Part shown: piece by piece, positions 1-51,822 of the stretch
How the letters are laid out: each line of letters begins with the position of its first letter
Position numbering within the stretch: the first letter of the stretch is position 1
The notes under the pieces: generated by a model
What the model was told of the DNA's origin: nothing
Database searches by the model: none
What the model saw: the letters and a program-made list of their open reading frames with translations, nothing else
Made by a program: the position numbers and the translations under genes
Origin: Candidatus Heimdallarchaeota archaeon
GTDB lineage: Archaea > Asgardarchaeota > Heimdallarchaeia > Hodarchaeales > Hodarchaeaceae
Length of the DNA stretch: 51,822 bases
Assembly: GCA_019057635.1 (NCBI GenBank)
Contig: DXJL01000149.1
Span: 1 to 51,822 of the forward strand
Direction: 5' to 3'

Positions 1-128
1 TCATTGAGACAAATATTGGAACTGGCGCAGCTTTCTCTGTAGAAGTCCCAAAATTAATTTTTTACAAATCATTAGAAACCGTTGATCTTCTATTTTGCAT
101 CGTTATAAGCGAAGCTGACATTAACATT
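1..128 (+). CDS. C-terminal end of an upstream histidine kinase (partial)
   Basis: The frame that begins at base 3 reads IETNIGTGAAFSVEVPK. This matches the last glycine-rich strand of a HATPase_c domain (the G-x-G-x-x-F-x-V-x-x-P ending of histidine kinases). The 5' part lies outside the window. No stop codon follows: the same frame stays open through bases 60-128 and enters the next kinase at its ATG (129). Either this is one long polypeptide with two kinase modules, or a stop has been lost and the second kinase starts internally. The family call is fairly secure; the gene boundary is not. Confidence 0.55.
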
Positions 129-1400
129 ATGGCGGAATCTATCCTAGAAGTATACAATTCTTCTGCAGGTCAGTTTGTGCTGAGTCAAGTAATAACAATT
201 ATTATAATTTTCTTTTTAGCATTCTCAATATCTTTGATCGGGTATAGCTACGGAATAAGAGGAATTTTTCAGTCACGTACAAGATTAACTGAAGCTAAAC
301 TTGAAAAATCGGAAAAGGATTATCAAGATTTATTTGAAGACACCCCTCTTGGATTATATCGCTCTACTCCTAGTGGACAGTTTATTGCCGCTAATAAAGC
401 ATTTGTGCAATTATTAGGAGCCAATTCATTTGAAGAACTCGAAAGATGGAATATAAATGAGTTAACTAAAGAAATTGAATATCCACGCGCCGATTTTGCT
501 TTTAGAATAGCTGGAAGTAAGGAAGCAAAAACTTTTGAGTATCGCATTAAACGGTTAGATGGTCCTCACATTTATATTCGAGAACATTCAAGAGCAGTCC
601 TAAATGATGAGGGATCGATTCTATTTTATGAAGGATCGATGGAAGATATTTCTCAACAACGTGCTGCTGAGTTCGCGAAAACTGTTTTAGAACAAAAACG
701 ATCCGATTTCATTTCTATGACAACGCATGAGCTAAGAACTCCATTAACCTCAATTAAAGGCTTTACTGAAATACTTGAAAGGAGTAATGAAACAGATATC
801 GAAAAAGAAAAACGCGTACAAATTTATAGAATGATAAAGAAAAATGTTTTACGTCTTGAACGACTAGTGCAGGGTGTTAGTGATCTCACCCGCATGGAGC
901 AGGGTATCTTCGATTTACAAAAAGAAGAGTTTAAATTATGTGAATATCTTAAGAGGTTAATTCCCTTATTTGAAACATTGCTCGGTCATCCTATGCAAAT
1001 AATACGACATTCCCCTGAAAAAAGCTGTTGGGTCAATGCGGACAAGGATCGAATTGAGCAGATCTTAACTAACTTGATCGACAACGCAATTAAACATACT
1101 CCTGACGATAATCGTCAGATTTTAATTGAAATTGAGGTTCTAGAGAATGTATTACAACTTAAAATCGTGGATAACGGCTGTGGAATATCAACAGAAAACT
1201 TAGAAGTAATATTTAATCAATTTGTCTCCTTACCAACACAATATTCGGTAGTAGGTACTGGAATTGGATTGTACATTTCCAGATTATTTGCTGAAGCTCA
1301 AGGTGGTTCTCTTTGGGCTGAAAGTGAAGGAATTGGATTAGGATCAACATTTATATTAGAAATACCTCTTTTAAAAGAAAAACATCCTCCTTCTGATTAA
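129..1400 (+). CDS. PAS-domain sensor histidine kinase, membrane-anchored
   Basis: This is a sensor kinase that would autophosphorylate on histidine and pass phosphate to a response regulator. One membrane segment lies at about residues 17-42. A PAS domain follows (about 60-180, starting near YQDLFEDTPLGLY). The HisKA helix carries FISMTTHELRTPLTS with the phospho-acceptor His200. The HATPase_c domain has the N box (QILTNLIDNAIKHTP), the G1 box VDNGCGIS and the G2 box GTGIGLYIS, then GSTFILEIP at the end, so all catalytic elements are present. No extracellular sensor domain is seen, so the PAS domain is the likely input. The ATG at 129 is the first ATG, but the frame is open upstream to base 3. 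No receiver gene is adjacent; the nearest receiver protein is at 9206. Confidence 0.85.
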   Translation: MAESILEVYNSSAGQFVLSQVITIIIIFFLAFSISLIGYSYGIRGIFQSRTRLTEAKLEKSEKDYQDLFEDTPLGLYRSTPSGQFIAANKAFVQLLGANSFEELERWNINELTKEIEYPRADFAFRIAGSKEAKTFEYRIKRLDGPHIYIREHSRAVLNDEGSILFYEGSMEDISQQRAAEFAKTVLEQKRSDFISMTTHELRTPLTSIKGFTEILERSNETDIEKEKRVQIYRMIKKNVLRLERLVQGVSDLTRMEQGIFDLQKEEFKLCEYLKRLIPLFETLLGHPMQIIRHSPEKSCWVNADKDRIEQILTNLIDNAIKHTPDDNRQILIEIEVLENVLQLKIVDNGCGISTENLEVIFNQFVSLPTQYSVVGTGIGLYISRLFAEAQGGSLWAESEGIGLGSTFILEIPLLKEKHPPSD

Positions 1401-1498
1401 ACAAGAGCAGAGAGTAACTACATCAGCAATGAGAGGAACTAAATCAAGAAAAAATTATCATTTCTGGAAGACATCAAAGATCAATTACCCCCATCTTC

Positions 1499-1510
1499 AC
1501 TTTTTTAAAC
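1499..1510 (+). promoter_or_regulatory. Candidate TATA element for the ABC exporter operon
   Basis: The T/A-rich stretch CTTTTTTAAACC lies about 60 bases before the ATG at 1568. That would place a start site near 1533 and give a leader of roughly 35 bases. The 167-base gap before the operon holds nothing else recognisable. Such stretches are common in DNA this AT-rich, so the call is weak. Confidence 0.25.
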
Positions 1511-1567
1511 CTAATATGAATACTTTACAATATTATCTTCAAATCTCTCAATTATGTTGTAATCACC

Positions 1568-2497
1568 ATGAGCGCAGAAATAATTACTACAGACCGCCTT
1601 TCTAAATTTTATGGTTCCATACGAGGAATAGATGACGTTTCAATCAAGGTTCCGACAGGTGGTGTTGGATTTCTTGGCCCCAATGGAGCAGGAAAGACAA
1701 CATTAATCCGAACATTGCTGGGAATCATTCGTCCAACGAAAGGATCAGGCTATGTCTTAGGGTACAATATCAAATCTGAAATAAATCAAGTGAGGGATCG
1801 TATTGGGTATATTCCTGAGTTTAACACATCTTTTATTCCCGATATGACTGCTATGAAGTTTGTAGCTTTCTGTGGGCGGATGAATGGTCTTGCCAATGCA
1901 GAATCCAAACAACGGGCAAGTGATTCGTTGTATTATGTTGGTCTCGGTGAGGAAAGATATAGAAAATTAGGGACATTTTCCCTTGGAATGAAACAAAAAG
2001 TTAAACTTGCTTCAGCTTTGGTTCATGACCCAGAAATTATAATTGCTGATGAACCAACAAATGGTTTAGATCCCACTGGTCGCACTCAAATGTTAGAATT
2101 AATCCGTAATTTACAAACTGACCAAAATAAACACGTTATATTAAGCTCTCATTTATTGAGAGATGTTGAACAGACAACAGATTACGCCATAGTTTTTTCT
2201 GAAGGAGAAATACTTGCTCAAGGTAAAATTAAAGATTTAACTTCTGGTCGAAGCACTTCTATTAGTGTGAAAGTGAAATATCATCAGGAACAATTCATTA
2301 GGAATTTAAAAGATAAGGGATTTGAGGTATGGGATGAGGGAGGGTTTATCGAAGTAAAAAAATTCAATGATACAGAAAAGGCAATTTTCATAGCTGCTTA
2401 TGACTCTGGTGCGGAAATTAGATACTTTGGAAGTCGGTCTAGCACACTTGAGGATGTTTTTGTCGACTTGTTCCGAAATAAGGAGGGTATTCAATGA
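1568..2497 (+). CDS. ABC transporter ATP-binding protein (ABC-2 type exporter)
   Basis: Nucleotide-binding subunit that would drive an ABC-2-type exporter. Motifs: Walker A GPNGAGKTT (residues 37-45), a Q-loop position reading IGYIPE with Glu in place of the usual Gln, a signature motif FSLGMKQK (degenerate LSGGQ), Walker B IIIADEPTNGLDP, and the H-loop LSSHLL. A C-terminal extension of about 90 residues (from about 220) is typical of the CcmA/DrrA group. The stop codon overlaps the next start (ATGA at 2494-2497), so it is probably translationally coupled to the permease at 2494. A second ATPase/permease pair follows, so the four products may form one transporter with two different ATPases. 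The substrate cannot be told from sequence. Confidence 0.9.
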   Translation: MSAEIITTDRLSKFYGSIRGIDDVSIKVPTGGVGFLGPNGAGKTTLIRTLLGIIRPTKGSGYVLGYNIKSEINQVRDRIGYIPEFNTSFIPDMTAMKFVAFCGRMNGLANAESKQRASDSLYYVGLGEERYRKLGTFSLGMKQKVKLASALVHDPEIIIADEPTNGLDPTGRTQMLELIRNLQTDQNKHVILSSHLLRDVEQTTDYAIVFSEGEILAQGKIKDLTSGRSTSISVKVKYHQEQFIRNLKDKGFEVWDEGGFIEVKKFNDTEKAIFIAAYDSGAEIRYFGSRSSTLEDVFVDLFRNKEGIQ

Positions 2498-3489
2498 GCG
2501 ATAAATCGAATCAGAATGGTGCATATGTTAGGAAGTTTTCTTTTCGGCCATATACAGGAGTCCGTCGTGGACGAATTTTCCGAATGTGGTCAATTTCTTG
2601 GCAGTGGTGGATTCACGAATGGGACCGATCTCGTGCAATTAAAATTCTTATCGGCTTTCAACTATTTACCCTACTTATAACAAATATCATGGTACTCACT
2701 TTTAAAAATCCTATCTTAAGTAATGAACAGATTCTTGAGGATACCTTAATACCATTAGTAAGGGGAATTGTAAGCTTTCAAACCACTATTCGTGGAGGAC
2801 AGTCAAACCATGATAATGGCTTTGGCGGGGGAACTTTTTCGATCGGTGGAACAAGTCTCTTCATACTGCTTCTTGCTGTACTTGTAGGATCAGGATTGAT
2901 TGCAGACGATATTACGAATAAAACAAATGAGATCTATTATGCAAAGCTAGAAAAATACGAATATATAATGGGAAAATTTGGGGCATTTTTTATCTTCGGA
3001 AATGTAATAATTACTCTCCCGTATGTTTTAGAATTTTTCTTACTCTACATTGGATTAGGAAATATGGATTTTATAGCAGTTCTTCCAGTTCTAGCTCATG
3101 TCATCCTTTTCACTGAATTAATTAATTTAACTTATGCCGCAATCATCTTGGCATTCTCTTCCTTAACTGGCCGACGTCTATATGCTGGCCTTACTACCTT
3201 TATGCTATTATTCCTTGCAAACATGATTATTCCCTCTCTTGCATTTGCACAGGGAGGAGAAGTAGGTCTTCAGTTATTAGGTGATGTTTTAACACTTCTT
3301 CTAATTGGATCCTATATTATAGACGGTGAATCAATAATCAGGTTAGATCTTCTCGGTAGAGAGCATACTCTAAACTTGGCAAATGGAATCGGAATTGAAA
3401 CATGGATGATTTTCGGAAGTCTAGGTTTAATTATCTCACTTGGCATTGCGATAGTAGTATTTCAAGTATATAGGAGGCACAGCATGTGA
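2494..3489 (+). CDS. ABC-2 type permease subunit
   Basis: Integral membrane protein of 331 residues with about six hydrophobic segments (for example AIKILIGFQLFTLLITNI near 50, SLFILLLAVLVGSGLIADD near 125, and WMIFGSLGLIISLGIAIVV near the C terminus). The sequence GLIADDITNKTNEIYYAKLE after the second segment resembles the ABC-2 permease signature (D-E/D-x-x-x-x-T, then a phrase about donor and acceptor sites). The N-terminal 45 residues are basic and rich in Trp and Arg, and likely cytoplasmic. It overlaps the ATPase genes on both sides by 4 bases (ATGA at 2494, GTGA at 3486), which supports a single operon. A conserved substrate pocket is not recognisable. Confidence 0.75.
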   Translation: MSDKSNQNGAYVRKFSFRPYTGVRRGRIFRMWSISWQWWIHEWDRSRAIKILIGFQLFTLLITNIMVLTFKNPILSNEQILEDTLIPLVRGIVSFQTTIRGGQSNHDNGFGGGTFSIGGTSLFILLLAVLVGSGLIADDITNKTNEIYYAKLEKYEYIMGKFGAFFIFGNVIITLPYVLEFFLLYIGLGNMDFIAVLPVLAHVILFTELINLTYAAIILAFSSLTGRRLYAGLTTFMLLFLANMIIPSLAFAQGGEVGLQLLGDVLTLLLIGSYIIDGESIIRLDLLGREHTLNLANGIGIETWMIFGSLGLIISLGIAIVVFQVYRRHSM

Positions 3490-4406
3490 TCGAATTGGAA
3501 AATGTATCTAAATCGTTTGGTGATGTTGTTGCGATATCAAATTTGAGTCTACATGTTAGAGCAGGTTCTATAACAGGGTTTTTAGGTCCGAATGGAGCAG
3601 GAAAAAGTACAACTTTAAAAGCTATCATGGGTGAAATTTATCCAGATATAGGAACAGTTTCTGTTCTTGGTGAAAATCCTATTAATAATAACAGACTCAA
3701 ACAAAGAACAGGTTATGTTTCAGAGCATGATGATTTGTATCCATGGATGAAAGGCAAACAATTTGTATCATCTCTTGCCAAGCTACTTTTACCTCGTGAA
3801 GAAGCAGAACGAGCAGCAAAAGAGGCATTAAAGAAAGTAGGATTAGCCGTTAAAGGAAAAAAAATCAGAGCTTATTCTAAAGGAATGAAACAACGCCTAA
3901 AAGTAGCCGCAGCTATCGTTCATAATCCAGATTTGCTTATTTTTGATGAACCATTTGGAGGTCTTGATCCACTTGGCCGTCGTGAAATGAAAAAACTGGT
4001 CCTGGAACTCAATCAAGATGGGGTAACAGTTCTAATTTCCAGTCATATTTTGTATGAGCTTGATCAAATGAGTAAACGTATGATTCTCATTCATCGAGGG
4101 CAAACACTTGCTGAAGGAGCTCCCTCGGAAATTTTAGAGCTTATCGATCAGTTTCCACATCAAATATTGATTCATGCGCCAATTGATCACCTTAAAAGTC
4201 TTTCAAAGTTAATGATTGATGAATCGATTATTACTTCTTTGAAATTCAACCCTGATAAATCAGCTACTGATTTAATTGCAATTACTAATAATCCAAAGGA
4301 GTTTTATCCGAAAATGACTCTGCTGATCGCTAAAAACAATCTTTCTATTGAGCATCTTGAAAGCACTACAGATAACATTGAGGCAATTTTCGAATACTTA
4401 ACATAA
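3486..4406 (+). CDS. ABC transporter ATP-binding protein (second ATPase of the operon)
   Basis: Second nucleotide-binding subunit, 306 residues, using a GTG start that overlaps the previous stop (GTGA). Motifs: Walker A GPNGAGKST near residues 36-44, a Q-loop position GYVSEHDD lacking the usual Gln, the signature YSKGMKQRLK, Walker B LLIFDEPFGGLDP and H-loop ISSHIL. The last 90 residues form the C-terminal extension common in exporters of the ABC-2 group. It is closer in layout to the ATPase at 1568 than to importer ATPases. Fifteen bases separate it from the permease at 4422, which has a GGAGG ribosome site in the gap (tggaggaataagaac). It probably pairs with that permease. Confidence 0.9.
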   Translation: MIELENVSKSFGDVVAISNLSLHVRAGSITGFLGPNGAGKSTTLKAIMGEIYPDIGTVSVLGENPINNNRLKQRTGYVSEHDDLYPWMKGKQFVSSLAKLLLPREEAERAAKEALKKVGLAVKGKKIRAYSKGMKQRLKVAAAIVHNPDLLIFDEPFGGLDPLGRREMKKLVLELNQDGVTVLISSHILYELDQMSKRMILIHRGQTLAEGAPSEILELIDQFPHQILIHAPIDHLKSLSKLMIDESIITSLKFNPDKSATDLIAITNNPKEFYPKMTLLIAKNNLSIEHLESTTDNIEAIFEYLT

Positions 4407-4421
4407 TGGAGGAATAAGAAC

Positions 4422-5228
4422 ATGACTGTCACACAAGATAAACCAAACTATGGGTATTCCCCTCCCTTACTTTCACGGGGAATATTCTTGATCCAAATTT
4501 TCTTAAATAAATATATGTATGACAAGAAAACATATATTTTGATTTTGATTAGTTTTCTTCCATTACTAACAATTGGCAATATTTTTAGACCTGGAATTGA
4601 TGATTATGTTAACCTAGTAGGTCCTGCTTCAATATTTAGTTTTATTGTTATGCCATTAATCTCCCTAATATTAGGTGTCTCCGCAATTTCTGACGAGAAG
4701 GAGAATAAAACCATCAGCCAACTGCTAGCGCGTCCTGTACGAAGAGAAGAGATAGTTGTTGCCAAATGGATTACTATCATGTTTATTGGTCTAATAATCG
4801 TAGCAATCAATACTTTGATTCTTTACTTGGGATTTTATATTTTACTACCAGAATCTATTGATCTTTTTGGAAATCTATCAGTACTGATTGGTACATGGTT
4901 GTATTTGGGCCTTTGGTACGTAGTATACGCTACGATTTTTTTATTCCTTGGCGTATTCATCGATAAAAATGCAATAGGTCTAGGTCTAGCGATTGCATAT
5001 TTTGAAGTTTTTTTCGGCCAGTTCTTATTTGGTGGTTTTACAGGAGCTTCTCCTTTTTCCATAGCCAATCACATTAATTATATTGCCTCAGAATATTTCT
5101 TAAGTGATTATCTGTCATTTTCTATAGCAAATTTTGAAGTATTTTCTTCAGTCTTAGTCTGTATAGGACTAGTAATTGGTTTTTTATTCCTCGCAGCATT
5201 CACAATGCGGAGAAAAGATTTCCCCTAA
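4422..5228 (+). CDS. ABC-2 type permease subunit (second)
   Basis: Integral membrane protein of 268 residues with about six hydrophobic segments. The loop after the second segment reads ISDEKENKTISQLLARPVRR followed by REEIVVAKW, a clear match to the conserved cytoplasmic phrase of ABC-2 permeases (D-E-x-E-x-x-T-x-x-x-L-L-x-x-P-x-x-R-x-x). The start at 4422 has a GGAGG site 10 bases upstream. It closes the exporter operon; its last four bases overlap the 3' end of the surface-protein gene on the other strand (5225-5228). The operon design (ATPase, permease, ATPase, permease) suggests either a heteromeric exporter or two related exporters made together. Confidence 0.8.
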   Translation: MTVTQDKPNYGYSPPLLSRGIFLIQIFLNKYMYDKKTYILILISFLPLLTIGNIFRPGIDDYVNLVGPASIFSFIVMPLISLILGVSAISDEKENKTISQLLARPVRREEIVVAKWITIMFIGLIIVAINTLILYLGFYILLPESIDLFGNLSVLIGTWLYLGLWYVVYATIFLFLGVFIDKNAIGLGLAIAYFEVFFGQFLFGGFTGASPFSIANHINYIASEYFLSDYLSFSIANFEVFSSVLVCIGLVIGFLFLAAFTMRRKDFP

Positions 5229-6181
5229 TTTCTCTTTTTCTTCTTCCCAGTACCTAAATATAATGAGCTTATTGCAATGAAAACAATAATAAAGTCAATA
5301 CTGCTAATATAACCCAATTCATCCTCTCGTTCAAGTCGAATGTCTAGAGATAGACTAGCAGAATTACTATTATTCACTGATCCTTCCATATCTGAATTGA
5401 TATCATAAAATAACAAGATTCCATTTTTTTTCTCCCATTTAAATTCAGCAGCATATACAAAATCCAAGAAAATACCTGTAGATTCATCATTCATTGTGCC
5501 AGAATATTCTACTTCCATGAAAAAATATTCTTTCGTTTCTTCATAATCTAAATATAGTACTGTCTCAATCCCTTCCAACGCTCCATCTAATTCTGGAATA
5601 GATTGATTCCAAATATTAAAAATTGATAGCCAAGGGAGGGTGACTGGTACTACAAAGAATTCCTCTCCAGCTGATACTCCAGCTGAATTATTAAAGAAAT
5701 TGACTTCGTTTCCTAGGACACTGAGGCCTAATGCATTTTGAATACCCAAAATAACTTGGGACTCATTGCTTTCAACATTTATTGTGCTAGTGTTTGATTT
5801 CATTTGATATACAACATTTACAGGATCTTCATCGTGAACGGATATGATACTGAGGTTGAACGTTGTTCCAACGGGAATAAGTTCCTCTCCCAGCATATAC
5901 CCCCGTGTAGAAATTTCCGTATCAAAGATTCCAAAAGAAAACGCAAAAGTTCTTTTTGCAGCTACTACTGTATAGGTCCATTTGTCTTCGGAATCAACAT
6001 TATAGCTTGAAAAGCTAGCCTCAACTGTGAACGGAGTGAGAAGTACTAAGAGGAACAGGAAAAGAACAGAAATATACCTGATTTGCAATGCTCGTTTAAG
6101 AACTCTCAAATCACTCATATCATCAAAATACTTTGAGATATAAAAATATTCAGATGTAGGATTCGTCAATTTACTCTTCAA
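5225..6181 (-). CDS. Secreted, C-terminally anchored surface protein, unknown function
   Basis: The protein is 318 residues as read from 6181. An internal ATG at 6118 (Met22, MSDLRVLKRALQIR) would place the basic and hydrophobic signal segment (YISVLFLFLLVLLTPFTVEA) closer to the N terminus and may be the true start. After the signal the chain is a beta-rich domain with many Asn, Ser and Thr and several potential N-glycosylation sites. A C-terminal hydrophobic helix (IDFIIVFIAISSLYLG) and a GKKKKRN tail form a membrane anchor. No family is recognised. The gene is convergent with the ABC operon and overlaps it by 4 bases. Confidence 0.6.
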   Translation of the reverse strand: MKSKLTNPTSEYFYISKYFDDMSDLRVLKRALQIRYISVLFLFLLVLLTPFTVEASFSSYNVDSEDKWTYTVVAAKRTFAFSFGIFDTEISTRGYMLGEELIPVGTTFNLSIISVHDEDPVNVVYQMKSNTSTINVESNESQVILGIQNALGLSVLGNEVNFFNNSAGVSAGEEFFVVPVTLPWLSIFNIWNQSIPELDGALEGIETVLYLDYEETKEYFFMEVEYSGTMNDESTGIFLDFVYAAEFKWEKKNGILLFYDINSDMEGSVNNSNSASLSLDIRLEREDELGYISSIDFIIVFIAISSLYLGTGKKKKRN

Positions 6182-6221
6182 GTATTACTTATTAGATTAT
6201 AGTGATTTAACGTTAAGAAAT

Positions 6222-7382
6222 TCACCCCATATAATCTCTAATTCGCTTAAAAGCTTCTTTGATTTCCTCTTCAGACCTAGAAAAAGCAACACGGAAATAT
6301 CCATCAGCCGAATCTCCAAATGCCGCACCAGGGATTGTGGCAACGTTCGCTTTATTTAGAATTTCCTCTGCTACAAGTTCTGATGGCTTCTCTGAATGAG
6401 AATATTTGATAAAGCCATAAAATGCTCCATCAACACTATTGAGTGATAATCCATCTATCTTAGATACTTCATCTAGTAACAATTGTCTACGGACAGGAAA
6501 TACTTCTTCAATTACTTTTTGAGCTTCAAACCTATGTTCCAAAGCAGTCACTGCACCCCATTGGCAAAAAGTAGTTGCACAACTTGTACTTGCCTGTATA
6601 AATCGTAAAATACCTTGAGTCAACGTTTTATTAGCAATAGAATATCCGAGGCGGAAACCAGTCATGCTATATGTTTTAGAAAAGCCATTCACAACAATAA
6701 CATTGTCTCTCCAGTTTTCTAATTCAGTTAAAATAGTTTTGAAGGAGCTGGGAGCATACATATAGTCGTTATAGATTTCATCTGCAATTATCATGAGATT
6801 GGTATCCTCGATCAAATCTTTCACAAAAGAAAGCTCTTGGGAGGAAACGATATGTCCAGTTGGATTATTTGGAGAATTTAGGAGTAATGCTTTAACGTCA
6901 GTATTCGAGATGGTTTCCTTAACATACTCCTGATTAAGAGAAAAATCATCTTGCATGGGGACAGTCAAAAATTGACCACCGGAGAGACGCGCCATATCGG
7001 GATAGGAAACCCAATATGGTTCTGGGAAGAGAATTTTTTCTCCCCGATTAAGTAAGGCGTAAATTGATGCTAAAATGCTTTGTTTGGCACCTGAAGTTAC
7101 AACAATTTCCTCATTTGGATTTAGATCAACAGAATAATCATCGGTATAAGCAGAAGCTATCTTATTTCTCAATTCTGGGATTCCTGAACTGATAACATAT
7201 GTCGTTTTTCCTTGATTAATCGCATCGATAGTAGCGTTCACAATAGAGGGTAATGGTTGGAAATCTGGTTGGCCTATTTCCAAATGAATTATATTATGTC
7301 CATTAGCTTCTCTTTCTTTTGCTAATCGAAAAAATTTTGCCGTAGGAGACCCTTGAAGTTGTTTAAGCTGTTCTGATAGCAT
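6222..7382 (-). CDS. Class I/II aminotransferase (aspartate aminotransferase-like)
   Basis: PLP-dependent fold-type I aminotransferase of 386 residues, normal length for the AspC/AAT group. Signature elements are SGAKQSI for the PLP phosphate contact (about 97-103), NNPTG (172-176), ADEIYNDY (about 200-207, the Asp that pairs with the PLP nitrogen) and the Schiff-base lysine K236 in NGFSKTYSMTGFRLGY. A C-terminal Arg in FRVAFSRSEEE matches the carboxylate-binding arginine. This favours an amino acid/2-oxo acid transaminase, but the exact donor (Asp, Ala, aromatic, branched-chain) cannot be fixed. The gene stands alone between the surface protein and a 217-base intergenic gap in which no other gene is seen. 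Confidence 0.85.
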   Translation of the reverse strand: MLSEQLKQLQGSPTAKFFRLAKEREANGHNIIHLEIGQPDFQPLPSIVNATIDAINQGKTTYVISSGIPELRNKIASAYTDDYSVDLNPNEEIVVTSGAKQSILASIYALLNRGEKILFPEPYWVSYPDMARLSGGQFLTVPMQDDFSLNQEYVKETISNTDVKALLLNSPNNPTGHIVSSQELSFVKDLIEDTNLMIIADEIYNDYMYAPSSFKTILTELENWRDNVIVVNGFSKTYSMTGFRLGYSIANKTLTQGILRFIQASTSCATTFCQWGAVTALEHRFEAQKVIEEVFPVRRQLLLDEVSKIDGLSLNSVDGAFYGFIKYSHSEKPSELVAEEILNKANVATIPGAAFGDSADGYFRVAFSRSEEEIKEAFKRIRDYMG

Positions 7383-7599
7383 TTAATTCACATCTAGATT
7401 TGAATCATGTTGATAAACTTATAAATCTTTAAGATAATGAAGACATTGTCATAAAAGAAATTTTCATTTACCCTTTTGAAAACTATTCCCAAAGAATATA
7501 TTAATTCTAATCTTACTTAATTCCAAAAGTACTAGATTCATCTTCAAAATCTATAATCTAGCGTAATCGCGCTGATGAAATTAAATATATACACGTGAA

Positions 7600-8640
7600 A
7601 TGAGTATGAAAGTCGACCCAAATTGGTTTCTCTTTGTGGAGGAAAAAGAGATACGGTGGAGTTTTGGAAACCCCGATGAGGAGTTTAAAAGTTTTGTGAT
7701 TAATTTTCTTGCTGGATTAGCTCAAATTGGAGAGGAAATCTTTGGAGAAAATGGTGTAGCTTCGATAGAGTTTGATCTACCAAAGAAATCTCAAGTTCTA
7801 TCTTCTGAGATATTTATTGTGAATCTATCAAATAAGTTTTTTATTATTATGTCAGATCCAAGCATTACCATGAAGATGCTGAACCAACAAGGGGGAATAG
7901 CACCTGAAGTTGAAGAAATTTTATCAGCTGTGTTGGTTGGGCAAGCAGCAATACTATTCGGAACTAGTATTTCAGAAGTCTCATCAGATGATGAGAGTAG
8001 TAAAATTAAAAAGGTCTGGCAAAACATAATACTTGATATTTCAGCGAAGTATACAGATGATATAGACAAAATTGTTTCTTCGAACTCATCCAACTTTTCA
8101 CGGCTTGCATTTGAAGATTTGTTATTTCTACACTATCATTTAAGAAAACAATTAGAGCTAGGCAAGATTGTTTCTCCCAAGGGATGGAGTTTGGTGTCTC
8201 ATTACAGTGGTAGTGAAATCCCATTAGAACACAATATGGAATGGGATGCAGTTGTTCTAGCAGGTTATTTAGGGATAATTATTTCTTTTATTACTGCACT
8301 CTTTAATTCTAAACCAAAAACTCTCACCTTTGGAACGCATACAGTCCAAACTCTTTGTTTTATTAATGGAAAAGATGACTATTTCATTGCTATTGATTCC
8401 CCATTTACAAAACTTATTTTAGAGTCTGAATTTCAAACAAAATTCTTCGCACTTCAGGAAGAAGTTATTACGGATTTACACGATGCCCTTCGCAAGCGTA
8501 TTATCGAAGAAATTTTAGCTGCAAACGCAGAAGAATTGGAAAATCAAAATTTAGTCTCATTACTTCAAGATAACGTTTTATCAAGAAAAACACTCTTTAA
8601 ACGATTGTTTTCCCGTAAGAAACGACTTGATTTTAGGTGA
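7600..8640 (+). CDS. Uncharacterised protein with two longin/roadblock-like halves
   Basis: Cytoplasmic protein of 346 residues with no membrane segment and no family recognised outright. Two stretches share a pattern. The first is residues about 28-105: helix SFVINFLAGLAQIGEEIF, a strand phrase with FDLP, then NKFFIIMSDPSITMKML. The second is about 218-290: VVLAGYLGIIISFITALF, TLTFGTHTVQTLCFING, DDYFIAIDSPFTKLIL. This helix-strand-strand-(F-x-x-D-x-P) order resembles the longin or roadblock-type small domains common in Asgard archaea. The C terminus is basic (KRLFSRKKRLDFR). The start follows ACGTGAA; a second in-frame ATG lies two codons later. Fold assignment is inference from pattern only. 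Confidence 0.55.
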   Translation: MSMKVDPNWFLFVEEKEIRWSFGNPDEEFKSFVINFLAGLAQIGEEIFGENGVASIEFDLPKKSQVLSSEIFIVNLSNKFFIIMSDPSITMKMLNQQGGIAPEVEEILSAVLVGQAAILFGTSISEVSSDDESSKIKKVWQNIILDISAKYTDDIDKIVSSNSSNFSRLAFEDLLFLHYHLRKQLELGKIVSPKGWSLVSHYSGSEIPLEHNMEWDAVVLAGYLGIIISFITALFNSKPKTLTFGTHTVQTLCFINGKDDYFIAIDSPFTKLILESEFQTKFFALQEEVITDLHDALRKRIIEEILAANAEELENQNLVSLLQDNVLSRKTLFKRLFSRKKRLDFR

Positions 8641-8734
8641 AAACTTCTAAACAAGTTTACTACAATCGCAAACTTTTTGAATAGGAGAGCCTGTTATCTG
8701 TTGTCTAATATCTGAAAAAATGAAGTAGATTAAA

Positions 8735-8983
8735 ATGGCAGATAAAATTGGCGTTATAGAAAATTTTTTCGCAAAGATAAATGTGTGTGTTTTACATGTT
8801 ACTAGCGGTGAATTGTCCTTAAACGACACAATTAGTATAAAAGGGTCAACAACCGATATCACAATGACTGTAAACTCGATGCAAATTGATAAAAAGGATG
8901 TAGAACATGTCAAAACTGGAGAAAAAGTAGGTTTAAAAGTTCCAGATCGTGTTCGACCCGGAGATGAGGTTTTCAAAGAATAA
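8735..8983 (+). CDS. EF-Tu domain-2-like small beta-barrel protein (translation elongation factor-like)
   Basis: An 82-residue protein with the pattern of domain II of translational GTPases: IGVIENFFAKINVCVLHV, GELSLNDTISIKG, then a strand TDITMTVNSMQID, KTGEKVGLKVPDRVRPGD and EVFKE. The phrases V-x-x-G-x-L-x-x-G-D-x-I-x-x-x-G and V-x-x-G-x-x-V-G-L match the barrel fold. There is no G domain, so it cannot hydrolyse GTP. Stand-alone domain-II proteins of this size are known in archaea, with unclear function. It lies alone on the plus strand, 94 bases after the preceding gene. A longer minus-strand reading frame over the same DNA (8647-9135) lacks domain sense. Confidence 0.75.
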   Translation: MADKIGVIENFFAKINVCVLHVTSGELSLNDTISIKGSTTDITMTVNSMQIDKKDVEHVKTGEKVGLKVPDRVRPGDEVFKE

Positions 8984-9205
8984 ACATTAGAAGTTTCAAT
9001 TATTTTTTGATTCAATATTTCCTGAAGATTTTCAATCATTTCGTCAGTATTTCTAGAAAGAATAGTTCCGTGTCGAGTGTAATCTATTTCATTCCATTTA
9101 TATAATAGATCCAGTTTTAATGAAACACTTAACAAGTAAAAATCTTTAAGTATCCCTTAGAAACTGAAAGATTATTTTATTTCTCTCTGGATCAACGTCA
9201 AGGCA

Positions 9206-11593
9206 GTGAAAGGAATTTCTCAACCTAACATCATACCAAAAGATTTGAAACCTGCTGAAATTCTCTGTCTCGACGACGATGAGTGGTTCTTACGTTTATT
9301 AGTTAAAAAATTTCAAAGCGTTGATCCAAATTTTAATATAACAACAGCAATGAGTGTTGAAGAAGCACTAGACTACTTAAAGGAACAATCATACGATTGT
9401 ATTTTGTGTGATCACAAACTCCCTGGGACAATTACCATTCGCGGTAAGATCTTTCCTTCTGACGGTATCCATGTAATGCGGAAATTTAAAGATGAATTGG
9501 AAATCGACTCACCCTTTATCTTCGTGACAGGACAAGGATCAGAAGAGATAGCCTCACAAGCACTACAATTAGGAGCAGCAGGTTATTTCATTAAACGTGT
9601 TCAACCTGGTTACTACAGCTTAATGGCGACATCAATTCGCCAAATTATTGATCGATATTGGTTACAGCGTGAATTAAAGGAATCTGAGTTCCGTTATAAG
9701 GATTTATTTGAAAATGCGACTGGATTAATCTTTATTTTTGATACGAAAGGAAATTTACAAGAATCAAATCAGAACTTCTATACTATGTTCGGTTATAAAG
9801 AGGGGGAGAATTTAACTTACACCCAGATTGCTCACACAGCCGATTTCGATAAATGGCAGAACATGATTGATTCGATAATACTAGGGAATAATCAAATCCA
9901 ATTACTCAGAGCTGTTACAAAAGATAATACCGTACTCCATCTCGATATCAACGCTCGTCCACTCTGGGATAAACGCCAAAAAACAATCATTGGTATTCAA
10001 GCCATTGCACGAGACATTTCAGATCAAGTTAAGACCCAACAAGCATTAATAGATTCAGAAGAAAAGCATAGAAAGATCGTTGAAGGCTCAATTGATGGGA
10101 TAATTTTTCTTGATACTCAAGGTGGAGTCATCGATTGGAATCCTGCAGCAACTATAATAACAGGAATTGATCAAAATGACGCTGTAGGAAAAAAAATTGA
10201 AGAGATTTTACAATCATTAAAACCATCTCAAGTAAATGACCCTGAATCTGTAGAGGTTGATCCTTCGGTTATTCGAAAGGAGTACGAAAAACTATTCGCA
10301 TCAGAAGTCGATCTTCAGACTCCAAAAATGATTGAATTCAGCTTAGAGAATATAAAAACGGGCAAAAGGCATTTAATTGAAACCGTCGGCTTTATTGTTG
10401 AACATTCAAAAGGAAATCGTGTCGCAATTGTAATGCGTGATGTCACAGAGCGTCGTATCGCTGAAGCAGAAAGTCGATCACTTGCACAGCGATTTCAGAT
10501 GCTAATTGAACAAACAGCTATCGGTGTATGGGTAACTGATCTTACAGAAACTACGACATACGTTAATGAAAGTGTCGCACAGATTCTTGGTTATAGTAAA
10601 CGAGAAATTATTGGAGCCTCAGTTTTGGATTTTGCATCTCCGGAAAGTGCCGAAATAATCAAATCCAAAACAAAAAGCCGATTTGCTCAAAAAACCGTAA
10701 ATGATACATATGAACTACATTTCTTTCATAGAAATGGGAAAATCATAACCACACTTGTAACTGCAGCTGCAATTTATGATGAAAAAGGGAATCTTCAAGA
10801 AACTTATGGGCTTATTCGTGATGTTACGGATGAACGGGAGCGAGAACAAGAATTAAAACGTACAAAAGAATATTTAGAGTCAATAATAGCCTCCATGCCC
10901 GCTGGTGTCTATTCTTATGATTTAGATCAAAAAATAACGATGGTAAATCCTCGTTTAGTAGAAATTCTTCGATATACCTCTGAGAAAGAATTAATTGGCC
11001 ATTCAATTTATGATTTATTTCCATCTCGTGAACATACTACAGTTGAAAACTTGGTTAAAGAAAGAATGACTGGCCAACGATCAAAGGAATATATTCCACT
11101 CAATTATCTTACCAGACAAGGTGAAGAAGTGACTACATCTGTTACTTCCATTCCATTAGTAATTGATGAAAAAGTCGAGGGGGCTGTTGTCACAGTTTCA
11201 GATTTAACGGAACAAAGACAAATGGAAGAATATGTGCATAAAATCTCTCACGAATATAGGGTATTGCTAGAAAAACTTCCAGGGGGAATATTAAAAATCA
11301 ATAATCTTGGACAAATTGTCACGTATAATGAAAAAGCAGCTGAACTATTGAATTTCATTGATGTAGTTGATTTAGGAACTTTAAATTTACTGGAATATCA
11401 TCCATTCAAAGAAGCGGGGATTACAGAAAAATTTAGGAATTTGTTATACCAAAAAACTGATGAAGAGGTAATTGTAGCCGAGATTACGGATAATTTGGGG
11501 AAAAAGCACCCATTAAAATTCCATTTCTTTCCTGTGAAAGATCAGTACATGGAGAATCTTTCCTGGTTTTTGGTTGTCAATAGAACAGACTAA
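9206..11593 (+). CDS. Response-regulator receiver plus five PAS domains, no kinase domain
   Basis: Cytoplasmic signalling protein of 795 residues starting at GTG. The receiver domain (about 17-150) has its acidic pair D23/D24, phospho-acceptor D69 in CDHKLPG, T108 in FVTGQG and K130 in YFIKR, so it should be phosphorylated. It is followed by five PAS domains starting near FRYKDLFENATGLIF (about 168), KHRKIVEGSIDGIIF (about 288), RFQMLIEQTAIGVWV (about 428), YLESIIASMPAGVYS (about 555) and YRVLLEKLPGGILKI (about 682). The last PAS ends the protein: no HisKA, HATPase, GGDEF or DNA-binding domain follows. It may relay a phospho-signal to partners by PAS-PAS contact. The 222 bases upstream hold no other gene. 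Its 3' end overlaps the oxidoreductase gene by 4 bases. Confidence 0.85.
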   Translation: MKGISQPNIIPKDLKPAEILCLDDDEWFLRLLVKKFQSVDPNFNITTAMSVEEALDYLKEQSYDCILCDHKLPGTITIRGKIFPSDGIHVMRKFKDELEIDSPFIFVTGQGSEEIASQALQLGAAGYFIKRVQPGYYSLMATSIRQIIDRYWLQRELKESEFRYKDLFENATGLIFIFDTKGNLQESNQNFYTMFGYKEGENLTYTQIAHTADFDKWQNMIDSIILGNNQIQLLRAVTKDNTVLHLDINARPLWDKRQKTIIGIQAIARDISDQVKTQQALIDSEEKHRKIVEGSIDGIIFLDTQGGVIDWNPAATIITGIDQNDAVGKKIEEILQSLKPSQVNDPESVEVDPSVIRKEYEKLFASEVDLQTPKMIEFSLENIKTGKRHLIETVGFIVEHSKGNRVAIVMRDVTERRIAEAESRSLAQRFQMLIEQTAIGVWVTDLTETTTYVNESVAQILGYSKREIIGASVLDFASPESAEIIKSKTKSRFAQKTVNDTYELHFFHRNGKIITTLVTAAAIYDEKGNLQETYGLIRDVTDEREREQELKRTKEYLESIIASMPAGVYSYDLDQKITMVNPRLVEILRYTSEKELIGHSIYDLFPSREHTTVENLVKERMTGQRSKEYIPLNYLTRQGEEVTTSVTSIPLVIDEKVEGAVVTVSDLTEQRQMEEYVHKISHEYRVLLEKLPGGILKINNLGQIVTYNEKAAELLNFIDVVDLGTLNLLEYHPFKEAGITEKFRNLLYQKTDEEVIVAEITDNLGKKHPLKFHFFPVKDQYMENLSWFLVVNRTD

Positions 11594-12597
11594 ACTTCAA
11601 ATTCAATGACTTTTCCAGTTTCAATACCTTTTCTGGCCGCTTCGACTAATTTTAATGCATTAATACCATCATCAATTGTAACTAAAGGTTCACCATCACC
11701 CCTAATGCAATCTACTAGATTCCACATTTCAGAAAGTAGTGGTTCGCCGTAAACTTTTATCTGTTCTCCATTAGAAAAGGGAATACGAATAGCTGATACT
11801 TCCTTATCCCCTCGGGCAATTTCTAAACTCCTTAATTCAAGAATTTGAGTAAGCAAATTGGCACACAAAGTCGCTTTTGTACCTTCAATATCTATTGTCC
11901 GTAATTTCCCAGCGAATTCTCGACTCATCAAAAATGTTACTATAAATTCTTCCTCTTGAGATGTTAATACAATGATACTGGAATTTCCTATATTGTTTAA
12001 GGTGAGAGCAGAAGAGAATAACTTCAATTTACCTTTGGGAAATAAACGCATAGCTACATCAAAATCGTGGACTCCAATATCTTCATAAACATCACCAATT
12101 GAACCAAGACGTGCTTCAGCAACAGCTCCTCGCCTTTGAAATAGCACTGATCGAGGTTCTCCAATTACTCGCTTATCAAGAATTTCGATTATGCGAGAGA
12201 TAACTGGATTAAAAACTTCTACATGACCAACGATAGTTTTTAAATTTTTACCTTCAAGTTTACTCCTTAAATCAAGCGCTTGTTCTACAGAAGATGCAAC
12301 AGGTTTTTCTATAAGAAGTCCTTTCAAGGAAGGCAAAAGAGAAACGACTTCTAAAGCAACTTTTGCGTGAATGTCTGTTGGTGCTGCAACAATAACGCCA
12401 TTTGGTTTTCGTTCACTTGCTAACTCTTCTATAGTTGAAAAACTTGGAACATTAAATTTTCGACCTACCTTTTCTGCTGTAGCGTTATCAGGTTCAACAA
12501 TTGAATCTAGAAAACCCAATCTATGTAATAACCGCGCGTGGGAAAAACCCATTCTTCCCACTCCTACAACTGTTATTCGTATTGAATCATTTGACAT
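11590..12597 (-). CDS. Gfo/Idh/MocA family oxidoreductase
   Basis: NAD(P)-dependent sugar or cyclitol dehydrogenase-like protein, 335 residues. The Rossmann signature is VVGVGRMGFSH (GxGxxG at 12-17). AAPTDIHAKVALE gives the second nucleotide-binding strand. The family motif EKP is at 97-99 (LIEKPVASS). The C-terminal alpha/beta domain contains DIGVHDFDVAMRLF, where the D-x-x-x-H-D pattern carries the usual catalytic His. The C-terminal VDCIRGDGEPLVTIDDGI is also typical. The substrate is unknown; family members act on inositols, glucose derivatives, biliverdin and UDP-sugars. The gene is convergent with the receiver-PAS gene. Confidence 0.85.
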   Translation of the reverse strand: MSNDSIRITVVGVGRMGFSHARLLHRLGFLDSIVEPDNATAEKVGRKFNVPSFSTIEELASERKPNGVIVAAPTDIHAKVALEVVSLLPSLKGLLIEKPVASSVEQALDLRSKLEGKNLKTIVGHVEVFNPVISRIIEILDKRVIGEPRSVLFQRRGAVAEARLGSIGDVYEDIGVHDFDVAMRLFPKGKLKLFSSALTLNNIGNSSIIVLTSQEEEFIVTFLMSREFAGKLRTIDIEGTKATLCANLLTQILELRSLEIARGDKEVSAIRIPFSNGEQIKVYGEPLLSEMWNLVDCIRGDGEPLVTIDDGINALKLVEAARKGIETGKVIEFEV

Positions 12598-12634
12598 TTA
12601 CTAATCACCCTACTAGCATTTGAAGAGTTTTACA

Positions 12635-13981
12635 TTAAGCTTGATATGTTTCTTGTGCTAAGATTGCGAGAACTTGCATAGAATAAAAAAACGTGAGCAG
12701 GATGACTATTAGCATTATGAAGTATACAACAATATTCCATTGTTTTAGCACACGATCATAGAAATCACCCAATGGTAAAATTAAGATCAAAGAAATCCAA
12801 GTTGCTCCGAAAAAGACTGTGAATGAATGAGTCTTGAGAGATAAGTCCCGAAATAAGAAACCCGAAAACTCACCTACTAAACCCACTACCCCAATACTAA
12901 GGATTGCAAGGAGAACAGTTATACAAACTGTATAAATTGATCCCCAAGAAATGCCTTTGACGAATGATTGATTTCTGATTCCCCTTTCTTCAGTTGTTTT
13001 GATATCCCCTAAACGAAGGATTATCGGTCCTCCGCCAAAATAAATCCATAAAAAGTTAAAAACAGCCGTAATAAGCACTCGTGAAGAATCTAAGCGATAG
13101 TTTATGTGATAACCCGTTTTTCTGTACACGAAAAAGGTAGCTAGCCAGATAGGCATCATTAACAAGGATGTTAGAAGAAAGCCTGACATGATGCCAAAAA
13201 AACCATCCAAAATGATGTCAGTTTCGGTAATTAGGAAACTATATGGGCTATTGGGGTTTGAATATCTGTCAAACCAATAAAAGTAAATCATTGTAACCAA
13301 GATAAAAGATCCAATATAGTTCAGCAAATTCTGACGGTTAAACCCACCAAAATTTTTATTCAGAGAACTTAAGGTCTGGCGATCACGGTGTACTACTCCG
13401 AAAGAACGTGAATGTGAAATTGTACTTTTTATAGGAAAAGATCTTGATGTTCCTTGTCTGATTATTGTAAGTGGAATACTTGCAGGTTTTAATAATTGGG
13501 ACAACTCTACTTGAAATCCTTCAAATGGTTTCTCAAGTAACAAAGAACGTTTCGTTTTCCTACCAAAATCAGTTGCTCCACAATGTACACAATATCCTGT
13601 ATTTGGAGGATTTGGTTTCCAACAATGATTACAAATAACAGCTTGTGATCCTTCTTGAACGGAAGATTGCAATCGAGCTCCACATAAATGACAAAATAAA
13701 TGTCCTGTGGGGATTTCCTGTCGACATAAAGGACACTTTTGAATTTTGGCAATTACTGGTGATTCAGTGTCGAGAGATTTTCCGCATCTGATACAAAAAA
13801 TCGTTTTGGGAACTAACTCTTCACAATGTGGACATTTAATCTCACTAAATGAAGGTTGTTGAACCTTCTTCAAGGTAGAGCTCAATTTTTGCCCACAGGT
13901 AATACAAAATTCCGTTTTAGGGACGTTATTATTACAATGAGGACAATTAATTAGCGTTATATCCGTATTATCTGAATTCAT
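12635..13981 (-). CDS. Membrane protein with four N-terminal zinc ribbons (Yip1-like TM region)
   Basis: The 448-residue protein starts with four double-CxxC ribbons: CPHCNNNVPKTEFCITCG, CPHCEELVPKTIFCIRCG, CPLCRQEIPTGHLFCHLCG and CNHCWKPNPPNTGYCVHCG, each about 18 residues (together about 13-138). They are near copies, so internal duplication is likely. After a basic linker come about five to six hydrophobic segments from about 215 to the end (FILVTMIYFYWF, GIMSGFLLTSLLMMPIWLAT, ITAVFNFLWIYF, SIYTVCITVLLAIL, WISLILILPLG, IVVYFIMLIVILL). This resembles a Yip1-domain membrane protein with cytoplasmic ribbons, an arrangement seen in archaea with unknown function. The two CDSs to its right are small, and the 131-base gap upstream holds nothing recognised. 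Confidence 0.7.
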   Translation of the reverse strand: MNSDNTDITLINCPHCNNNVPKTEFCITCGQKLSSTLKKVQQPSFSEIKCPHCEELVPKTIFCIRCGKSLDTESPVIAKIQKCPLCRQEIPTGHLFCHLCGARLQSSVQEGSQAVICNHCWKPNPPNTGYCVHCGATDFGRKTKRSLLLEKPFEGFQVELSQLLKPASIPLTIIRQGTSRSFPIKSTISHSRSFGVVHRDRQTLSSLNKNFGGFNRQNLLNYIGSFILVTMIYFYWFDRYSNPNSPYSFLITETDIILDGFFGIMSGFLLTSLLMMPIWLATFFVYRKTGYHINYRLDSSRVLITAVFNFLWIYFGGGPIILRLGDIKTTEERGIRNQSFVKGISWGSIYTVCITVLLAILSIGVVGLVGEFSGFLFRDLSLKTHSFTVFFGATWISLILILPLGDFYDRVLKQWNIVVYFIMLIVILLTFFYSMQVLAILAQETYQA

Positions 13982-14112
13982 TAGATCTAAATGTCCTGTT
14001 TCGATTATTAGTTGTTTTCATCTATTCATATACTTGTTTAAAAATGATGTTCTGTTAAAGCAACAACCAATCTTGTTTATTGCTGATTTCTCACAAAGCA
14101 AAAAGAATTTTC

Positions 14113-14565
14113 TTAGTTCCAAATGAGAGTGAATACTCCAAACAAGAAAATTATTAACTCAATGACGATTATTTGTTTTTTCCTATAGTAATTCTGAATA
14201 AAATTCACAGAATTTGACTCTTCGAGAATTTCTAATGGATCCAAATTGAGAAATGACACTGAATAGTTGGAAAAAGGAGCAAATATATACACATTCCAAT
14301 CAATCATATCACTCATGAGATGTATGAAACCACCAAGGAAAAACCAACAGAAATTTGATTTTAGAAGGAAGGAAAAGGAAGTAAGAAAAATCCAAACCAT
14401 TGGATAGTGGGGAAAATAAGTCCGATGGTTCTTTTTTTGAAGAATTCCTAAGAATATATCTACATCTGGAAGAACACAGCCTAGAATTAATAACATATTC
14501 GAGAAAGAATCGATTTGAAGGATATTCACAAATATTATTCCGATTAAAAGATGGATATGAGGCAT
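14113..14565 (-). CDS. YdjM/DUF457-like membrane-bound metal-dependent hydrolase
   Basis: A small membrane protein whose family pattern is visible: MPHIHLLIG at the N terminus, LGCVLPDVDIF, FPHYPMVW and GGFIHLMSDMIDW. The conserved His and Asp residues at these places are the family's putative metal ligands. I chose the Met at 14565 because it starts the family's usual N-terminal phrase; a frame extension to 14643 adds 26 residues without family sense and would crowd the divergent gene. Hydrophobic segments make up most of the rest, with a last helix IVIELIIFLFGVFTLIW. Enzyme activity is not established for this family. Confidence 0.65.
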   Translation of the reverse strand: MPHIHLLIGIIFVNILQIDSFSNMLLILGCVLPDVDIFLGILQKKNHRTYFPHYPMVWIFLTSFSFLLKSNFCWFFLGGFIHLMSDMIDWNVYIFAPFSNYSVSFLNLDPLEILEESNSVNFIQNYYRKKQIIVIELIIFLFGVFTLIWN

Positions 14566-14692
14566 CAAATTGCATACCAGCTGGAAATCTATATACTGAT
14601 GCAGAATTTTCGAGTTTACTATGCGCATATAATTTAAAAACAAAATTCATTCTTTGATAAAGTGGTCAAATACATTTTGGGATAAATGTGCT

Positions 14693-15076
14693 ATGCCATA
14701 CCGTCAACCTTTAGAAAAGTTGCTTGAAGAAAAGAAAGTTCTTGGAGTGGTAATTTTTGACCCTTCCGGCAATGATTGGTGGCATACAGGGTCATTCCCG
14801 CAAGCAAATGACAGACTTTTAGATGGCTACTATTTAATTCACGAATGGTTAACATACCCAGCTTCTGCTGAAATAGCTGGAGTCAAATATCTGACATTAC
14901 TTAATGCGTACCCAGATTACTGGCTTTTGACAAATATGGAGGGCCAGGGATCCTTAATTCTCCAAAAAGCTACTAACGACTTTTATTTTTTCTGTTATCT
15001 AGATGAATCCATTGATCCACCTGACATCCAGAAAGAAGTAAAAGCGATTGCCGAGCTTTTCGCACAAGGCGTCTAA
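14693..15076 (+). CDS. Small uncharacterised protein, Roadblock/profilin-like fold suspected
   Basis: The protein has 127 residues from the ATG at 14693 (MPYRQPLEKLLEEKKVLG). A TTG start at 14654 would add 13 residues. The order helix (PLEKLLEEKK), strand-turn-strand (VLGVVIFDPSGNDWWHTG), helix (RLLDGYYLIHEWL), strand (KYLTLLNAYPDYWLLTN), strand (GSLILQKATNDFYFFCYLD), helix (IQKEVKAIAELFAQGV) matches the Roadblock/LC7 layout, though sequence identity is weak. It sits 10 bases before the phosphohexomutase start, so it is likely co-transcribed and might regulate or scaffold it. The fold call is inference. Confidence 0.5.
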   Translation: MPYRQPLEKLLEEKKVLGVVIFDPSGNDWWHTGSFPQANDRLLDGYYLIHEWLTYPASAEIAGVKYLTLLNAYPDYWLLTNMEGQGSLILQKATNDFYFFCYLDESIDPPDIQKEVKAIAELFAQGV

Positions 15077-15086
15077 GGGATTTATA

Positions 15087-16511
15087 ATGACATCAGGAAA
15101 CGATTATTCGAGTCTAAGCCATATTTTTCGAGCTTATGACGTACGAGGAGTATATAATAAAGAAATCACTGCTGCAGTCCATTATCGGATTGGTCTAGCC
15201 TTCGGAACATTCTTGCAGAGAAATCAAGGATTTCAAACCCAGGATCATTTTGTCTTTATTGCCTGGGATATTCGCCAAACAAGTTCACTATTAGCACAAG
15301 CTTTTGCTGCCGGAGTCATGTCTTCTGGAATACATATTGAGTATTCTGGGGAAGCATTACAATTTGGTGCATGTATGTTTTCAGCTTGGAAACGGAATGC
15401 ATTTGCTACGGCATACATAACTGCTTCTCATCTTCCTCCTGAATGGAATGGGGTCAAATTTTATTATGGTAATGGAGTGGGTTTTTCTGAAGAAGACAAT
15501 ATGAAAATTCGAGACATTTTCATTGAAGGTGATTTTCTTCAACCATCATGGACAGGGGTAGGACAAATGACTCGCTTGAATCTCAAAAATGAGTATCGTG
15601 ACTATTTAAGTACAAAGTTTACACTTAAAAGACCATTAAAAGTTGTTGTCGACTGTGGGAATGGCTCGTCATGTTTGTCAGCTCCTGAAGTCCTAAAATC
15701 TATCGGTCTTGAGGTAATTCCCTTATACTGTGAAGTCGATCCTGCTTTCCCCAATAGGTCTTCTGAACCCAATGAACAAACTTTGACTGAACTATCGAAA
15801 ATTGTTATTGAAGAGAAAGCAGATTTTGGAGTGGGATTCGATGGGGATGGTGATCGTGCTGTTATTGCCGATAATACAGGCCGTGTCTTACTCGCCGATA
15901 TTACAGGTCTGATTCTAGCCAAATATATGCTCTCGATTTTTCCGAAAAAGAAAAGGGTACTAGCGAATGTAGAATGTTCTCTTGCACTAGAAAAATCACT
16001 CCCTGAATCAACAATTGTTGATCGTATTAAAGTAGGCCATACATTCCTAACTGCAGATGCACAGGAAAAGAAGGATACATTAATTGGAATTGAGAGCTCT
16101 GGACATATGGTTTTTCCACATATATACCTATTTGATGATGCAATGATCATTCCTTTGATTTTAGCTGAAATGCTGTCGACAAAAGATACAGGTCTCTCTG
16201 AATTGGTCGACCAACTGCCATTATTGTATAAACGTAGAGTAGCTGTCCCAGCACCCGATAATATCAAATTTAACGCTATTACAAGTCTGTTACAAGAGAT
16301 TAAAGCATCCCATAATTCTGTAACTGACATCGATGGAATTGGTATTTCTTTTGGTGTTGAATCTTGGGTATTAATTCGTGCTAGTAATACTGGACCAAAA
16401 ATTCGCATCACTATAGAGGCAGAATCAGCTAATCAAGCAGACGAATTGCTAGTTAAATATCAAAAGTTATTAAAAGATAAGCTTCAAGAGATTACCTCTG
16501 CAATGGAATGA
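15087..16511 (+). CDS. Phosphomannomutase/phosphoglucomutase (alpha-D-phosphohexomutase)
   Basis: Interconverts hexose 1- and 6-phosphates, feeding nucleotide-sugar and glycan synthesis. The 474-residue length fits the family. I set the start at ATG 15087 because AAGGGA lies upstream and the next residues lead into FRAYDVRGVY, the family N terminus. The catalytic phosphoserine is S114 in TASHLPPEWNG, the metal loop is DGDGDR (252-257), the sugar-binding loop is ESSGHMVFP, and the phosphate-binding loop is RASNTGPKIRI. All four domains are therefore complete. In place of the more usual G-T-A-S-H-N-P the loop reads T-A-S-H-L-P, so the specificity may be shifted. Confidence 0.9.
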   Translation: MTSGNDYSSLSHIFRAYDVRGVYNKEITAAVHYRIGLAFGTFLQRNQGFQTQDHFVFIAWDIRQTSSLLAQAFAAGVMSSGIHIEYSGEALQFGACMFSAWKRNAFATAYITASHLPPEWNGVKFYYGNGVGFSEEDNMKIRDIFIEGDFLQPSWTGVGQMTRLNLKNEYRDYLSTKFTLKRPLKVVVDCGNGSSCLSAPEVLKSIGLEVIPLYCEVDPAFPNRSSEPNEQTLTELSKIVIEEKADFGVGFDGDGDRAVIADNTGRVLLADITGLILAKYMLSIFPKKKRVLANVECSLALEKSLPESTIVDRIKVGHTFLTADAQEKKDTLIGIESSGHMVFPHIYLFDDAMIIPLILAEMLSTKDTGLSELVDQLPLLYKRRVAVPAPDNIKFNAITSLLQEIKASHNSVTDIDGIGISFGVESWVLIRASNTGPKIRITIEAESANQADELLVKYQKLLKDKLQEITSAME

Positions 16512-16512
16512 T

Positions 16513-17220
16513 GTGTTAGAAATGACTGATAAAATCGGTTTAATAGGTGGGACTGGTCCATTAGGACAAGGATTAGCTTTGCGGTGGGGATTAGCAGGTG
16601 AACCTGTCTGGATGGGATCAAGACTGCAGGAAAAAGCGGATAAAATTACTCTTGAGATAAATTCGAAATTAAATAAGCAGATAATCCAGCCTATGACAAA
16701 TAAAGATTGTATTCAAGAAGCAGACATAATTCTGATCACTACTCCATTCAATTTCATGATTAAAACCATAGAACCACTATTACCTTACTTAACGGAGGAA
16801 AAAATCCTTGTAGATGTCACAGTTCCTCTGAAACCGTTTGAAAAGGGAAAAATGGTTGACATTCTTTCGCAAATAGATCTAAAAGCTCAAAGTGCCACGG
16901 AACTCCTCCGAAAAGTTGTTCCTCCCAGCATACCTGTAGTAGGTGCATTTAAAACCCTTTCAAATTTCACTTTAAGAGACATTGACAGATTACCAACCTT
17001 AGATCAGGATGTTTTCATTTTTAGTAAAGATAAAGAAGCTAAAAATAGAGTGAAGGAGAAAGCCCTAAAAATTGAGCATCTACGACCTGTTGACGCTGGA
17101 GGAACGCTTTCAGCAAGACATGTGGAAAGATTCACTACCTTCCTCATTGGTCTCAATCGGAGATATAAAACACATGATTCTGGAATTAAAGTTTCAGGGC
17201 TACCTACTCGGAAATGGTAA
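16513..17220 (+). CDS. npdG: F420-dependent NADP oxidoreductase
   Basis: Transfers hydride between reduced coenzyme F420 and NADP. It is 235 residues from GTG at 16513; ATG at 16522 (MTDKIGLIGGTG) is an equally likely start. The Rossmann loop GGTGPLGQGLALRW starts near residue 12. MGSRLQEKAD gives a Ser-Arg pair at the NADP phosphate site, and ADIILITTPF and VDVTVPLKPF follow, all characteristic of Fno/NpdG. The C-terminal VVGAFKTLSNFTL matches the F420-binding part. It lies one base after the mutase stop, so it is co-transcribed. It implies that the host makes coenzyme F420. It is convergent with the methyltransferase gene at 17225 (4 bases apart). Confidence 0.85.
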   Translation: MLEMTDKIGLIGGTGPLGQGLALRWGLAGEPVWMGSRLQEKADKITLEINSKLNKQIIQPMTNKDCIQEADIILITTPFNFMIKTIEPLLPYLTEEKILVDVTVPLKPFEKGKMVDILSQIDLKAQSATELLRKVVPPSIPVVGAFKTLSNFTLRDIDRLPTLDQDVFIFSKDKEAKNRVKEKALKIEHLRPVDAGGTLSARHVERFTTFLIGLNRRYKTHDSGIKVSGLPTRKW

Positions 17221-17224
17221 TTAC

Positions 17225-18850
17225 TTAAATGCTTTGTTTAAAAGTATCTATTATATGTCTTTGTGATTTAGAGAGATTATAATGGTCAAGAATAAACGCA
17301 TCCATTTGAGTTATTTCCTCATTTCCCAAACATATTTCTCTCTCTATCTTCATTTCTGCTATTTCTTGTTCCTCTAATGCAGAAAATGGTAATTTAATGG
17401 GAAGTTGCTTCAAATAGCTGATAGGTATTTTTGGAAATATTTTCTTTACTGTTTGAAACTTATGGTTAAGATAAAAAGTTAATAACGAAGAGTTTAGTAT
17501 GATTTCTAGATGTTTTAAATTGAAATGAGACCATTGTGGCTTGAAGGTAATTATGTACACATCGCACACACAAAATAGCATGGTTGGATCATAAACTGAT
17601 ATAAGTTCACGACCAATTCTTCGGAGGAGCAATTTTGGTTTCATATACATTGATTTGTCTTTGAAAATTGATTTTCTGTTCGAATCGAATTCAATATATC
17701 GCCTATCTCCTTTTATGGAAAATTTACTGATATTTCTCCCAGCTATCACTGGTACAGACTCCTGTGTAGAAGGTGTTTCGTTAGTGAAGGTTGACTTAAA
17801 TCCTAACTCGATTCCACGCGTAATAGATGCGATATCCTTTAGGAAAAGCGCTCCTGTTTCCATAATCTCAAGAATTTCAGTGATCTCTGTAGCCAGATCA
17901 GGTAAAATGTACCTGAACTTCTGATCCATAATCATTCTTTGGTCATTCATTTTAATCTGAGAGAATCCACCTTCAACTGAATACTTACTGAATTCAATGA
18001 TGTGGGAAAGACCCTTCTCGGCATCAGTTTTCTTATATCCCATTACAATGCATGTTTCAACAGATACTGAAGGAAATACATTGTCATCCAACATGATGAT
18101 TTTATTGATGTTGAGCTGATTGAGTAATAAATCCCTGAATGCTTGATATCGAAAGTTTGTAGTAAAGTTATTCGGAATAAGGAAGATTAACGCTCCTCCT
18201 TCTCGTAATAGATGTATTGACCGTTCAACAAATAGAAGATAACTTTCTATTTCGGGATCAACACCTTCAAAAATTCTTCTATAGATATTTTTCTCTTCAG
18301 AAGTAAATGAAATCCCAAAGGGGGGATTTCCTATACAAATATCATATCCCTCTTTAGTGTTAGGTGCGGACCATTCATAAAACCAATGAAACGCATTTTT
18401 AACTAAATTTATGTCTGGTTGATTAATGTTAAGATCATCGAAGAAATAACGAGTTAATTTTTCTTCTGTATAATAATTCTTCATGGTTTTAGGAGGTTTA
18501 ATATACCCAATTAACGCATTTCCAGTTTTAAACGAAATTTCAATATCCTTACTTGTCGCTAATTTCCTTTTTTTTGACTCACATAAATTAATAGATTCAT
18601 TATTTATATCTAAACCATGCAAAATTAGTTTAAAATTTATTAGATCACTTTCTCTGATGTTGTTCTTTTGTTTCAAAATTTCAAATAAAAATCTACCATC
18701 TCCAACTGAATTATCAAGGATGCTGATACTTCCAGAACCAAGTGGTTGGTTCAGAATGTCGTTAATAAAATCGAGAGAGAGATTGACCATTAATTTTACA
18801 ATTTTTTCTGGTGTTGGGATCGCTCCTAGTGGTTCTTTTCCTTTTTTCAC
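17225..18850 (-). CDS. N6-adenine DNA methyltransferase, TaqI/Eco57I-like (MTase B)
   Basis: A 541-residue class I SAM methyltransferase of the gamma N6-adenine type. Motif X is TPEKIVKLMV (13-22). The SAM-binding motif I reads LDNSVGDGRFL (D46 to G52), where most relatives have D-P-S-x-G-x-G. The catalytic motif IV is NPPF (175-178) in YDICIGNPPFGISF. A C-terminal target-recognition-like region contains GRNISKF, KLLLRRIG and the family phrase SSLLTFYLNHKFQTVKKIFPKIP. No endonuclease domain is present. It is the last gene of a minus-strand run, 5 bases after MTase A. The AT-rich, Ile/Asn/Lys-rich composition is higher than in metabolic genes nearby. The methylated site is unknown. Confidence 0.85.
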   Translation of the reverse strand: MKKGKEPLGAIPTPEKIVKLMVNLSLDFINDILNQPLGSGSISILDNSVGDGRFLFEILKQKNNIRESDLINFKLILHGLDINNESINLCESKKRKLATSKDIEISFKTGNALIGYIKPPKTMKNYYTEEKLTRYFFDDLNINQPDINLVKNAFHWFYEWSAPNTKEGYDICIGNPPFGISFTSEEKNIYRRIFEGVDPEIESYLLFVERSIHLLREGGALIFLIPNNFTTNFRYQAFRDLLLNQLNINKIIMLDDNVFPSVSVETCIVMGYKKTDAEKGLSHIIEFSKYSVEGGFSQIKMNDQRMIMDQKFRYILPDLATEITEILEIMETGALFLKDIASITRGIELGFKSTFTNETPSTQESVPVIAGRNISKFSIKGDRRYIEFDSNRKSIFKDKSMYMKPKLLLRRIGRELISVYDPTMLFCVCDVYIITFKPQWSHFNLKHLEIILNSSLLTFYLNHKFQTVKKIFPKIPISYLKQLPIKLPFSALEEQEIAEMKIEREICLGNEEITQMDAFILDHYNLSKSQRHIIDTFKQSI

Positions 18851-18855
18851 CTTCC

Positions 18856-20598
18856 TTATTCCCCCTGCAAAATTATCTGTTTTTCATTTTGAGATAATTC
18901 ATAAAAATTGAAAACAATTTCGTCAATAATGGACCTAACATAATACATCTTTGAATATTTACCATTTATCTCTTCGACGTAAGATTTATTGACTTTAATT
19001 CCTATTTTTTTTTCTAGCCATGGTAAGTCGTCTACATTTCTTGTTCGAAAAAACCTATCGAGCTGCTTTATTAACTTAAAGAGATTCCTTGTATGATTTT
19101 TTTGATTAAAGATTGACTGATTAACCATATTATCTAGTAGTTGTCTTAGCTCTTTCCCTTCCATAAGATACAATTTGAAGATTTCTCCAATCACGAAGAA
19201 TTGGTCTATGTTTGATTCCTGTTTTACAGTAGAACAAATATCAGAGAGCTGACCTATTTCTATCATATTCTTAATTTTGCTACGGAAGTCAGAATTCGAC
19301 TCACCATTCAAACGAGGAATTATCAATTTATTTAAATATGGTTTATCTAAATCTTTACTTGTTACAAATCGTTTAGTATATATTGCATGTTGTAACCACC
19401 AAGTTATAAACTTAGATTGAAGTAAAGCACCATATGCATGAATATAATTGGACGAGGAATAAGGAGGAATTATATTAATAACAGTTTCATGAGTAAGGTG
19501 GACACCAGAGGAATCAACCCAAATTGGAAGATCTAATTGGAATTTTGGTTTGGTTTTATAAGCAATTATGCGTTGTCCAATGATTTTAGGTTGCCTTAAT
19601 CTTTTAAACTTAATTTCAGGAACATTTTCAGTGACATAATTACGTTCTGGTAATAAAAACCCGTGTGTAAGCGAAACTTTTTCTATTAATGGAGTAGATA
19701 CGTCTTTTACACGAAATTGACTACTTAAACCACGAAAAGCAGTCCATTCAATTCTTCTGTGATCTTTCAGAAGCTTTTCCATTAGTTTCTGCTCTGAGGG
19801 AGTTACACCCACTAAAAAATTATCGAAACGAATCGCATTTTGAGTCTTAATCTTGGAGACGAAAACTAATTTCTCTTTCTCAGAATCCCATATCCCAGTT
19901 TGGAATTCTAAAGATGGAGAGATTTTTTGTAGTGTAAGGGCGACTTGCTCTTGCAATTGACCAGAAAATTGATTTGCTAAATCATATACTTCTAAAAGAC
20001 GAACCTGAGTTAGACATAGTTGTCGAAACATTTTCCATTTATTAGAGTAAATAAAAGGTTTAGGTAAAATAAAAGAAAGGATACCCCTGTCTTTTAAGAG
20101 GTTAATTGACTTCAGTACGAAATATAGAGCAGATTCTGACGGAATATTCTCCTGGGTTTCTTTGGGACGCAGCTTTCTTATTTTATCCCACTCTTGTGGA
20201 GAATATTTTGCATGGTGAGGAGGATTAGATATGATTAAATCGTATTTTCTTCCATTATTCTCTGTATCAAATTCAGTCAGAAAATTTTTGAGATGAAAAA
20301 CAACAGTACATGTATCATCATTTACAGAGTTAATCACTAATGATTTAGCTTTTGAGAGCGCAGAAGGGTCAATATCTAAAGCATCGATATTGATAGAACT
20401 AAATCTATTCTTTAATATCTGAATAAGTGTTTTGCAAAAAATTCCTTCTCCAGCTGATGGATCTAACACTAAGAGAGTATCATTATCTCTTGGTTCATCA
20501 AGATAATAGATAATGTTTCCAATTATTGCCTGTACAATGTTTTCAGGTGTAAAATATTGCCCTTTTTCACTCTGAGTACTTGACAAGCTGAGTCCCAA
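18856..20598 (-). CDS. N6-adenine DNA methyltransferase-like protein with NPPH motif (MTase A)
   Basis: A 580-residue TaqI-like methyltransferase. Motif X is GQYFTPENIVQAI (13-25), motif I is LDPSAGEGIF (D46 to G52), the acidic loop is DALDIDPSAL, and motif IV is SNPPHH with NPPH at 125-128. The usual aromatic fourth residue (Y, F or W), which stacks on the flipped adenine, is His here, so activity could be altered or lost. The C-terminal half holds TRD-like phrases (KPYLNKLIIPRLNG, SKFITWWLQHAIYTKRFV). The gap of 15 bases to the upstream CCA-kinase gene and 5 bases to MTase B indicate one operon. Two non-identical methyltransferases side by side could modify the two strands of an asymmetric site. 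Confidence 0.8.
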   Translation of the reverse strand: MGLSLSSTQSEKGQYFTPENIVQAIIGNIIYYLDEPRDNDTLLVLDPSAGEGIFCKTLIQILKNRFSSINIDALDIDPSALSKAKSLVINSVNDDTCTVVFHLKNFLTEFDTENNGRKYDLIISNPPHHAKYSPQEWDKIRKLRPKETQENIPSESALYFVLKSINLLKDRGILSFILPKPFIYSNKWKMFRQLCLTQVRLLEVYDLANQFSGQLQEQVALTLQKISPSLEFQTGIWDSEKEKLVFVSKIKTQNAIRFDNFLVGVTPSEQKLMEKLLKDHRRIEWTAFRGLSSQFRVKDVSTPLIEKVSLTHGFLLPERNYVTENVPEIKFKRLRQPKIIGQRIIAYKTKPKFQLDLPIWVDSSGVHLTHETVINIIPPYSSSNYIHAYGALLQSKFITWWLQHAIYTKRFVTSKDLDKPYLNKLIIPRLNGESNSDFRSKIKNMIEIGQLSDICSTVKQESNIDQFFVIGEIFKLYLMEGKELRQLLDNMVNQSIFNQKNHTRNLFKLIKQLDRFFRTRNVDDLPWLEKKIGIKVNKSYVEEINGKYSKMYYVRSIIDEIVFNFYELSQNEKQIILQGE

Positions 20599-20613
20599 AA
20601 ATCGTATTTTTCG

Positions 20614-22578
20614 CTAGGAGCTGAGATTTAACATAGCTTTAATTTTCTTCGCAGTGAAAGTCTTACCAGTAAGTACATTGCCACTCATTATAATAAGACG
20701 ATGTTTGTTTTTCCTTATTCTTAATAGTAAATCCTTCAGTATCTCATCGTAATCGTCTGATCTCGTGGATAACTCAACCACTTGACTACTACTAGGAACA
20801 CGAAGGGAATTCATATATGAATCTATTAAACTTTCATAACGGTTATAAATTATGATATCTGCATCACTTTTAGTAAGAGATTGCTCTTCTTGACTCCTAG
20901 CATCGAAATTCAATTTGAGATCAATTTTTGATGTACTAGTATGTAGGAATATTGGATTAAAAGCTCTAAATTTCTTAATTAATGTCTCCCTATGAGTTGG
21001 ATGTGATGGAGAGTTAAGATTAGTTCCGTCAAAAATCACAATATTGGATTTATTACGACGAAGAAGGCAAGATACCAGCCATATTGCGAGAAGATATGTA
21101 TGAGCACTTTCCCATGAAGAATAATCATGTAGATTTTCACGGTATAACTTTCGAACATGATCGGTTGAAATGATAGTAACCCTCGGACTTTTAGATGAGG
21201 TGCATAGGCTTAAAACTTTTTTAATATTGTCGAGAATTGTATATAGCTCTTTTTTAGAATTGAATGACGGTTTCACTTCCACTTGTTCTCGTAACAAATC
21301 CAAACAGATACCTATAAATTCACGTTGAGCAGATTTTGTTTTGTTAATATTTAAATGGGTAACGACCTCAGTTCCATCAATTTTTACATCCTTGAGATAA
21401 GTTGGTCTTTGGGATTCACTCCTTCTTCTTATATCAGCAAACAATGCATCATTAGGGAGGGGTTTGTTTCCAAGAATTTTCCCCTTAGCATGGTGAAATA
21501 GTAAGAAATCTTCAAGGAATTTAGGGGCAATGCCATAGAGTAACCGCCTTATCAAATAATTCTTGTATTCCTCCTTATTATCATCGAGAGAATATGGTAA
21601 AGGGATTTTATGAATTGATATTAGATGTATTATCTCATCTATGCGCTTGTTTGGAAATTTAAGCCTTTTGAGAATACGAGTTAAGAAATTTTTATTTAGA
21701 TCTGGAAGGAGGAAGGATGAATTAGAAGGGATGGCAGATAACTGATGAAAAAGAACAGAATATCGGAGATTTATTGATGATTCATTAGTTAAATCATCTA
21801 AAATACGCAAAGTAATCTCAAAACGAGATAAATTTATTGAAGGTAGAATATTCTGCATTAATTCATCTTTATATTCAGGTATTAGATGTTTCAGAAGATT
21901 GGTGGAATTTAGAGATCGAATTGCTTGCAGCCAATATAGCCCACCCATTAATTTATGAAATTCGGTTTCAATTCGCTCTTTTGAAATTTGGTCAAAGATG
22001 TGTAAATGCCTTGGTACCGCAGCAAGGGATGATTCCTCAACAGAATATCCTAATTGAGAAACAAATCTGAATATTCTGATTAATCTGAGGCCATCTTCCT
22101 CTAAACGAGCATCAGGGTCACCAACCAAACGTAAAATTTTATTAACAATATCAGAACGTCCATTGTAAGGATCTGTAAAAAATTCAGTAATGGGATCATA
22201 TGCAATTGCATTAATTGTGAGATCACGTCGAGCAAGATCCTCTTCAATATCAGTTACAAATTGAACATGGGATGGACGACGACCATCTTCATATTCCCCT
22301 TCGACCCGAAAAGTTGTAATCTCTATTGAAAGATTTTTAAATAGAAGAGTAACCGTTCCGTGTTGTATACCAGTTGGAATTACCTTGAATTTCTTAAATA
22401 ACTCCATAACTTCAGATGGAGATGCGTCTGTTGCAATATCCCAGTCATTTGGTTGAATTTCACCTCTTAGAAGATCACGAATTGACCCGCCAACAATAAA
22501 TGCCTTATATCCTACGGAAGAAAATTTGTGACAAACCTCAAGAATTTCTGCAGGAAAGTGACTTGCGGTGAATTCCAT
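20614..22578 (-). CDS. Class II CCA-adding enzyme fused to a circularly permuted PNK-like kinase
   Basis: A 654-residue two-part protein. Residues 1 to about 445 are a bacterial-type class II CCA-adding/poly(A) polymerase-like nucleotidyltransferase: GGSIRDLL (30-37), catalytic D45 and D47 in NDWDIAT, RRDLTINA (117-124), EDGLR (161-165), and a body/tail ending VKIDGTEVVTHLNINK to LLREQVEVKPSFNSKKEL. Residues about 465-654 carry the parts of a polynucleotide-kinase-like P-loop kinase in changed order: TIISTDHVRKLYRE (468-481), IVIFDGTNLN (513-522) with HRETLIKKF, PIFLHTSTS (542-550), then LIIMSGNVLTGKTFTAKKIK with the P-loop GNVLTGKT (633-640) only 14 residues from the end. All pieces are present, so permutation is more likely than truncation. 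It heads the operon with two methyltransferases. A role in tRNA or RNA 3'/5' end repair is inference. Confidence 0.8.
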   Translation of the reverse strand: MEFTASHFPAEILEVCHKFSSVGYKAFIVGGSIRDLLRGEIQPNDWDIATDASPSEVMELFKKFKVIPTGIQHGTVTLLFKNLSIEITTFRVEGEYEDGRRPSHVQFVTDIEEDLARRDLTINAIAYDPITEFFTDPYNGRSDIVNKILRLVGDPDARLEEDGLRLIRIFRFVSQLGYSVEESSLAAVPRHLHIFDQISKERIETEFHKLMGGLYWLQAIRSLNSTNLLKHLIPEYKDELMQNILPSINLSRFEITLRILDDLTNESSINLRYSVLFHQLSAIPSNSSFLLPDLNKNFLTRILKRLKFPNKRIDEIIHLISIHKIPLPYSLDDNKEEYKNYLIRRLLYGIAPKFLEDFLLFHHAKGKILGNKPLPNDALFADIRRRSESQRPTYLKDVKIDGTEVVTHLNINKTKSAQREFIGICLDLLREQVEVKPSFNSKKELYTILDNIKKVLSLCTSSKSPRVTIISTDHVRKLYRENLHDYSSWESAHTYLLAIWLVSCLLRRNKSNIVIFDGTNLNSPSHPTHRETLIKKFRAFNPIFLHTSTSKIDLKLNFDARSQEEQSLTKSDADIIIYNRYESLIDSYMNSLRVPSSSQVVELSTRSDDYDEILKDLLLRIRKNKHRLIIMSGNVLTGKTFTAKKIKAMLNLSS

Positions 22579-22675
22579 GGTCAGACCTCATCTGTATACT
22601 TTCGAATTGAGGAAAAGGACTATTAAAAGCTATAATATCTTCCATTGATTAACTAAACTTTCTGAGAGATGATAT

Positions 22676-25297
22676 TTGCAACAGCTATCTCAAAACCTAA
22701 AAGAGCTTTATGTATTACTTCTTCAAGAAGGACGCTTCCTAAATTGGTCGGATGCAGTCACCTTTGAGGTAGCTTTAAATTCACTTATTAAATTCCTCTC
22801 CTTATTTTATTACCAACCATGGAACAAAATCGTAGAAGAGCCATTTTCTTCATTGAAAAAGACAGAAAAAAGGATGATTTTTCTCGAAAAATTTTTTCAT
22901 TCATTTGAGTATTCTGCAGGTGGAAATGAAAAGCAGGCTGTAGAGAAATCAATATTTTATCTATCAGCTCCTACACCGAAAGAAAAACAACTACTAAAAA
23001 GTATTCCAGGTGAAGATTGGAATCAAGTGATTAATCTTCTAGAGACTTATACATTCAACTCTGTGGAAAAATTCCAAGAGTCTACTAACCAAGAGGGTGA
23101 AATAACCCCTGAATTTCTTTCATTCTTTGCAGAAATTGTCATAAATGAATTTGAAAAAGATTTTTCAGTTTCACCTAAAGTATCAAGTCGAAAAACAAAA
23201 GGAGTATACTATTCACCTTGGAAAATCATCAGAGAATTGGCCGATAATCTCATATCTGATGACAGAACTCAGGTAACGGTTTTAGACCCTAGTTGTGGGA
23301 CTGGTTCATTTTTACTTTATACGACAGAAAGAATTTATCAAAATCAACAGAAATACGAAGGCAATTATGAAGATAATCCATCAAACATCGTCAAAAACTT
23401 CATTTACGGTGTAGATAAATCAAGTTCGGGTATATTAGTTACAAAATTAAGATTACTTCTCTGGATTTTAGGTAAAGATCCCGAATCAAATTTAGATACT
23501 GAAACACATATTTTTTCAAATATTCGAGAGGGAAACTCACTTTTTGGCTTTATTAATGAAAAATTTAATCCGACTATTGATTTAATTAATTATTTATCCC
23601 AGAATATTCAGAAAATAGGGGTAAAGAGTTCCAAACTTGTTGAAATGGAAAAGTATCTGAATAAAGATTGGGTTATTTGCTGTGACATACTCAAATCTGT
23701 TTTAACAGAGAGAGATTTCGTAATTAGAGCAAATATCGATTCTTTAATGGAACAGGTAAATAAAGATCTTTCAAAGATATTTAATAATGCATACGTTCAA
23801 TTTTTATCAACCTTAACGAACCAAACTATGAATTTGAAGTCCCTATATAATACAAAAGTAACCCAACTTGAATTTTTTCATTGGGGATTGATGTTTCCCG
23901 AGATTCTGAGACAAGGTGGATTTGATATTTGCTTGGGTAATCCTCCATATGGTCGTTCAATCCTTTCAGTGACTGAGAAAAATATCTTGAAGGCGTCCTA
24001 CAGTTCATGTAAGGGCTCTAACGCGAAAAAAATTAGTTTAAATGCAGCTGGGGCATTTATTGAACGTTCAATAAAACTCCTTAAACCAGAAGGTCGTTTG
24101 GCATTTATTCTCCCATTTTCAATCCTTAGGGTTGAAGAATTTGAAAGAATTCGTGATTATATTCTAGAAAAAACCGTGATAGACGAAATTCACGATGAAT
24201 CTGCAGCATTTCAAACTGTAACACTAGAGATGTGTTCATTAATCTTAACCAAACAACAAAAAAACGACTATCCGATTTTTATTAAACCTAGAAAGGGTTT
24301 AAAACTAGTATCACAGGTAAATAAATCGGTTTTTATGAACTACAAACGGTTTATGATATATTATGACACAAATTGGCAGATAATTACTCGAAATGGGGAA
24401 TTTTCTCAAATAATGGGAGATTATGGAGTAGATCATAGGATTGTTAAGAAAGATTTGAAACGGAATTACACTCCTTCCATGGAATATGTAGTTCCTTTTC
24501 TTCATTCAGGAAGATGTGTCACTCGTTATGCACTGAATCCTAATTATTTTCATTGGTCAAAATCGAATCATAAGAATCCTAGATTTATCGACTATCTTGA
24601 GAAACCTAAACTTGTTTGTACTGCAATTGGTAACGAGTTTCGGGTAGCTTACAAACCTAGGGGAATCGTACCAGGAACAAATGTCTCAATAATGGAAATT
24701 TCAAACCCTCAACATGATTTCTTTCCTCTAATGATTATACTCAATTCTTCTCTAATTAATTATTTATTAAAACGATATATATTGAATTATTCTCATCTAA
24801 CGGTCTATCTACACAAATATTATACACAATTAATACCAATAAAATATCCATGGTCTTATGAAAAGGAATGGAGAATAATTGGGACCTATATATCCTTGTT
24901 GAATCAGATACAACAATTGAACCTTGGACTCTCCTACCAGAAAGAATTGAAATTTTTGGGAGAAATTACAGAGCACATGGTTTACCATTTATATCTTCCA
25001 GAAATTTATACAGATTCAAAATTGACGTTAACATCCATACTTCAGGATTCCCTTCTTGAAATCCAATTTGAGGATTGTATTGAGGCACTCTTATCCCCAA
25101 CTAGCGATATTGAGGAGATTATAAAGGAAAAAAATTCTGATGTAATGATAGCTGAAGCAAGAATACTGGCTGTCATTAGTACATTGAAAACTGAATCAAT
25201 TCTTAATATCCTCTCTCAATCCAAGCAACTAAGAGAAAAATCGGGAATAACGAAAAAAATACTCCTTGATACAACACCAAAGATGATTCGAACATAA
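22676..25297 (+). CDS. Large N6-adenine DNA methyltransferase, Eco57I/PglX-like (MTase C)
   Basis: An 873-residue methyltransferase starting at TTG (22676); no in-frame ATG lies near, and the first internal Met is about 60 residues in. The N-terminal 165 residues are of unknown fold. Then come motif X GVYYSPWKIIREL (about 182), motif I LDPSCGTGSFLL (D204 to G210), an acidic GVDKSSSGILV loop and motif IV FDICLGNPPYGRS (NPPY 422-425). A TRD region includes LHSGRCVTRY, KLVCTAIGNEFRVAYKPRG, ILNSSLINYLL and HLTVYLHKYYTQLIPIKYP. I see no PD-(D/E)xK or HNH nuclease, so it is not a standard type IIG enzyme. It is divergent from the CCA-kinase gene across 97 bases and probably belongs to the same module. 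Confidence 0.85.
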   Translation: MQQLSQNLKELYVLLLQEGRFLNWSDAVTFEVALNSLIKFLSLFYYQPWNKIVEEPFSSLKKTEKRMIFLEKFFHSFEYSAGGNEKQAVEKSIFYLSAPTPKEKQLLKSIPGEDWNQVINLLETYTFNSVEKFQESTNQEGEITPEFLSFFAEIVINEFEKDFSVSPKVSSRKTKGVYYSPWKIIRELADNLISDDRTQVTVLDPSCGTGSFLLYTTERIYQNQQKYEGNYEDNPSNIVKNFIYGVDKSSSGILVTKLRLLLWILGKDPESNLDTETHIFSNIREGNSLFGFINEKFNPTIDLINYLSQNIQKIGVKSSKLVEMEKYLNKDWVICCDILKSVLTERDFVIRANIDSLMEQVNKDLSKIFNNAYVQFLSTLTNQTMNLKSLYNTKVTQLEFFHWGLMFPEILRQGGFDICLGNPPYGRSILSVTEKNILKASYSSCKGSNAKKISLNAAGAFIERSIKLLKPEGRLAFILPFSILRVEEFERIRDYILEKTVIDEIHDESAAFQTVTLEMCSLILTKQQKNDYPIFIKPRKGLKLVSQVNKSVFMNYKRFMIYYDTNWQIITRNGEFSQIMGDYGVDHRIVKKDLKRNYTPSMEYVVPFLHSGRCVTRYALNPNYFHWSKSNHKNPRFIDYLEKPKLVCTAIGNEFRVAYKPRGIVPGTNVSIMEISNPQHDFFPLMIILNSSLINYLLKRYILNYSHLTVYLHKYYTQLIPIKYPWSYEKEWRIIGTYISLLNQIQQLNLGLSYQKELKFLGEITEHMVYHLYLPEIYTDSKLTLTSILQDSLLEIQFEDCIEALLSPTSDIEEIIKEKNSDVMIAEARILAVISTLKTESILNILSQSKQLREKSGITKKILLDTTPKMIRT

Positions 25298-25571
25298 ATT
25301 ATGATCTATTTGACCTATAGACAAGTTCAATATTTCTTTCTTGATGTATTTCTATCTTTTACCCATTCATTTACCTTCACCGACTAAAAGGACTGATTTG
25401 GTAAAACTGGGATAATACGTGAGTAATACGAAAAATAATACGTCAATTTAGGTAATCTCCCATTTAGGTAGACCTGCGGCAAGAATCTAAGAAATATTTA
25501 TAAAGTTAAACATTTAGTATAATTGTCACTCAGTTTTTTATCTTTAGAAATTAGTACAAAGAGGCTAACGG
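25298..25571. other. Intergenic stretch before the small ORF
   Basis: 274 bases between the MTase C stop and the small ORF. No protein-like reading frame is seen. The right end holds a plausible promoter (listed separately). The middle has several T/A runs and the phrase AATACGTGAGTAATACG, a near-direct repeat of AATACG, with no clear function. Confidence 0.4.
25497..25504 (+). promoter_or_regulatory. Candidate TATA box for the 55-residue ORF
   Basis: TTTATAAA lies 68 bases before the ATG at 25572. An initiation site about 25-27 bases downstream would give a leader of about 40 bases, and a GAGG ribosome site sits 8 bases before the ATG. The spacing fits archaeal promoters. There is no experimental support. 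Confidence 0.4.
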
Positions 25572-25739
25572 ATGCAAGACCCAATTGATGGTGCACAACT
25601 CCTCAAGGGATTAACGCAAGAAATGACTGATTCTCAGAAATCGATTATCACACAATTAGTTCAGGGTCAAAATGTTTTTTCTAAATATTCAATTTCTGAC
25701 GCTCTAACTGAACTTGATGATCTTTTTGATTCAAAATAA
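25572..25739 (+). CDS. Small acidic protein, 55 residues, unknown
   Basis: The reading frame MQDPIDGAQLLKGL to LTELDDLFDSK runs to TAA at 25737-25739. It has a GAGG site 8 bases upstream and a TTTATAAA element at 25497. The protein is acidic, soluble and probably helical (two segments, about 5-30 and 38-53). No family is recognised. It lies directly after MTase C and before a decayed transposon, so it could be an accessory part of the methyltransferase island, a regulator, or an independent gene. The start/promoter context makes it more credible than a chance frame. Confidence 0.4.
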   Translation: MQDPIDGAQLLKGLTQEMTDSQKSIITQLVQGQNVFSKYSISDALTELDDLFDSK

Positions 25740-25984
25740 TTGATTGGTTGAAGTGTAAATCACGCATAATATCTGTACACAACTTGTGTCGTTCTTCCTC
25801 ATTTCTTGATGATGACATATTACCAGAACTCGAAATTCAGAGTAACAAACCCATGACTGAATTTATAGATTATGGGTGATATTTGAAATCGTCATATTTG
25901 GATAAGTGAATAGTCTGTAGGCGGCCCTTTTCAACTCTCATTAACCTTATCTGCCGTTCTGAAAGACTTACCCAAATAAGACAG
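25740..25984. other. Intergenic stretch downstream of the tnpB remnant
   Basis: 245 bases with no protein-like frame. On the minus strand this follows the remnant tnpB stop, where the right end of an IS605-superfamily element would be expected. It holds the GC-richer phrase GTAGGCGGCCCTTTTCAACT (25918-25937) in an AT-rich surrounding, which could be part of the old element end. No terminal boundary can be fixed. Confidence 0.35.
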
Positions 25985-26400
25985 CTAAGAATAATGATTC
26001 CCAACCATCTTTGGAGCTATTCTTCCTGATTCATAGACGCATGCCTGCTTAGATGCAGGTCTTACCGCCTCTCCACAGGCGTTTAAGGTCTCCGCGGAAC
26101 TCTCGGCGACCTGATTGACTAGGAACGTTTCTTCTTTTAAACTTAGGTAACTCTCTGATCTAAATCAAAGTTGCTTCTTTCCTGTTATTCTCGGATCAAG
26201 AGGTCAATTAGTTTCTCGTTTTGACCAGCATCTCATGAGATCGGTCTACTACTCTGCTCTTTCCATATTTTCCGCTCTCTTCCCCTTTCCTTTGCAATAT
26301 TGCTTCTATTCTCTTCCCTTTTCCCTGGAATATCTGTCCATATTTGTCTCTATTTGTCCACAGAAATATTCACTATTGTCAACCCTAAAATTTTAATACT
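25985..26400 (-). pseudogene. tnpB: Decayed IS1341-type TnpB (RNA-guided nuclease family) remnant
   Basis: Broken pieces of a TnpB protein on the minus strand. Near 26395-26350 one frame reads GLTIVNISVDK followed by a stop, like the RuvC-I region G-I-D-x-G-I-V-N-I-A-V-D. A shifted frame reads GKRIEAILQRKGEE, then KYGKSRVVDRSHEMLVK and a stop near 26200, like the segment between RuvC-I and RuvC-II. Bases 26164-25985 read through AESSAETLNACGEAVRPASK to a TAG stop, like a TnpB C-terminal tail. The RuvC-II (LEDL) and zinc-ribbon parts, over 100 residues, are missing. No TnpA gene is present. The family call rests on pattern matching by eye. Confidence 0.6.
26044..26111 (-). other. Run of hairpins in the tnpB 3' end (possible omega-RNA remnant)
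   Basis: Three short inverted repeats follow one another: CCTGC/GCAGG (26044-26048 and 26055-26059), CGCCT/AGGCG (26066-26070 and 26077-26081) and GGTC/GACC (26087-26090 and 26108-26111, enclosing GC-rich bases). The stretch is far richer in G+C than its surroundings. In TnpB systems the guide (omega) RNA comes from the 3' end of tnpB and the downstream element end, so the place fits. The same bases also encode the conserved C-terminal tail, so the structure may only reflect that. Confidence 0.35.
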
Positions 26401-26421
26401 AATTGATTATTTCCAAGATTC

Positions 26422-27396
26422 GTGAGTCAAGATATTATTGATGCATATCAAAGAATAAAGGATTATGTAAATAAAACACCTGTTATGACATCTCGTACTC
26501 TTAATGAACTCATCTCAGCTCATATTTACGTTAAATGCGAGAATTATCAGCGAATAGGCGCATTTAAAGCTCGTGGAGCTTTTAATGCTATTAAACAACT
26601 CATAGAAGACTCACATCCTGCTGGAGTGATAACTCATTCATCAGGTAATCATGCTCAGGCTGTTGCTTTAGCTGCACGTGAATTAGGAGTGAAAGCATTA
26701 ATAATTATGCCTAAAAACGCCCCTCTTGTTAAAAAAGCGGCTACTAGAGGATATGGTGCGACAATTATTGAATGTGGAAATTCCCCAACAGATCGTGTAG
26801 TAAAAACCAAAGAAGTAGTTGAAAAATATGGGTATCCGCTTGTTCACCCTTACAATGATTACAAGATAATCCATGGGGCAGGTACAGCTGCTTATGAACT
26901 TTTAACCGAAGTAGGGAAACTAGATTATGTATTAGCACCTGTAGGAGGTGGAGGATTACTCAGTGGAACTTCAATATGTGTCAAATCTCTATTTCCAGAT
27001 ACAATTGTTATCGGCGTCGAACCACTAAATGCTAATGATGCATACCTCTCATTTAAGGATGGAACAAAAATATACCCATCTATAAACCCTAAAACTATCG
27101 CTGATGGGTTACGTACTAATTTGGGAGATATCACATTTAAAACTATAAAAGAAAACGTAGATGATATAATTACAGTGTCAGAAAAACAAATTATTTCCGC
27201 TATGAAGTTTCTTTGGGAAAGAATGAAGATAGTAGTTGAACCATCTGGAGCTGTTCCCTTAGCAGGATTATTTCGTCTTGCAAATGAAGAATCGAACTAC
27301 AAAATCAAAAATAAGAAAATTGGTTTGATTATTTCGGGAGGGAATATCGATTTAACTGATTTTTTTAACACATTATCAAGTTTAATTGCAGAATGA
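26422..27396 (+). CDS. Threonine dehydratase / serine racemase-like PLP enzyme
   Basis: Fold-type II PLP enzyme of 324 residues that would deaminate threonine or serine, or racemise serine. The PLP lysine lies in RIGAFKARGAFNA (about 51). SSGNHAQAVALAA is the substrate/PLP loop (about 74-86), VGGGGLLSG is the glycine-rich phosphate loop (about 175-183), and a Ser in ISGGNID near the C terminus binds the PLP nitrogen. There is no C-terminal ACT regulatory domain, so it is the short catabolic or racemase form. It starts at GTG. The tnpB remnant ends about 20 bases upstream, so the element lies in or near its promoter. It is convergent with the adenosyltransferase gene, 2 bases apart. Confidence 0.85.
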   Translation: MSQDIIDAYQRIKDYVNKTPVMTSRTLNELISAHIYVKCENYQRIGAFKARGAFNAIKQLIEDSHPAGVITHSSGNHAQAVALAARELGVKALIIMPKNAPLVKKAATRGYGATIIECGNSPTDRVVKTKEVVEKYGYPLVHPYNDYKIIHGAGTAAYELLTEVGKLDYVLAPVGGGGLLSGTSICVKSLFPDTIVIGVEPLNANDAYLSFKDGTKIYPSINPKTIADGLRTNLGDITFKTIKENVDDIITVSEKQIISAMKFLWERMKIVVEPSGAVPLAGLFRLANEESNYKIKNKKIGLIISGGNIDLTDFFNTLSSLIAE

Positions 27397-27398
27397 TA

Positions 27399-27998
27399 TC
27401 AAGGTGAAGCAGATTTTTGATTAGTTACCCCGTGTCGGGAAATTATCTGATCTCCTTCACCTAATTTGATATTCGCAAAACGACTGAAGACAAAGAGAAG
27501 ATCAGACAAGCGGTTAATATATCTCAAGATCTCAGGATTAACTTCCTCTAATTTCATAAATCGAATAATATTCCTTTCTACACGCCGACAAATGGTTCTA
27601 GACTGGTGTAAAAATACTGCTGATTTTATTCCTCCTGGAATAACAAAATTTTTTATCGGAGGAAGTTGATCGGTCAGTTCATCAGCAATTGTCTCCAATT
27701 CAATTATGTCTTCAGAGGTAGTCCTTTTAATTCCCTTTAATAGATCATTTTTTTCCTCGAAATGGTGAATTGGGGTAGCTAATTCAGCTGCTATCATGAA
27801 TAAGTGCTGCTGGATCTTATGGACAAATTCAGCAAGGAGAGGCTTCGAAAAAACTTTACTTACCCCTAAACTTGTAATTAATTCATCAACTGTCCCATAA
27901 GCTTCTATGCGTGGGTCAATTTTTTCGATCCGCTCTCCTGTTTTCCCTTTATCCCCTTTCCTAGTATAGATACTCCTAGACATGTTCATTATCTTCAT
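27399..27998 (-). CDS. PduO-type ATP:cob(I)alamin adenosyltransferase
   Basis: Transfers the adenosyl group of ATP to cob(I)alamin to make coenzyme B12. The 199-residue protein shows the family motifs: YTRKGDKGKTG (N-terminal ATP loop), DPRIEAYGTVDELITSLG, FVIPGGIKSAVFLHQSRTICRRVERN and PEILRYINRLSDLLFVFSRFAN. The Arg residues of R-x-x-C-R-R-x-E and the Asp of RLSDLLF are the known ATP/cobalamin-site residues. Alternative starts exist at Met4 and Met6 (MSRSIYTRKGD), of which Met6 gives the standard N terminus. A B12-dependent enzyme is expected elsewhere in the genome; none is in this window. Confidence 0.9.
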   Translation of the reverse strand: MKIMNMSRSIYTRKGDKGKTGERIEKIDPRIEAYGTVDELITSLGVSKVFSKPLLAEFVHKIQQHLFMIAAELATPIHHFEEKNDLLKGIKRTTSEDIIELETIADELTDQLPPIKNFVIPGGIKSAVFLHQSRTICRRVERNIIRFMKLEEVNPEILRYINRLSDLLFVFSRFANIKLGEGDQIISRHGVTNQKSASP

Positions 27999-28025
27999 AC
28001 CTTACTAATACTCATTTAATTCTTC

Positions 28026-28910
28026 TTAGCTTAAGAAATTAATGATATGGTTAGCAATTTCTTCGCCTTTTTCTTCTTGGAGAAAATGGCCAGCATCTCT
28101 TATTACAATTTCGGGATTATCTTCGGCAGTTGGAAGTAGTTTTCTGAAAAATTTATCTGCGCCTTTTGTAATAGGATCCTTATCCGAAAACATAACTAAT
28201 GCTGGTTTATTCCATTTTTTTAATTTTTCTCTTGTCTCAAGCATAATAGTTGCCACAGGATTGTCGGGAGAGATTGGAACAAGTAATGGCCAGGCTCGTG
28301 CTCCAACTTTATATTTTTCTTCAGGAAAAGGGGCTTCATACGCTTTTATAATTTCAGGTGCTATGTTTTCCTTATTTGCCAATCCTAGTTCTATAACCAT
28401 CCCAATAGGCAAATCAGGATTGTTTTCCACAAATTCTCGCCATTGCATAAAAGCTTCAGTCGGTTTAGATCGACCTGATGGCAAACCAGTGTTCATAATT
28501 ACTAAATTCTTGATCTTCTCTGGGTTATTCGCTGCAAATGGTAGTCCGATCAATCCACCCCAATCCTGAACAACAAGTGTAATATCATGTAAATTTAATT
28601 CTTCCACGAATTTTGTTAATGTACGATAGTGCATATCATATGTATAATCCTCTAAAGAAGTAAATTTATCTGATCTTCCAAAACCAATGAAGTCAAACGA
28701 AATAACTCGCTTTTTAGCATTTGTAAATGGTTTGACCATCTTACGATAAAGATATGAATAAGTTGGTTCACCATGAAGACATAAAATGACATCACCTGAT
28801 CCTTCATCAATATAATGAACTCTTGCGCCATTTAATGTTACATATTTAGGTTCATATGGAAATTCAGGTAAAGTATCAAAATTCTTTTCTGGTGTACGTA
28901 TTAGATTCAT
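28026..28910 (-). CDS. Haloalkane dehalogenase-like alpha/beta hydrolase (DhlA type)
   Basis: A 294-residue alpha/beta hydrolase. I place the start at Met 28910 (MNLIRTPEKNFDTLPEFPYE), because DhlA-type enzymes begin in just this way; a frame extension to 28967 adds 19 residues. The phrase LHGEPTYSYLYRKM and the nucleophile elbow VVQDWGGLIGL (Asp then Trp) are those of haloalkane dehalogenases; the Trp after the nucleophile helps bind the halide. An acid candidate is MFSDKDPI and the base is His in RDAGHFLQEEKGEEIA. Nucleophile Asp rather than Ser separates it from esterases. Actual activity on haloalkanes is not shown, and epoxide hydrolase-like chemistry is possible. Confidence 0.8.
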   Translation of the reverse strand: MNLIRTPEKNFDTLPEFPYEPKYVTLNGARVHYIDEGSGDVILCLHGEPTYSYLYRKMVKPFTNAKKRVISFDFIGFGRSDKFTSLEDYTYDMHYRTLTKFVEELNLHDITLVVQDWGGLIGLPFAANNPEKIKNLVIMNTGLPSGRSKPTEAFMQWREFVENNPDLPIGMVIELGLANKENIAPEIIKAYEAPFPEEKYKVGARAWPLLVPISPDNPVATIMLETREKLKKWNKPALVMFSDKDPITKGADKFFRKLLPTAEDNPEIVIRDAGHFLQEEKGEEIANHIINFLS

Positions 28911-29037
28911 GATTATCCCATCTAAGATTTCTTTATAATTATTAAGACTTGATTTCCTCATTATCATAAAATTATGGCTTCAAGGTTAGAATTGTAAATA
29001 AACCGTTTTTCCTATCTCTAATTGAAATTAGTGTGTA

Positions 29038-29067
29038 CTTTGTATAAAGTACTTCCTTCATACAAAG
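29038..29067. promoter_or_regulatory. Inverted repeat, likely operator of the winged-helix operon
   Basis: CTTTGTAT and its exact reverse complement ATACAAAG are separated by 14 bases. A second, imperfect palindrome, TACTTTGTATAAAGTA, overlaps the left arm (29035-29050). A TATA-like TATTTAATA follows at 29069-29077, so the repeat lies just upstream of the putative promoter of the operon at 29119. The operon encodes a winged-helix regulator, so autoregulation is likely. Confidence 0.5.
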
Positions 29068-29118
29068 CTATTTAATATGAAAGAACCACAAGTTTAATTA
29101 GCAACCTACATGTCTTAG

Positions 29119-29760
29119 GTGATTGCATTGAATGATGAAATTAATTTAAAGGAACTAGAGCAAAAAACATTTAATGAATTTATGATTGATGGAATTACGG
29201 AACTTTTAGCTGGCTTTGTATTATTATTTTCCCCGATACTTATCTTGAATCCGATTTTTGTTGTTTTCGTTCCCTTTCTCCTTTTTCTTAGTCCACAGGC
29301 TATTGAATATATTAGGCAGCGAACAACTTATCCTCGCATTGGTAGAGTGGAGTTTAAAGATCAAGAAAAGATAGAGAATTATTCTATGAAGACATCTCTT
29401 CGAGATGTGCTCATTCTTCTCCTAGTTGCAGTGATTCTTACTTTTACTTTTATGATGGTATTTGAAGGAACGATTCTTGATATTTCCTTATGGTACTCAT
29501 GGGTACCCTGTATGTTTGGCTTAATCATGTTTGGCCCGAGTTTATTCCTTGTAGAGAAAACAGGTCAAAGATATTACTACGTTTTCGGAATATTTTCCTC
29601 CCTCCTAGGATTAGGAATTTCGACACTTGACTTCCCGAATATTTTTGATGGTATGTATTTGTACTTCTTTACTCTCGGATTATTGGTATCAGCATTAGGC
29701 GTAATTAGGTATATCTGGTTTATCCGAAATTATCCTGTTATTGTTCTTGAGGAGGATTAA
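29119..29760 (+). CDS. Four-to-five-pass membrane protein, unknown
   Basis: A 213-residue protein starting at GTG (29119). After an acidic N terminus come hydrophobic segments near LLAGFVLLFSPILILNP, FVVFVPFLLFLSP, VLILLLVAVILTFTFMMVF, WVPCMFGLIMFGPSLFLV, YVFGIFSSLLGLGIS and LYFFTLGLLVSALGVIRYI. The last residues are acidic (VLEED). No family is recognised. It stops 2 bases before the start of the winged-helix regulator at 29763, so the two are co-transcribed. A membrane protein paired with an HTH_34-type regulator is a recurrent prokaryotic arrangement in which the regulator controls the operon. Confidence 0.65.
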   Translation: MIALNDEINLKELEQKTFNEFMIDGITELLAGFVLLFSPILILNPIFVVFVPFLLFLSPQAIEYIRQRTTYPRIGRVEFKDQEKIENYSMKTSLRDVLILLLVAVILTFTFMMVFEGTILDISLWYSWVPCMFGLIMFGPSLFLVEKTGQRYYYVFGIFSSLLGLGISTLDFPNIFDGMYLYFFTLGLLVSALGVIRYIWFIRNYPVIVLEED

Positions 29761-29762
29761 TT

Positions 29763-30083
29763 TTGGAAGAGCATCAAGGTATTGCAGATGATTTTCCATT
29801 TAATACAGATATTGATAAGGTTATCCATGTGCCCTCACGACTTATTATCTTATCTTATTTATATGTTGTTAAAAACGCCGATTTAATATTCTTCAGGAGA
29901 AAGACACAGCTTTCTTGGGGTAATCTTTCTACCCATGCCTCCAAACTAGAAGCAGCGGGATACATCAAGATAACAAAAAGTTTTCGAGAAAAAAAGCCTA
30001 CTACTATCTTAGAAATTACGCAAAATGGAATATCGGCCTTTGAAAAATATAAAAGCATGATGCAAGGAGTTTTAGGGGATTAA
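29763..30083 (+). CDS. Winged-helix transcriptional regulator (HTH_34 / MarR-ArsR-like)
   Basis: A 106-residue DNA-binding protein starting at TTG. The core reads PSRLIILSYLYVVKNADLIF, then WGNLSTHASKLEAAGYIKI (the recognition helix L-S-x-H-x-x-x-L-E-x-A-G-Y-I) and a wing PTTILEITQNGISAFEKY. This L-S-x-H-x-x-x-L-x-x-x-G-Y pattern is the HTH_34 signature. No metal or ligand residues are obvious. It is translated 2 bases after the membrane protein gene. It probably binds the CTTTGTAT-N14-ATACAAAG repeat at 29038-29067 as a dimer; that link is inference. Confidence 0.75.
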   Translation: MEEHQGIADDFPFNTDIDKVIHVPSRLIILSYLYVVKNADLIFFRRKTQLSWGNLSTHASKLEAAGYIKITKSFREKKPTTILEITQNGISAFEKYKSMMQGVLGD

Positions 30084-30098
30084 AGACTAGGTTTGATC

Positions 30099-30905
30099 TT
30101 AATAAAAACCCTCAATGAACGCTCGAACGTTTTTTCCTAACACAGTATGATTATATCCCCCTTCCAGACAGGCAAATCGTCTGTTTTTTCCATAGTCCTC
30201 ACTGAATGACTTCAATAATGTACCTATTGATCGATAGTCCTTTGTTGTGAGGAGCCCCCCCCAATCATCTTCATGTCGGTCAAATCCTGCGGATACGGCC
30301 AAAAAATCCACTTTCCTATGTTGTGCAAGGAAATCTATTAAATTTGAGAGGAATTCTTCAGATGTATTTCCATCACAGGCATAATAAGTGACAAGAGGAT
30401 CGTTTCTAAATATATTATTTGAGCCATCACCAAAATGAAGGTCAAAATCTACTATCAAAGCATTTTGTATTTGCTTGTGCATGCAATAATATCTAACAGC
30501 AATAGCAATATTATTGAAGTAGCAGAACCCCCAATAACCATCAGGAGACGCATGGTGACCTGGAGGACGAATTACAGCAAACATGGGTTGCTGATTGTAC
30601 GCATTTTCCGCAGCTAATAATGCTCCCCCTACAGCCAATAAAGCACTTTGATAAATTTGGTCGTAGTCATTTTGTACACGAGTTGCGTGGTCTTCTGTAT
30701 GGACGAGTAGGACATCTTCTATTGTAGCAGGAGAAGGAGATATAACTGAAAAATCTGATAATTCATTCATAATCGCCTCCATTCGACCAGGTTCTGCAGC
30801 GGGATCAAAAGTGTATTCCAAATAGTAATCTTCATGAAAAATGACTTGTTTATGTATATCCTTTCTTCTTTTTAGCATTAATTTGGCTGAGTTGGGAGTA
30901 ATCAT
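30099..30905 (-). CDS. HDAC-fold deacetylase / acetylpolyamine amidohydrolase family
   Basis: A 268-residue zinc hydrolase of the arginase/deacetylase fold from an ATG at 30905, which overlaps the upstream methyltransferase stop as ATGA. A start at 30929 (Met, 8 residues longer) is possible but deepens the overlap. Motifs: RPPGHHA (catalytic His pair), DFDLHFGDG (D and H zinc ligands kept; the second His of the usual HHG is Phe), SAGFDRHEDD (third ligand Asp) and LEGGYN. Family members deacetylate lysine, polyamines or acetoin-like substrates. Its translational coupling to a DNA methyltransferase suggests a shared task, but the substrate is unknown. Confidence 0.85.
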   Translation of the reverse strand: MITPNSAKLMLKRRKDIHKQVIFHEDYYLEYTFDPAAEPGRMEAIMNELSDFSVISPSPATIEDVLLVHTEDHATRVQNDYDQIYQSALLAVGGALLAAENAYNQQPMFAVIRPPGHHASPDGYWGFCYFNNIAIAVRYYCMHKQIQNALIVDFDLHFGDGSNNIFRNDPLVTYYACDGNTSEEFLSNLIDFLAQHRKVDFLAVSAGFDRHEDDWGGLLTTKDYRSIGTLLKSFSEDYGKNRRFACLEGGYNHTVLGKNVRAFIEGFY

Positions 30906-33247
30906 AATATTGGTTTTCCTAGACGCCATTCAACCTCAAATTTGATTGATTGTTGAATCTGATCCATAAAGTGTGGAGATAATCCCAAATAATCAACGCA
31001 AAGAAGTTGATCCAATTTCATTTGGATTTTCAGATATTTAGTCTTTTCTCCAATTTTTGGAATGTGTAATTCAATTAATTCTTGGAGACATTCTTTTATT
31101 TGGTGTATGGTAGTGTCTGGCATCTGTCTTGGATCAAGTACAAGTAAATTTTGGCATTCACTTAGCGACAACTTCAATGAGCCTAATCCTAAAGTTCTTG
31201 TTCCTTGAATTTCACGTAACAATACACCTAATGATGAATTCATGAATCCAAGTAAAAATTCAGTCCAAACAGGGCTATCTGGCCAAAATCCTATCCATTG
31301 TTTGTCTACATGTAACTCTTGCGTATTATAAGCAACAAATGAACGCAAATAAGTCATATTTGGAATAAGAATTTCTGGTTGAATTTTTGAGATACAATAC
31401 CAAGTTGATTTGCTTTTATTTAGGAAATATGGTCTGGAGAGAATATCATTTTTGATACTATCTAAATAATGCTGTAAATGAACGTCTTTCTCAATGTTGA
31501 TCTCAGGTGGAATAGACAACAGGTATAACGATTTCTGAGGAGCAATTATACTTAAGCTGATAAAGTCTTTTGGTGATTTAGTCATAGAAACTAAGTGTTT
31601 TTGAGAAAGACTAAATTTTTGTACCATATCTTCAGATAAATAGAAATATCTATTAGCTCCAGTTGTAGAACCTAAAGAAAGTTTCCCTAGGTGGTTCAAT
31701 AGACAGAATTTGTCTTTATTGGCTAAAAGAATATGATGGAGAAAGAAGGGGGCCATGGTAAAATAATCAATTCTCATTATTGGAAATCGGTATGTGTTAT
31801 CTCGAGAAAATAAGAGATGGGAATTTGTAATTCGACTCATTCGATATTCATTATTTTCAAAAGATTCGATATTTATATCCTTTAATTGAGTTGAACGTAA
31901 TTGTTCCACAGAATCAATATATTCAGACAATGGTTCGTCGATCTTTAACAATTCAGACAATTTTTTCTTCCAGACTAACACTGTAGTAGAATTTACTTCA
32001 TCAAAATGTTCAACCTTATGTCCAATAATAATATTCGTTATAATTTCTGCTTTTTTCCATGGCTCTGAAGGAAGCTCAAGAATTAAATCAATGTTAAAGT
32101 ATTTTTCAAGGAGAAGGGAATTTATAGGAGATAGGAATCGTGAAGAATACCAAGATCGTGATAAAACTAATCCTAATACTCCGTTTGGGTTAAGCTTAAA
32201 CATCAACATTATCCAAAAGTAAAAATAAAGATCTGCTTTCGAATCAACTTGCTGATTACTTCCTGAAAAGATTGATTGATATTCTGGAATAGTAACAAGT
32301 TTTGCAATAATTTTCTTCTTATCTATATTATGATGACGAATATAAGGAGGATTACCAAGACACAAATCAAATTTTAGATTGCTTGGCTCTTCTATAAGCA
32401 GAAAATTCTCTTTTTTAATATTTACAATTGATTCTACAAAGTTTTTCATCTCTCCAACAGAAATTGATTCATAAGATACAACTTTTGTTATCCAGTGATG
32501 TAGAAAAACTAATTTTGTTAAAATAACATGAGTAGGATCAATATCAAAACCATATAAATTGGAGAGAAATTTCTGGAAATATTGCTGGTATTCGTAATTG
32601 GAAATCGAATTCTTAATCTTGAAGATTATGGTGCTATAAATTTCTATTATTTCATGCAAAAATAACCCAGTGCCGCAGCTTGGATCAATTATAGACGTAG
32701 ATGACAACTGGTTTACAAAAGTTTTGTAAATATCTTGGTTCTCTTGTGAAATTTTTCCCTGAAAGATAATTCGATGTATTAAAGATTGATCAATTACTAA
32801 AGCATTATTGAGCATCAAGTACTTGTATAGACTGAAGTAACAGATGAACTGAACCTGATTTTGTGGGGTAAAGAATAAACCTGTATTTTTTTTCTTCTGG
32901 GTTCGTGTTAACGTTTCATAGAGATAGGAGAGTCGATAAATATCAATTCCTTCCTTACTTACTCCGTGAATGACCTCCCACCACCAATATGTCTCCTTTA
33001 GGTAATCAATAATAAGAGTATTTTCCTTTACAGCTAAAGAATCGAATATGAATCTCATTCTAGGTAGCGATTTCCCATTAGATAACATATTTATAAAAGA
33101 AGTTTTATCAGGAGTATCATTTAGCTCTGAAATGGGGAAAACATAATAAAATGTAAAGACACATCTGAAAAACGGGAGTAGGTCTGGATATTTAATAGAT
33201 TCTTTTTCCAGACGTTCCAAAAATTCCTGAAGTAATAAGTCCATCAA
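30902..33247 (-). CDS. N6-adenine DNA methyltransferase, Eco57I/PglX-like (MTase D)
   Basis: A 781-residue methyltransferase. Residues 1-125 are helical and end in YRLSYLYETLTRTQKKK, the helix that precedes motif X in the Eco57I/PglX group. Motif X is TGLFFTPQNQVQF, motif I is IDPSCGTGLFL (D188 to G194), the acidic loop is FDIDPTHVILTKL, and motif IV is FDLCLGNPPYIRH (NPPY 299-302). A C-terminal target-recognition part contains LSLGSTTGANRYFYLS and a segment ending GFMNSSLGVLLREIQGTRTLG. No nuclease motif is visible. It overlaps the deacetylase gene by 4 bases and diverges from the radical SAM gene across about 220 bases. It is not a close copy of MTases A-C. Confidence 0.85.
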   Translation of the reverse strand: MMDLLLQEFLERLEKESIKYPDLLPFFRCVFTFYYVFPISELNDTPDKTSFINMLSNGKSLPRMRFIFDSLAVKENTLIIDYLKETYWWWEVIHGVSKEGIDIYRLSYLYETLTRTQKKKNTGLFFTPQNQVQFICYFSLYKYLMLNNALVIDQSLIHRIIFQGKISQENQDIYKTFVNQLSSTSIIDPSCGTGLFLHEIIEIYSTIIFKIKNSISNYEYQQYFQKFLSNLYGFDIDPTHVILTKLVFLHHWITKVVSYESISVGEMKNFVESIVNIKKENFLLIEEPSNLKFDLCLGNPPYIRHHNIDKKKIIAKLVTIPEYQSIFSGSNQQVDSKADLYFYFWIMLMFKLNPNGVLGLVLSRSWYSSRFLSPINSLLLEKYFNIDLILELPSEPWKKAEIITNIIIGHKVEHFDEVNSTTVLVWKKKLSELLKIDEPLSEYIDSVEQLRSTQLKDINIESFENNEYRMSRITNSHLLFSRDNTYRFPIMRIDYFTMAPFFLHHILLANKDKFCLLNHLGKLSLGSTTGANRYFYLSEDMVQKFSLSQKHLVSMTKSPKDFISLSIIAPQKSLYLLSIPPEINIEKDVHLQHYLDSIKNDILSRPYFLNKSKSTWYCISKIQPEILIPNMTYLRSFVAYNTQELHVDKQWIGFWPDSPVWTEFLLGFMNSSLGVLLREIQGTRTLGLGSLKLSLSECQNLLVLDPRQMPDTTIHQIKECLQELIELHIPKIGEKTKYLKIQMKLDQLLCVDYLGLSPHFMDQIQQSIKFEVEWRLGKPIL

Positions 33248-33275
33248 TTTACCCTTTTATAGACTAATAACAACT

Positions 33276-33322
33276 AAATCGATTTTTATCACATACATAA
33301 GATGAGGTGTATTCATCGATTT
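33276..33322. promoter_or_regulatory. Inverted repeat in the divergent MTase D / radical SAM intergenic region
   Basis: AAATCGAT (33276-33283) and ATCGATTT (33315-33322) are exact inverted copies 31 bases apart, within the gap between two divergent genes. They could bind a regulator that acts on both promoters. An 8-base match is possible by chance in a gap of this length, so confidence is low. Confidence 0.25.
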
Positions 33323-33468
33323 AACTACAAGTTTTATTCTCTTCTTTATATACGAATGGTATCAATTTTAATCCTCTCACCCTAAAAAAGAATAAAAATC
33401 TTGATGGATAGTAATTTACTGTAAAGGAACGATTCAATGAAAAGAACTATAGAAGGGTGATACACAAG

Positions 33469-34047
33469 ATGAAAATATCATCTATCATACCCATTTCTGA
33501 AGTTAATGGTCCAGGACCACATTACACGGTATGGGTTCAAAGATGCACGTTAAAATGTCCAGATTGTTTCAATCCCCATACGCATGACCTAACTTCAGGA
33601 ATGGAAAAGAAATTATCACATTTACTCCAAGACATTAAGAATTATTGGTTGAAGAAACAAATAATCGGTGTAACATTGACAGGAGGGGAACCTTTTCAAC
33701 AAATTAATGAGGTTATCCAGCTTACTAAACCCATTAAATCACAAACTAGCTTGGGAATAATTATTTTAACTGGTTACAGCCCTAAAGAGCTAATCCGACT
33801 CCCAAGTATTAAATCAGTTACAGAAAATATTGACCTAATTATTGCAGGACGATATCGTAGAGAATTTAAGATCCAATCAGGTTTGAGGGGCTCCAGTAAC
33901 AAAAATTACCTTTACTATTCAGATTTCTATAAGAAATTCGTTTTAGACGAAATTCCACTGATGGAAGTCATTACAAATGAGGTCGGTGAAATAATTATAT
34001 CTGGAATTGAGCCAGACATTTTACTTGATACAATAAACCCCGAATAA
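33469..34047 (+). CDS. NrdG-like radical SAM / 4Fe-4S protein
   Basis: A 192-residue protein from ATG 33469, chosen because AAGGGTGAT lies a few bases before it (GTG at 33457 would add four residues). The cluster motif is RCTLKCPDC (C-x3-C-x2-C), following GPGPHYTVWVQ, and LTGGEPFQQ is the glycine-rich SAM motif. IILTGYSPKEL and DLIIAGRYRREF are also of the NrdG/pyruvate-formate-lyase activase type. The known role of NrdG is to make a glycyl radical on the class III ribonucleotide reductase, but no such partner is in the window and this subfamily often stands without NrdD. It is divergent from MTase D, so a link is possible but unproven. Confidence 0.8.
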   Translation: MKISSIIPISEVNGPGPHYTVWVQRCTLKCPDCFNPHTHDLTSGMEKKLSHLLQDIKNYWLKKQIIGVTLTGGEPFQQINEVIQLTKPIKSQTSLGIIILTGYSPKELIRLPSIKSVTENIDLIIAGRYRREFKIQSGLRGSSNKNYLYYSDFYKKFVLDEIPLMEVITNEVGEIIISGIEPDILLDTINPE

Positions 34048-34073
34048 GTACAGAATAACAATTTTGCTATATT

Positions 34074-35267
34074 TTAGGACTGATCAACATTCAAAACAAA
34101 TTGAATAACAATTTCAGCGGCTTTTGCGATTTTAGGGCCTGACAGTTTATCAGCTGTATCTTCTAAAGTATGCCAGTAAGGAGGAAGCCCTTCTTTTGCC
34201 AGTCCAAAAAGGGTCGCTGCATGTAACCCTTTTCTTGAAAAGTTGGCTGCATCACTACCTGCGAAAGGTAGAGGCCCTACTCTTATAGGCACACCAACTT
34301 GGTTAGCTGCGGATGATATAAGATCAATAACCTTTGACGAATGTTTTGCAAGAAACATAGGTTCTCGTGTTGCTAACAAAAGATCATCAGCACTTAGAGT
34401 TTCCAAATTAAATAGCATCCCATTACGAGAGCGCAGTTCCTTCTGATGTTGGGCAACAAATCGTTTCGAGCCTCTCATATGTTCCTCCCCTGCAAAGCTA
34501 ACCAGCCAAACTTCTGTTTCTTCAGGCCTGTGTTTCGCTAGATATCTGCCACATTCCATTACTGCACCTACTGCCGTTAAATTATCATTAGCTCCCATTA
34601 CTACATTATCTGATCTTAGAAAGAGAGTAATGATCGTGACGAATATTATTCCTAGTAAAGAGAAAAGTAGGTGTGCCGTATCTAAGATCGATATTAGATT
34701 TTGATCTGCAAAAAGAGTTCTTAGAAGAGCTATAACGATATTAAGAACCACAATTACTACAGTAAATATGATGACATATACCGATTTTTCCCCAAGCTTA
34801 CCAAAGAGTGGGAATTCAAATGCAGAGTCATGATGTCCTGAAAGTAAAACCAAATTCTTAGGAGGTTTATTTGGGTTAATTTTCCCCACAACATGAAACG
34901 TTGAGATTTCAGGAAAAAGAAAATCTACTGCTTCATACAACAATATCTGCTGGAGAAAATATATAGCTAAACCCACAAATAGTAAAATTGATGTGAGTAA
35001 GGGGAAGAAAAAATATGCAACTATTCCAAGATAGTAGAAGAGGGCAGTAATTTTTATGAAATCGAGAAATCCTCCAGGCCTACATGAAAAGTCTTCCTTC
35101 TTAACAGAATCGCAAAAAGTAGCCATTTCGGTGTAAATAATTTCTCCTGCTTTCCTTTCTTCCTCAGAACCACTGATTCTCGGTCCTACCTCATCACAAA
35201 TTGTGTTTATAAAAGATAATATCGGTTCACCAGTGGGATCGAGTTTTCTTTGATTTTCATTTGGCAT
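34074..35267 (-). CDS. Membrane-anchored M28-family zinc aminopeptidase
   Basis: A 397-residue co-catalytic zinc peptidase. The metal ligands appear as SGHHDSAFE (His and Asp), GANDNLTAVGAVME (Asp), FAGEEHMRGSKRF (Glu pair: catalytic and ligand) and YWHTLEDTADKL (His). GSDAANFSRKG fits the substrate side. Two hydrophobic hairpins split the chain: about 64-110 (FIKITALFYYLGIVAYFFFPLL and SILLFVGLAIYFL) and about 163-215 (VYVIIFTVVIVVLNIVIALL, LLFSLLGIIFVTIITLFL). They put the enzyme in the membrane. M28 enzymes with such insertions occur in archaea. The gene lies alone after the radical SAM gene (26-base gap, convergent). The 177 bases upstream hold no gene. Confidence 0.85.
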   Translation of the reverse strand: MPNENQRKLDPTGEPILSFINTICDEVGPRISGSEEERKAGEIIYTEMATFCDSVKKEDFSCRPGGFLDFIKITALFYYLGIVAYFFFPLLTSILLFVGLAIYFLQQILLYEAVDFLFPEISTFHVVGKINPNKPPKNLVLLSGHHDSAFEFPLFGKLGEKSVYVIIFTVVIVVLNIVIALLRTLFADQNLISILDTAHLLFSLLGIIFVTIITLFLRSDNVVMGANDNLTAVGAVMECGRYLAKHRPEETEVWLVSFAGEEHMRGSKRFVAQHQKELRSRNGMLFNLETLSADDLLLATREPMFLAKHSSKVIDLISSAANQVGVPIRVGPLPFAGSDAANFSRKGLHAATLFGLAKEGLPPYWHTLEDTADKLSGPKIAKAAEIVIQFVLNVDQS

Positions 35268-35444
35268 TTTTTTCCGCTCTGTAATTTTGAGGAGTAGTTA
35301 ATTTGTAGATTCTTTTTCATTTTATAAGAGTAATAAATCGTCCTACAACTAGGCTACTTGTTATAATTAATGATACTTGTATCTAGTATTAACTGTTAAA
35401 ATGTCCTGCTGATTGGTCAGAATTAGAAAAATTCTCATCTATCC

Positions 35445-36200
35445 TCATTTGTTACATACAAATATCATATCTGTTGAGGAATCCCCATCATAAGAATCCT
35501 TGTTATAACTCCCATACACTTCAATATTTTTGAATTGAGTTACTTCCAATAATTCTTTCATTTTATTTACAGTTATACGGGGAATATTAGCTTTACCAGT
35601 TGTCACCAATTCGTAATCGAAAACCTCAGATTTTCGAAATAGAGTGACTATTTCTGGATGGATGAAGTTCTCATCGGTAGAAAATCCACGTAGAAAGACA
35701 TATTCACCATTTGGAGTACGAACACTTCGAGGCGGTGACCAGCCATTACGTTCTTTCATGGTATTTAATATTTGGAATATCAAAATCCCTCTCGGTTTAA
35801 GATGTTGATAAAGTTTGGCTATAACAGGTTTAAACGAAGCAGGTGAAGAAGCAATTAATCCAATTGAATTTCCTAGGCTATAGATAGCGTCAAATGACCT
35901 TTTTGACAATAAATTAGGATCTAGAAAATTCCCTACAATGAATTCAGCTTCAGGAACCCTTTTTTTTGCTTCCTTGATCATGGTGGGATCGAGATCTATT
36001 CCTGTTAAGGAACATTGAAAATTTTGGTTCAATTCTTTCAGATGTCGCCCAGTGCCGCAACCAACAGAGAAGATGGAACTTCTAGCTGATATTTGCTTAG
36101 AAAAAAAACTAGAAAGAAATGGAATCTCGCGAGCTAACCTTTTTTCCCAATTAATTAGTAAATCGTAATGGTTCCCACCAGATAGAAGTGAATTACTCAT
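35445..36200 (-). CDS. Class I SAM-dependent methyltransferase
   Basis: A 251-residue methyltransferase from ATG 36200. I prefer this to 36227 because the AAAGGAAG ribosome site is placed correctly before it. Motif I is IFSVGCGTGRHLKEL, with an acidic loop GIDLDPTMIKEAKKRV and the GNFLD/DAIYSLGNSIGL motifs of the glycine N-methyltransferase-like or Trm/UbiE-like class. The C-terminal half contains a beta-rich part (YVFLRGFSTDENF, FDYELVTTGKANIP). The acceptor cannot be stated; small molecules, RNA and lipids are all possible in this group. It is a stand-alone gene. Confidence 0.8.
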   Translation of the reverse strand: MSNSLLSGGNHYDLLINWEKRLAREIPFLSSFFSKQISARSSIFSVGCGTGRHLKELNQNFQCSLTGIDLDPTMIKEAKKRVPEAEFIVGNFLDPNLLSKRSFDAIYSLGNSIGLIASSPASFKPVIAKLYQHLKPRGILIFQILNTMKERNGWSPPRSVRTPNGEYVFLRGFSTDENFIHPEIVTLFRKSEVFDYELVTTGKANIPRITVNKMKELLEVTQFKNIEVYGSYNKDSYDGDSSTDMIFVCNK

Positions 36201-36333
36201 AATTAACTTCCTTTCAGCAATCATCAAATAATATTATTCTTCGACAAAATACAAATTAGTCCAATCAGGGAATAAAAATGTATATTCTCCTACTGCATTT
36301 CTTATCGCAGATACCATTCCTCTGTAAAAAGAA

Positions 36334-36589
36334 TCAAGGCTTATACTCTTTTTGTGCTGATTCAAACTGATTTGAAGAGTGAGTTAGCACAGATTTGTAC
36401 CCCTTATTCTGATTAACAATTAAATAAAGAACACGAATGATGGTGATTCGTCGATAAGCTTCAGGAATTACAGTCACATCAGTTTTCCGATCAAACTTCC
36501 CGTTTGCTCTCGTTTAAGTTTATGATTACTTCTATAATCTGATTTACCTCCACAAATGCTTCTTTCATGTCTTCATTCAAAATAATCAT
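36334..36589 (-). pseudogene. Possible frameshifted small gene
   Basis: Two adjacent minus-strand frames with protein-like composition. The first begins at ATG 36589 and ends at the TGA at 36491. The second continues from about 36500 in another frame to the TGA at 36334, with a short overlap. A single-base slip between them would join MKEAFVEVNQIIE to TVIPEAYRRITIIRVLYLIV. No family is recognised, so it may be a chance frame. Confidence 0.25.
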
Positions 36590-36693
36590 TCCATCGAAGA
36601 CTACTCAGGTAATCAATGTGTCAAACCTAAGATCAAAATTTGATAAAAAAGAAAAGAAAATAAATAAGTTTTTAAGCCGACTTAAATCATACA

Positions 36694-36703
36694 TTTTTAA
36701 ATA
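36694..36703 (+). promoter_or_regulatory. Candidate TATA box for the Cys-rich small protein
   Basis: TTTTTAAATA lies about 55 bases before the ATG at 36754. It is followed by GGGAATGAC and would place transcription start near 36728, with a 26-base leader. The spacing is normal for archaeal promoters. No experimental support exists. Confidence 0.4.
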
Positions 36704-36753
36704 GGGAATGACTTTGTTCTTACTACAGTATCAATAACTAAGGATCACTTCAA

Positions 36754-37116
36754 ATGCCATTCGATTCATTCTTCCGAGAATTAGAAAAAACCAATAATAG
36801 TGGAAAAGAAAGAATACTCTGTTATTGTCGTCATCCAAACGTGGGTCAATTGAAAATTCAACCTGATGATAGTTATTTCTTTGAAGGTGACTGTACTTCC
36901 GATAAAGCATGTTTTAAGATCCAATTTGACTGCAGTAGAAGCCCCTCGCGTAATCTACAAGTTCTTACAAAAATAAGCCCAAAAAAGAGAAAGGAGTGGG
37001 AGACACGCCCCACATTGGATAAATTCTTTGAAAAAGATTATATATCTCGTGTGAGTAAAAGAGACATACCTAGTCCACCCCCACCACATAACGTGGACAA
37101 TCCAACCGATTCTTGA
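36754..37116 (+). CDS. Small Cys-rich protein, unknown
   Basis: A 120-residue protein from ATG 36754. A promoter-like TTTTTAAATA sits about 55 bases before it. Five cysteines lie at 23, 25, 47, 53 and 60 (ILCYCRHPN, GDCTSDKACF, QFDCSR), and could bind zinc or an Fe-S cluster. The C terminus is basic and proline-rich (RDIPSPPPPHN). Its last 79 bases overlap the 3' end of the thiolase gene on the other strand, which encodes the conserved CGGGGLG; the PPPP in this protein is the antisense of that glycine run. That raises the chance that the true gene ends earlier or is only partly real. No family is recognised. Confidence 0.45.
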   Translation: MPFDSFFRELEKTNNSGKERILCYCRHPNVGQLKIQPDDSYFFEGDCTSDKACFKIQFDCSRSPSRNLQVLTKISPKKRKEWETRPTLDKFFEKDYISRVSKRDIPSPPPPHNVDNPTDS

Positions 37117-38222
37117 CGCTTAATCATCTCATGTAAGAGGGTTACTGTAATACGTGACCCAGTACAACCTACAGGATGACCTAACCCTATCCCAGATCCA
37201 TTTACATTAGTAATTTCGCGATCAAAACCCATTTCGCGTTCTGCAGCAAGATATGTTGCAGCAAATGCTTCATTCATTTCTATAAGCCCAATATCGTCAA
37301 AAGTATAATCAGACACTTTAGAAAACAAGTTTTTTGTAGCTGGAACTGGGCCCATACCCATTCGATCTGGATCTACACCACTTATGCCATAACCAACTAT
37401 TTTAGCTAATGGTTTTATACCCAAGTCATCAGCTTTTGATTCATTCATTATTAGAACTGCAGCTGCTCCGTCATTAATCCCAGAGGCATTTCCAGATGTA
37501 ACAACTCCATCTTTTTTGAACACAGGTCTCATTTTTGCTAATTGATCAAGGGAATAATCACGAGGATGTTCATCAACTTCAAAATTGGTTACTCCTTTTC
37601 GTGTTTTCACCTCAATTGGGACAATTTCATCCTTAAACCGACCAGATGATGTGGCTTTTAAGGCATTCTGATGTGAACGATAGGCAACTTCATCTAATTC
37701 TTCTCTAGTCAATTTAAATTCTTCAGCCAATATTTCCGCGGTCATACCCATGAGTTTGTCACCCCCGGCCTTAAGACCCTCCATAACACCATCAACGAAT
37801 ACTTTATCAAAGTATCGAGATCCCCAACGCATATCATAAGAAAGGTAGGGAATTGTACTCATAGATTCCACCCCACCAGCGAGAATAATCTCACTAGTTG
37901 GTTCAGCTTGTATCTGGTGCATTCCAGAGACAATAGCTTCCATTGCGGAGGTGCAAACACGATTAAGCGTTACTGCAGGTACCTCTTTGGGAATGCCTGC
38001 TCGTAAGGCTGCAATTCGGGTGACATTCATGTAGCGATTGTCTTCAACACAACATCCAAATCTAACATCATTAATTTGCTCTGCAAGGTTCTCAACGCCA
38101 TTCCGTTCAATAGTTGCTTTCATAACGACAGCAGCGAGATCAGGAGCTTGCATATTCTTTAAAGTGCCTCCAAAACTACCTATTGCCGATCTGACGGCTT
38201 CTACTATTACAACATTATCCAT
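37038..38222 (-). CDS. Acetyl-CoA C-acetyltransferase (thiolase)
   Basis: A 394-residue thiolase that would condense two acyl-CoA units or cleave 3-oxoacyl-CoA. The nucleophile is C90 in LNRVCTSAMEAI. NEAFA, the GHPVGCTGSR loop with the catalytic His, and the second Cys in LCGGGGLGMS complete the active site. The N-terminal VIVEAVRSAIGSFGGTL is the standard degradative or biosynthetic thiolase start. It lies downstream of a small membrane protein gene (49 bases), so the two are probably co-transcribed. In archaea such enzymes serve fatty acid-like degradation, mevalonate and acetoacetate pathways; which one cannot be told here. Confidence 0.9.
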   Translation of the reverse strand: MDNVVIVEAVRSAIGSFGGTLKNMQAPDLAAVVMKATIERNGVENLAEQINDVRFGCCVEDNRYMNVTRIAALRAGIPKEVPAVTLNRVCTSAMEAIVSGMHQIQAEPTSEIILAGGVESMSTIPYLSYDMRWGSRYFDKVFVDGVMEGLKAGGDKLMGMTAEILAEEFKLTREELDEVAYRSHQNALKATSSGRFKDEIVPIEVKTRKGVTNFEVDEHPRDYSLDQLAKMRPVFKKDGVVTSGNASGINDGAAAVLIMNESKADDLGIKPLAKIVGYGISGVDPDRMGMGPVPATKNLFSKVSDYTFDDIGLIEMNEAFAATYLAAEREMGFDREITNVNGSGIGLGHPVGCTGSRITVTLLHEMIKRQESVGLSTLCGGGGLGMSLLLTRDI

Positions 38223-38271
38223 TCTATAAAATCTCCTATTATTGAAAAAAAGAGAAGAGAAAAATTAATTT

Positions 38272-38712
38272 CTACTTCGATTTATTACTATAGCCAAAAG
38301 TTGCTGCTACTGCAGGTGCTACACTACTTCTTAAAACAATGAAATAGCTATCCAGTAAGTAATCCAGATCAATTGTAACTGAAGAGTCGTTAACTAAGTT
38401 AAAGATTATATAGGCAATAACCATTGCTAATGTAGCGATAATTAGTGTTATCACAAAAGTGATTGAAGCTAAACCAGTTCTTTCACCGAAATCTGTGAAC
38501 ATAGTAGACCCCCAGTATACTACAAAGAGGAATATGAACCAGACAAGAGCTGTAAAAATCCACATTACCCTGAAAGGGGTAAATATTTCGAGAATAGACT
38601 CTGATGGAGCAACTTCAGCTAGAAGATCCTCCACAAATAAGGATACAAAGTAACCAATAATTACAAAGATAAGCGTTCCGACATAGTAAGCCATTTTATT
38701 ATTTTCTGCCAT
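38272..38712 (-). CDS. Four-pass small membrane protein, unknown
   Basis: A 146-residue protein with four hydrophobic segments: YYVGTLIFVIIGYFVSLFV, VMWIFTALVWFIFLFVVYW, SITFVITLIIATLAMVIAYII and YLLDSYFIVLRSSVAPAV. The N terminus begins MAENNKMA and the C terminus is basic and Ser/Asn-rich (GYSNKSK). No family is recognised. It is 49 bases upstream of the thiolase gene on the same strand, which makes co-transcription likely. The 150-base gap before the next gene contains nothing recognised. Confidence 0.55.
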   Translation of the reverse strand: MAENNKMAYYVGTLIFVIIGYFVSLFVEDLLAEVAPSESILEIFTPFRVMWIFTALVWFIFLFVVYWGSTMFTDFGERTGLASITFVITLIIATLAMVIAYIIFNLVNDSSVTIDLDYLLDSYFIVLRSSVAPAVAATFGYSNKSK

Positions 38713-38862
38713 ATAACATAAACTCCTTATAAACTACTTGAAGAAATTAATAGATGAATGCTTTTCAGCAGTCACCACTCTTATAGAGGTCTTTACAAGA
38801 TAATTAACTGGATAAGAAAAACTTTTCTTGATTTTTCAAATTTGAGTCTGAAAAAAAAATTT

Positions 38863-39645
38863 CTAGCATCTTTTCCATTTGGGGAAATACGGATCCTTAG
38901 AACTTTCTTTCAACCGAATTTTTTCATCTTTAAATTCCGTAGCGAAGTGCTCATTATGTTTAATTAAGTATTTTGCCAGGGGCAAATATTTTGCTAGAGT
39001 TTTTGCGTTGGGAATTAAGCAATGACCTCCGATTGCTTGAGCATAGGGAAGTAGACACCGATCTTCAGTTGATTCAATGAAATCAGTAATCGTAGTAAGA
39101 TTCAAGTCATTATCTCTTGCTAATTTCGCTACTGCTTGTGTAAAGACTATTAAATGCATATAAAATGTTGTATTCAGATTTTTGGCAAATTCAAGTGATA
39201 TTGGATCCTCAATTGCAAGTGTAATCGGAATTTTAAAAAATTCGTACAAATTTTTAATTTCATTTCCTACTATGGTATCTGTAGTAGCCACAAATTTTTG
39301 AAAATGAAGAATGTAGGGTTTTAGATTCGGATGCGTTCCACGAATTGGACTGTAAGCTACTCTTGGGAAAAATTCAGAGATCTTTTGAGTTGTTCCGGGA
39401 TTGATTGTTGAATGTACAATAATTATTGAATCTCTTGAGGCAAACTTATTCGAATACTCGTGTGCAATCTTTACAAAATCTGGTGAATCTGGGTAGCAAA
39501 GATGGAGAAAATCGAACGATGTTTCTTCCTGAGGATTAAGATCAATATCCAGTACATCAAACTTATTTCCCGAGTCCTCTATTATTTCTTTAATAGCAGT
39601 ACCCACCTCACCAAGTCCAATGATTAAATGTGTCGAATTTTCCAT
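38863..39645 (-). CDS. UDP-sugar/nucleotide-sugar dehydrogenase-like NAD-binding protein
   Basis: A 260-residue protein with the Rossmann loop IIGLGEVGTAIKEI and IIIVHSTINPGTTQKI, YSPIRGTHPNL, and a central helix region EDPISLEFAKNLNTTFYMHL like that in UDP-glucose/GDP-mannose dehydrogenases. The phrase YAQAIGGHCLIPNAKTLAKY matches the G-G-x-C-x-P region, with the catalytic Cys in GGHCLIP. The C-terminal UDP-binding domain of full-length enzymes (usually 400-450 residues) is missing, so it is a short paralogue, perhaps with a different substrate. It is isolated by 150-170 bases on either side. Confidence 0.65.
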   Translation of the reverse strand: MENSTHLIIGLGEVGTAIKEIIEDSGNKFDVLDIDLNPQEETSFDFLHLCYPDSPDFVKIAHEYSNKFASRDSIIIVHSTINPGTTQKISEFFPRVAYSPIRGTHPNLKPYILHFQKFVATTDTIVGNEIKNLYEFFKIPITLAIEDPISLEFAKNLNTTFYMHLIVFTQAVAKLARDNDLNLTTITDFIESTEDRCLLPYAQAIGGHCLIPNAKTLAKYLPLAKYLIKHNEHFATEFKDEKIRLKESSKDPYFPKWKRC

Positions 39646-39815
39646 AAGAATTCCTTTTTTTACTTTATTAGCAGGTAATTCTGCATCACAGGAAGAAACT
39701 TCATATATTTTTGTGTATGGATTATTGTTGAATTCCTCAATTAGTAATCTAAGCTAGTAGATAAGAGATCTGAAATAGAAATTTAGGATTCTTAAAAAAA
39801 AAGTAAAAGGGAGCT

Positions 39816-42212
39816 CTATAGTCTTTTCTTCTTGAGGAGGAGGACGATAATGGCTATACCCGAAATACCCCATATCCACTCAAATCCAGGAGCCCCACTA
39901 CCGCCTAAGTCCGGTTCCTTTGTTAATACTAAGATTTCCGTAGGAATTCGTGTTAACGTGAGATTAAGGGATGATAGCTCGCCAGAATACAACGGAGTAA
40001 CCCATAAATAAAGATACACAAAGTCAGCATCAGTAGCTGCCCCAAAACCAGTTGTTACATTACCAATTTCTGTATAATCGCTCGGCATATCATACCTATC
40101 TGTAGTAAGATACGAAAACTCGTAGCTATTAGAATGAATTCCTTTAATATCTTGAATGATGACTGGTTTAGCATTTAATGTGAAATTTGTGAAATGAAGT
40201 TCAATATCTGTCCAGTTCATCCACTCGACAGGGACCTTGATCATCCATTCCCTTGAAAGTGTCGTATTGATCAATAGATTTGTACTATTCACATCATCAA
40301 CAAACCAGATATCTTCAATATATGACATATACTCCATATCAGCAGTATAGATATCGAAGTAACAAAAACTCTCAAAAGGTAGCGTTTGAGTTCCATTATC
40401 AAGATAAGAATCAACTGTTACAAAATATCTACCTTCTGTACTTGCAAATGTTTTTGGAAGAGAAATTGAAAATCGATTCTGAGTATAATCATTACTATCA
40501 GAGTAAATTTTGCTGAATTGGTCATGTTGGAGGAGAATTGCTTCTCCATTCACAACACCAAATACATTAATGGATATATCATGATAAATTGTCTCCCCAG
40601 AATGTTGAGCCACCAGATCATTACTTGCATTAAAAGCTACACCTAGTATACCATGCCAAAAGAGTTGTTTTTGATAGAAGAGTGTATTATATTCAAAAAC
40701 ATGACCAACCGTAGCACCAGGAAGATCATTCCTAGCATCAAAGGTGAGAAGATCTGAATCAAGATAAGCATTTGGAGACCAAATATTGTATGGTGGTGTC
40801 ATATCACCAGCGTCTTTGAATTCCTGTGAAACCAGATCATTGTTTTTTGAAACAGTTATTTCAAACCAAGCTTCTTCAGGTAAAGTATTCTCAAGAAGCA
40901 AATAAGCCGAAGATTGATAGAGAAATAAGTTTGTAACTTGTGTATTAGTATTTAGGATATCAAATGTTGATGTGACATAAGGTTGGCTAGGAGTGCCAAA
41001 TATATCTTGAAGTTGAACACCTTTCGACTCAGAAGTAATCTGAACCTGAACACTTGTAGGAGTAGAAACATTAAATTTGAAAATTGAAAAATCATTCGCT
41101 CTAAGCCTTCCAGGGTGTAATACACCTGGGTATAAAGGTTCGGGAGAGAATTTTTCAATACCAAATAAATATCGGGCGGTACCATCATGAATGATAAGCA
41201 TATACTCAGGACGCTTTGAAAATTGAGCGACATTTAGTCCCAATGACCCTCTATAGACAGTATTATTCTCTCTTGGGACGAAATGAGCAGTTGTAGTCCC
41301 ACCTCGAATATTCTCAAAATGTTGGAAAAAGATATCTCCTGCTTCAGGGGTGTATTTATACCAATTAAAAGTAAGCATAGCGTCATCAATTTCTTTTTGG
41401 GTCAACTGTGAATCAGGCGTTCCTACAATCTGTAGGTGTATTTCATCATCTATATCTAAGACTTCAGGTTTAAAGGTAGAAGTCTCAATATTGAAAAAGA
41501 GTTTCTCATCAGTCGGTTCAATTAAGAATACATATTTTCCCTTCTTTTCTGCAATTAATAGGAAATATTCATCATCTCCCTCAACATATTGAAAATATTG
41601 AACAGGAGCTCCATTTGGATCAAGAATTATAACTTTTTCATAACGTGATCCTATACCAGGGTCAGGAAATACATTTAATCGAAGTGATAAAGGCCCAGCA
41701 GAGCCAACCGCAATTTGTAAGTAGAAATTAAAATCTGGATCTACTTCAAACAATTCCTCAGTGTTATCATCAATTGCTAGAGCTGTGTGATTAGTTGAAA
41801 CCTGAAAATCTCCATAGGATTCGGAAGATACACTATCAAAAAGGAGCCAGCTAGTTTTACTGTAGTCAACTGTTCCATCGGTTGTAAAGGGTGAATATGA
41901 AAAAGGATAATTGATTGGAAAAACATTTGTTGCCTCAGTAAGGTCTGGAACTGAAAAACTCTTAATTGCACCATTTCTAATATTTCTGTGTGATATATTA
42001 ACGGGACGAGTTGAAGACAGAGTTACACTCGGCATATCAGTTGATGGAACGAGAGCTACAGCTTTTCTTTTATGATCCATGGATAAATCCACGGAAACAG
42101 ATTCACTAGCATCTGAACTAGCTCCAATTGCCATCGGAGTTACAAAAGAAGTAGAAAAAATGAGTAAAATCATGAATGTAATAATTTGCTTTAAATTTCG
42201 GAAACGTTTCAT
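39816..42212 (-). CDS. Large secreted surface protein with C-terminal anchor
   Basis: A 798-residue extracellular protein. The signal peptide is basic then hydrophobic (MKRFRNLKQIITFMILLIFS, cleaved near GASS). The long body is beta-rich, with many Tyr, Asn, Ser and Thr and many N-glycosylation sites. A Gly-rich linker GGSGAPGFEW leads to a hydrophobic helix (IWGISGIAIIVLLL) and the tail KKKRL. That C terminus resembles the PGF-CTERM-like anchor signals of archaeal surface proteins, in which an archaeosortase may cleave and link to lipid; that is inference. Repeats are not clear. No enzyme domain is recognised. A function in the envelope or in binding is likely. The 170 bases downstream have no gene. 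Confidence 0.75.
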   Translation of the reverse strand: MKRFRNLKQIITFMILLIFSTSFVTPMAIGASSDASESVSVDLSMDHKRKAVALVPSTDMPSVTLSSTRPVNISHRNIRNGAIKSFSVPDLTEATNVFPINYPFSYSPFTTDGTVDYSKTSWLLFDSVSSESYGDFQVSTNHTALAIDDNTEELFEVDPDFNFYLQIAVGSAGPLSLRLNVFPDPGIGSRYEKVIILDPNGAPVQYFQYVEGDDEYFLLIAEKKGKYVFLIEPTDEKLFFNIETSTFKPEVLDIDDEIHLQIVGTPDSQLTQKEIDDAMLTFNWYKYTPEAGDIFFQHFENIRGGTTTAHFVPRENNTVYRGSLGLNVAQFSKRPEYMLIIHDGTARYLFGIEKFSPEPLYPGVLHPGRLRANDFSIFKFNVSTPTSVQVQITSESKGVQLQDIFGTPSQPYVTSTFDILNTNTQVTNLFLYQSSAYLLLENTLPEEAWFEITVSKNNDLVSQEFKDAGDMTPPYNIWSPNAYLDSDLLTFDARNDLPGATVGHVFEYNTLFYQKQLFWHGILGVAFNASNDLVAQHSGETIYHDISINVFGVVNGEAILLQHDQFSKIYSDSNDYTQNRFSISLPKTFASTEGRYFVTVDSYLDNGTQTLPFESFCYFDIYTADMEYMSYIEDIWFVDDVNSTNLLINTTLSREWMIKVPVEWMNWTDIELHFTNFTLNAKPVIIQDIKGIHSNSYEFSYLTTDRYDMPSDYTEIGNVTTGFGAATDADFVYLYLWVTPLYSGELSSLNLTLTRIPTEILVLTKEPDLGGSGAPGFEWIWGISGIAIIVLLLKKKRL

Positions 42213-42543
42213 TTTTTTATCTCTCCATTTTATTAGTCATTGAAGTGAACCATGAAGGATCTTTTAAGAAGCTATCGAATTATCACTATTGTATATTCGT
42301 CAATAGGCATAAATATTATCACTGGACTCACTTTTCTGTCCAGAGAGGATTAGAAATTCATATTTAAAAGTATAGTTTACAACATCGAAATAATAAAATC
42401 CAGACTGTGTCTAAAAATCTGATCGGAGAAACTCGAATACGCTTCACAGATTCTTTTTCAGTTCAAGACAATTTATTTGGCAATACATTAATATAACAAA
42501 ACCATTAAAAACAATACAGCTAAAACTTTGTTAAGCCATTCAG
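42213..42543. other. Intergenic region between the surface protein and Roadblock genes
   Basis: 331 bases between two divergent genes. It must contain both promoters. Candidates on the plus strand are ATTAATATAAC (42488-42498), about 46 bases before the Roadblock start; AT-rich phrases on the minus side are too common to pick one. A short stem TGGAC/GTCCA near 42325-42344 has no clear role. No protein frame is seen. Confidence 0.35.
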
Positions 42544-42945
42544 GTGAACCGATTGCTAGAGAATGATGACGCAGAAATTATGGACAGGTTGGCACAAATT
42601 GAACAAATTCTGAAAGACGTTCAAAGCAGAATTCCAGATTTAGAAGGTCTTGCCGTTGTAACCAGAGATGGATTACCCATCGCGAGTGCTCTCTATACTA
42701 ATACCGATGAAGATCGTATCTCTGCCATGACAGCAGCTAGCTTATCGCTATCGGAAAGAGTGGTTGTTGAGTTAGAGAGAGGGGTAATGGAACAAGTTAT
42801 TATCACTGGATCTAATGGATTAGTCATTATTCGTGATTCTGGAGAGCATGCTGTTCTAGTAGGTATCGCCCGTGCCAACGCTAAATTGGGATTAATTCTT
42901 TTAGATATGAAACGTGCAGCAAAAAAGCTTGCATCTATGATTTGA
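42544..42945 (+). CDS. Roadblock/LC7 domain protein
   Basis: A 133-residue Roadblock-fold protein starting at GTG; Met13 (MDRLAQIEQ) is an alternative. The conserved phrase IPDLEGLAVVTRDGLPIASA, a central helix SAMTAASLSLSERVVVELE, VIITGSNGLVIIRDSGEHAVLVGIA and a last helix GLILLDMKRAAKKLASMI match the archaeal/bacterial Roadblock family. Members bind or regulate small Ras-like GTPases and gliding-motility switches (MglB, a GTPase activator). No GTPase gene is in the window. It lies between the surface protein gene (divergent) and the phosphorylase at 43018 (convergent). Confidence 0.9.
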   Translation: MNRLLENDDAEIMDRLAQIEQILKDVQSRIPDLEGLAVVTRDGLPIASALYTNTDEDRISAMTAASLSLSERVVVELERGVMEQVIITGSNGLVIIRDSGEHAVLVGIARANAKLGLILLDMKRAAKKLASMI

Positions 42946-43017
42946 AGAGCCTATACTTTCTCAGCCCCTATTTTTGAGAAGGAAAATTTTCATTGGTAGA
43001 ACTTATTACTAATATAT

Positions 43018-44526
43018 TTAGGCAACTCTTTCCAAAAGGACACTCTCGACGATAACGGGACGTAATTTGGCAATAAGCCCTCTTACCTCATCCAAAGCCG
43101 AGTCTGAGGATGCGTAGACACGAAAAACTTCCTCACCTTTGCGCACGGATTCTTTTTTGGATAATATTTGGATTCCTGCAAATCGATCTCCTGGAGCCCC
43201 TGCTGCGCGAGCTATTTCTTTTAAGGCGTAATTATTCCAAGTATGAGGCCACCCATCTCCAGGTGCTTGATACGATAATACAGGTTTCCCAACGAGTTGT
43301 TCACGAATTTCAGCTGATGTTATTTTTGGATCTCCTCCCTGACCTTCAATGATTTCACGCATTTTTTTCAATGCTTTTCCACTGTGTAATATATCGGCAG
43401 CAAATGGTTTGCCAAGACCGCGACCCGTCATACCTGCTAACTCAAAAATAATCCCTGCTAATTCACAGCTTTTTTCAACTAAAGAAGTGGGACCTTTTCC
43501 AGCTAATGCATCTAACGCCTCAGCAGCTTCTAACGCAGGACCAATACTATGACCAACGGGGACATTAGCATAGGTTAATCCTGCTTCAGCTTTTATACCA
43601 AGTCTAGATGCTAAACTAACAAATAAACGGGCTAAAGTACGCCCATCTTCCTCATTATCAACTTTAGTGCCAGTACCAACCGGAATATCCAAGCACATAA
43701 AATCTACTCCCATTGCAAGCTTTTTAGCTAATATTCCTGCAAGAAATAGGGACTCAGGATCAATTCCCAAAGGAAAGGCAGCCTCTGTGATAATTTTATC
43801 AACAACGGGCGCAATCCCCATATCACGGCCAGATACTATACATCCCTTCGTTTTTTTGACTAGATCAAAAACCTCATCAGCATTTAACTCGACAGGTGCC
43901 AAAACCGACATTGTGTCTGCAGTGCCACTGGCTGAAGTGATAGCATAGGTAGATGTTTTGGGAATGAGTAATCCAGCAGCAGCAAGGATGGGTACAATTA
44001 ATAACGTAATTTTATTGCCTGGAACACCTCCAATGCTGTGTTTATCAAAGACTGGAGCTGAAAAATCATGAATTTTCCCCGAATCGGCAAAAGAACGGGC
44101 CATTGCTTCTATTTCATCCAAGGAGAACTCTGTGAAATGCTGGCTCAATAAAAATGCAGAAGAATGGGAAGGAGAAATCTCCGCATTCATGAATCCCTTT
44201 GTAATTGCATCCATGTCTTCTTTATTGAGTATATTTCCTTTAACTTTATCAATAATCAGTCTATGTGCAACTGAATCAAATGTTCGTCTAGTCTGAACAT
44301 CCACTTCCGTCCCTTCCAACAGGCCATATCGTTTGATCACAGATTCAGACAAACCAATCTCCCCTTTTTCGACATATTTACCAGTTAAATAAGCTTGTAC
44401 AGGAAAATAAGTGCTATCAAATGAGATTCGTAATTGACATGGATAAGTAATTGCTTTAGGGAAATTTTGCTCATTAATAAGCGCAAATGGAGAATCTAAA
44501 GGTATTTCTTTAAGTGTTAATTTCAT
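43018..44526 (-). CDS. AMP/thymidine phosphorylase family (diverged paralogue 1)
   Basis: A 502-residue phosphorylase. I place the start at Met 44526 (MKLTLKEIPLDSPFALI), which gives the length of archaeal AMP phosphorylase; the frame extends to 44571. The phosphate/substrate loop is KHSIGGVPGNKITLLIVP, and SASGTADTMSVLAP follows. Known archaeal AMP phosphorylase splits AMP to adenine and ribose-1,5-bisphosphate in the type III RuBisCO route. Here the conserved WGG-(N) phrase of AMP phosphorylase has become CIVSGRDMGIAP, so the substrate may have shifted to another nucleoside or nucleotide. It is paralogous to the gene at 47803. Confidence 0.85.
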   Translation of the reverse strand: MKLTLKEIPLDSPFALINEQNFPKAITYPCQLRISFDSTYFPVQAYLTGKYVEKGEIGLSESVIKRYGLLEGTEVDVQTRRTFDSVAHRLIIDKVKGNILNKEDMDAITKGFMNAEISPSHSSAFLLSQHFTEFSLDEIEAMARSFADSGKIHDFSAPVFDKHSIGGVPGNKITLLIVPILAAAGLLIPKTSTYAITSASGTADTMSVLAPVELNADEVFDLVKKTKGCIVSGRDMGIAPVVDKIITEAAFPLGIDPESLFLAGILAKKLAMGVDFMCLDIPVGTGTKVDNEEDGRTLARLFVSLASRLGIKAEAGLTYANVPVGHSIGPALEAAEALDALAGKGPTSLVEKSCELAGIIFELAGMTGRGLGKPFAADILHSGKALKKMREIIEGQGGDPKITSAEIREQLVGKPVLSYQAPGDGWPHTWNNYALKEIARAAGAPGDRFAGIQILSKKESVRKGEEVFRVYASSDSALDEVRGLIAKLRPVIVESVLLERVA

Positions 44527-44571
44527 ATATTGTACATCCTGTTCTACAGTGGATAAAGAGAAATATCTCAC

Positions 44572-44965
44572 CCTTAGAATACTAAATCTTCCCCGAGATT
44601 CTAGAGTGATGAGTTTAGCTACATCTCTTACTGAATGGAGAAAGACTCGTTAAATTGGTTATCTATTGTGAATACTCTTTACTAACTTATTGTTTTACTA
44701 AATCACTGGCCTTTTTTACAGCTTTCTTTTTGGGAAATTTCAGCTAGAGAGTTCATTGACACGCGCAAAAATAATCAATAAAAAAGGGGAAGAGAGAAAT
44801 AAATTGACTAAACTCGACCCATGAGCATGCAAGCAGTCTTTACATAACGAAGGATGGATAAATCCTTGAAATTAGATTCAAATTGAGAACTCCTTGCAAT
44901 GCTTTAATAAAAATATACTTAGTCTCTTGTTACATAATTTTATTCCATTCAAAAAGGTGAAGATC
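44572..44965. other. Intergenic region before tldD with a duplicated 3'-end remnant
   Basis: About 394 bases between phosphorylase paralogue 1 and the tldD start chosen here. No intact gene. At 44808-44900 on the minus strand is a fragment resembling the phosphorylase C terminus (listed separately). AAAAAGGTGAAGATC at 44951-44965 is the ribosome-binding region of tldD. Confidence 0.5.
44808..44900 (-). pseudogene. Possible 3'-end remnant of a third phosphorylase
   Basis: A minus-strand frame ending at TAG 44808-44810 reads ACMLMGRV at its end, and the intact phosphorylase at 47803 ends GMLMGRV. At the DNA level TAAACTCGACCCATGAGCAT (44809-44828) matches 47804-47823 in 19 of 20 bases. The upstream part of the frame (SSQFESNFKDLSILRYVKT) loosely follows SSSESRLSAAEGKFAKLNP. 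This could be the trace of a duplication around the tldD/E pair; the upstream similarity is weak. Confidence 0.35.
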
Positions 44966-46414
44966 ATGGACCAACAACAGGTTTTACTTGAAAAATGTTT
45001 AGCAGAAACAGAAAAATACGGAGTGAGATTTGCTGATGCACGTATTTTCTCAACGTTGAGAGAATCTATTGAAATGAGAAACGGACAAGTAGAATCTGCA
45101 GGAACCTCACGAGAGAGGGGTATGAATGTTAGGGTGATTATAAATGATGCTTGGGGATATGCAACCTCATCACGAGTTACAAAAACCGAAATCGGTATAA
45201 TGGTTAAACAAGCTATAGATATTGGAAAAGCTAGTTCTCTCAAGCTTCGTAGACCAGTGGTTCTAACTGAAGAACCAATCATCAAGGATACGTATAGGAC
45301 TCCTTTTAAGATTGATCCGTTCGAGGTAGATATTGAGGAAAAAATTGAGCTACTAAAAATGTCAGATTCTACGCTAAGAGAAGCTGGTGACCAAATACGT
45401 GTAGCTGAGAGTGAATTCGCTGCACATCGAGTCGAGTTAACCTTTGCTTCCAGTGAAGGTTCAATGATAAATCAAACACAGACCTATGTAGGAGCACGCG
45501 TAGCTGCAACAGCAGTAGGAGCCGACGTGCATATTCGTAGTTCACGAGATTATAAAATGAAAGGATTTGAACACGTTAAAGAATTTGATTATGAAAAAGA
45601 AGCAAGAAACACTGCGAAAGAAGCTTTAATACTAGTTAATGAAGCAATAAATTGTCCAAATGGTAAAACTGCTTTTATATTAGAACCAGATCAATTAGGA
45701 CTAACGATTCATGAGTCGACAGGCCATCCAACAGAATTAGATCGTGCTTTGGGTTTTGAAGCCGATTTTGCAGGCACTTCATTTTTAACAACAGACAAAC
45801 TGGGAACCAATTATCAATACGGTTCAGACATTGTAAACCTCGTATTTGATCCAACGATTCCTTTTGCCCTTGGAAGCTATAAGTATGACGATGAAGGAGT
45901 AGAAACCAAAAAATTCCCAATAGTTGAAAATGGAATCTTCAAGAATTATATGACTGATCGTGAAACGGCCCACGAACTAGGGTACAAACATTCCTTTGGA
46001 AACGCAAGAATATCCAATTATAATCGAATCCCTATTGTTAGAATGGGAAACTTACATTTACTCCCGGATCCTAAAGGCCCAAAGGATATTGATGAGCTTG
46101 TAGCAGAAACCAAGAATGGAATTTTTGGATTAACATGGAAAAGCCACTCAATAGATGACAAACGAACGAACTTTCAGTTTAGTACACAAATAGGGTGGCT
46201 CATTGAGAATGGAGAAAAAACCAAGCCATTAAAAAATCTTGTATATAATGCAGCCACTCCTGAATTTTGGGGTAACTGTGATATGATTACCCAGGAAACT
46301 AAAAGTTTTGGATTTGGTCCAAGTTGTGGAAAAGGAGTTCCGATACAGGGAATGTGGATAGAGCACGGTGGTGGTTGGGCACGATTCCAAAATGTAAATG
46401 TCTTCGCAGGATAA
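44966..46414 (+). CDS. tldD: TldD, metalloprotease subunit
   Basis: A 482-residue TldD. I chose ATG 44966 (MDQQQVLLEKCLAE) because of the AGGTGA site 8 bases upstream; the frame runs back to 44894 without family sense. The zinc motif is HESTGH (residues 249-254), followed by ELDRALGFEADFAG with a further Glu/Asp region. C-terminal phrases GPSCGKGVPIQGMWIEHGGG are family hallmarks. TldD and TldE form a heterodimer that degrades unfolded peptides and matures microcin-like peptides in bacteria; the archaeal substrate is not established. TldD supplies the zinc site. The next gene, tldE (pmbA), follows after 9 bases. Confidence 0.9.
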   Translation: MDQQQVLLEKCLAETEKYGVRFADARIFSTLRESIEMRNGQVESAGTSRERGMNVRVIINDAWGYATSSRVTKTEIGIMVKQAIDIGKASSLKLRRPVVLTEEPIIKDTYRTPFKIDPFEVDIEEKIELLKMSDSTLREAGDQIRVAESEFAAHRVELTFASSEGSMINQTQTYVGARVAATAVGADVHIRSSRDYKMKGFEHVKEFDYEKEARNTAKEALILVNEAINCPNGKTAFILEPDQLGLTIHESTGHPTELDRALGFEADFAGTSFLTTDKLGTNYQYGSDIVNLVFDPTIPFALGSYKYDDEGVETKKFPIVENGIFKNYMTDRETAHELGYKHSFGNARISNYNRIPIVRMGNLHLLPDPKGPKDIDELVAETKNGIFGLTWKSHSIDDKRTNFQFSTQIGWLIENGEKTKPLKNLVYNAATPEFWGNCDMITQETKSFGFGPSCGKGVPIQGMWIEHGGGWARFQNVNVFAG

Positions 46415-46423
46415 GTGTAAAAA

Positions 46424-47800
46424 ATGAGCTTTGATACAGATAAAATAATAGAATCTGCCGATTTTGCTATTAGACGAGCTAAAACGGCTGGGATGGATGG
46501 AGCATATGTAAATTCGGGTTTAACTAGAGCCTTCTCTACTCGTTTTGCAAACTCTGCAATTCATCAAAATTTCATGGATTTTGAAACAAGTTTCCGTATT
46601 ACTGTGATCAAAAGGAAAAAGCGAGTTGGAGTTTCAACGAACTCTTTAAGTGAATCAAATGTTGCTTGGGCAGTTGATCGTGGGATTTCGATTGTAAAAT
46701 ATCTACCCGATGATCCTGAATTTCCTGGAGTCTTAACTGAACCTCAACAATACCAAAAATTACAATTGAATGACCCACAGATACAGAATTTATCACCATC
46801 TGATATTGCTGATAAAATAGTAGGCAGTATTAATAGTAGCCATGAATACGACTCAAAAGTTCAATCAGTATCAGGGAATTTAAACTTACAAGATGGCTAT
46901 ACTTTTTTCCTTTCATCAGAAGATCAAGAATATCTTACTCCCGTCACAGGAATAACCTCTACATTTAATGTCGCAGCAGACGACGGATCAGGAGAGTCCC
47001 GAAGTAATAGCTCATTTGGTGGCCGGCGTTTTGCGGAATTGCCCTGTGAAACTGAAGCTGTAGAAGCTGCAAAACGGGCAGTGATGGGACTTAATGCGCA
47101 GGAAATAGAAGCAAAGGAGTATCCTGTTATTCTAGATTATCAAGCTGCAGCTGATCAGTTGACATGGGTTGGATTTGCTCTTTCTGCAAGAACCATCCTC
47201 GACGAGGTATCATTTCTTAAAGATCGGATAGGAGAACAATTTTTTTCAGAATCACTCACTCTACTCAATGACCCCCATGATCCAACCTTTTTAGCCGCAC
47301 GAGCACTTGATCTGGAAGGAGTAGCGAGTCAGAAATATACATTGATTAATAAAGGGGTTGTAGAAAGCTATGCATATGATAGATTAACCGCTAGTAAAAT
47401 GGGGGCAAAAACTAATGGCTGTAGTTTTGCAATCTTCGATGAATCCTTCCCTTTTCCATTTGCATCCAAAGTAGCACCTGGTAATCAAAAAACACGCCAA
47501 CAATTAATTGAAGAAATGGATGATGGACTTCTTATTACCAATCTTCATTATACTAATTACATCGATATGCCTCGTGGTACGGAAACTGGGATGACAAAGG
47601 ATGGATTGTTTATAATCAAGAATGGAGAAATCACGGGTGCAGCGAAGAATATGCGATTTACAGACTCCATCCCAAAGATGTTCTCGACTACAGAAGTATC
47701 AAAGGAAACTCTACAGGCAGTTACCTGCTTTGGAATTCACTGCATCACTCCAGCAATTAAACTTGATTCAATGAATTTTTCAAGCAAGACTAGCCATTAA
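46424..47800 (+). CDS. tldE: TldE/PmbA, partner subunit of TldD
   Basis: A 458-residue PmbA/TldE protein, 9 bases after tldD. It aligns with TldD in overall layout but lacks HExxxH, as expected for the non-catalytic partner. Conserved phrases include YTFFLSSEDQEYLTPVTGIT near the middle, NGCSFAIFDESFPF, ITNLHYTNYIDMPRGTETGM and DGLFIIKNGEITGAAKNMRF toward the C terminus. The pair works as a 1:1 complex with a channel that admits unfolded chains. The operon is flanked on both sides by phosphorylase paralogues on the minus strand; its stop is 2 bases from the stop of the second one. Confidence 0.9.
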   Translation: MSFDTDKIIESADFAIRRAKTAGMDGAYVNSGLTRAFSTRFANSAIHQNFMDFETSFRITVIKRKKRVGVSTNSLSESNVAWAVDRGISIVKYLPDDPEFPGVLTEPQQYQKLQLNDPQIQNLSPSDIADKIVGSINSSHEYDSKVQSVSGNLNLQDGYTFFLSSEDQEYLTPVTGITSTFNVAADDGSGESRSNSSFGGRRFAELPCETEAVEAAKRAVMGLNAQEIEAKEYPVILDYQAAADQLTWVGFALSARTILDEVSFLKDRIGEQFFSESLTLLNDPHDPTFLAARALDLEGVASQKYTLINKGVVESYAYDRLTASKMGAKTNGCSFAIFDESFPFPFASKVAPGNQKTRQQLIEEMDDGLLITNLHYTNYIDMPRGTETGMTKDGLFIIKNGEITGAAKNMRFTDSIPKMFSTTEVSKETLQAVTCFGIHCITPAIKLDSMNFSSKTSH

Positions 47801-47802
47801 AT

Positions 47803-49380
47803 CTAAACTCTACCCATGAGCATCCCTTCAATAGTGATAGGATTAAGCTTAGCAAATTTACCTTCAGCAGCGGAAAGACGGGATTCAGAAGACGAATAAA
47901 TTCGGATCAGAGACTCACCCCGTTTAACAGCATCCTTCTTCTTCAAAAAGACGATACCAGCACCTTTATCTTTTGGACAACCTGCGGTCCGAGCAATTTC
48001 AGCAATTTTGACATTATCAATTTGAACAATCCAGCCAGAAGAAGGAGCAGGAATTTCAACAGAATATTGGCCAATTTCAATATCGTCAGGTTTCATATCT
48101 CGATTAGCTGATTGGGCTTCGATGATCTCTCGGAATTTGTCTATCGCTTTTCCACTATAAAGGATTTGTTTGGCCAGTTCCCGACCTTGTCCTCTAAGAG
48201 CTTTGCCAGCCATCTCCAATAATATACCTGATAACTCACAGGATTTTTCTGCTAAACTAGATGGGCCTTCCTTAGGATTTATTAATGTCTGAAGAGCTTC
48301 TTGGGCTTCTAAAGCGCTTCCTACGGTATGACCTACAGGAGATGCTCCAAAAGTAATTCCACTTTCAACTCTAATTTCTAGACGTCTTCCTAGTTCAGCA
48401 AATTCTCTACCTAGAGCTTGGGCTGTTCCTATATCAGAGATTTTAGTACCGGGTCCAGTAGGTAGGTCCATCACGAGAAAATGAATCCCAGTGGCAAGCT
48501 TTTTAGACATAATTGATGCAAGCATCATCGAAGTGGGATTTACTCCGAGTGGAAATTCAACATCTTTAATTAGAATATCATCAGCTGGTGCAAGATTGAA
48601 TCCTCCGCCCCATACAATCATTCCTTTAGTTTTTTGGGAAATTTCCACCAGTTCATCTGAGGTAAAAATGACCTCACATCCCAGTGCTTCCATAGTATCA
48701 GCCGTACCTGAAGGGCTAGTTATTGCTCGACTACTTGTTTTGGGAATTAATAATCCAGAGGCGGCGATAATCGGTACAATCAAAAGAGTTACCTTATTAC
48801 CGGGAACACCCCCAGTAGAATGTTTGTCAAAGACTGTATGCTGCCCGAAATCTATCATTTCTCCTGTTTGGGCCATAGCTTTTGTTAATTCTTCAATCTC
48901 ATCCATATTAAACGGTTCAAAGATTTGAGAAAGTACAAAAGCAGCTTTTTCTAATTGATTCAATCTGTGATATGCAATATCATTAACAACTTGTTCTATT
49001 TCATTACCCTTGAATGCTCTTCTATGCATCATTCGTTTACGGATTAAATAATAAGAATCGGGTGGTGTGCGACTTAGAGGTAATACTTGAATAATATCCC
49101 CATCCTCTGCATCTAATTCATTTAGCATCTGTTTTGAGATCCATATCTTATCGATGGGTACATGGTCAGAGATGACGATATGCTCGGTAAAGACGGTTTG
49201 TGTTGGGGATATTAATTGAAGTTGCGGATTTTTGAAACTCCCCTTAAACAAACCAGTCTCTGGTGAAAGAATTACTGTATTTTTTGGATATATTCTTACT
49301 TTTTCAGCAGTGAACTTTAATGCGCTTGATTTCTTCCGTGAAACTGGTCTCATTGGACTTGTCATTTTTCTAACATCCAT
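47803..49380 (-). CDS. AMP phosphorylase (archaeal DeoA-type), paralogue 2
   Basis: A 525-residue phosphorylase with an N-terminal 35-residue basic lead (RKKSSALKFTAEKVRIYP) before the AMP-phosphorylase-type N-terminal domain. The catalytic/phosphate loop is KHSTGGVPGNKVTLLIVP, then SPSGTADTMEALG. It keeps the phrase MIVWGGGFNLAPADDILIKD that marks archaeal AMP phosphorylase, and ends ITIEGMLMGRV. Known function: AMP + phosphate to adenine + ribose-1,5-bisphosphate, feeding type III RuBisCO through an isomerase. Neither partner is in the window. The closer match of this copy than of the 43018 gene makes it the better candidate for true AMP phosphorylase. Confidence 0.85.
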   Translation of the reverse strand: MDVRKMTSPMRPVSRKKSSALKFTAEKVRIYPKNTVILSPETGLFKGSFKNPQLQLISPTQTVFTEHIVISDHVPIDKIWISKQMLNELDAEDGDIIQVLPLSRTPPDSYYLIRKRMMHRRAFKGNEIEQVVNDIAYHRLNQLEKAAFVLSQIFEPFNMDEIEELTKAMAQTGEMIDFGQHTVFDKHSTGGVPGNKVTLLIVPIIAASGLLIPKTSSRAITSPSGTADTMEALGCEVIFTSDELVEISQKTKGMIVWGGGFNLAPADDILIKDVEFPLGVNPTSMMLASIMSKKLATGIHFLVMDLPTGPGTKISDIGTAQALGREFAELGRRLEIRVESGITFGASPVGHTVGSALEAQEALQTLINPKEGPSSLAEKSCELSGILLEMAGKALRGQGRELAKQILYSGKAIDKFREIIEAQSANRDMKPDDIEIGQYSVEIPAPSSGWIVQIDNVKIAEIARTAGCPKDKGAGIVFLKKKDAVKRGESLIRIYSSSESRLSAAEGKFAKLNPITIEGMLMGRV

Positions 49381-49587
49381 TTATCCTTTTTCTCGTACAT
49401 TAGTGGCTTGTCAGTAGTTTCTTAATAAACCATTTGTTTTAAGAAGCGAGGATCACGCAAAAATCAGAGGAAAGGAATCTCAATAACAATTTCTACCTAA
49501 TTATATTTTAAATCATATTTTCTGGGAGTTACAAAATAATATTTTTATTGAACGATTTTCTGGATAAAATCTGGATCGGTACTTATC

Positions 49588-50355
49588 ATGATTAACTGGA
49601 ATGAAATTACTACACTTTTATTCGATTTAGACAATACCTTGATCATGTTTGATGAAAATGAGTTCATTCCTTTGTATGGCAAGAATATTTATGCGTATTT
49701 TACCGAAGAGATATCTTCTTATGAAGAATTTATGAAATTATTCTTAACCTCGACTCATGCAATGTTAGAAAAGGAACCTAAAGGACTTACAAACCTTGAG
49801 AAATTTGCTGCTCACTTTAGTCCAAAACTAAATCTTCCTTTTGAAGAAATCTTAAAGCGATTCCTCCGTTTTTATGACCATCAATTTGATCAATTGGCCT
49901 CAGTTATTTCACCAGCTCCATTTGCTCAACCCTTACTTCATCTTGTATCCCAACATTTTCATGTGGTAGCCGCTACTAATCCCCTGTTCCCAAGAATTGC
50001 AACAGAAAAGAGACTTAATTGGGGTAAAATTGGATTAGATATAATTCCCTGGTTAGAAATAACCGTTGCCGATGCTTATTCTACTGCAAAACCGTATCTC
50101 ACGTATTATGAGGAAGTTCTGGAAAAAATCAACAAATCTCCAGGTGAATGTGCAATGATTGGTAATGACAGAATTAATGATATGGTTGCTGGAAAGCTTG
50201 GGATCAAGACCTTTTTGATCGAAACAGATACTGCTCCTGATAAGATCATTACGACGGATCTAGATCGAGAGAATCCCCAGTTTCCGATTGATGATTCAGG
50301 TACCTTAGAGGATCTTTATTTACAATTAAAATTTCATCTTGAAAATAAAAATTAA
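49588..50355 (+). CDS. HAD-superfamily hydrolase
   Basis: A 255-residue haloacid dehalogenase-like phosphatase. The nucleophile loop is LLFDLDNTLIMFD (D13 nucleophile, D15 acid/base), motif II is VVAATNPLFPR (Thr), motif III Lys is in AKPYLTYYEEVL, and motif IV is MIGNDRINDMVAGK (Asp pair). The cap is helical (about 22-110), fitting subfamily I. The substrate is unknown; phosphoglycolate phosphatase-like and nucleotidase-like enzymes share this pattern. It starts with ATG after a 207-base gap that has no recognised gene, only AT-rich promoter sequence. It ends 11 bases from the YwiC-like gene, convergently. Confidence 0.85.
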   Translation: MINWNEITTLLFDLDNTLIMFDENEFIPLYGKNIYAYFTEEISSYEEFMKLFLTSTHAMLEKEPKGLTNLEKFAAHFSPKLNLPFEEILKRFLRFYDHQFDQLASVISPAPFAQPLLHLVSQHFHVVAATNPLFPRIATEKRLNWGKIGLDIIPWLEITVADAYSTAKPYLTYYEEVLEKINKSPGECAMIGNDRINDMVAGKLGIKTFLIETDTAPDKIITTDLDRENPQFPIDDSGTLEDLYLQLKFHLENKN

Positions 50356-50366
50356 GTTACCTAGCC

Positions 50367-51182
50367 TCATGAAGGTATGATCAAGGGGTAAAGTATCAAC
50401 ATTAAGACTACTACTAGCCAAAGACGAAACATTAAACGAAATCCAATTGTTTTTATTTTACGTCTCGAATTTTTTAATCTCTCCTGCTGATATGTTTGTA
50501 ACAGCACAAAAATCGTTGGCTCTATCAAAGGTAGAAAAATGAAGATTGTGACTGTAGAAAGACTAATTGGAATGAATAAACTCCCTAAAAATAAAATCCA
50601 TGTAAAGAAAAAGGGTTTTATACTCAATTTATCACGTAAAGTCTCAACATATTGAATATGCGCGATTGCAACACCAATAAATGCCCAAACAATTACTATC
50701 CCTTGTTGTAAAAGAATTGGTGATATACTCTTAACAGATGTAATAAATATAACCAGAGAAAGTAACCCAATAGACACCGATCCGAGAACCAGCTCTATTG
50801 GATTTACTTGTTTAGTTCTATAAGAGAAAAATATCCACCCCGTCGATAAAATTCCAATTATAATTAGCATAAACACTAATTCTGCTCTTAAAGAAGTCCA
50901 CAGTAGCATTATCCCAGCAGTTACAGCAATTAGAAGTATTGGTAACCATTGAATCTCTTTGCTAGGATTTTTTGCAAGCTTCATCAATGAATCTGCACTA
51001 AAGAGGATACTAGTAGCAAAGAACATTGAAAAGATCAATCCAATGATGTCTGAATTATTCATTATGGAGATCCCAACACCAAGACTGCTAGCACCAGTCC
51101 AAATGATAGTTAAACCATGTTCTCGAGGGAGTCGGAAACCCTGATCCTTTAATAACTGATATAACTTCCGCAACATGATCAT
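50367..51182 (-). CDS. YwiC-like multi-pass membrane protein
   Basis: A 271-residue membrane protein with about eight hydrophobic segments. The N-terminal phrase RLPREHGLTIIWTGASSLGVGISI matches the YwiC-like family opening (L/P-x-x-R/E-H-G-x-x-x-x). An alternative start at Met3 shortens it by two residues. The C terminus is basic just before the last helix (QQERLKNSRRKIKTIGFRLM). The family's function is not established; members are small integral membrane proteins in bacteria and archaea. The 499 bases upstream contain an unusual hairpin and a doubtful small frame. Confidence 0.65.
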   Translation of the reverse strand: MIMLRKLYQLLKDQGFRLPREHGLTIIWTGASSLGVGISIMNNSDIIGLIFSMFFATSILFSADSLMKLAKNPSKEIQWLPILLIAVTAGIMLLWTSLRAELVFMLIIIGILSTGWIFFSYRTKQVNPIELVLGSVSIGLLSLVIFITSVKSISPILLQQGIVIVWAFIGVAIAHIQYVETLRDKLSIKPFFFTWILFLGSLFIPISLSTVTIFIFLPLIEPTIFVLLQTYQQERLKNSRRKIKTIGFRLMFRLWLVVVLMLILYPLIIPS

Positions 51183-51681
51183 TTTTGTCCGACAATTCCA
51201 TAGTGTTCATATTCACTGACCTCTCTCTCTTTCTCTTACAAACTTAAAAGGCGTCCCTCCCGTATTTCATCAACGCCGAGGTGATGACAAAAAAATTTCT
51301 TAGCTCTTAGGTCATATTCCCTTGTAACTTCGTTAGACGAGTTACCCGTCAAAGGCAAGAGAAGAATGATCCAAACTGGTCGAAAAGTATTGGTGTTTGG
51401 GATGTCGCCAGAAGATCTGATTCAAGTAGTCCCAATGGAAAGCAATGATTCTCTTGTTGCTAACCTACCGGATAGTGGATGTGTGACTCATCCTGTCCAG
51501 AACTATTTTTCAATAGTTGTCTGACAAATTTAGTCATGTGCTTAACATCCTGATTTTAATTTTATTCTAATATCTATTGGAAGAACACTTTATAAGATGT
51601 CTATTCAATAGATGGAAGGATCTGGTTTACAAAAAATTTTCAAATATGCTAGTTCCTTACATAAATCTCCAGTATTATTCA
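51183..51681. other. 499-base intergenic region with strong hairpin
   Basis: No securely supported gene. It carries the hairpin GTAACT-(T)-CGT-TAG-ACG-AGTTAC at 51324-51345 (nine paired bases with one bulged T). A doubtful 52-residue frame lies at 51366-51524. The GC content around 51250-51500 is higher than in neighbouring gaps. GGCGT/ACGCC near 51250-51277 is a further weak inverted repeat. Confidence 0.35.
51366..51524 (+). CDS. Doubtful small ORF, 52 residues
   Basis: ATG 51366 to TGA 51522-51524 encodes MIQTGRKVLVFGMSPEDLIQ and on to YFSIVV. It is preceded by AGGCAAGAGAAGA, a weak ribosome-site candidate. Its base composition differs from the flanking AT-rich gaps. No family is recognised, and it could be a chance frame or a fragment of a mobile element. 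Confidence 0.2.
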   Translation: MIQTGRKVLVFGMSPEDLIQVVPMESNDSLVANLPDSGCVTHPVQNYFSIVV

Positions 51682-51822
51682 TCAAGGTTGTAAAATAATC
51701 TTACCAAAATGATCTCCTTTCTCTAGTAGTCTATGCGCATCCTGAGCTTCTCTTAACGGGAGAACGCGATCGATAACTGGTTTCAACCTACCTTTCCAGA
51801 CAAGTTCTAGCACAGCATTCAA
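51682..51822 (-). CDS. Zinc-type alcohol dehydrogenase / quinone oxidoreductase (C-terminal part)
   Basis: Only the last 46 residues lie in the window; the gene continues beyond its right edge. They read LELVWKGRLKPVIDRVLPLR followed by EAQDAHRLLEKGDHFGKIIL and QP, which is the standard C-terminal motif of MDR-type quinone oxidoreductases (L-K-P-x-I-D-x-x-x-P-L-x-x-A-x-x-A-H-x-x-x-E...G-K-I-V-L). The catalytic and NADPH-binding parts are outside the window. Confidence 0.85.
   Translation of the reverse strand: MNAVLELVWKGRLKPVIDRVLPLREAQDAHRLLEKGDHFGKIILQP

Follow-up and report, generated by a model that had tools for sequence, protein, structure and literature searches.

A putative CCA-adding enzyme joined to a probably permuted DxTN-family kinase in Hodarchaeales

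What is an archaeal protein that carries a nucleotidyltransferase of the CCA-adding type in front and, behind it, a kinase whose P-loop comes last, and what might it do? The question is raised by a gene in a window of 51,822 nucleotides (the whole stretch of DNA analysed) from Candidatus Heimdallarchaeota archaeon, an Asgard archaeon of the order Hodarchaeales, in whose 3.19 Mb draft genome the fusion gene lies on contig 125. Hodarchaeales have been proposed as the sister order of eukaryotes (PMC12077186), a placement that has been questioned (PMC12395588).

Layout and distribution of the fusion gene

The open reading frame runs from a CCA enzyme through β2, β3, β4, lid, β5 and a helix to β1, the P-loop and a last helix before the stop (Table 1), and the gene is the first of an operon with N6-adenine methylases. 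A sequence-only reading of the locus had proposed a complete class II nucleotidyltransferase with the motifs GGSIRD, DWD, RRDLTINA and EDGLR, then TIISTDHVRKLYRE and IVIFDGTNLN as kinase strands with no P-loop ahead of them, and GNVLTGKT 14 residues before the stop. All four motifs were found, as were both kinase strings (after EDGLR) and the P-loop at the coordinates and distance claimed; moreover, none of the copies (eight full length and one fragment) has a G-x4-GK[ST] ahead of its STDH[VI]RK strand, and hence no homologue with a normal N-terminal P-loop was present among the nine sequences.

Table 1. Positions of the fusion gene, its parts and the neighbouring methylase genes in the window
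Feature	Position	Strand	Basis or remarks
CCA nucleotidyltransferase-permuted kinase fusion gene	20614..22578	-	654 aa + stop, ATG start
Class II nucleotidyltransferase head and RNA-binding neck, residues 1-240	21859..22578	-	GGSIRD, DWD, DGRRP loop, RRDLTINA, EDGLR; Pfam PolyA_pol 2.4e-34, PolyA_pol_RNAbd 7e-10; NCBIfam
CCA-adding enzyme body and tail (helical), residues 241-460	21199..21858	-	PRK13299 reach in L040/L034 homologues; Foldseek alignment
Kinase core without P-loop, residues 461-626: β2, β3 with DxTN, β4, lid, β5, C-terminal helix	20701..21198	-	DSSP on AlphaFold2 models; AAA_33 positions 26-137 in homologues
STDHVR, residues 471-476, end of β2 with conserved Asp473 and Arg476	21151..21168	-	S, T, D, H, R invariant in 9 sequences; STDxxR also in the genus' conventional kinases
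DGTN, residues 517-520, DxTN-type Walker B	21019..21030	-	D, T, N invariant
Lid region, Arg561 to SDAD (571-574)	20857..20898	-	R561 and SDAD invariant; R and SDA common to conventional kinases
Displaced β1, P-loop and helix αA at the C terminus, residues 627-654	20617..20700	-	Model strand 628-633, helix 639-652
P-loop GNVLTGKT, residues 633-640	20659..20682	-	G633, N634, V635, L636, G638, K639 invariant
MTase-B, N6-adenine methylase-like, next in operon after a 15 nt gap	18856..20598	-	Pfam Eco57I 1e-12, N6_Mtase 4e-12; neighbour in all relatives inspected
MTase-C, Eco57I/TaqI_C type methylase	17225..18850	-	TaqI_C 2.6e-23, Eco57I 3e-20
MTase-A, Eco57I/TaqI_C type methylase, divergent	22676..25297	+	Eco57I 4.5e-22; neighbour in seven relatives

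Eight full-length copies from eight genomes share this layout, seven of them relatives 45-73% identical to the window copy, as does a ninth copy that is a fragment; two copies sit on single-contig assemblies (CP070760 and CP070695). With the layout recurring in this way, the fusion is not a chance or assembly artefact. A scan of 84,980 species genomes, which needs short peptide patterns, may overlook distant relatives and perhaps left out the window's own record, returned eight fusion loci, all Hodarchaeales-like, and strong matches to the fusion were present in 8 of 228 Asgard genomes. Four genus members, G002, G004, G005 and G007, showed no fused gene; all four are incomplete genomes. Genome G010 carries two different copies, L035 and L036, the latter a contig-end fragment close to L038 that may be a paralogue or come from a contaminating strain.

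Element order and family of the kinase

β1 and the P-loop come last in every copy, against the rule of the DxTN family that the P-loop strand comes first, and the stop codon invariably falls 13-18 residues past the P-loop lysine. STDH[VI]RK, D[GA]TN, R561, SDAD and SGNVL[ST]GK are kept across the nine-sequence alignment, with K639, D473, R476, D517, T519, N520 and R561 invariant; the Walker A sequence GNVL[ST]GK[TS] of all nine copies agrees with GxxxxGK[ST], and the DxTN Walker B takes the form D[GA]TN. Against the three nearest relatives dN/dS is 0.10-0.15 for the kinase and 0.17-0.24 for the head, rough values given that synonymous sites are near saturation. Judged by these ratios the kinase part is evolving under purifying selection, and it can be expected with good confidence to be active as a kinase or ATPase. 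A frameshifted second kinase after the stop was considered and rejected, the downstream DNA being the next gene, equally placed in the relatives.

In native order the kinase stays below the AAA_33 cut-off and matches only part of that profile, at most positions 26-137 of 143. When the last ~28-33 residues are put first, the match starts at profile position 1-3 and reaches up to 137 of 143; this rotated order passes the AAA_33 cut-off in three of the five copies tested and the KTI12 cut-off in three. When all rotations were scanned with an HMM built from seven conventional kinases (Hodarchaeal/Asgard), the best cuts lay at β1 or at most ~12 residues before it in 9/9 copies, with a gain of ~6-15 bits. 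Prepending shuffled pieces mostly gave no such rise in score, and prepending the P-loops of unrelated NTPases (ParA/Mrp, an adenylate-kinase-like protein, APS kinase) gave scores that were equal or higher. Because unrelated P-loops do equally well, the rotation test shows that β1, P-loop and αA are lacking at the front and present at the end, and not that this end piece has to be the one that belongs in front.

Structure prediction adds to this picture. In an AlphaFold2 model of residues 419-654 (pLDDT 80.3, pTM 0.82), and likewise in one of the full-length protein, DSSP assigns five strands (467-471, 513-517, 542-547, 600-603 and 628-633), with a helix following the P-loop; as modelled these would correspond to the elements of a P-loop kinase core, rotated in their order. 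The strand assignment of β1 (628-633) implies a bridge partner for it within the model. Foldseek matched the head to CCA-adding enzymes (see below) but found no kinase, only noise, with the native-order kinase model; this blank is to be expected from a program that aligns in sequence order, and it is not positive evidence either. Taken with the conserved order, alignment and model suggest that the kinase is very probably circularly permuted. A core that lost its P-loop, followed by an unrelated C-terminal P-loop remnant, would be consistent with the foreign P-loops that complete the profile equally well, but is very unlikely: the two pieces are kept together and invariant over deep divergence at a dN/dS of ~0.1, the model is confident over both and assigns β1 as a strand, no remnant of a second kinase was found, and the distance from αA to the stop hardly varies among the copies. 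The simplest origin of the permutation would be a tandem duplication of the kinase, followed by loss of β1, P-loop and αA from the first copy and of everything after αA from the second.

Asp473 and Arg476 would presumably match Asp35 and Arg38 of T4 PNK; conventional AAA_33 kinases have these residues too. Searched against PDB sequences, a combined profile matched PSTK (1.9e-16), a Clostridium kinase domain (5e-10) deposited as 'Metallophosphoesterase' that we take to be that of Pnkp, PFKFB (~1e-8) and T4 PNK (4e-6), although half of this profile is built of conventional kinases, which partly drive the PSTK-led result; profiles of the nine permuted sequences alone, native or rotated, gave weak matches only. 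PSTK, Kti12 and T4 PNK are members of the DxTN kinase family, named for its motif (PMC7363723). PSTK (3adb), Kti12, the Clostridium Pnkp kinase domain (4gp6) and T4 PNK (1ly1) have in common with the fusion Walker A, STDxxR after β2, the DxTN Walker B and a lid arginine, whereas the fusion's kinase is rotated, with β1, P-loop and αA last, and sits behind a CCA enzyme. The genus also has AAA_33-type kinases (L056-L060) that align with ~25-29% identity to the rotated sequence and share GxxxTGK[ST], STDxxR, GT and SDA; in contrast, they are of conventional order, stand alone and have [DE]GTF in place of DGTN. These comparisons support membership in the PNK-containing DxTN family (Kti12/PSTK/T4 PNK), in which the kinase is to be filed as a permuted variant rather than a regular member, and this membership gives nothing firm on the substrate. 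The PNK-like permuted kinase proposed from the sequence alone is thus upheld, as a permuted DxTN-family kinase, by the conserved order, the rotation scores, the AlphaFold2 model and the family profile.

Circular permutation of P-loop domains is already known from RNA-acting GTPases, the circularly permuted TRAFAC proteins RsgA and RbgA, whose break point differs from that of the fusion's kinase. Like the fusion, these join a permuted P-loop NTPase to an RNA-binding domain, but they are GTPases of another P-loop class and act on the ribosome (PMC6912228). In the open-access literature we came across neither a permuted kinase of the PNK/PSTK/Kti12 (DxTN) type nor a fusion of a CCA-adding enzyme with a kinase, though reports of either may exist. 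The fusion offers a natural test of a P-loop domain that is broken between αA and β2 and yet apparently works, and it bears on what permutation serves when the partner is an RNA-binding enzyme.

CCA-adding enzymes in the fusion and in the genus

Pfam matches cover residues 26-150 (PolyA_pol) and 177-238 (RNA-binding domain), and the class II motifs GG..RD, DxD, RRD and EDxxR all lie in the PolyA_pol head. The CCA-enzyme model PRK13299 ends at residues 449-456 in the homologues L040 and L034, at model position 390-394 of 396, and the full-length AlphaFold2 model (pLDDT 82.9) shares ~440 alignment columns with CCA-adding enzymes, with a TM of 0.77 to that of Bacillus stearothermophilus (1miv; Foldseek). 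Between motifs A and B of the head stands a flexible loop, EDGRRPSHV, close to the a-type consensus DGRbAxV; bacterial CC-adding enzymes have no such loop (PMC7014341). Because of the reach of PRK13299, the fold match, the EDGLR motif and the flexible loop, residues 1-460 are likely to be a complete class II CCA- or A-adding enzyme, and on the same sequence features the head can be predicted with fair assurance to add CCA or A. The NCBIfam CCA equivalog NF009814, a single curated model and not a definition of the class, has a cut-off of 290 bits, above the scores of the fusion protein (258.8) and its best homologue (288.6). The class II CCA-adding enzymes of B. stearothermophilus and Planococcus halocryophilus (6ibp) share with the fusion the catalytic motifs, an a-type-like loop DGRRPSxV and the head-neck-body-tail fold; the fusion differs from them in its added C-terminal permuted kinase and its archaeal host, a domain that normally has class I.

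Class I CCA enzymes (PF09249) were found in 187/228 genomes of the phylum versus one of the 12 genomes of the host genus, and class II (PF01743) in 41/228 and in ten of the 12, eight of which have two copies. G004, the only genome of the genus with class I, lacks class II, and the fused gene was not found in it. Class I (COG1746) otherwise serves as an archaeal single-copy marker (PMC9258230). Most of the tRNA genes found in the fusion host genome have no encoded CCA. With class I almost absent and CCA mostly not encoded, residues 1-460 would probably supply much or all of the genus' CCA or terminal-A addition. The genus documents a change within Hodarchaeales from the archaeal way of CCA synthesis to that of the bacterial/eukaryotic type, and its class II copies are two divergent ones. 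Family f4, which belongs to the same taxonomic class, has likewise replaced class I by class II, with no class I found among its listed members; most of family f5 has both.

In the tree built from class II heads, fused copies probably pair as sisters with the short ones of 385-410 aa (82/91), and the stem of the short copy is long (2.08 versus 0.65 changes per column). This long stem, and the missing DGR loop of the short copy, suggest that the fused copy retained the ancestral CCA function. The fusion host genome carries such a second, fast-evolving class II nucleotidyltransferase of ~387 aa on contig 163 (L093:5096-6256), in which the flexible loop is altered to TTYGHPPKI; it may be CC-only or have another role. 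Near it lies an ORF judged by eye to be TnpB/IS605-type transposase-like (L093:2564-3772).

Possible roles of the kinase and its neighbouring genes

Our main reading, to which we give a probability of about 0.5, is a two-headed tRNA-end enzyme, in which a class II CCA head and a permuted DxTN kinase would together heal the ends of the acceptor stem. In the predicted layout the C-terminal helix of the kinase runs directly into β1, and β2, with the putative catalytic Asp473 and Arg476, directly follows the last helix of the CCA enzyme. A tRNA held by the CCA head would, we infer, bring the substrate to an active kinase, which would most likely restore the 5′ phosphate on the acceptor stem while the 3′ CCA is made or repaired, such that both ends could be healed at one site with no ligase required. 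The chances that the kinase substrate is tRNA or RNA at all are roughly balanced, and the 5′-OH of the acceptor stem in particular is less likely than not; no sequence feature of the kinase singles out a 5′-OH RNA substrate. Taken in full, as one enzyme that heals both acceptor-stem ends with its kinase substrate loop mechanically joined to the tRNA-binding tail, and as the first natural circular permutation among DxTN/PNK-type kinases, the proposal is doubtful.

The sequence-only reading had suggested repair of broken tRNA; its CCA head and PNK-family kinase are supported, and the repair itself is weakened by what else the genus encodes. RtcB is present in 11/12 genus genomes, and there is no convincing 5′-phosphate RNA ligase (PF09414) in the genus, with no match in most members, including the fusion host genome, and in others weak matches to ORFs of ~570-650 aa that may be ATP-dependent DNA ligases. 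With RtcB joining 5′-OH ends and no such ligase convincingly present, a 5′-kinase would feed no known ligase. Thus the view that a 5′-OH RNA kinase and a ligase mend tRNAs cut in the anticodon loop, as T4 Pnkp/Rnl1 do, while the CCA head repairs trimmed 3′ ends, is improbable, despite the DxTN/PNK family membership and the co-occurrence of CCA-adding enzymes and PNKs in jumbo-phage tRNA repair (PMC7824862); nor was a 3′-phosphatase domain seen in the fusion protein (Pfam). A PSTK-like seryl-tRNA kinase tethered to the CCA enzyme would suit the combined profile, whose best match of solved structure is PSTK, a match that the conventional kinases in the profile help to pull in. No convincing SepSecS, the enzyme that acts after PSTK on the way to selenocysteine, was found: four genus members gave short weak matches (~residues 95-199 of 389), and the rest, the fusion host among them, gave none; such a role is highly improbable. 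The lack of a convincing PF09414 ligase and SepSecS, together with RtcB, makes end-healing or a tRNA-coupled switch preferable to ligation-type repair or a PSTK role. As such a switch, the kinase module would be a Kti12-like tRNA-dependent ATPase that passes no phosphate to RNA and controls how the head binds, releases or quality-checks tRNA; as in RNA-binding GTPases that are permuted, the rearrangement would set a hinge between the heads beside the substrate loop. The rotated sequence of the fusion protein matches KTI12 best (23.0 bits, cut-off 22), and PSTK is the best solved relative, Kti12 being a PSTK-like, tRNA-stimulated DxTN ATPase (PMC7363723); furthermore, ribosomal RNA is the target of the permuted P-loop GTPases, in which the permutation is believed to relay conformational change (PMC6912228). 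Conversely, the invariant Asp and Arg after β2, the DxTN motif and the lid arginine suit phosphoryl transfer, and AAA_33 outscores KTI12 in 3/5 rotated homologues, so that a switch is possible and somewhat unlikely.

The genes around the fusion bear on a further alternative, in which the kinase acts on a small molecule or on the CCA head itself in a regulatory way, or belongs to a defence-like operon with N6-adenine methylases. Restriction-modification-type methylases do stand with it in a conserved operon at one chromosomal place, and some nucleotidyltransferase toxins are controlled by phosphorylation (PMC11375011). However, the fusion protein has no PADLOC match, and its neighbours gave only partial ones, mostly to generic methyltransferase models; no nuclease was seen in the methylase cluster (17225-25297; L033-L035, L037-L040), which in relatives keeps its position between housekeeping genes, unlike mobile defence islands, and no relatives of the fusion were found in the viral contigs, phage or plasmid collections searched. 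A regulatory or defence role is therefore unlikely. The cluster of N6-adenine methylase-like genes is kept across the same loci, with MTase-A divergent and MTase-B and usually MTase-C in the operon. That the methylase linkage is older than the fusion found no support, the class II genes of family f4 having no adjacent methylases in the three loci read. In 8/9 copies motif IV of MTase-B reads NPPH instead of NPPY/F, and its target or activity may be unusual.

Follow-up and report, generated by a model that had tools for sequence, protein, structure and literature searches.

A putative operon pairing a CamA-like DNA methyltransferase with a short HDAC-fold deacetylase in Hodarchaeales

Gene organization at the locus

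The window, the whole 51,822-nucleotide stretch of DNA that we analyzed, is a single contig of a Hodarchaeales (Asgard) genome. Two adjoining genes on its minus strand are the subject of this report: one at 30902-33244, encoding a predicted solitary gamma-class (Eco57I/CamA-like) N6-adenine DNA methyltransferase of 780 aa (MTase D), and one at 30099-30905, encoding a predicted short HDAC-fold zinc deacetylase. Both open reading frames lie where the original prediction had placed them, and the four-base overlap that it proposed can be read directly: the TGA stop codon of MTase D (30904-30902) and an in-frame deacetylase ATG (30905-30903) share an ATGA at 30902-30905 on the minus strand, an arrangement that predicts translational coupling. 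The deacetylase frame stays open to a further ATG at 30929, from which a longer protein would overlap MTase D by 28 bp. We prefer the start at 30905 because the alternative ATG arises from conserved Glu-Trp codons of MTase D. The methionine at 30905 (MITP/MISP) is kept in G000, G001, G011, G002, and G010, and the C-terminal residues of the methyltransferase vary there. For MTase D itself, the ATG at 33244 is most likely the true start, rather than a TTG at 33247 that would yield 781 aa, since a matching ATG begins the orthologue of G010, a genus-level relative.

As had been noted, a NrdG-like radical SAM gene (33457-34047) is divergent from MTase D across the intergenic region that the two share. 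It adjoins the pair only in a five-genome subclade, and we rejected it as a third member of the unit. The inverted repeat described in the same intergenic region (AAATCGAT; arms at 33276-33283 and 33315-33322) likewise exists and lacks conservation: the nearest relative, G001, has AAATTGAT in place of one arm, and neither G002 nor G010 keeps that arm. The repeat is therefore best treated as chance, and we rejected it as a regulatory element.

The Eco57I-family methyltransferases of the window number four (17225-18850, 18856-20598, 22676-25297, and the MTase D frame counted from its TTG, 30902-33247). The first two stand in tandem (17225-20598); the first carries NPPF with the motif I sequence DNSVGDG, and the second an unusual motif IV, NPPH, with DPSAGEG. 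A heterodimer or a division of labor is possible. Among the methyltransferase genes lies a 654-aa ORF (20614-22578) that appears by eye to fuse a CCA-adding/poly(A) polymerase to a kinase-like P-loop C terminus; a PADLOC search of this ORF returned no match. Convergent to the deacetylase are a membrane protein gene and an HTH_34 winged-helix gene (29119-30083), an arrangement also found beside a phylogenetically separate Thorarchaeota deacetylase (L178, L184, L191, and L192).

Predicted activities of the two proteins

MTase D matches the Pfam Eco57I family above the cut-off (2.3e-16) and carries motif I (DPSCGTG) at residue 188 and motif IV (NPPY) at residue 299, in the numbering of the 781-aa ORF. 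The pattern DPSxGxG and the NPPY motif are kept in all nine MTase D orthologues. Its AlphaFold2 model (pLDDT 79, pTM 0.79) finds its best structural match in CamA from Clostridioides difficile (PMC8187626), an orphan DNA adenine methyltransferase, with Z 26.5 over 528 aligned residues that span model residues 100-756. Aligned in this way, the model consists of a Rossmann methyltransferase core followed by a C-terminal target-recognition domain. The two proteins are alike in being gamma-class NPPY adenine methyltransferases with a C-terminal recognition region and no recognized nuclease, CamA as a known orphan enzyme and MTase D as a predicted one. They differ in that MTase D is about 200 residues longer, has an extra N-terminal helical domain, is only ~21% identical to CamA, and is followed by a deacetylase gene. 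The N-terminal ~125 residues are modeled as an all-helical bundle, and HsdM, MmeI, and BrxX can be aligned to the N-terminal helical part.

No nuclease domain was recognized in MTase D, and none was identified among the neighbors searched with profiles. Given the intact gamma-class motifs, the CamA-like fold, and this result, MTase D looks like an orphan, restriction-free m6A DNA methyltransferase. Its C-terminal specificity region (residues 481-720) shows conservation equal to or greater than that of the catalytic core, as would suit a predicted orphan enzyme that recognizes a fixed site, unlike the diversifying specificity of restriction-modification systems. Such conservation is not peculiar to MTase D; MTase C and distant methyltransferases of a sister family show it as well.

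The downstream protein matches Pfam PF00850 (4.6e-43) in two stretches, corresponding to profile positions 5-170 and 217-296, with positions 171-216 unmatched. Between the matched parts HDAC6 is longer by about 39 residues, and the window protein is without a loop of ~35 residues. Its active site is intact: the HH dyad, the D-x-H...D zinc ligands, the GFC motif, and the EGGY tyrosine are all present, and H125, H126, F135 (of GFC), D163, H165, D217, and Y259 are invariant in 58 homologues. The model is confident (pLDDT 91.5), with residues 1-21 of low confidence, and the structures closest to it are those of bacterial HDAC-like enzymes and of HDAC10/HDAC6 (Z 31-35), among them 5ji5 (Z 35.1 over 250 residues). 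With class II and HdaH-type enzymes (HDAC6, HDAC10, bacterial HdaH, 5ji5) it shares the fold (Z 32-35, rmsd 1.5-1.8) along with the dyad, the zinc ligands, GFC, and EGGY, whereas its core is limited to ~250 residues and the segment from the D-x-H strand to the AGFD strand is about 35-40 residues shorter.

The deacetylase carries the RPPGHH and EGGY motifs, which have been tied to acetyl preference (Graf et al. 2024, PMC11532494). At the position of the HDAC10 PEG gatekeeper, a manual alignment anchored on zinc ligand D217 places WGG, in contrast to the PEG, PKG, or PIS of class II and HdaH-type enzymes. By this alignment the protein has no HDAC10-type Glu gatekeeper (the PEG motif as defined in PMC11532494), and the PIS motif of acetylpolyamine amidohydrolase (ApaH, cluster 4 of the same study) is also absent. 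We infer a zinc-dependent lysine deacetylase of a short class II/HdaH-like subfamily, for no member of which we found a solved structure.

This short subfamily is spread across archaea and anaerobic bacteria, including Archaeoglobus, Lokiarchaeota, Thorarchaeota, Deltaproteobacteria, and Desulfotomaculales. Its members are 45-62% identical to the window protein over the whole length and share its loop deletion and invariant active site. In the loci examined outside the pair, none has a DNA methyltransferase as neighbor; the genes alongside are unrelated housekeeping genes, such as those for an epimerase, an ABC-2 permease, and NUDIX and TANGO2 proteins. Because the subfamily is widespread without a methyltransferase, its deacetylase activity would need no such partner. 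In the deacetylase tree, the copies that belong to the pair group together in a single clade (support 100/99), which is sister to Archaeoglobus (94/81) and stands apart from the Lokiarchaeota and Thorarchaeota copies. The tree thus speaks against co-inheritance with a Thorarchaeota/Lokiarchaeota copy, an origin considered on account of the shared downstream HTH_34 genes and rejected. A widespread enzyme type with a single pair-bearing clade suggests that an older, free-living deacetylase probably became linked to an orphan methyltransferase once.

Distribution and conservation of the gene pair

Among 56 genomes of the class, counting full-length MTase D orthologues and deacetylase orthologues, the same nine genomes contain both genes; in each of the nine, the two lie side by side, share a strand, and follow one fixed order. 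No genome of the 56 has one gene without the other, and 47 have neither. Recurrence of the pair had been proposed as a check, with unlinked or separated genes in relatives as grounds for refutation; no relative within the class has the two genes unlinked or separated. Methyltransferase identity among the pair-bearing genomes falls as low as 36-39%, and deacetylase identity is at least 60%. The adjacency is kept in all eight relatives of the window's pair, even as flanking genes differ among the divergent G003, G006, G008, and G023. The adjacency is found wherever the genes are, which is more than chance.

The junction itself varies. It is ATGA in G000, G001, G011, and G002, TAATGA in G010, and an overlap in G023; G006 and G008 have a gap of about 12-17 nt with a Shine-Dalgarno-like sequence, and G003 a gap of ~45 nt. 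The chromosomal locus is common to the genus, with a SAM-dependent methyltransferase gene resembling that at window positions 35445-36227 nearby in many genomes. In G009, a complete, single-contig genome, the same locus holds a stand-alone 140-residue ORF (L231 8295-8717, minus strand) whose first ~95 residues match the MTase D N terminus, and the short deacetylase is absent: where the first gene is broken, the second is missing. We read this ORF as a remnant of the pair, of which the rest was lost, and a single deletion may account for the joint loss.

The nine pairs all come from one clade, mostly from metagenome bins, and their co-occurrence is not phylogenetically independent; descent from one clade means that the linkage represents few independent events. 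The genome G023 is from a different family. Its copy falls inside the Hodarchaeales clade and lies on a contig (C335, 6 kb) that bears syntenic Hodarchaeales genes; the methyltransferase type of its own family is present in the bin as well. This combination suggests that the contig is misbinned or transferred, and we therefore count eight genomes as secure. Outside the pair-bearing group, the distant methyltransferase homologues of a sister family (25% identity) lack a deacetylase. The linkage first seen in the window thus holds in all nine genomes and does not extend to these homologues or to the wider deacetylase subfamily; in general, therefore, neither protein requires the other.

Possible roles of the pair

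We tentatively favor, at somewhat less than an even chance, a two-gene Hodarchaeales operon, methyltransferase first and deacetylase second, whose products would be co-translated and would act as one regulatory unit on DNA and chromatin. MTase D, as a CamA-like orphan N6-adenine methyltransferase, would mark a fixed DNA motif, and the deacetylase would deacetylate lysines on a protein associated with DNA, candidates being a histone tail, another chromatin protein, or MTase D itself. Both enzymes would plausibly act on the same chromatin. DNA methylation and acetylation would then be adjusted together, rather than for antiviral restriction. Co-expression of the genes, DNA as the methyltransferase substrate, lysine as the deacetylase substrate, and joint regulation of chromatin are each presumed in this proposal.

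The genomic setting offers candidate substrates. The genome of the window, G000, has around ten histone-fold matches, and one of its histones (G000:C116:3403-3675 = L219 1489-1761, minus strand) has an N-terminal tail rich in lysine (MAKKKVVKKPAKKAAPAKKSSSG...). For Heimdallarchaeota LC_3, modification of such tails has been proposed (Henneman et al. 2018, PMC6136690). The tail has close matches in G007, which has no pair, and in five of the pair-bearing genomes; it was not detected in the pair-bearing G003 and G008. This imperfect co-occurrence does not support the histone tail as sole substrate. Of the link between DNA modification and acetylation state that was originally suggested, a DNA-binding protein as substrate is thus possible, and a strict match between tail and pair is not seen. 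G000 also has two further HDAC-family genes, which could serve chromatin instead. The Eco57I family is greatly expanded in most of the sampled Hodarchaeales genomes, with 9-24 strong matches (12 in G000); G004, G005, and G007 have 2-6, and the remaining genomes of the class 0-8.

It is nearly as likely that a housekeeping deacetylase with no functional tie to the methyltransferase is simply inherited along with it. A general-purpose deacetylase might have been captured downstream of an orphan methyltransferase in a Hodarchaeales ancestor, with the order merely inherited and the deacetylase perhaps reliant on the upstream promoter and on ribosome coupling; we consider this a serious possibility, at roughly a third of our expectation. 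The wide occurrence of the subfamily beside unrelated housekeeping genes, the restriction of the pair to one clade and one shared chromosomal neighborhood, and the retention of further adjacencies of the region among close relatives would all be expected from it. It accounts less well for an order kept down to 36% methyltransferase identity despite turnover of flanking genes, and kept also where the genes do not overlap, so that coupling would not force it.

We also considered two further readings. The deacetylase might act on a small molecule, such as an acetylpolyamine, an acetylated nucleotide, or a modified base, in which case methylation would be linked with polyamine or nucleotide status only indirectly. 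HDAC10 and acetylpolyamine amidohydrolases are among its structural neighbors, the missing pocket loop means that its specificity may be unusual, and some bacterial polyamine deacetylases are likewise without the Glu gatekeeper (PMC11532494). However, the residue at the HDAC10 Glu position is an invariant glycine (G224) in 58 homologues, and no polyamine or nucleotide-modification enzyme is encoded near the pair; we regard this reading as unlikely. An antiviral role in restriction or BREX/MADS-like defense is less likely still. MTase D weakly matches the PADLOC type II, IIG, mad2, and PglX models, structurally resembles BrxX, and shares the window with three other methyltransferases, but its NCBIfam mad2 and PglX matches fall far below cut-off, its C-terminal region is conserved, and its neighborhood is conserved across the genus. 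With no nuclease domain recognized in MTase D and no known defense partner identified among the neighbors, we did not adopt the restriction-modification and defense reading. Viral contigs yielded no MTase D relative and one partial deacetylase match, and a viral origin was rejected as well.

The regulatory-unit reading has a stronger form, which we think improbable as a whole: a single translationally coupled operon would write adenine methylation and histone-type deacetylation in a histone-bearing Asgard lineage that has a lysine-tailed histone, through recruitment of an Archaeoglobus-like deacetylase to an orphan CamA-like methyltransferase, as a prokaryotic counterpart of the eukaryotic DNA methyltransferase/histone deacetylase partnership. 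A literature search of limited, open-access scope returned nothing relevant on Hodarchaeales DNA methylation or on operons joining a deacetylase to a methyltransferase. Both enzymes are of known kinds; within that literature, we found no report of a conserved operon in which a DNA methyltransferase is joined with an HDAC-fold deacetylase. The pair sits in eukaryote-related archaea whose genomes encode numerous histone-fold proteins, one or more histones with a lysine tail, and unusually many Eco57I-type DNA methyltransferases. A predicted methylation motif and the deacetylase are two handles on whether chromatin methylation and acetylation are coordinated in Asgard archaea, and the link that we infer between the two marks thereby becomes testable in relatives of eukaryotes.
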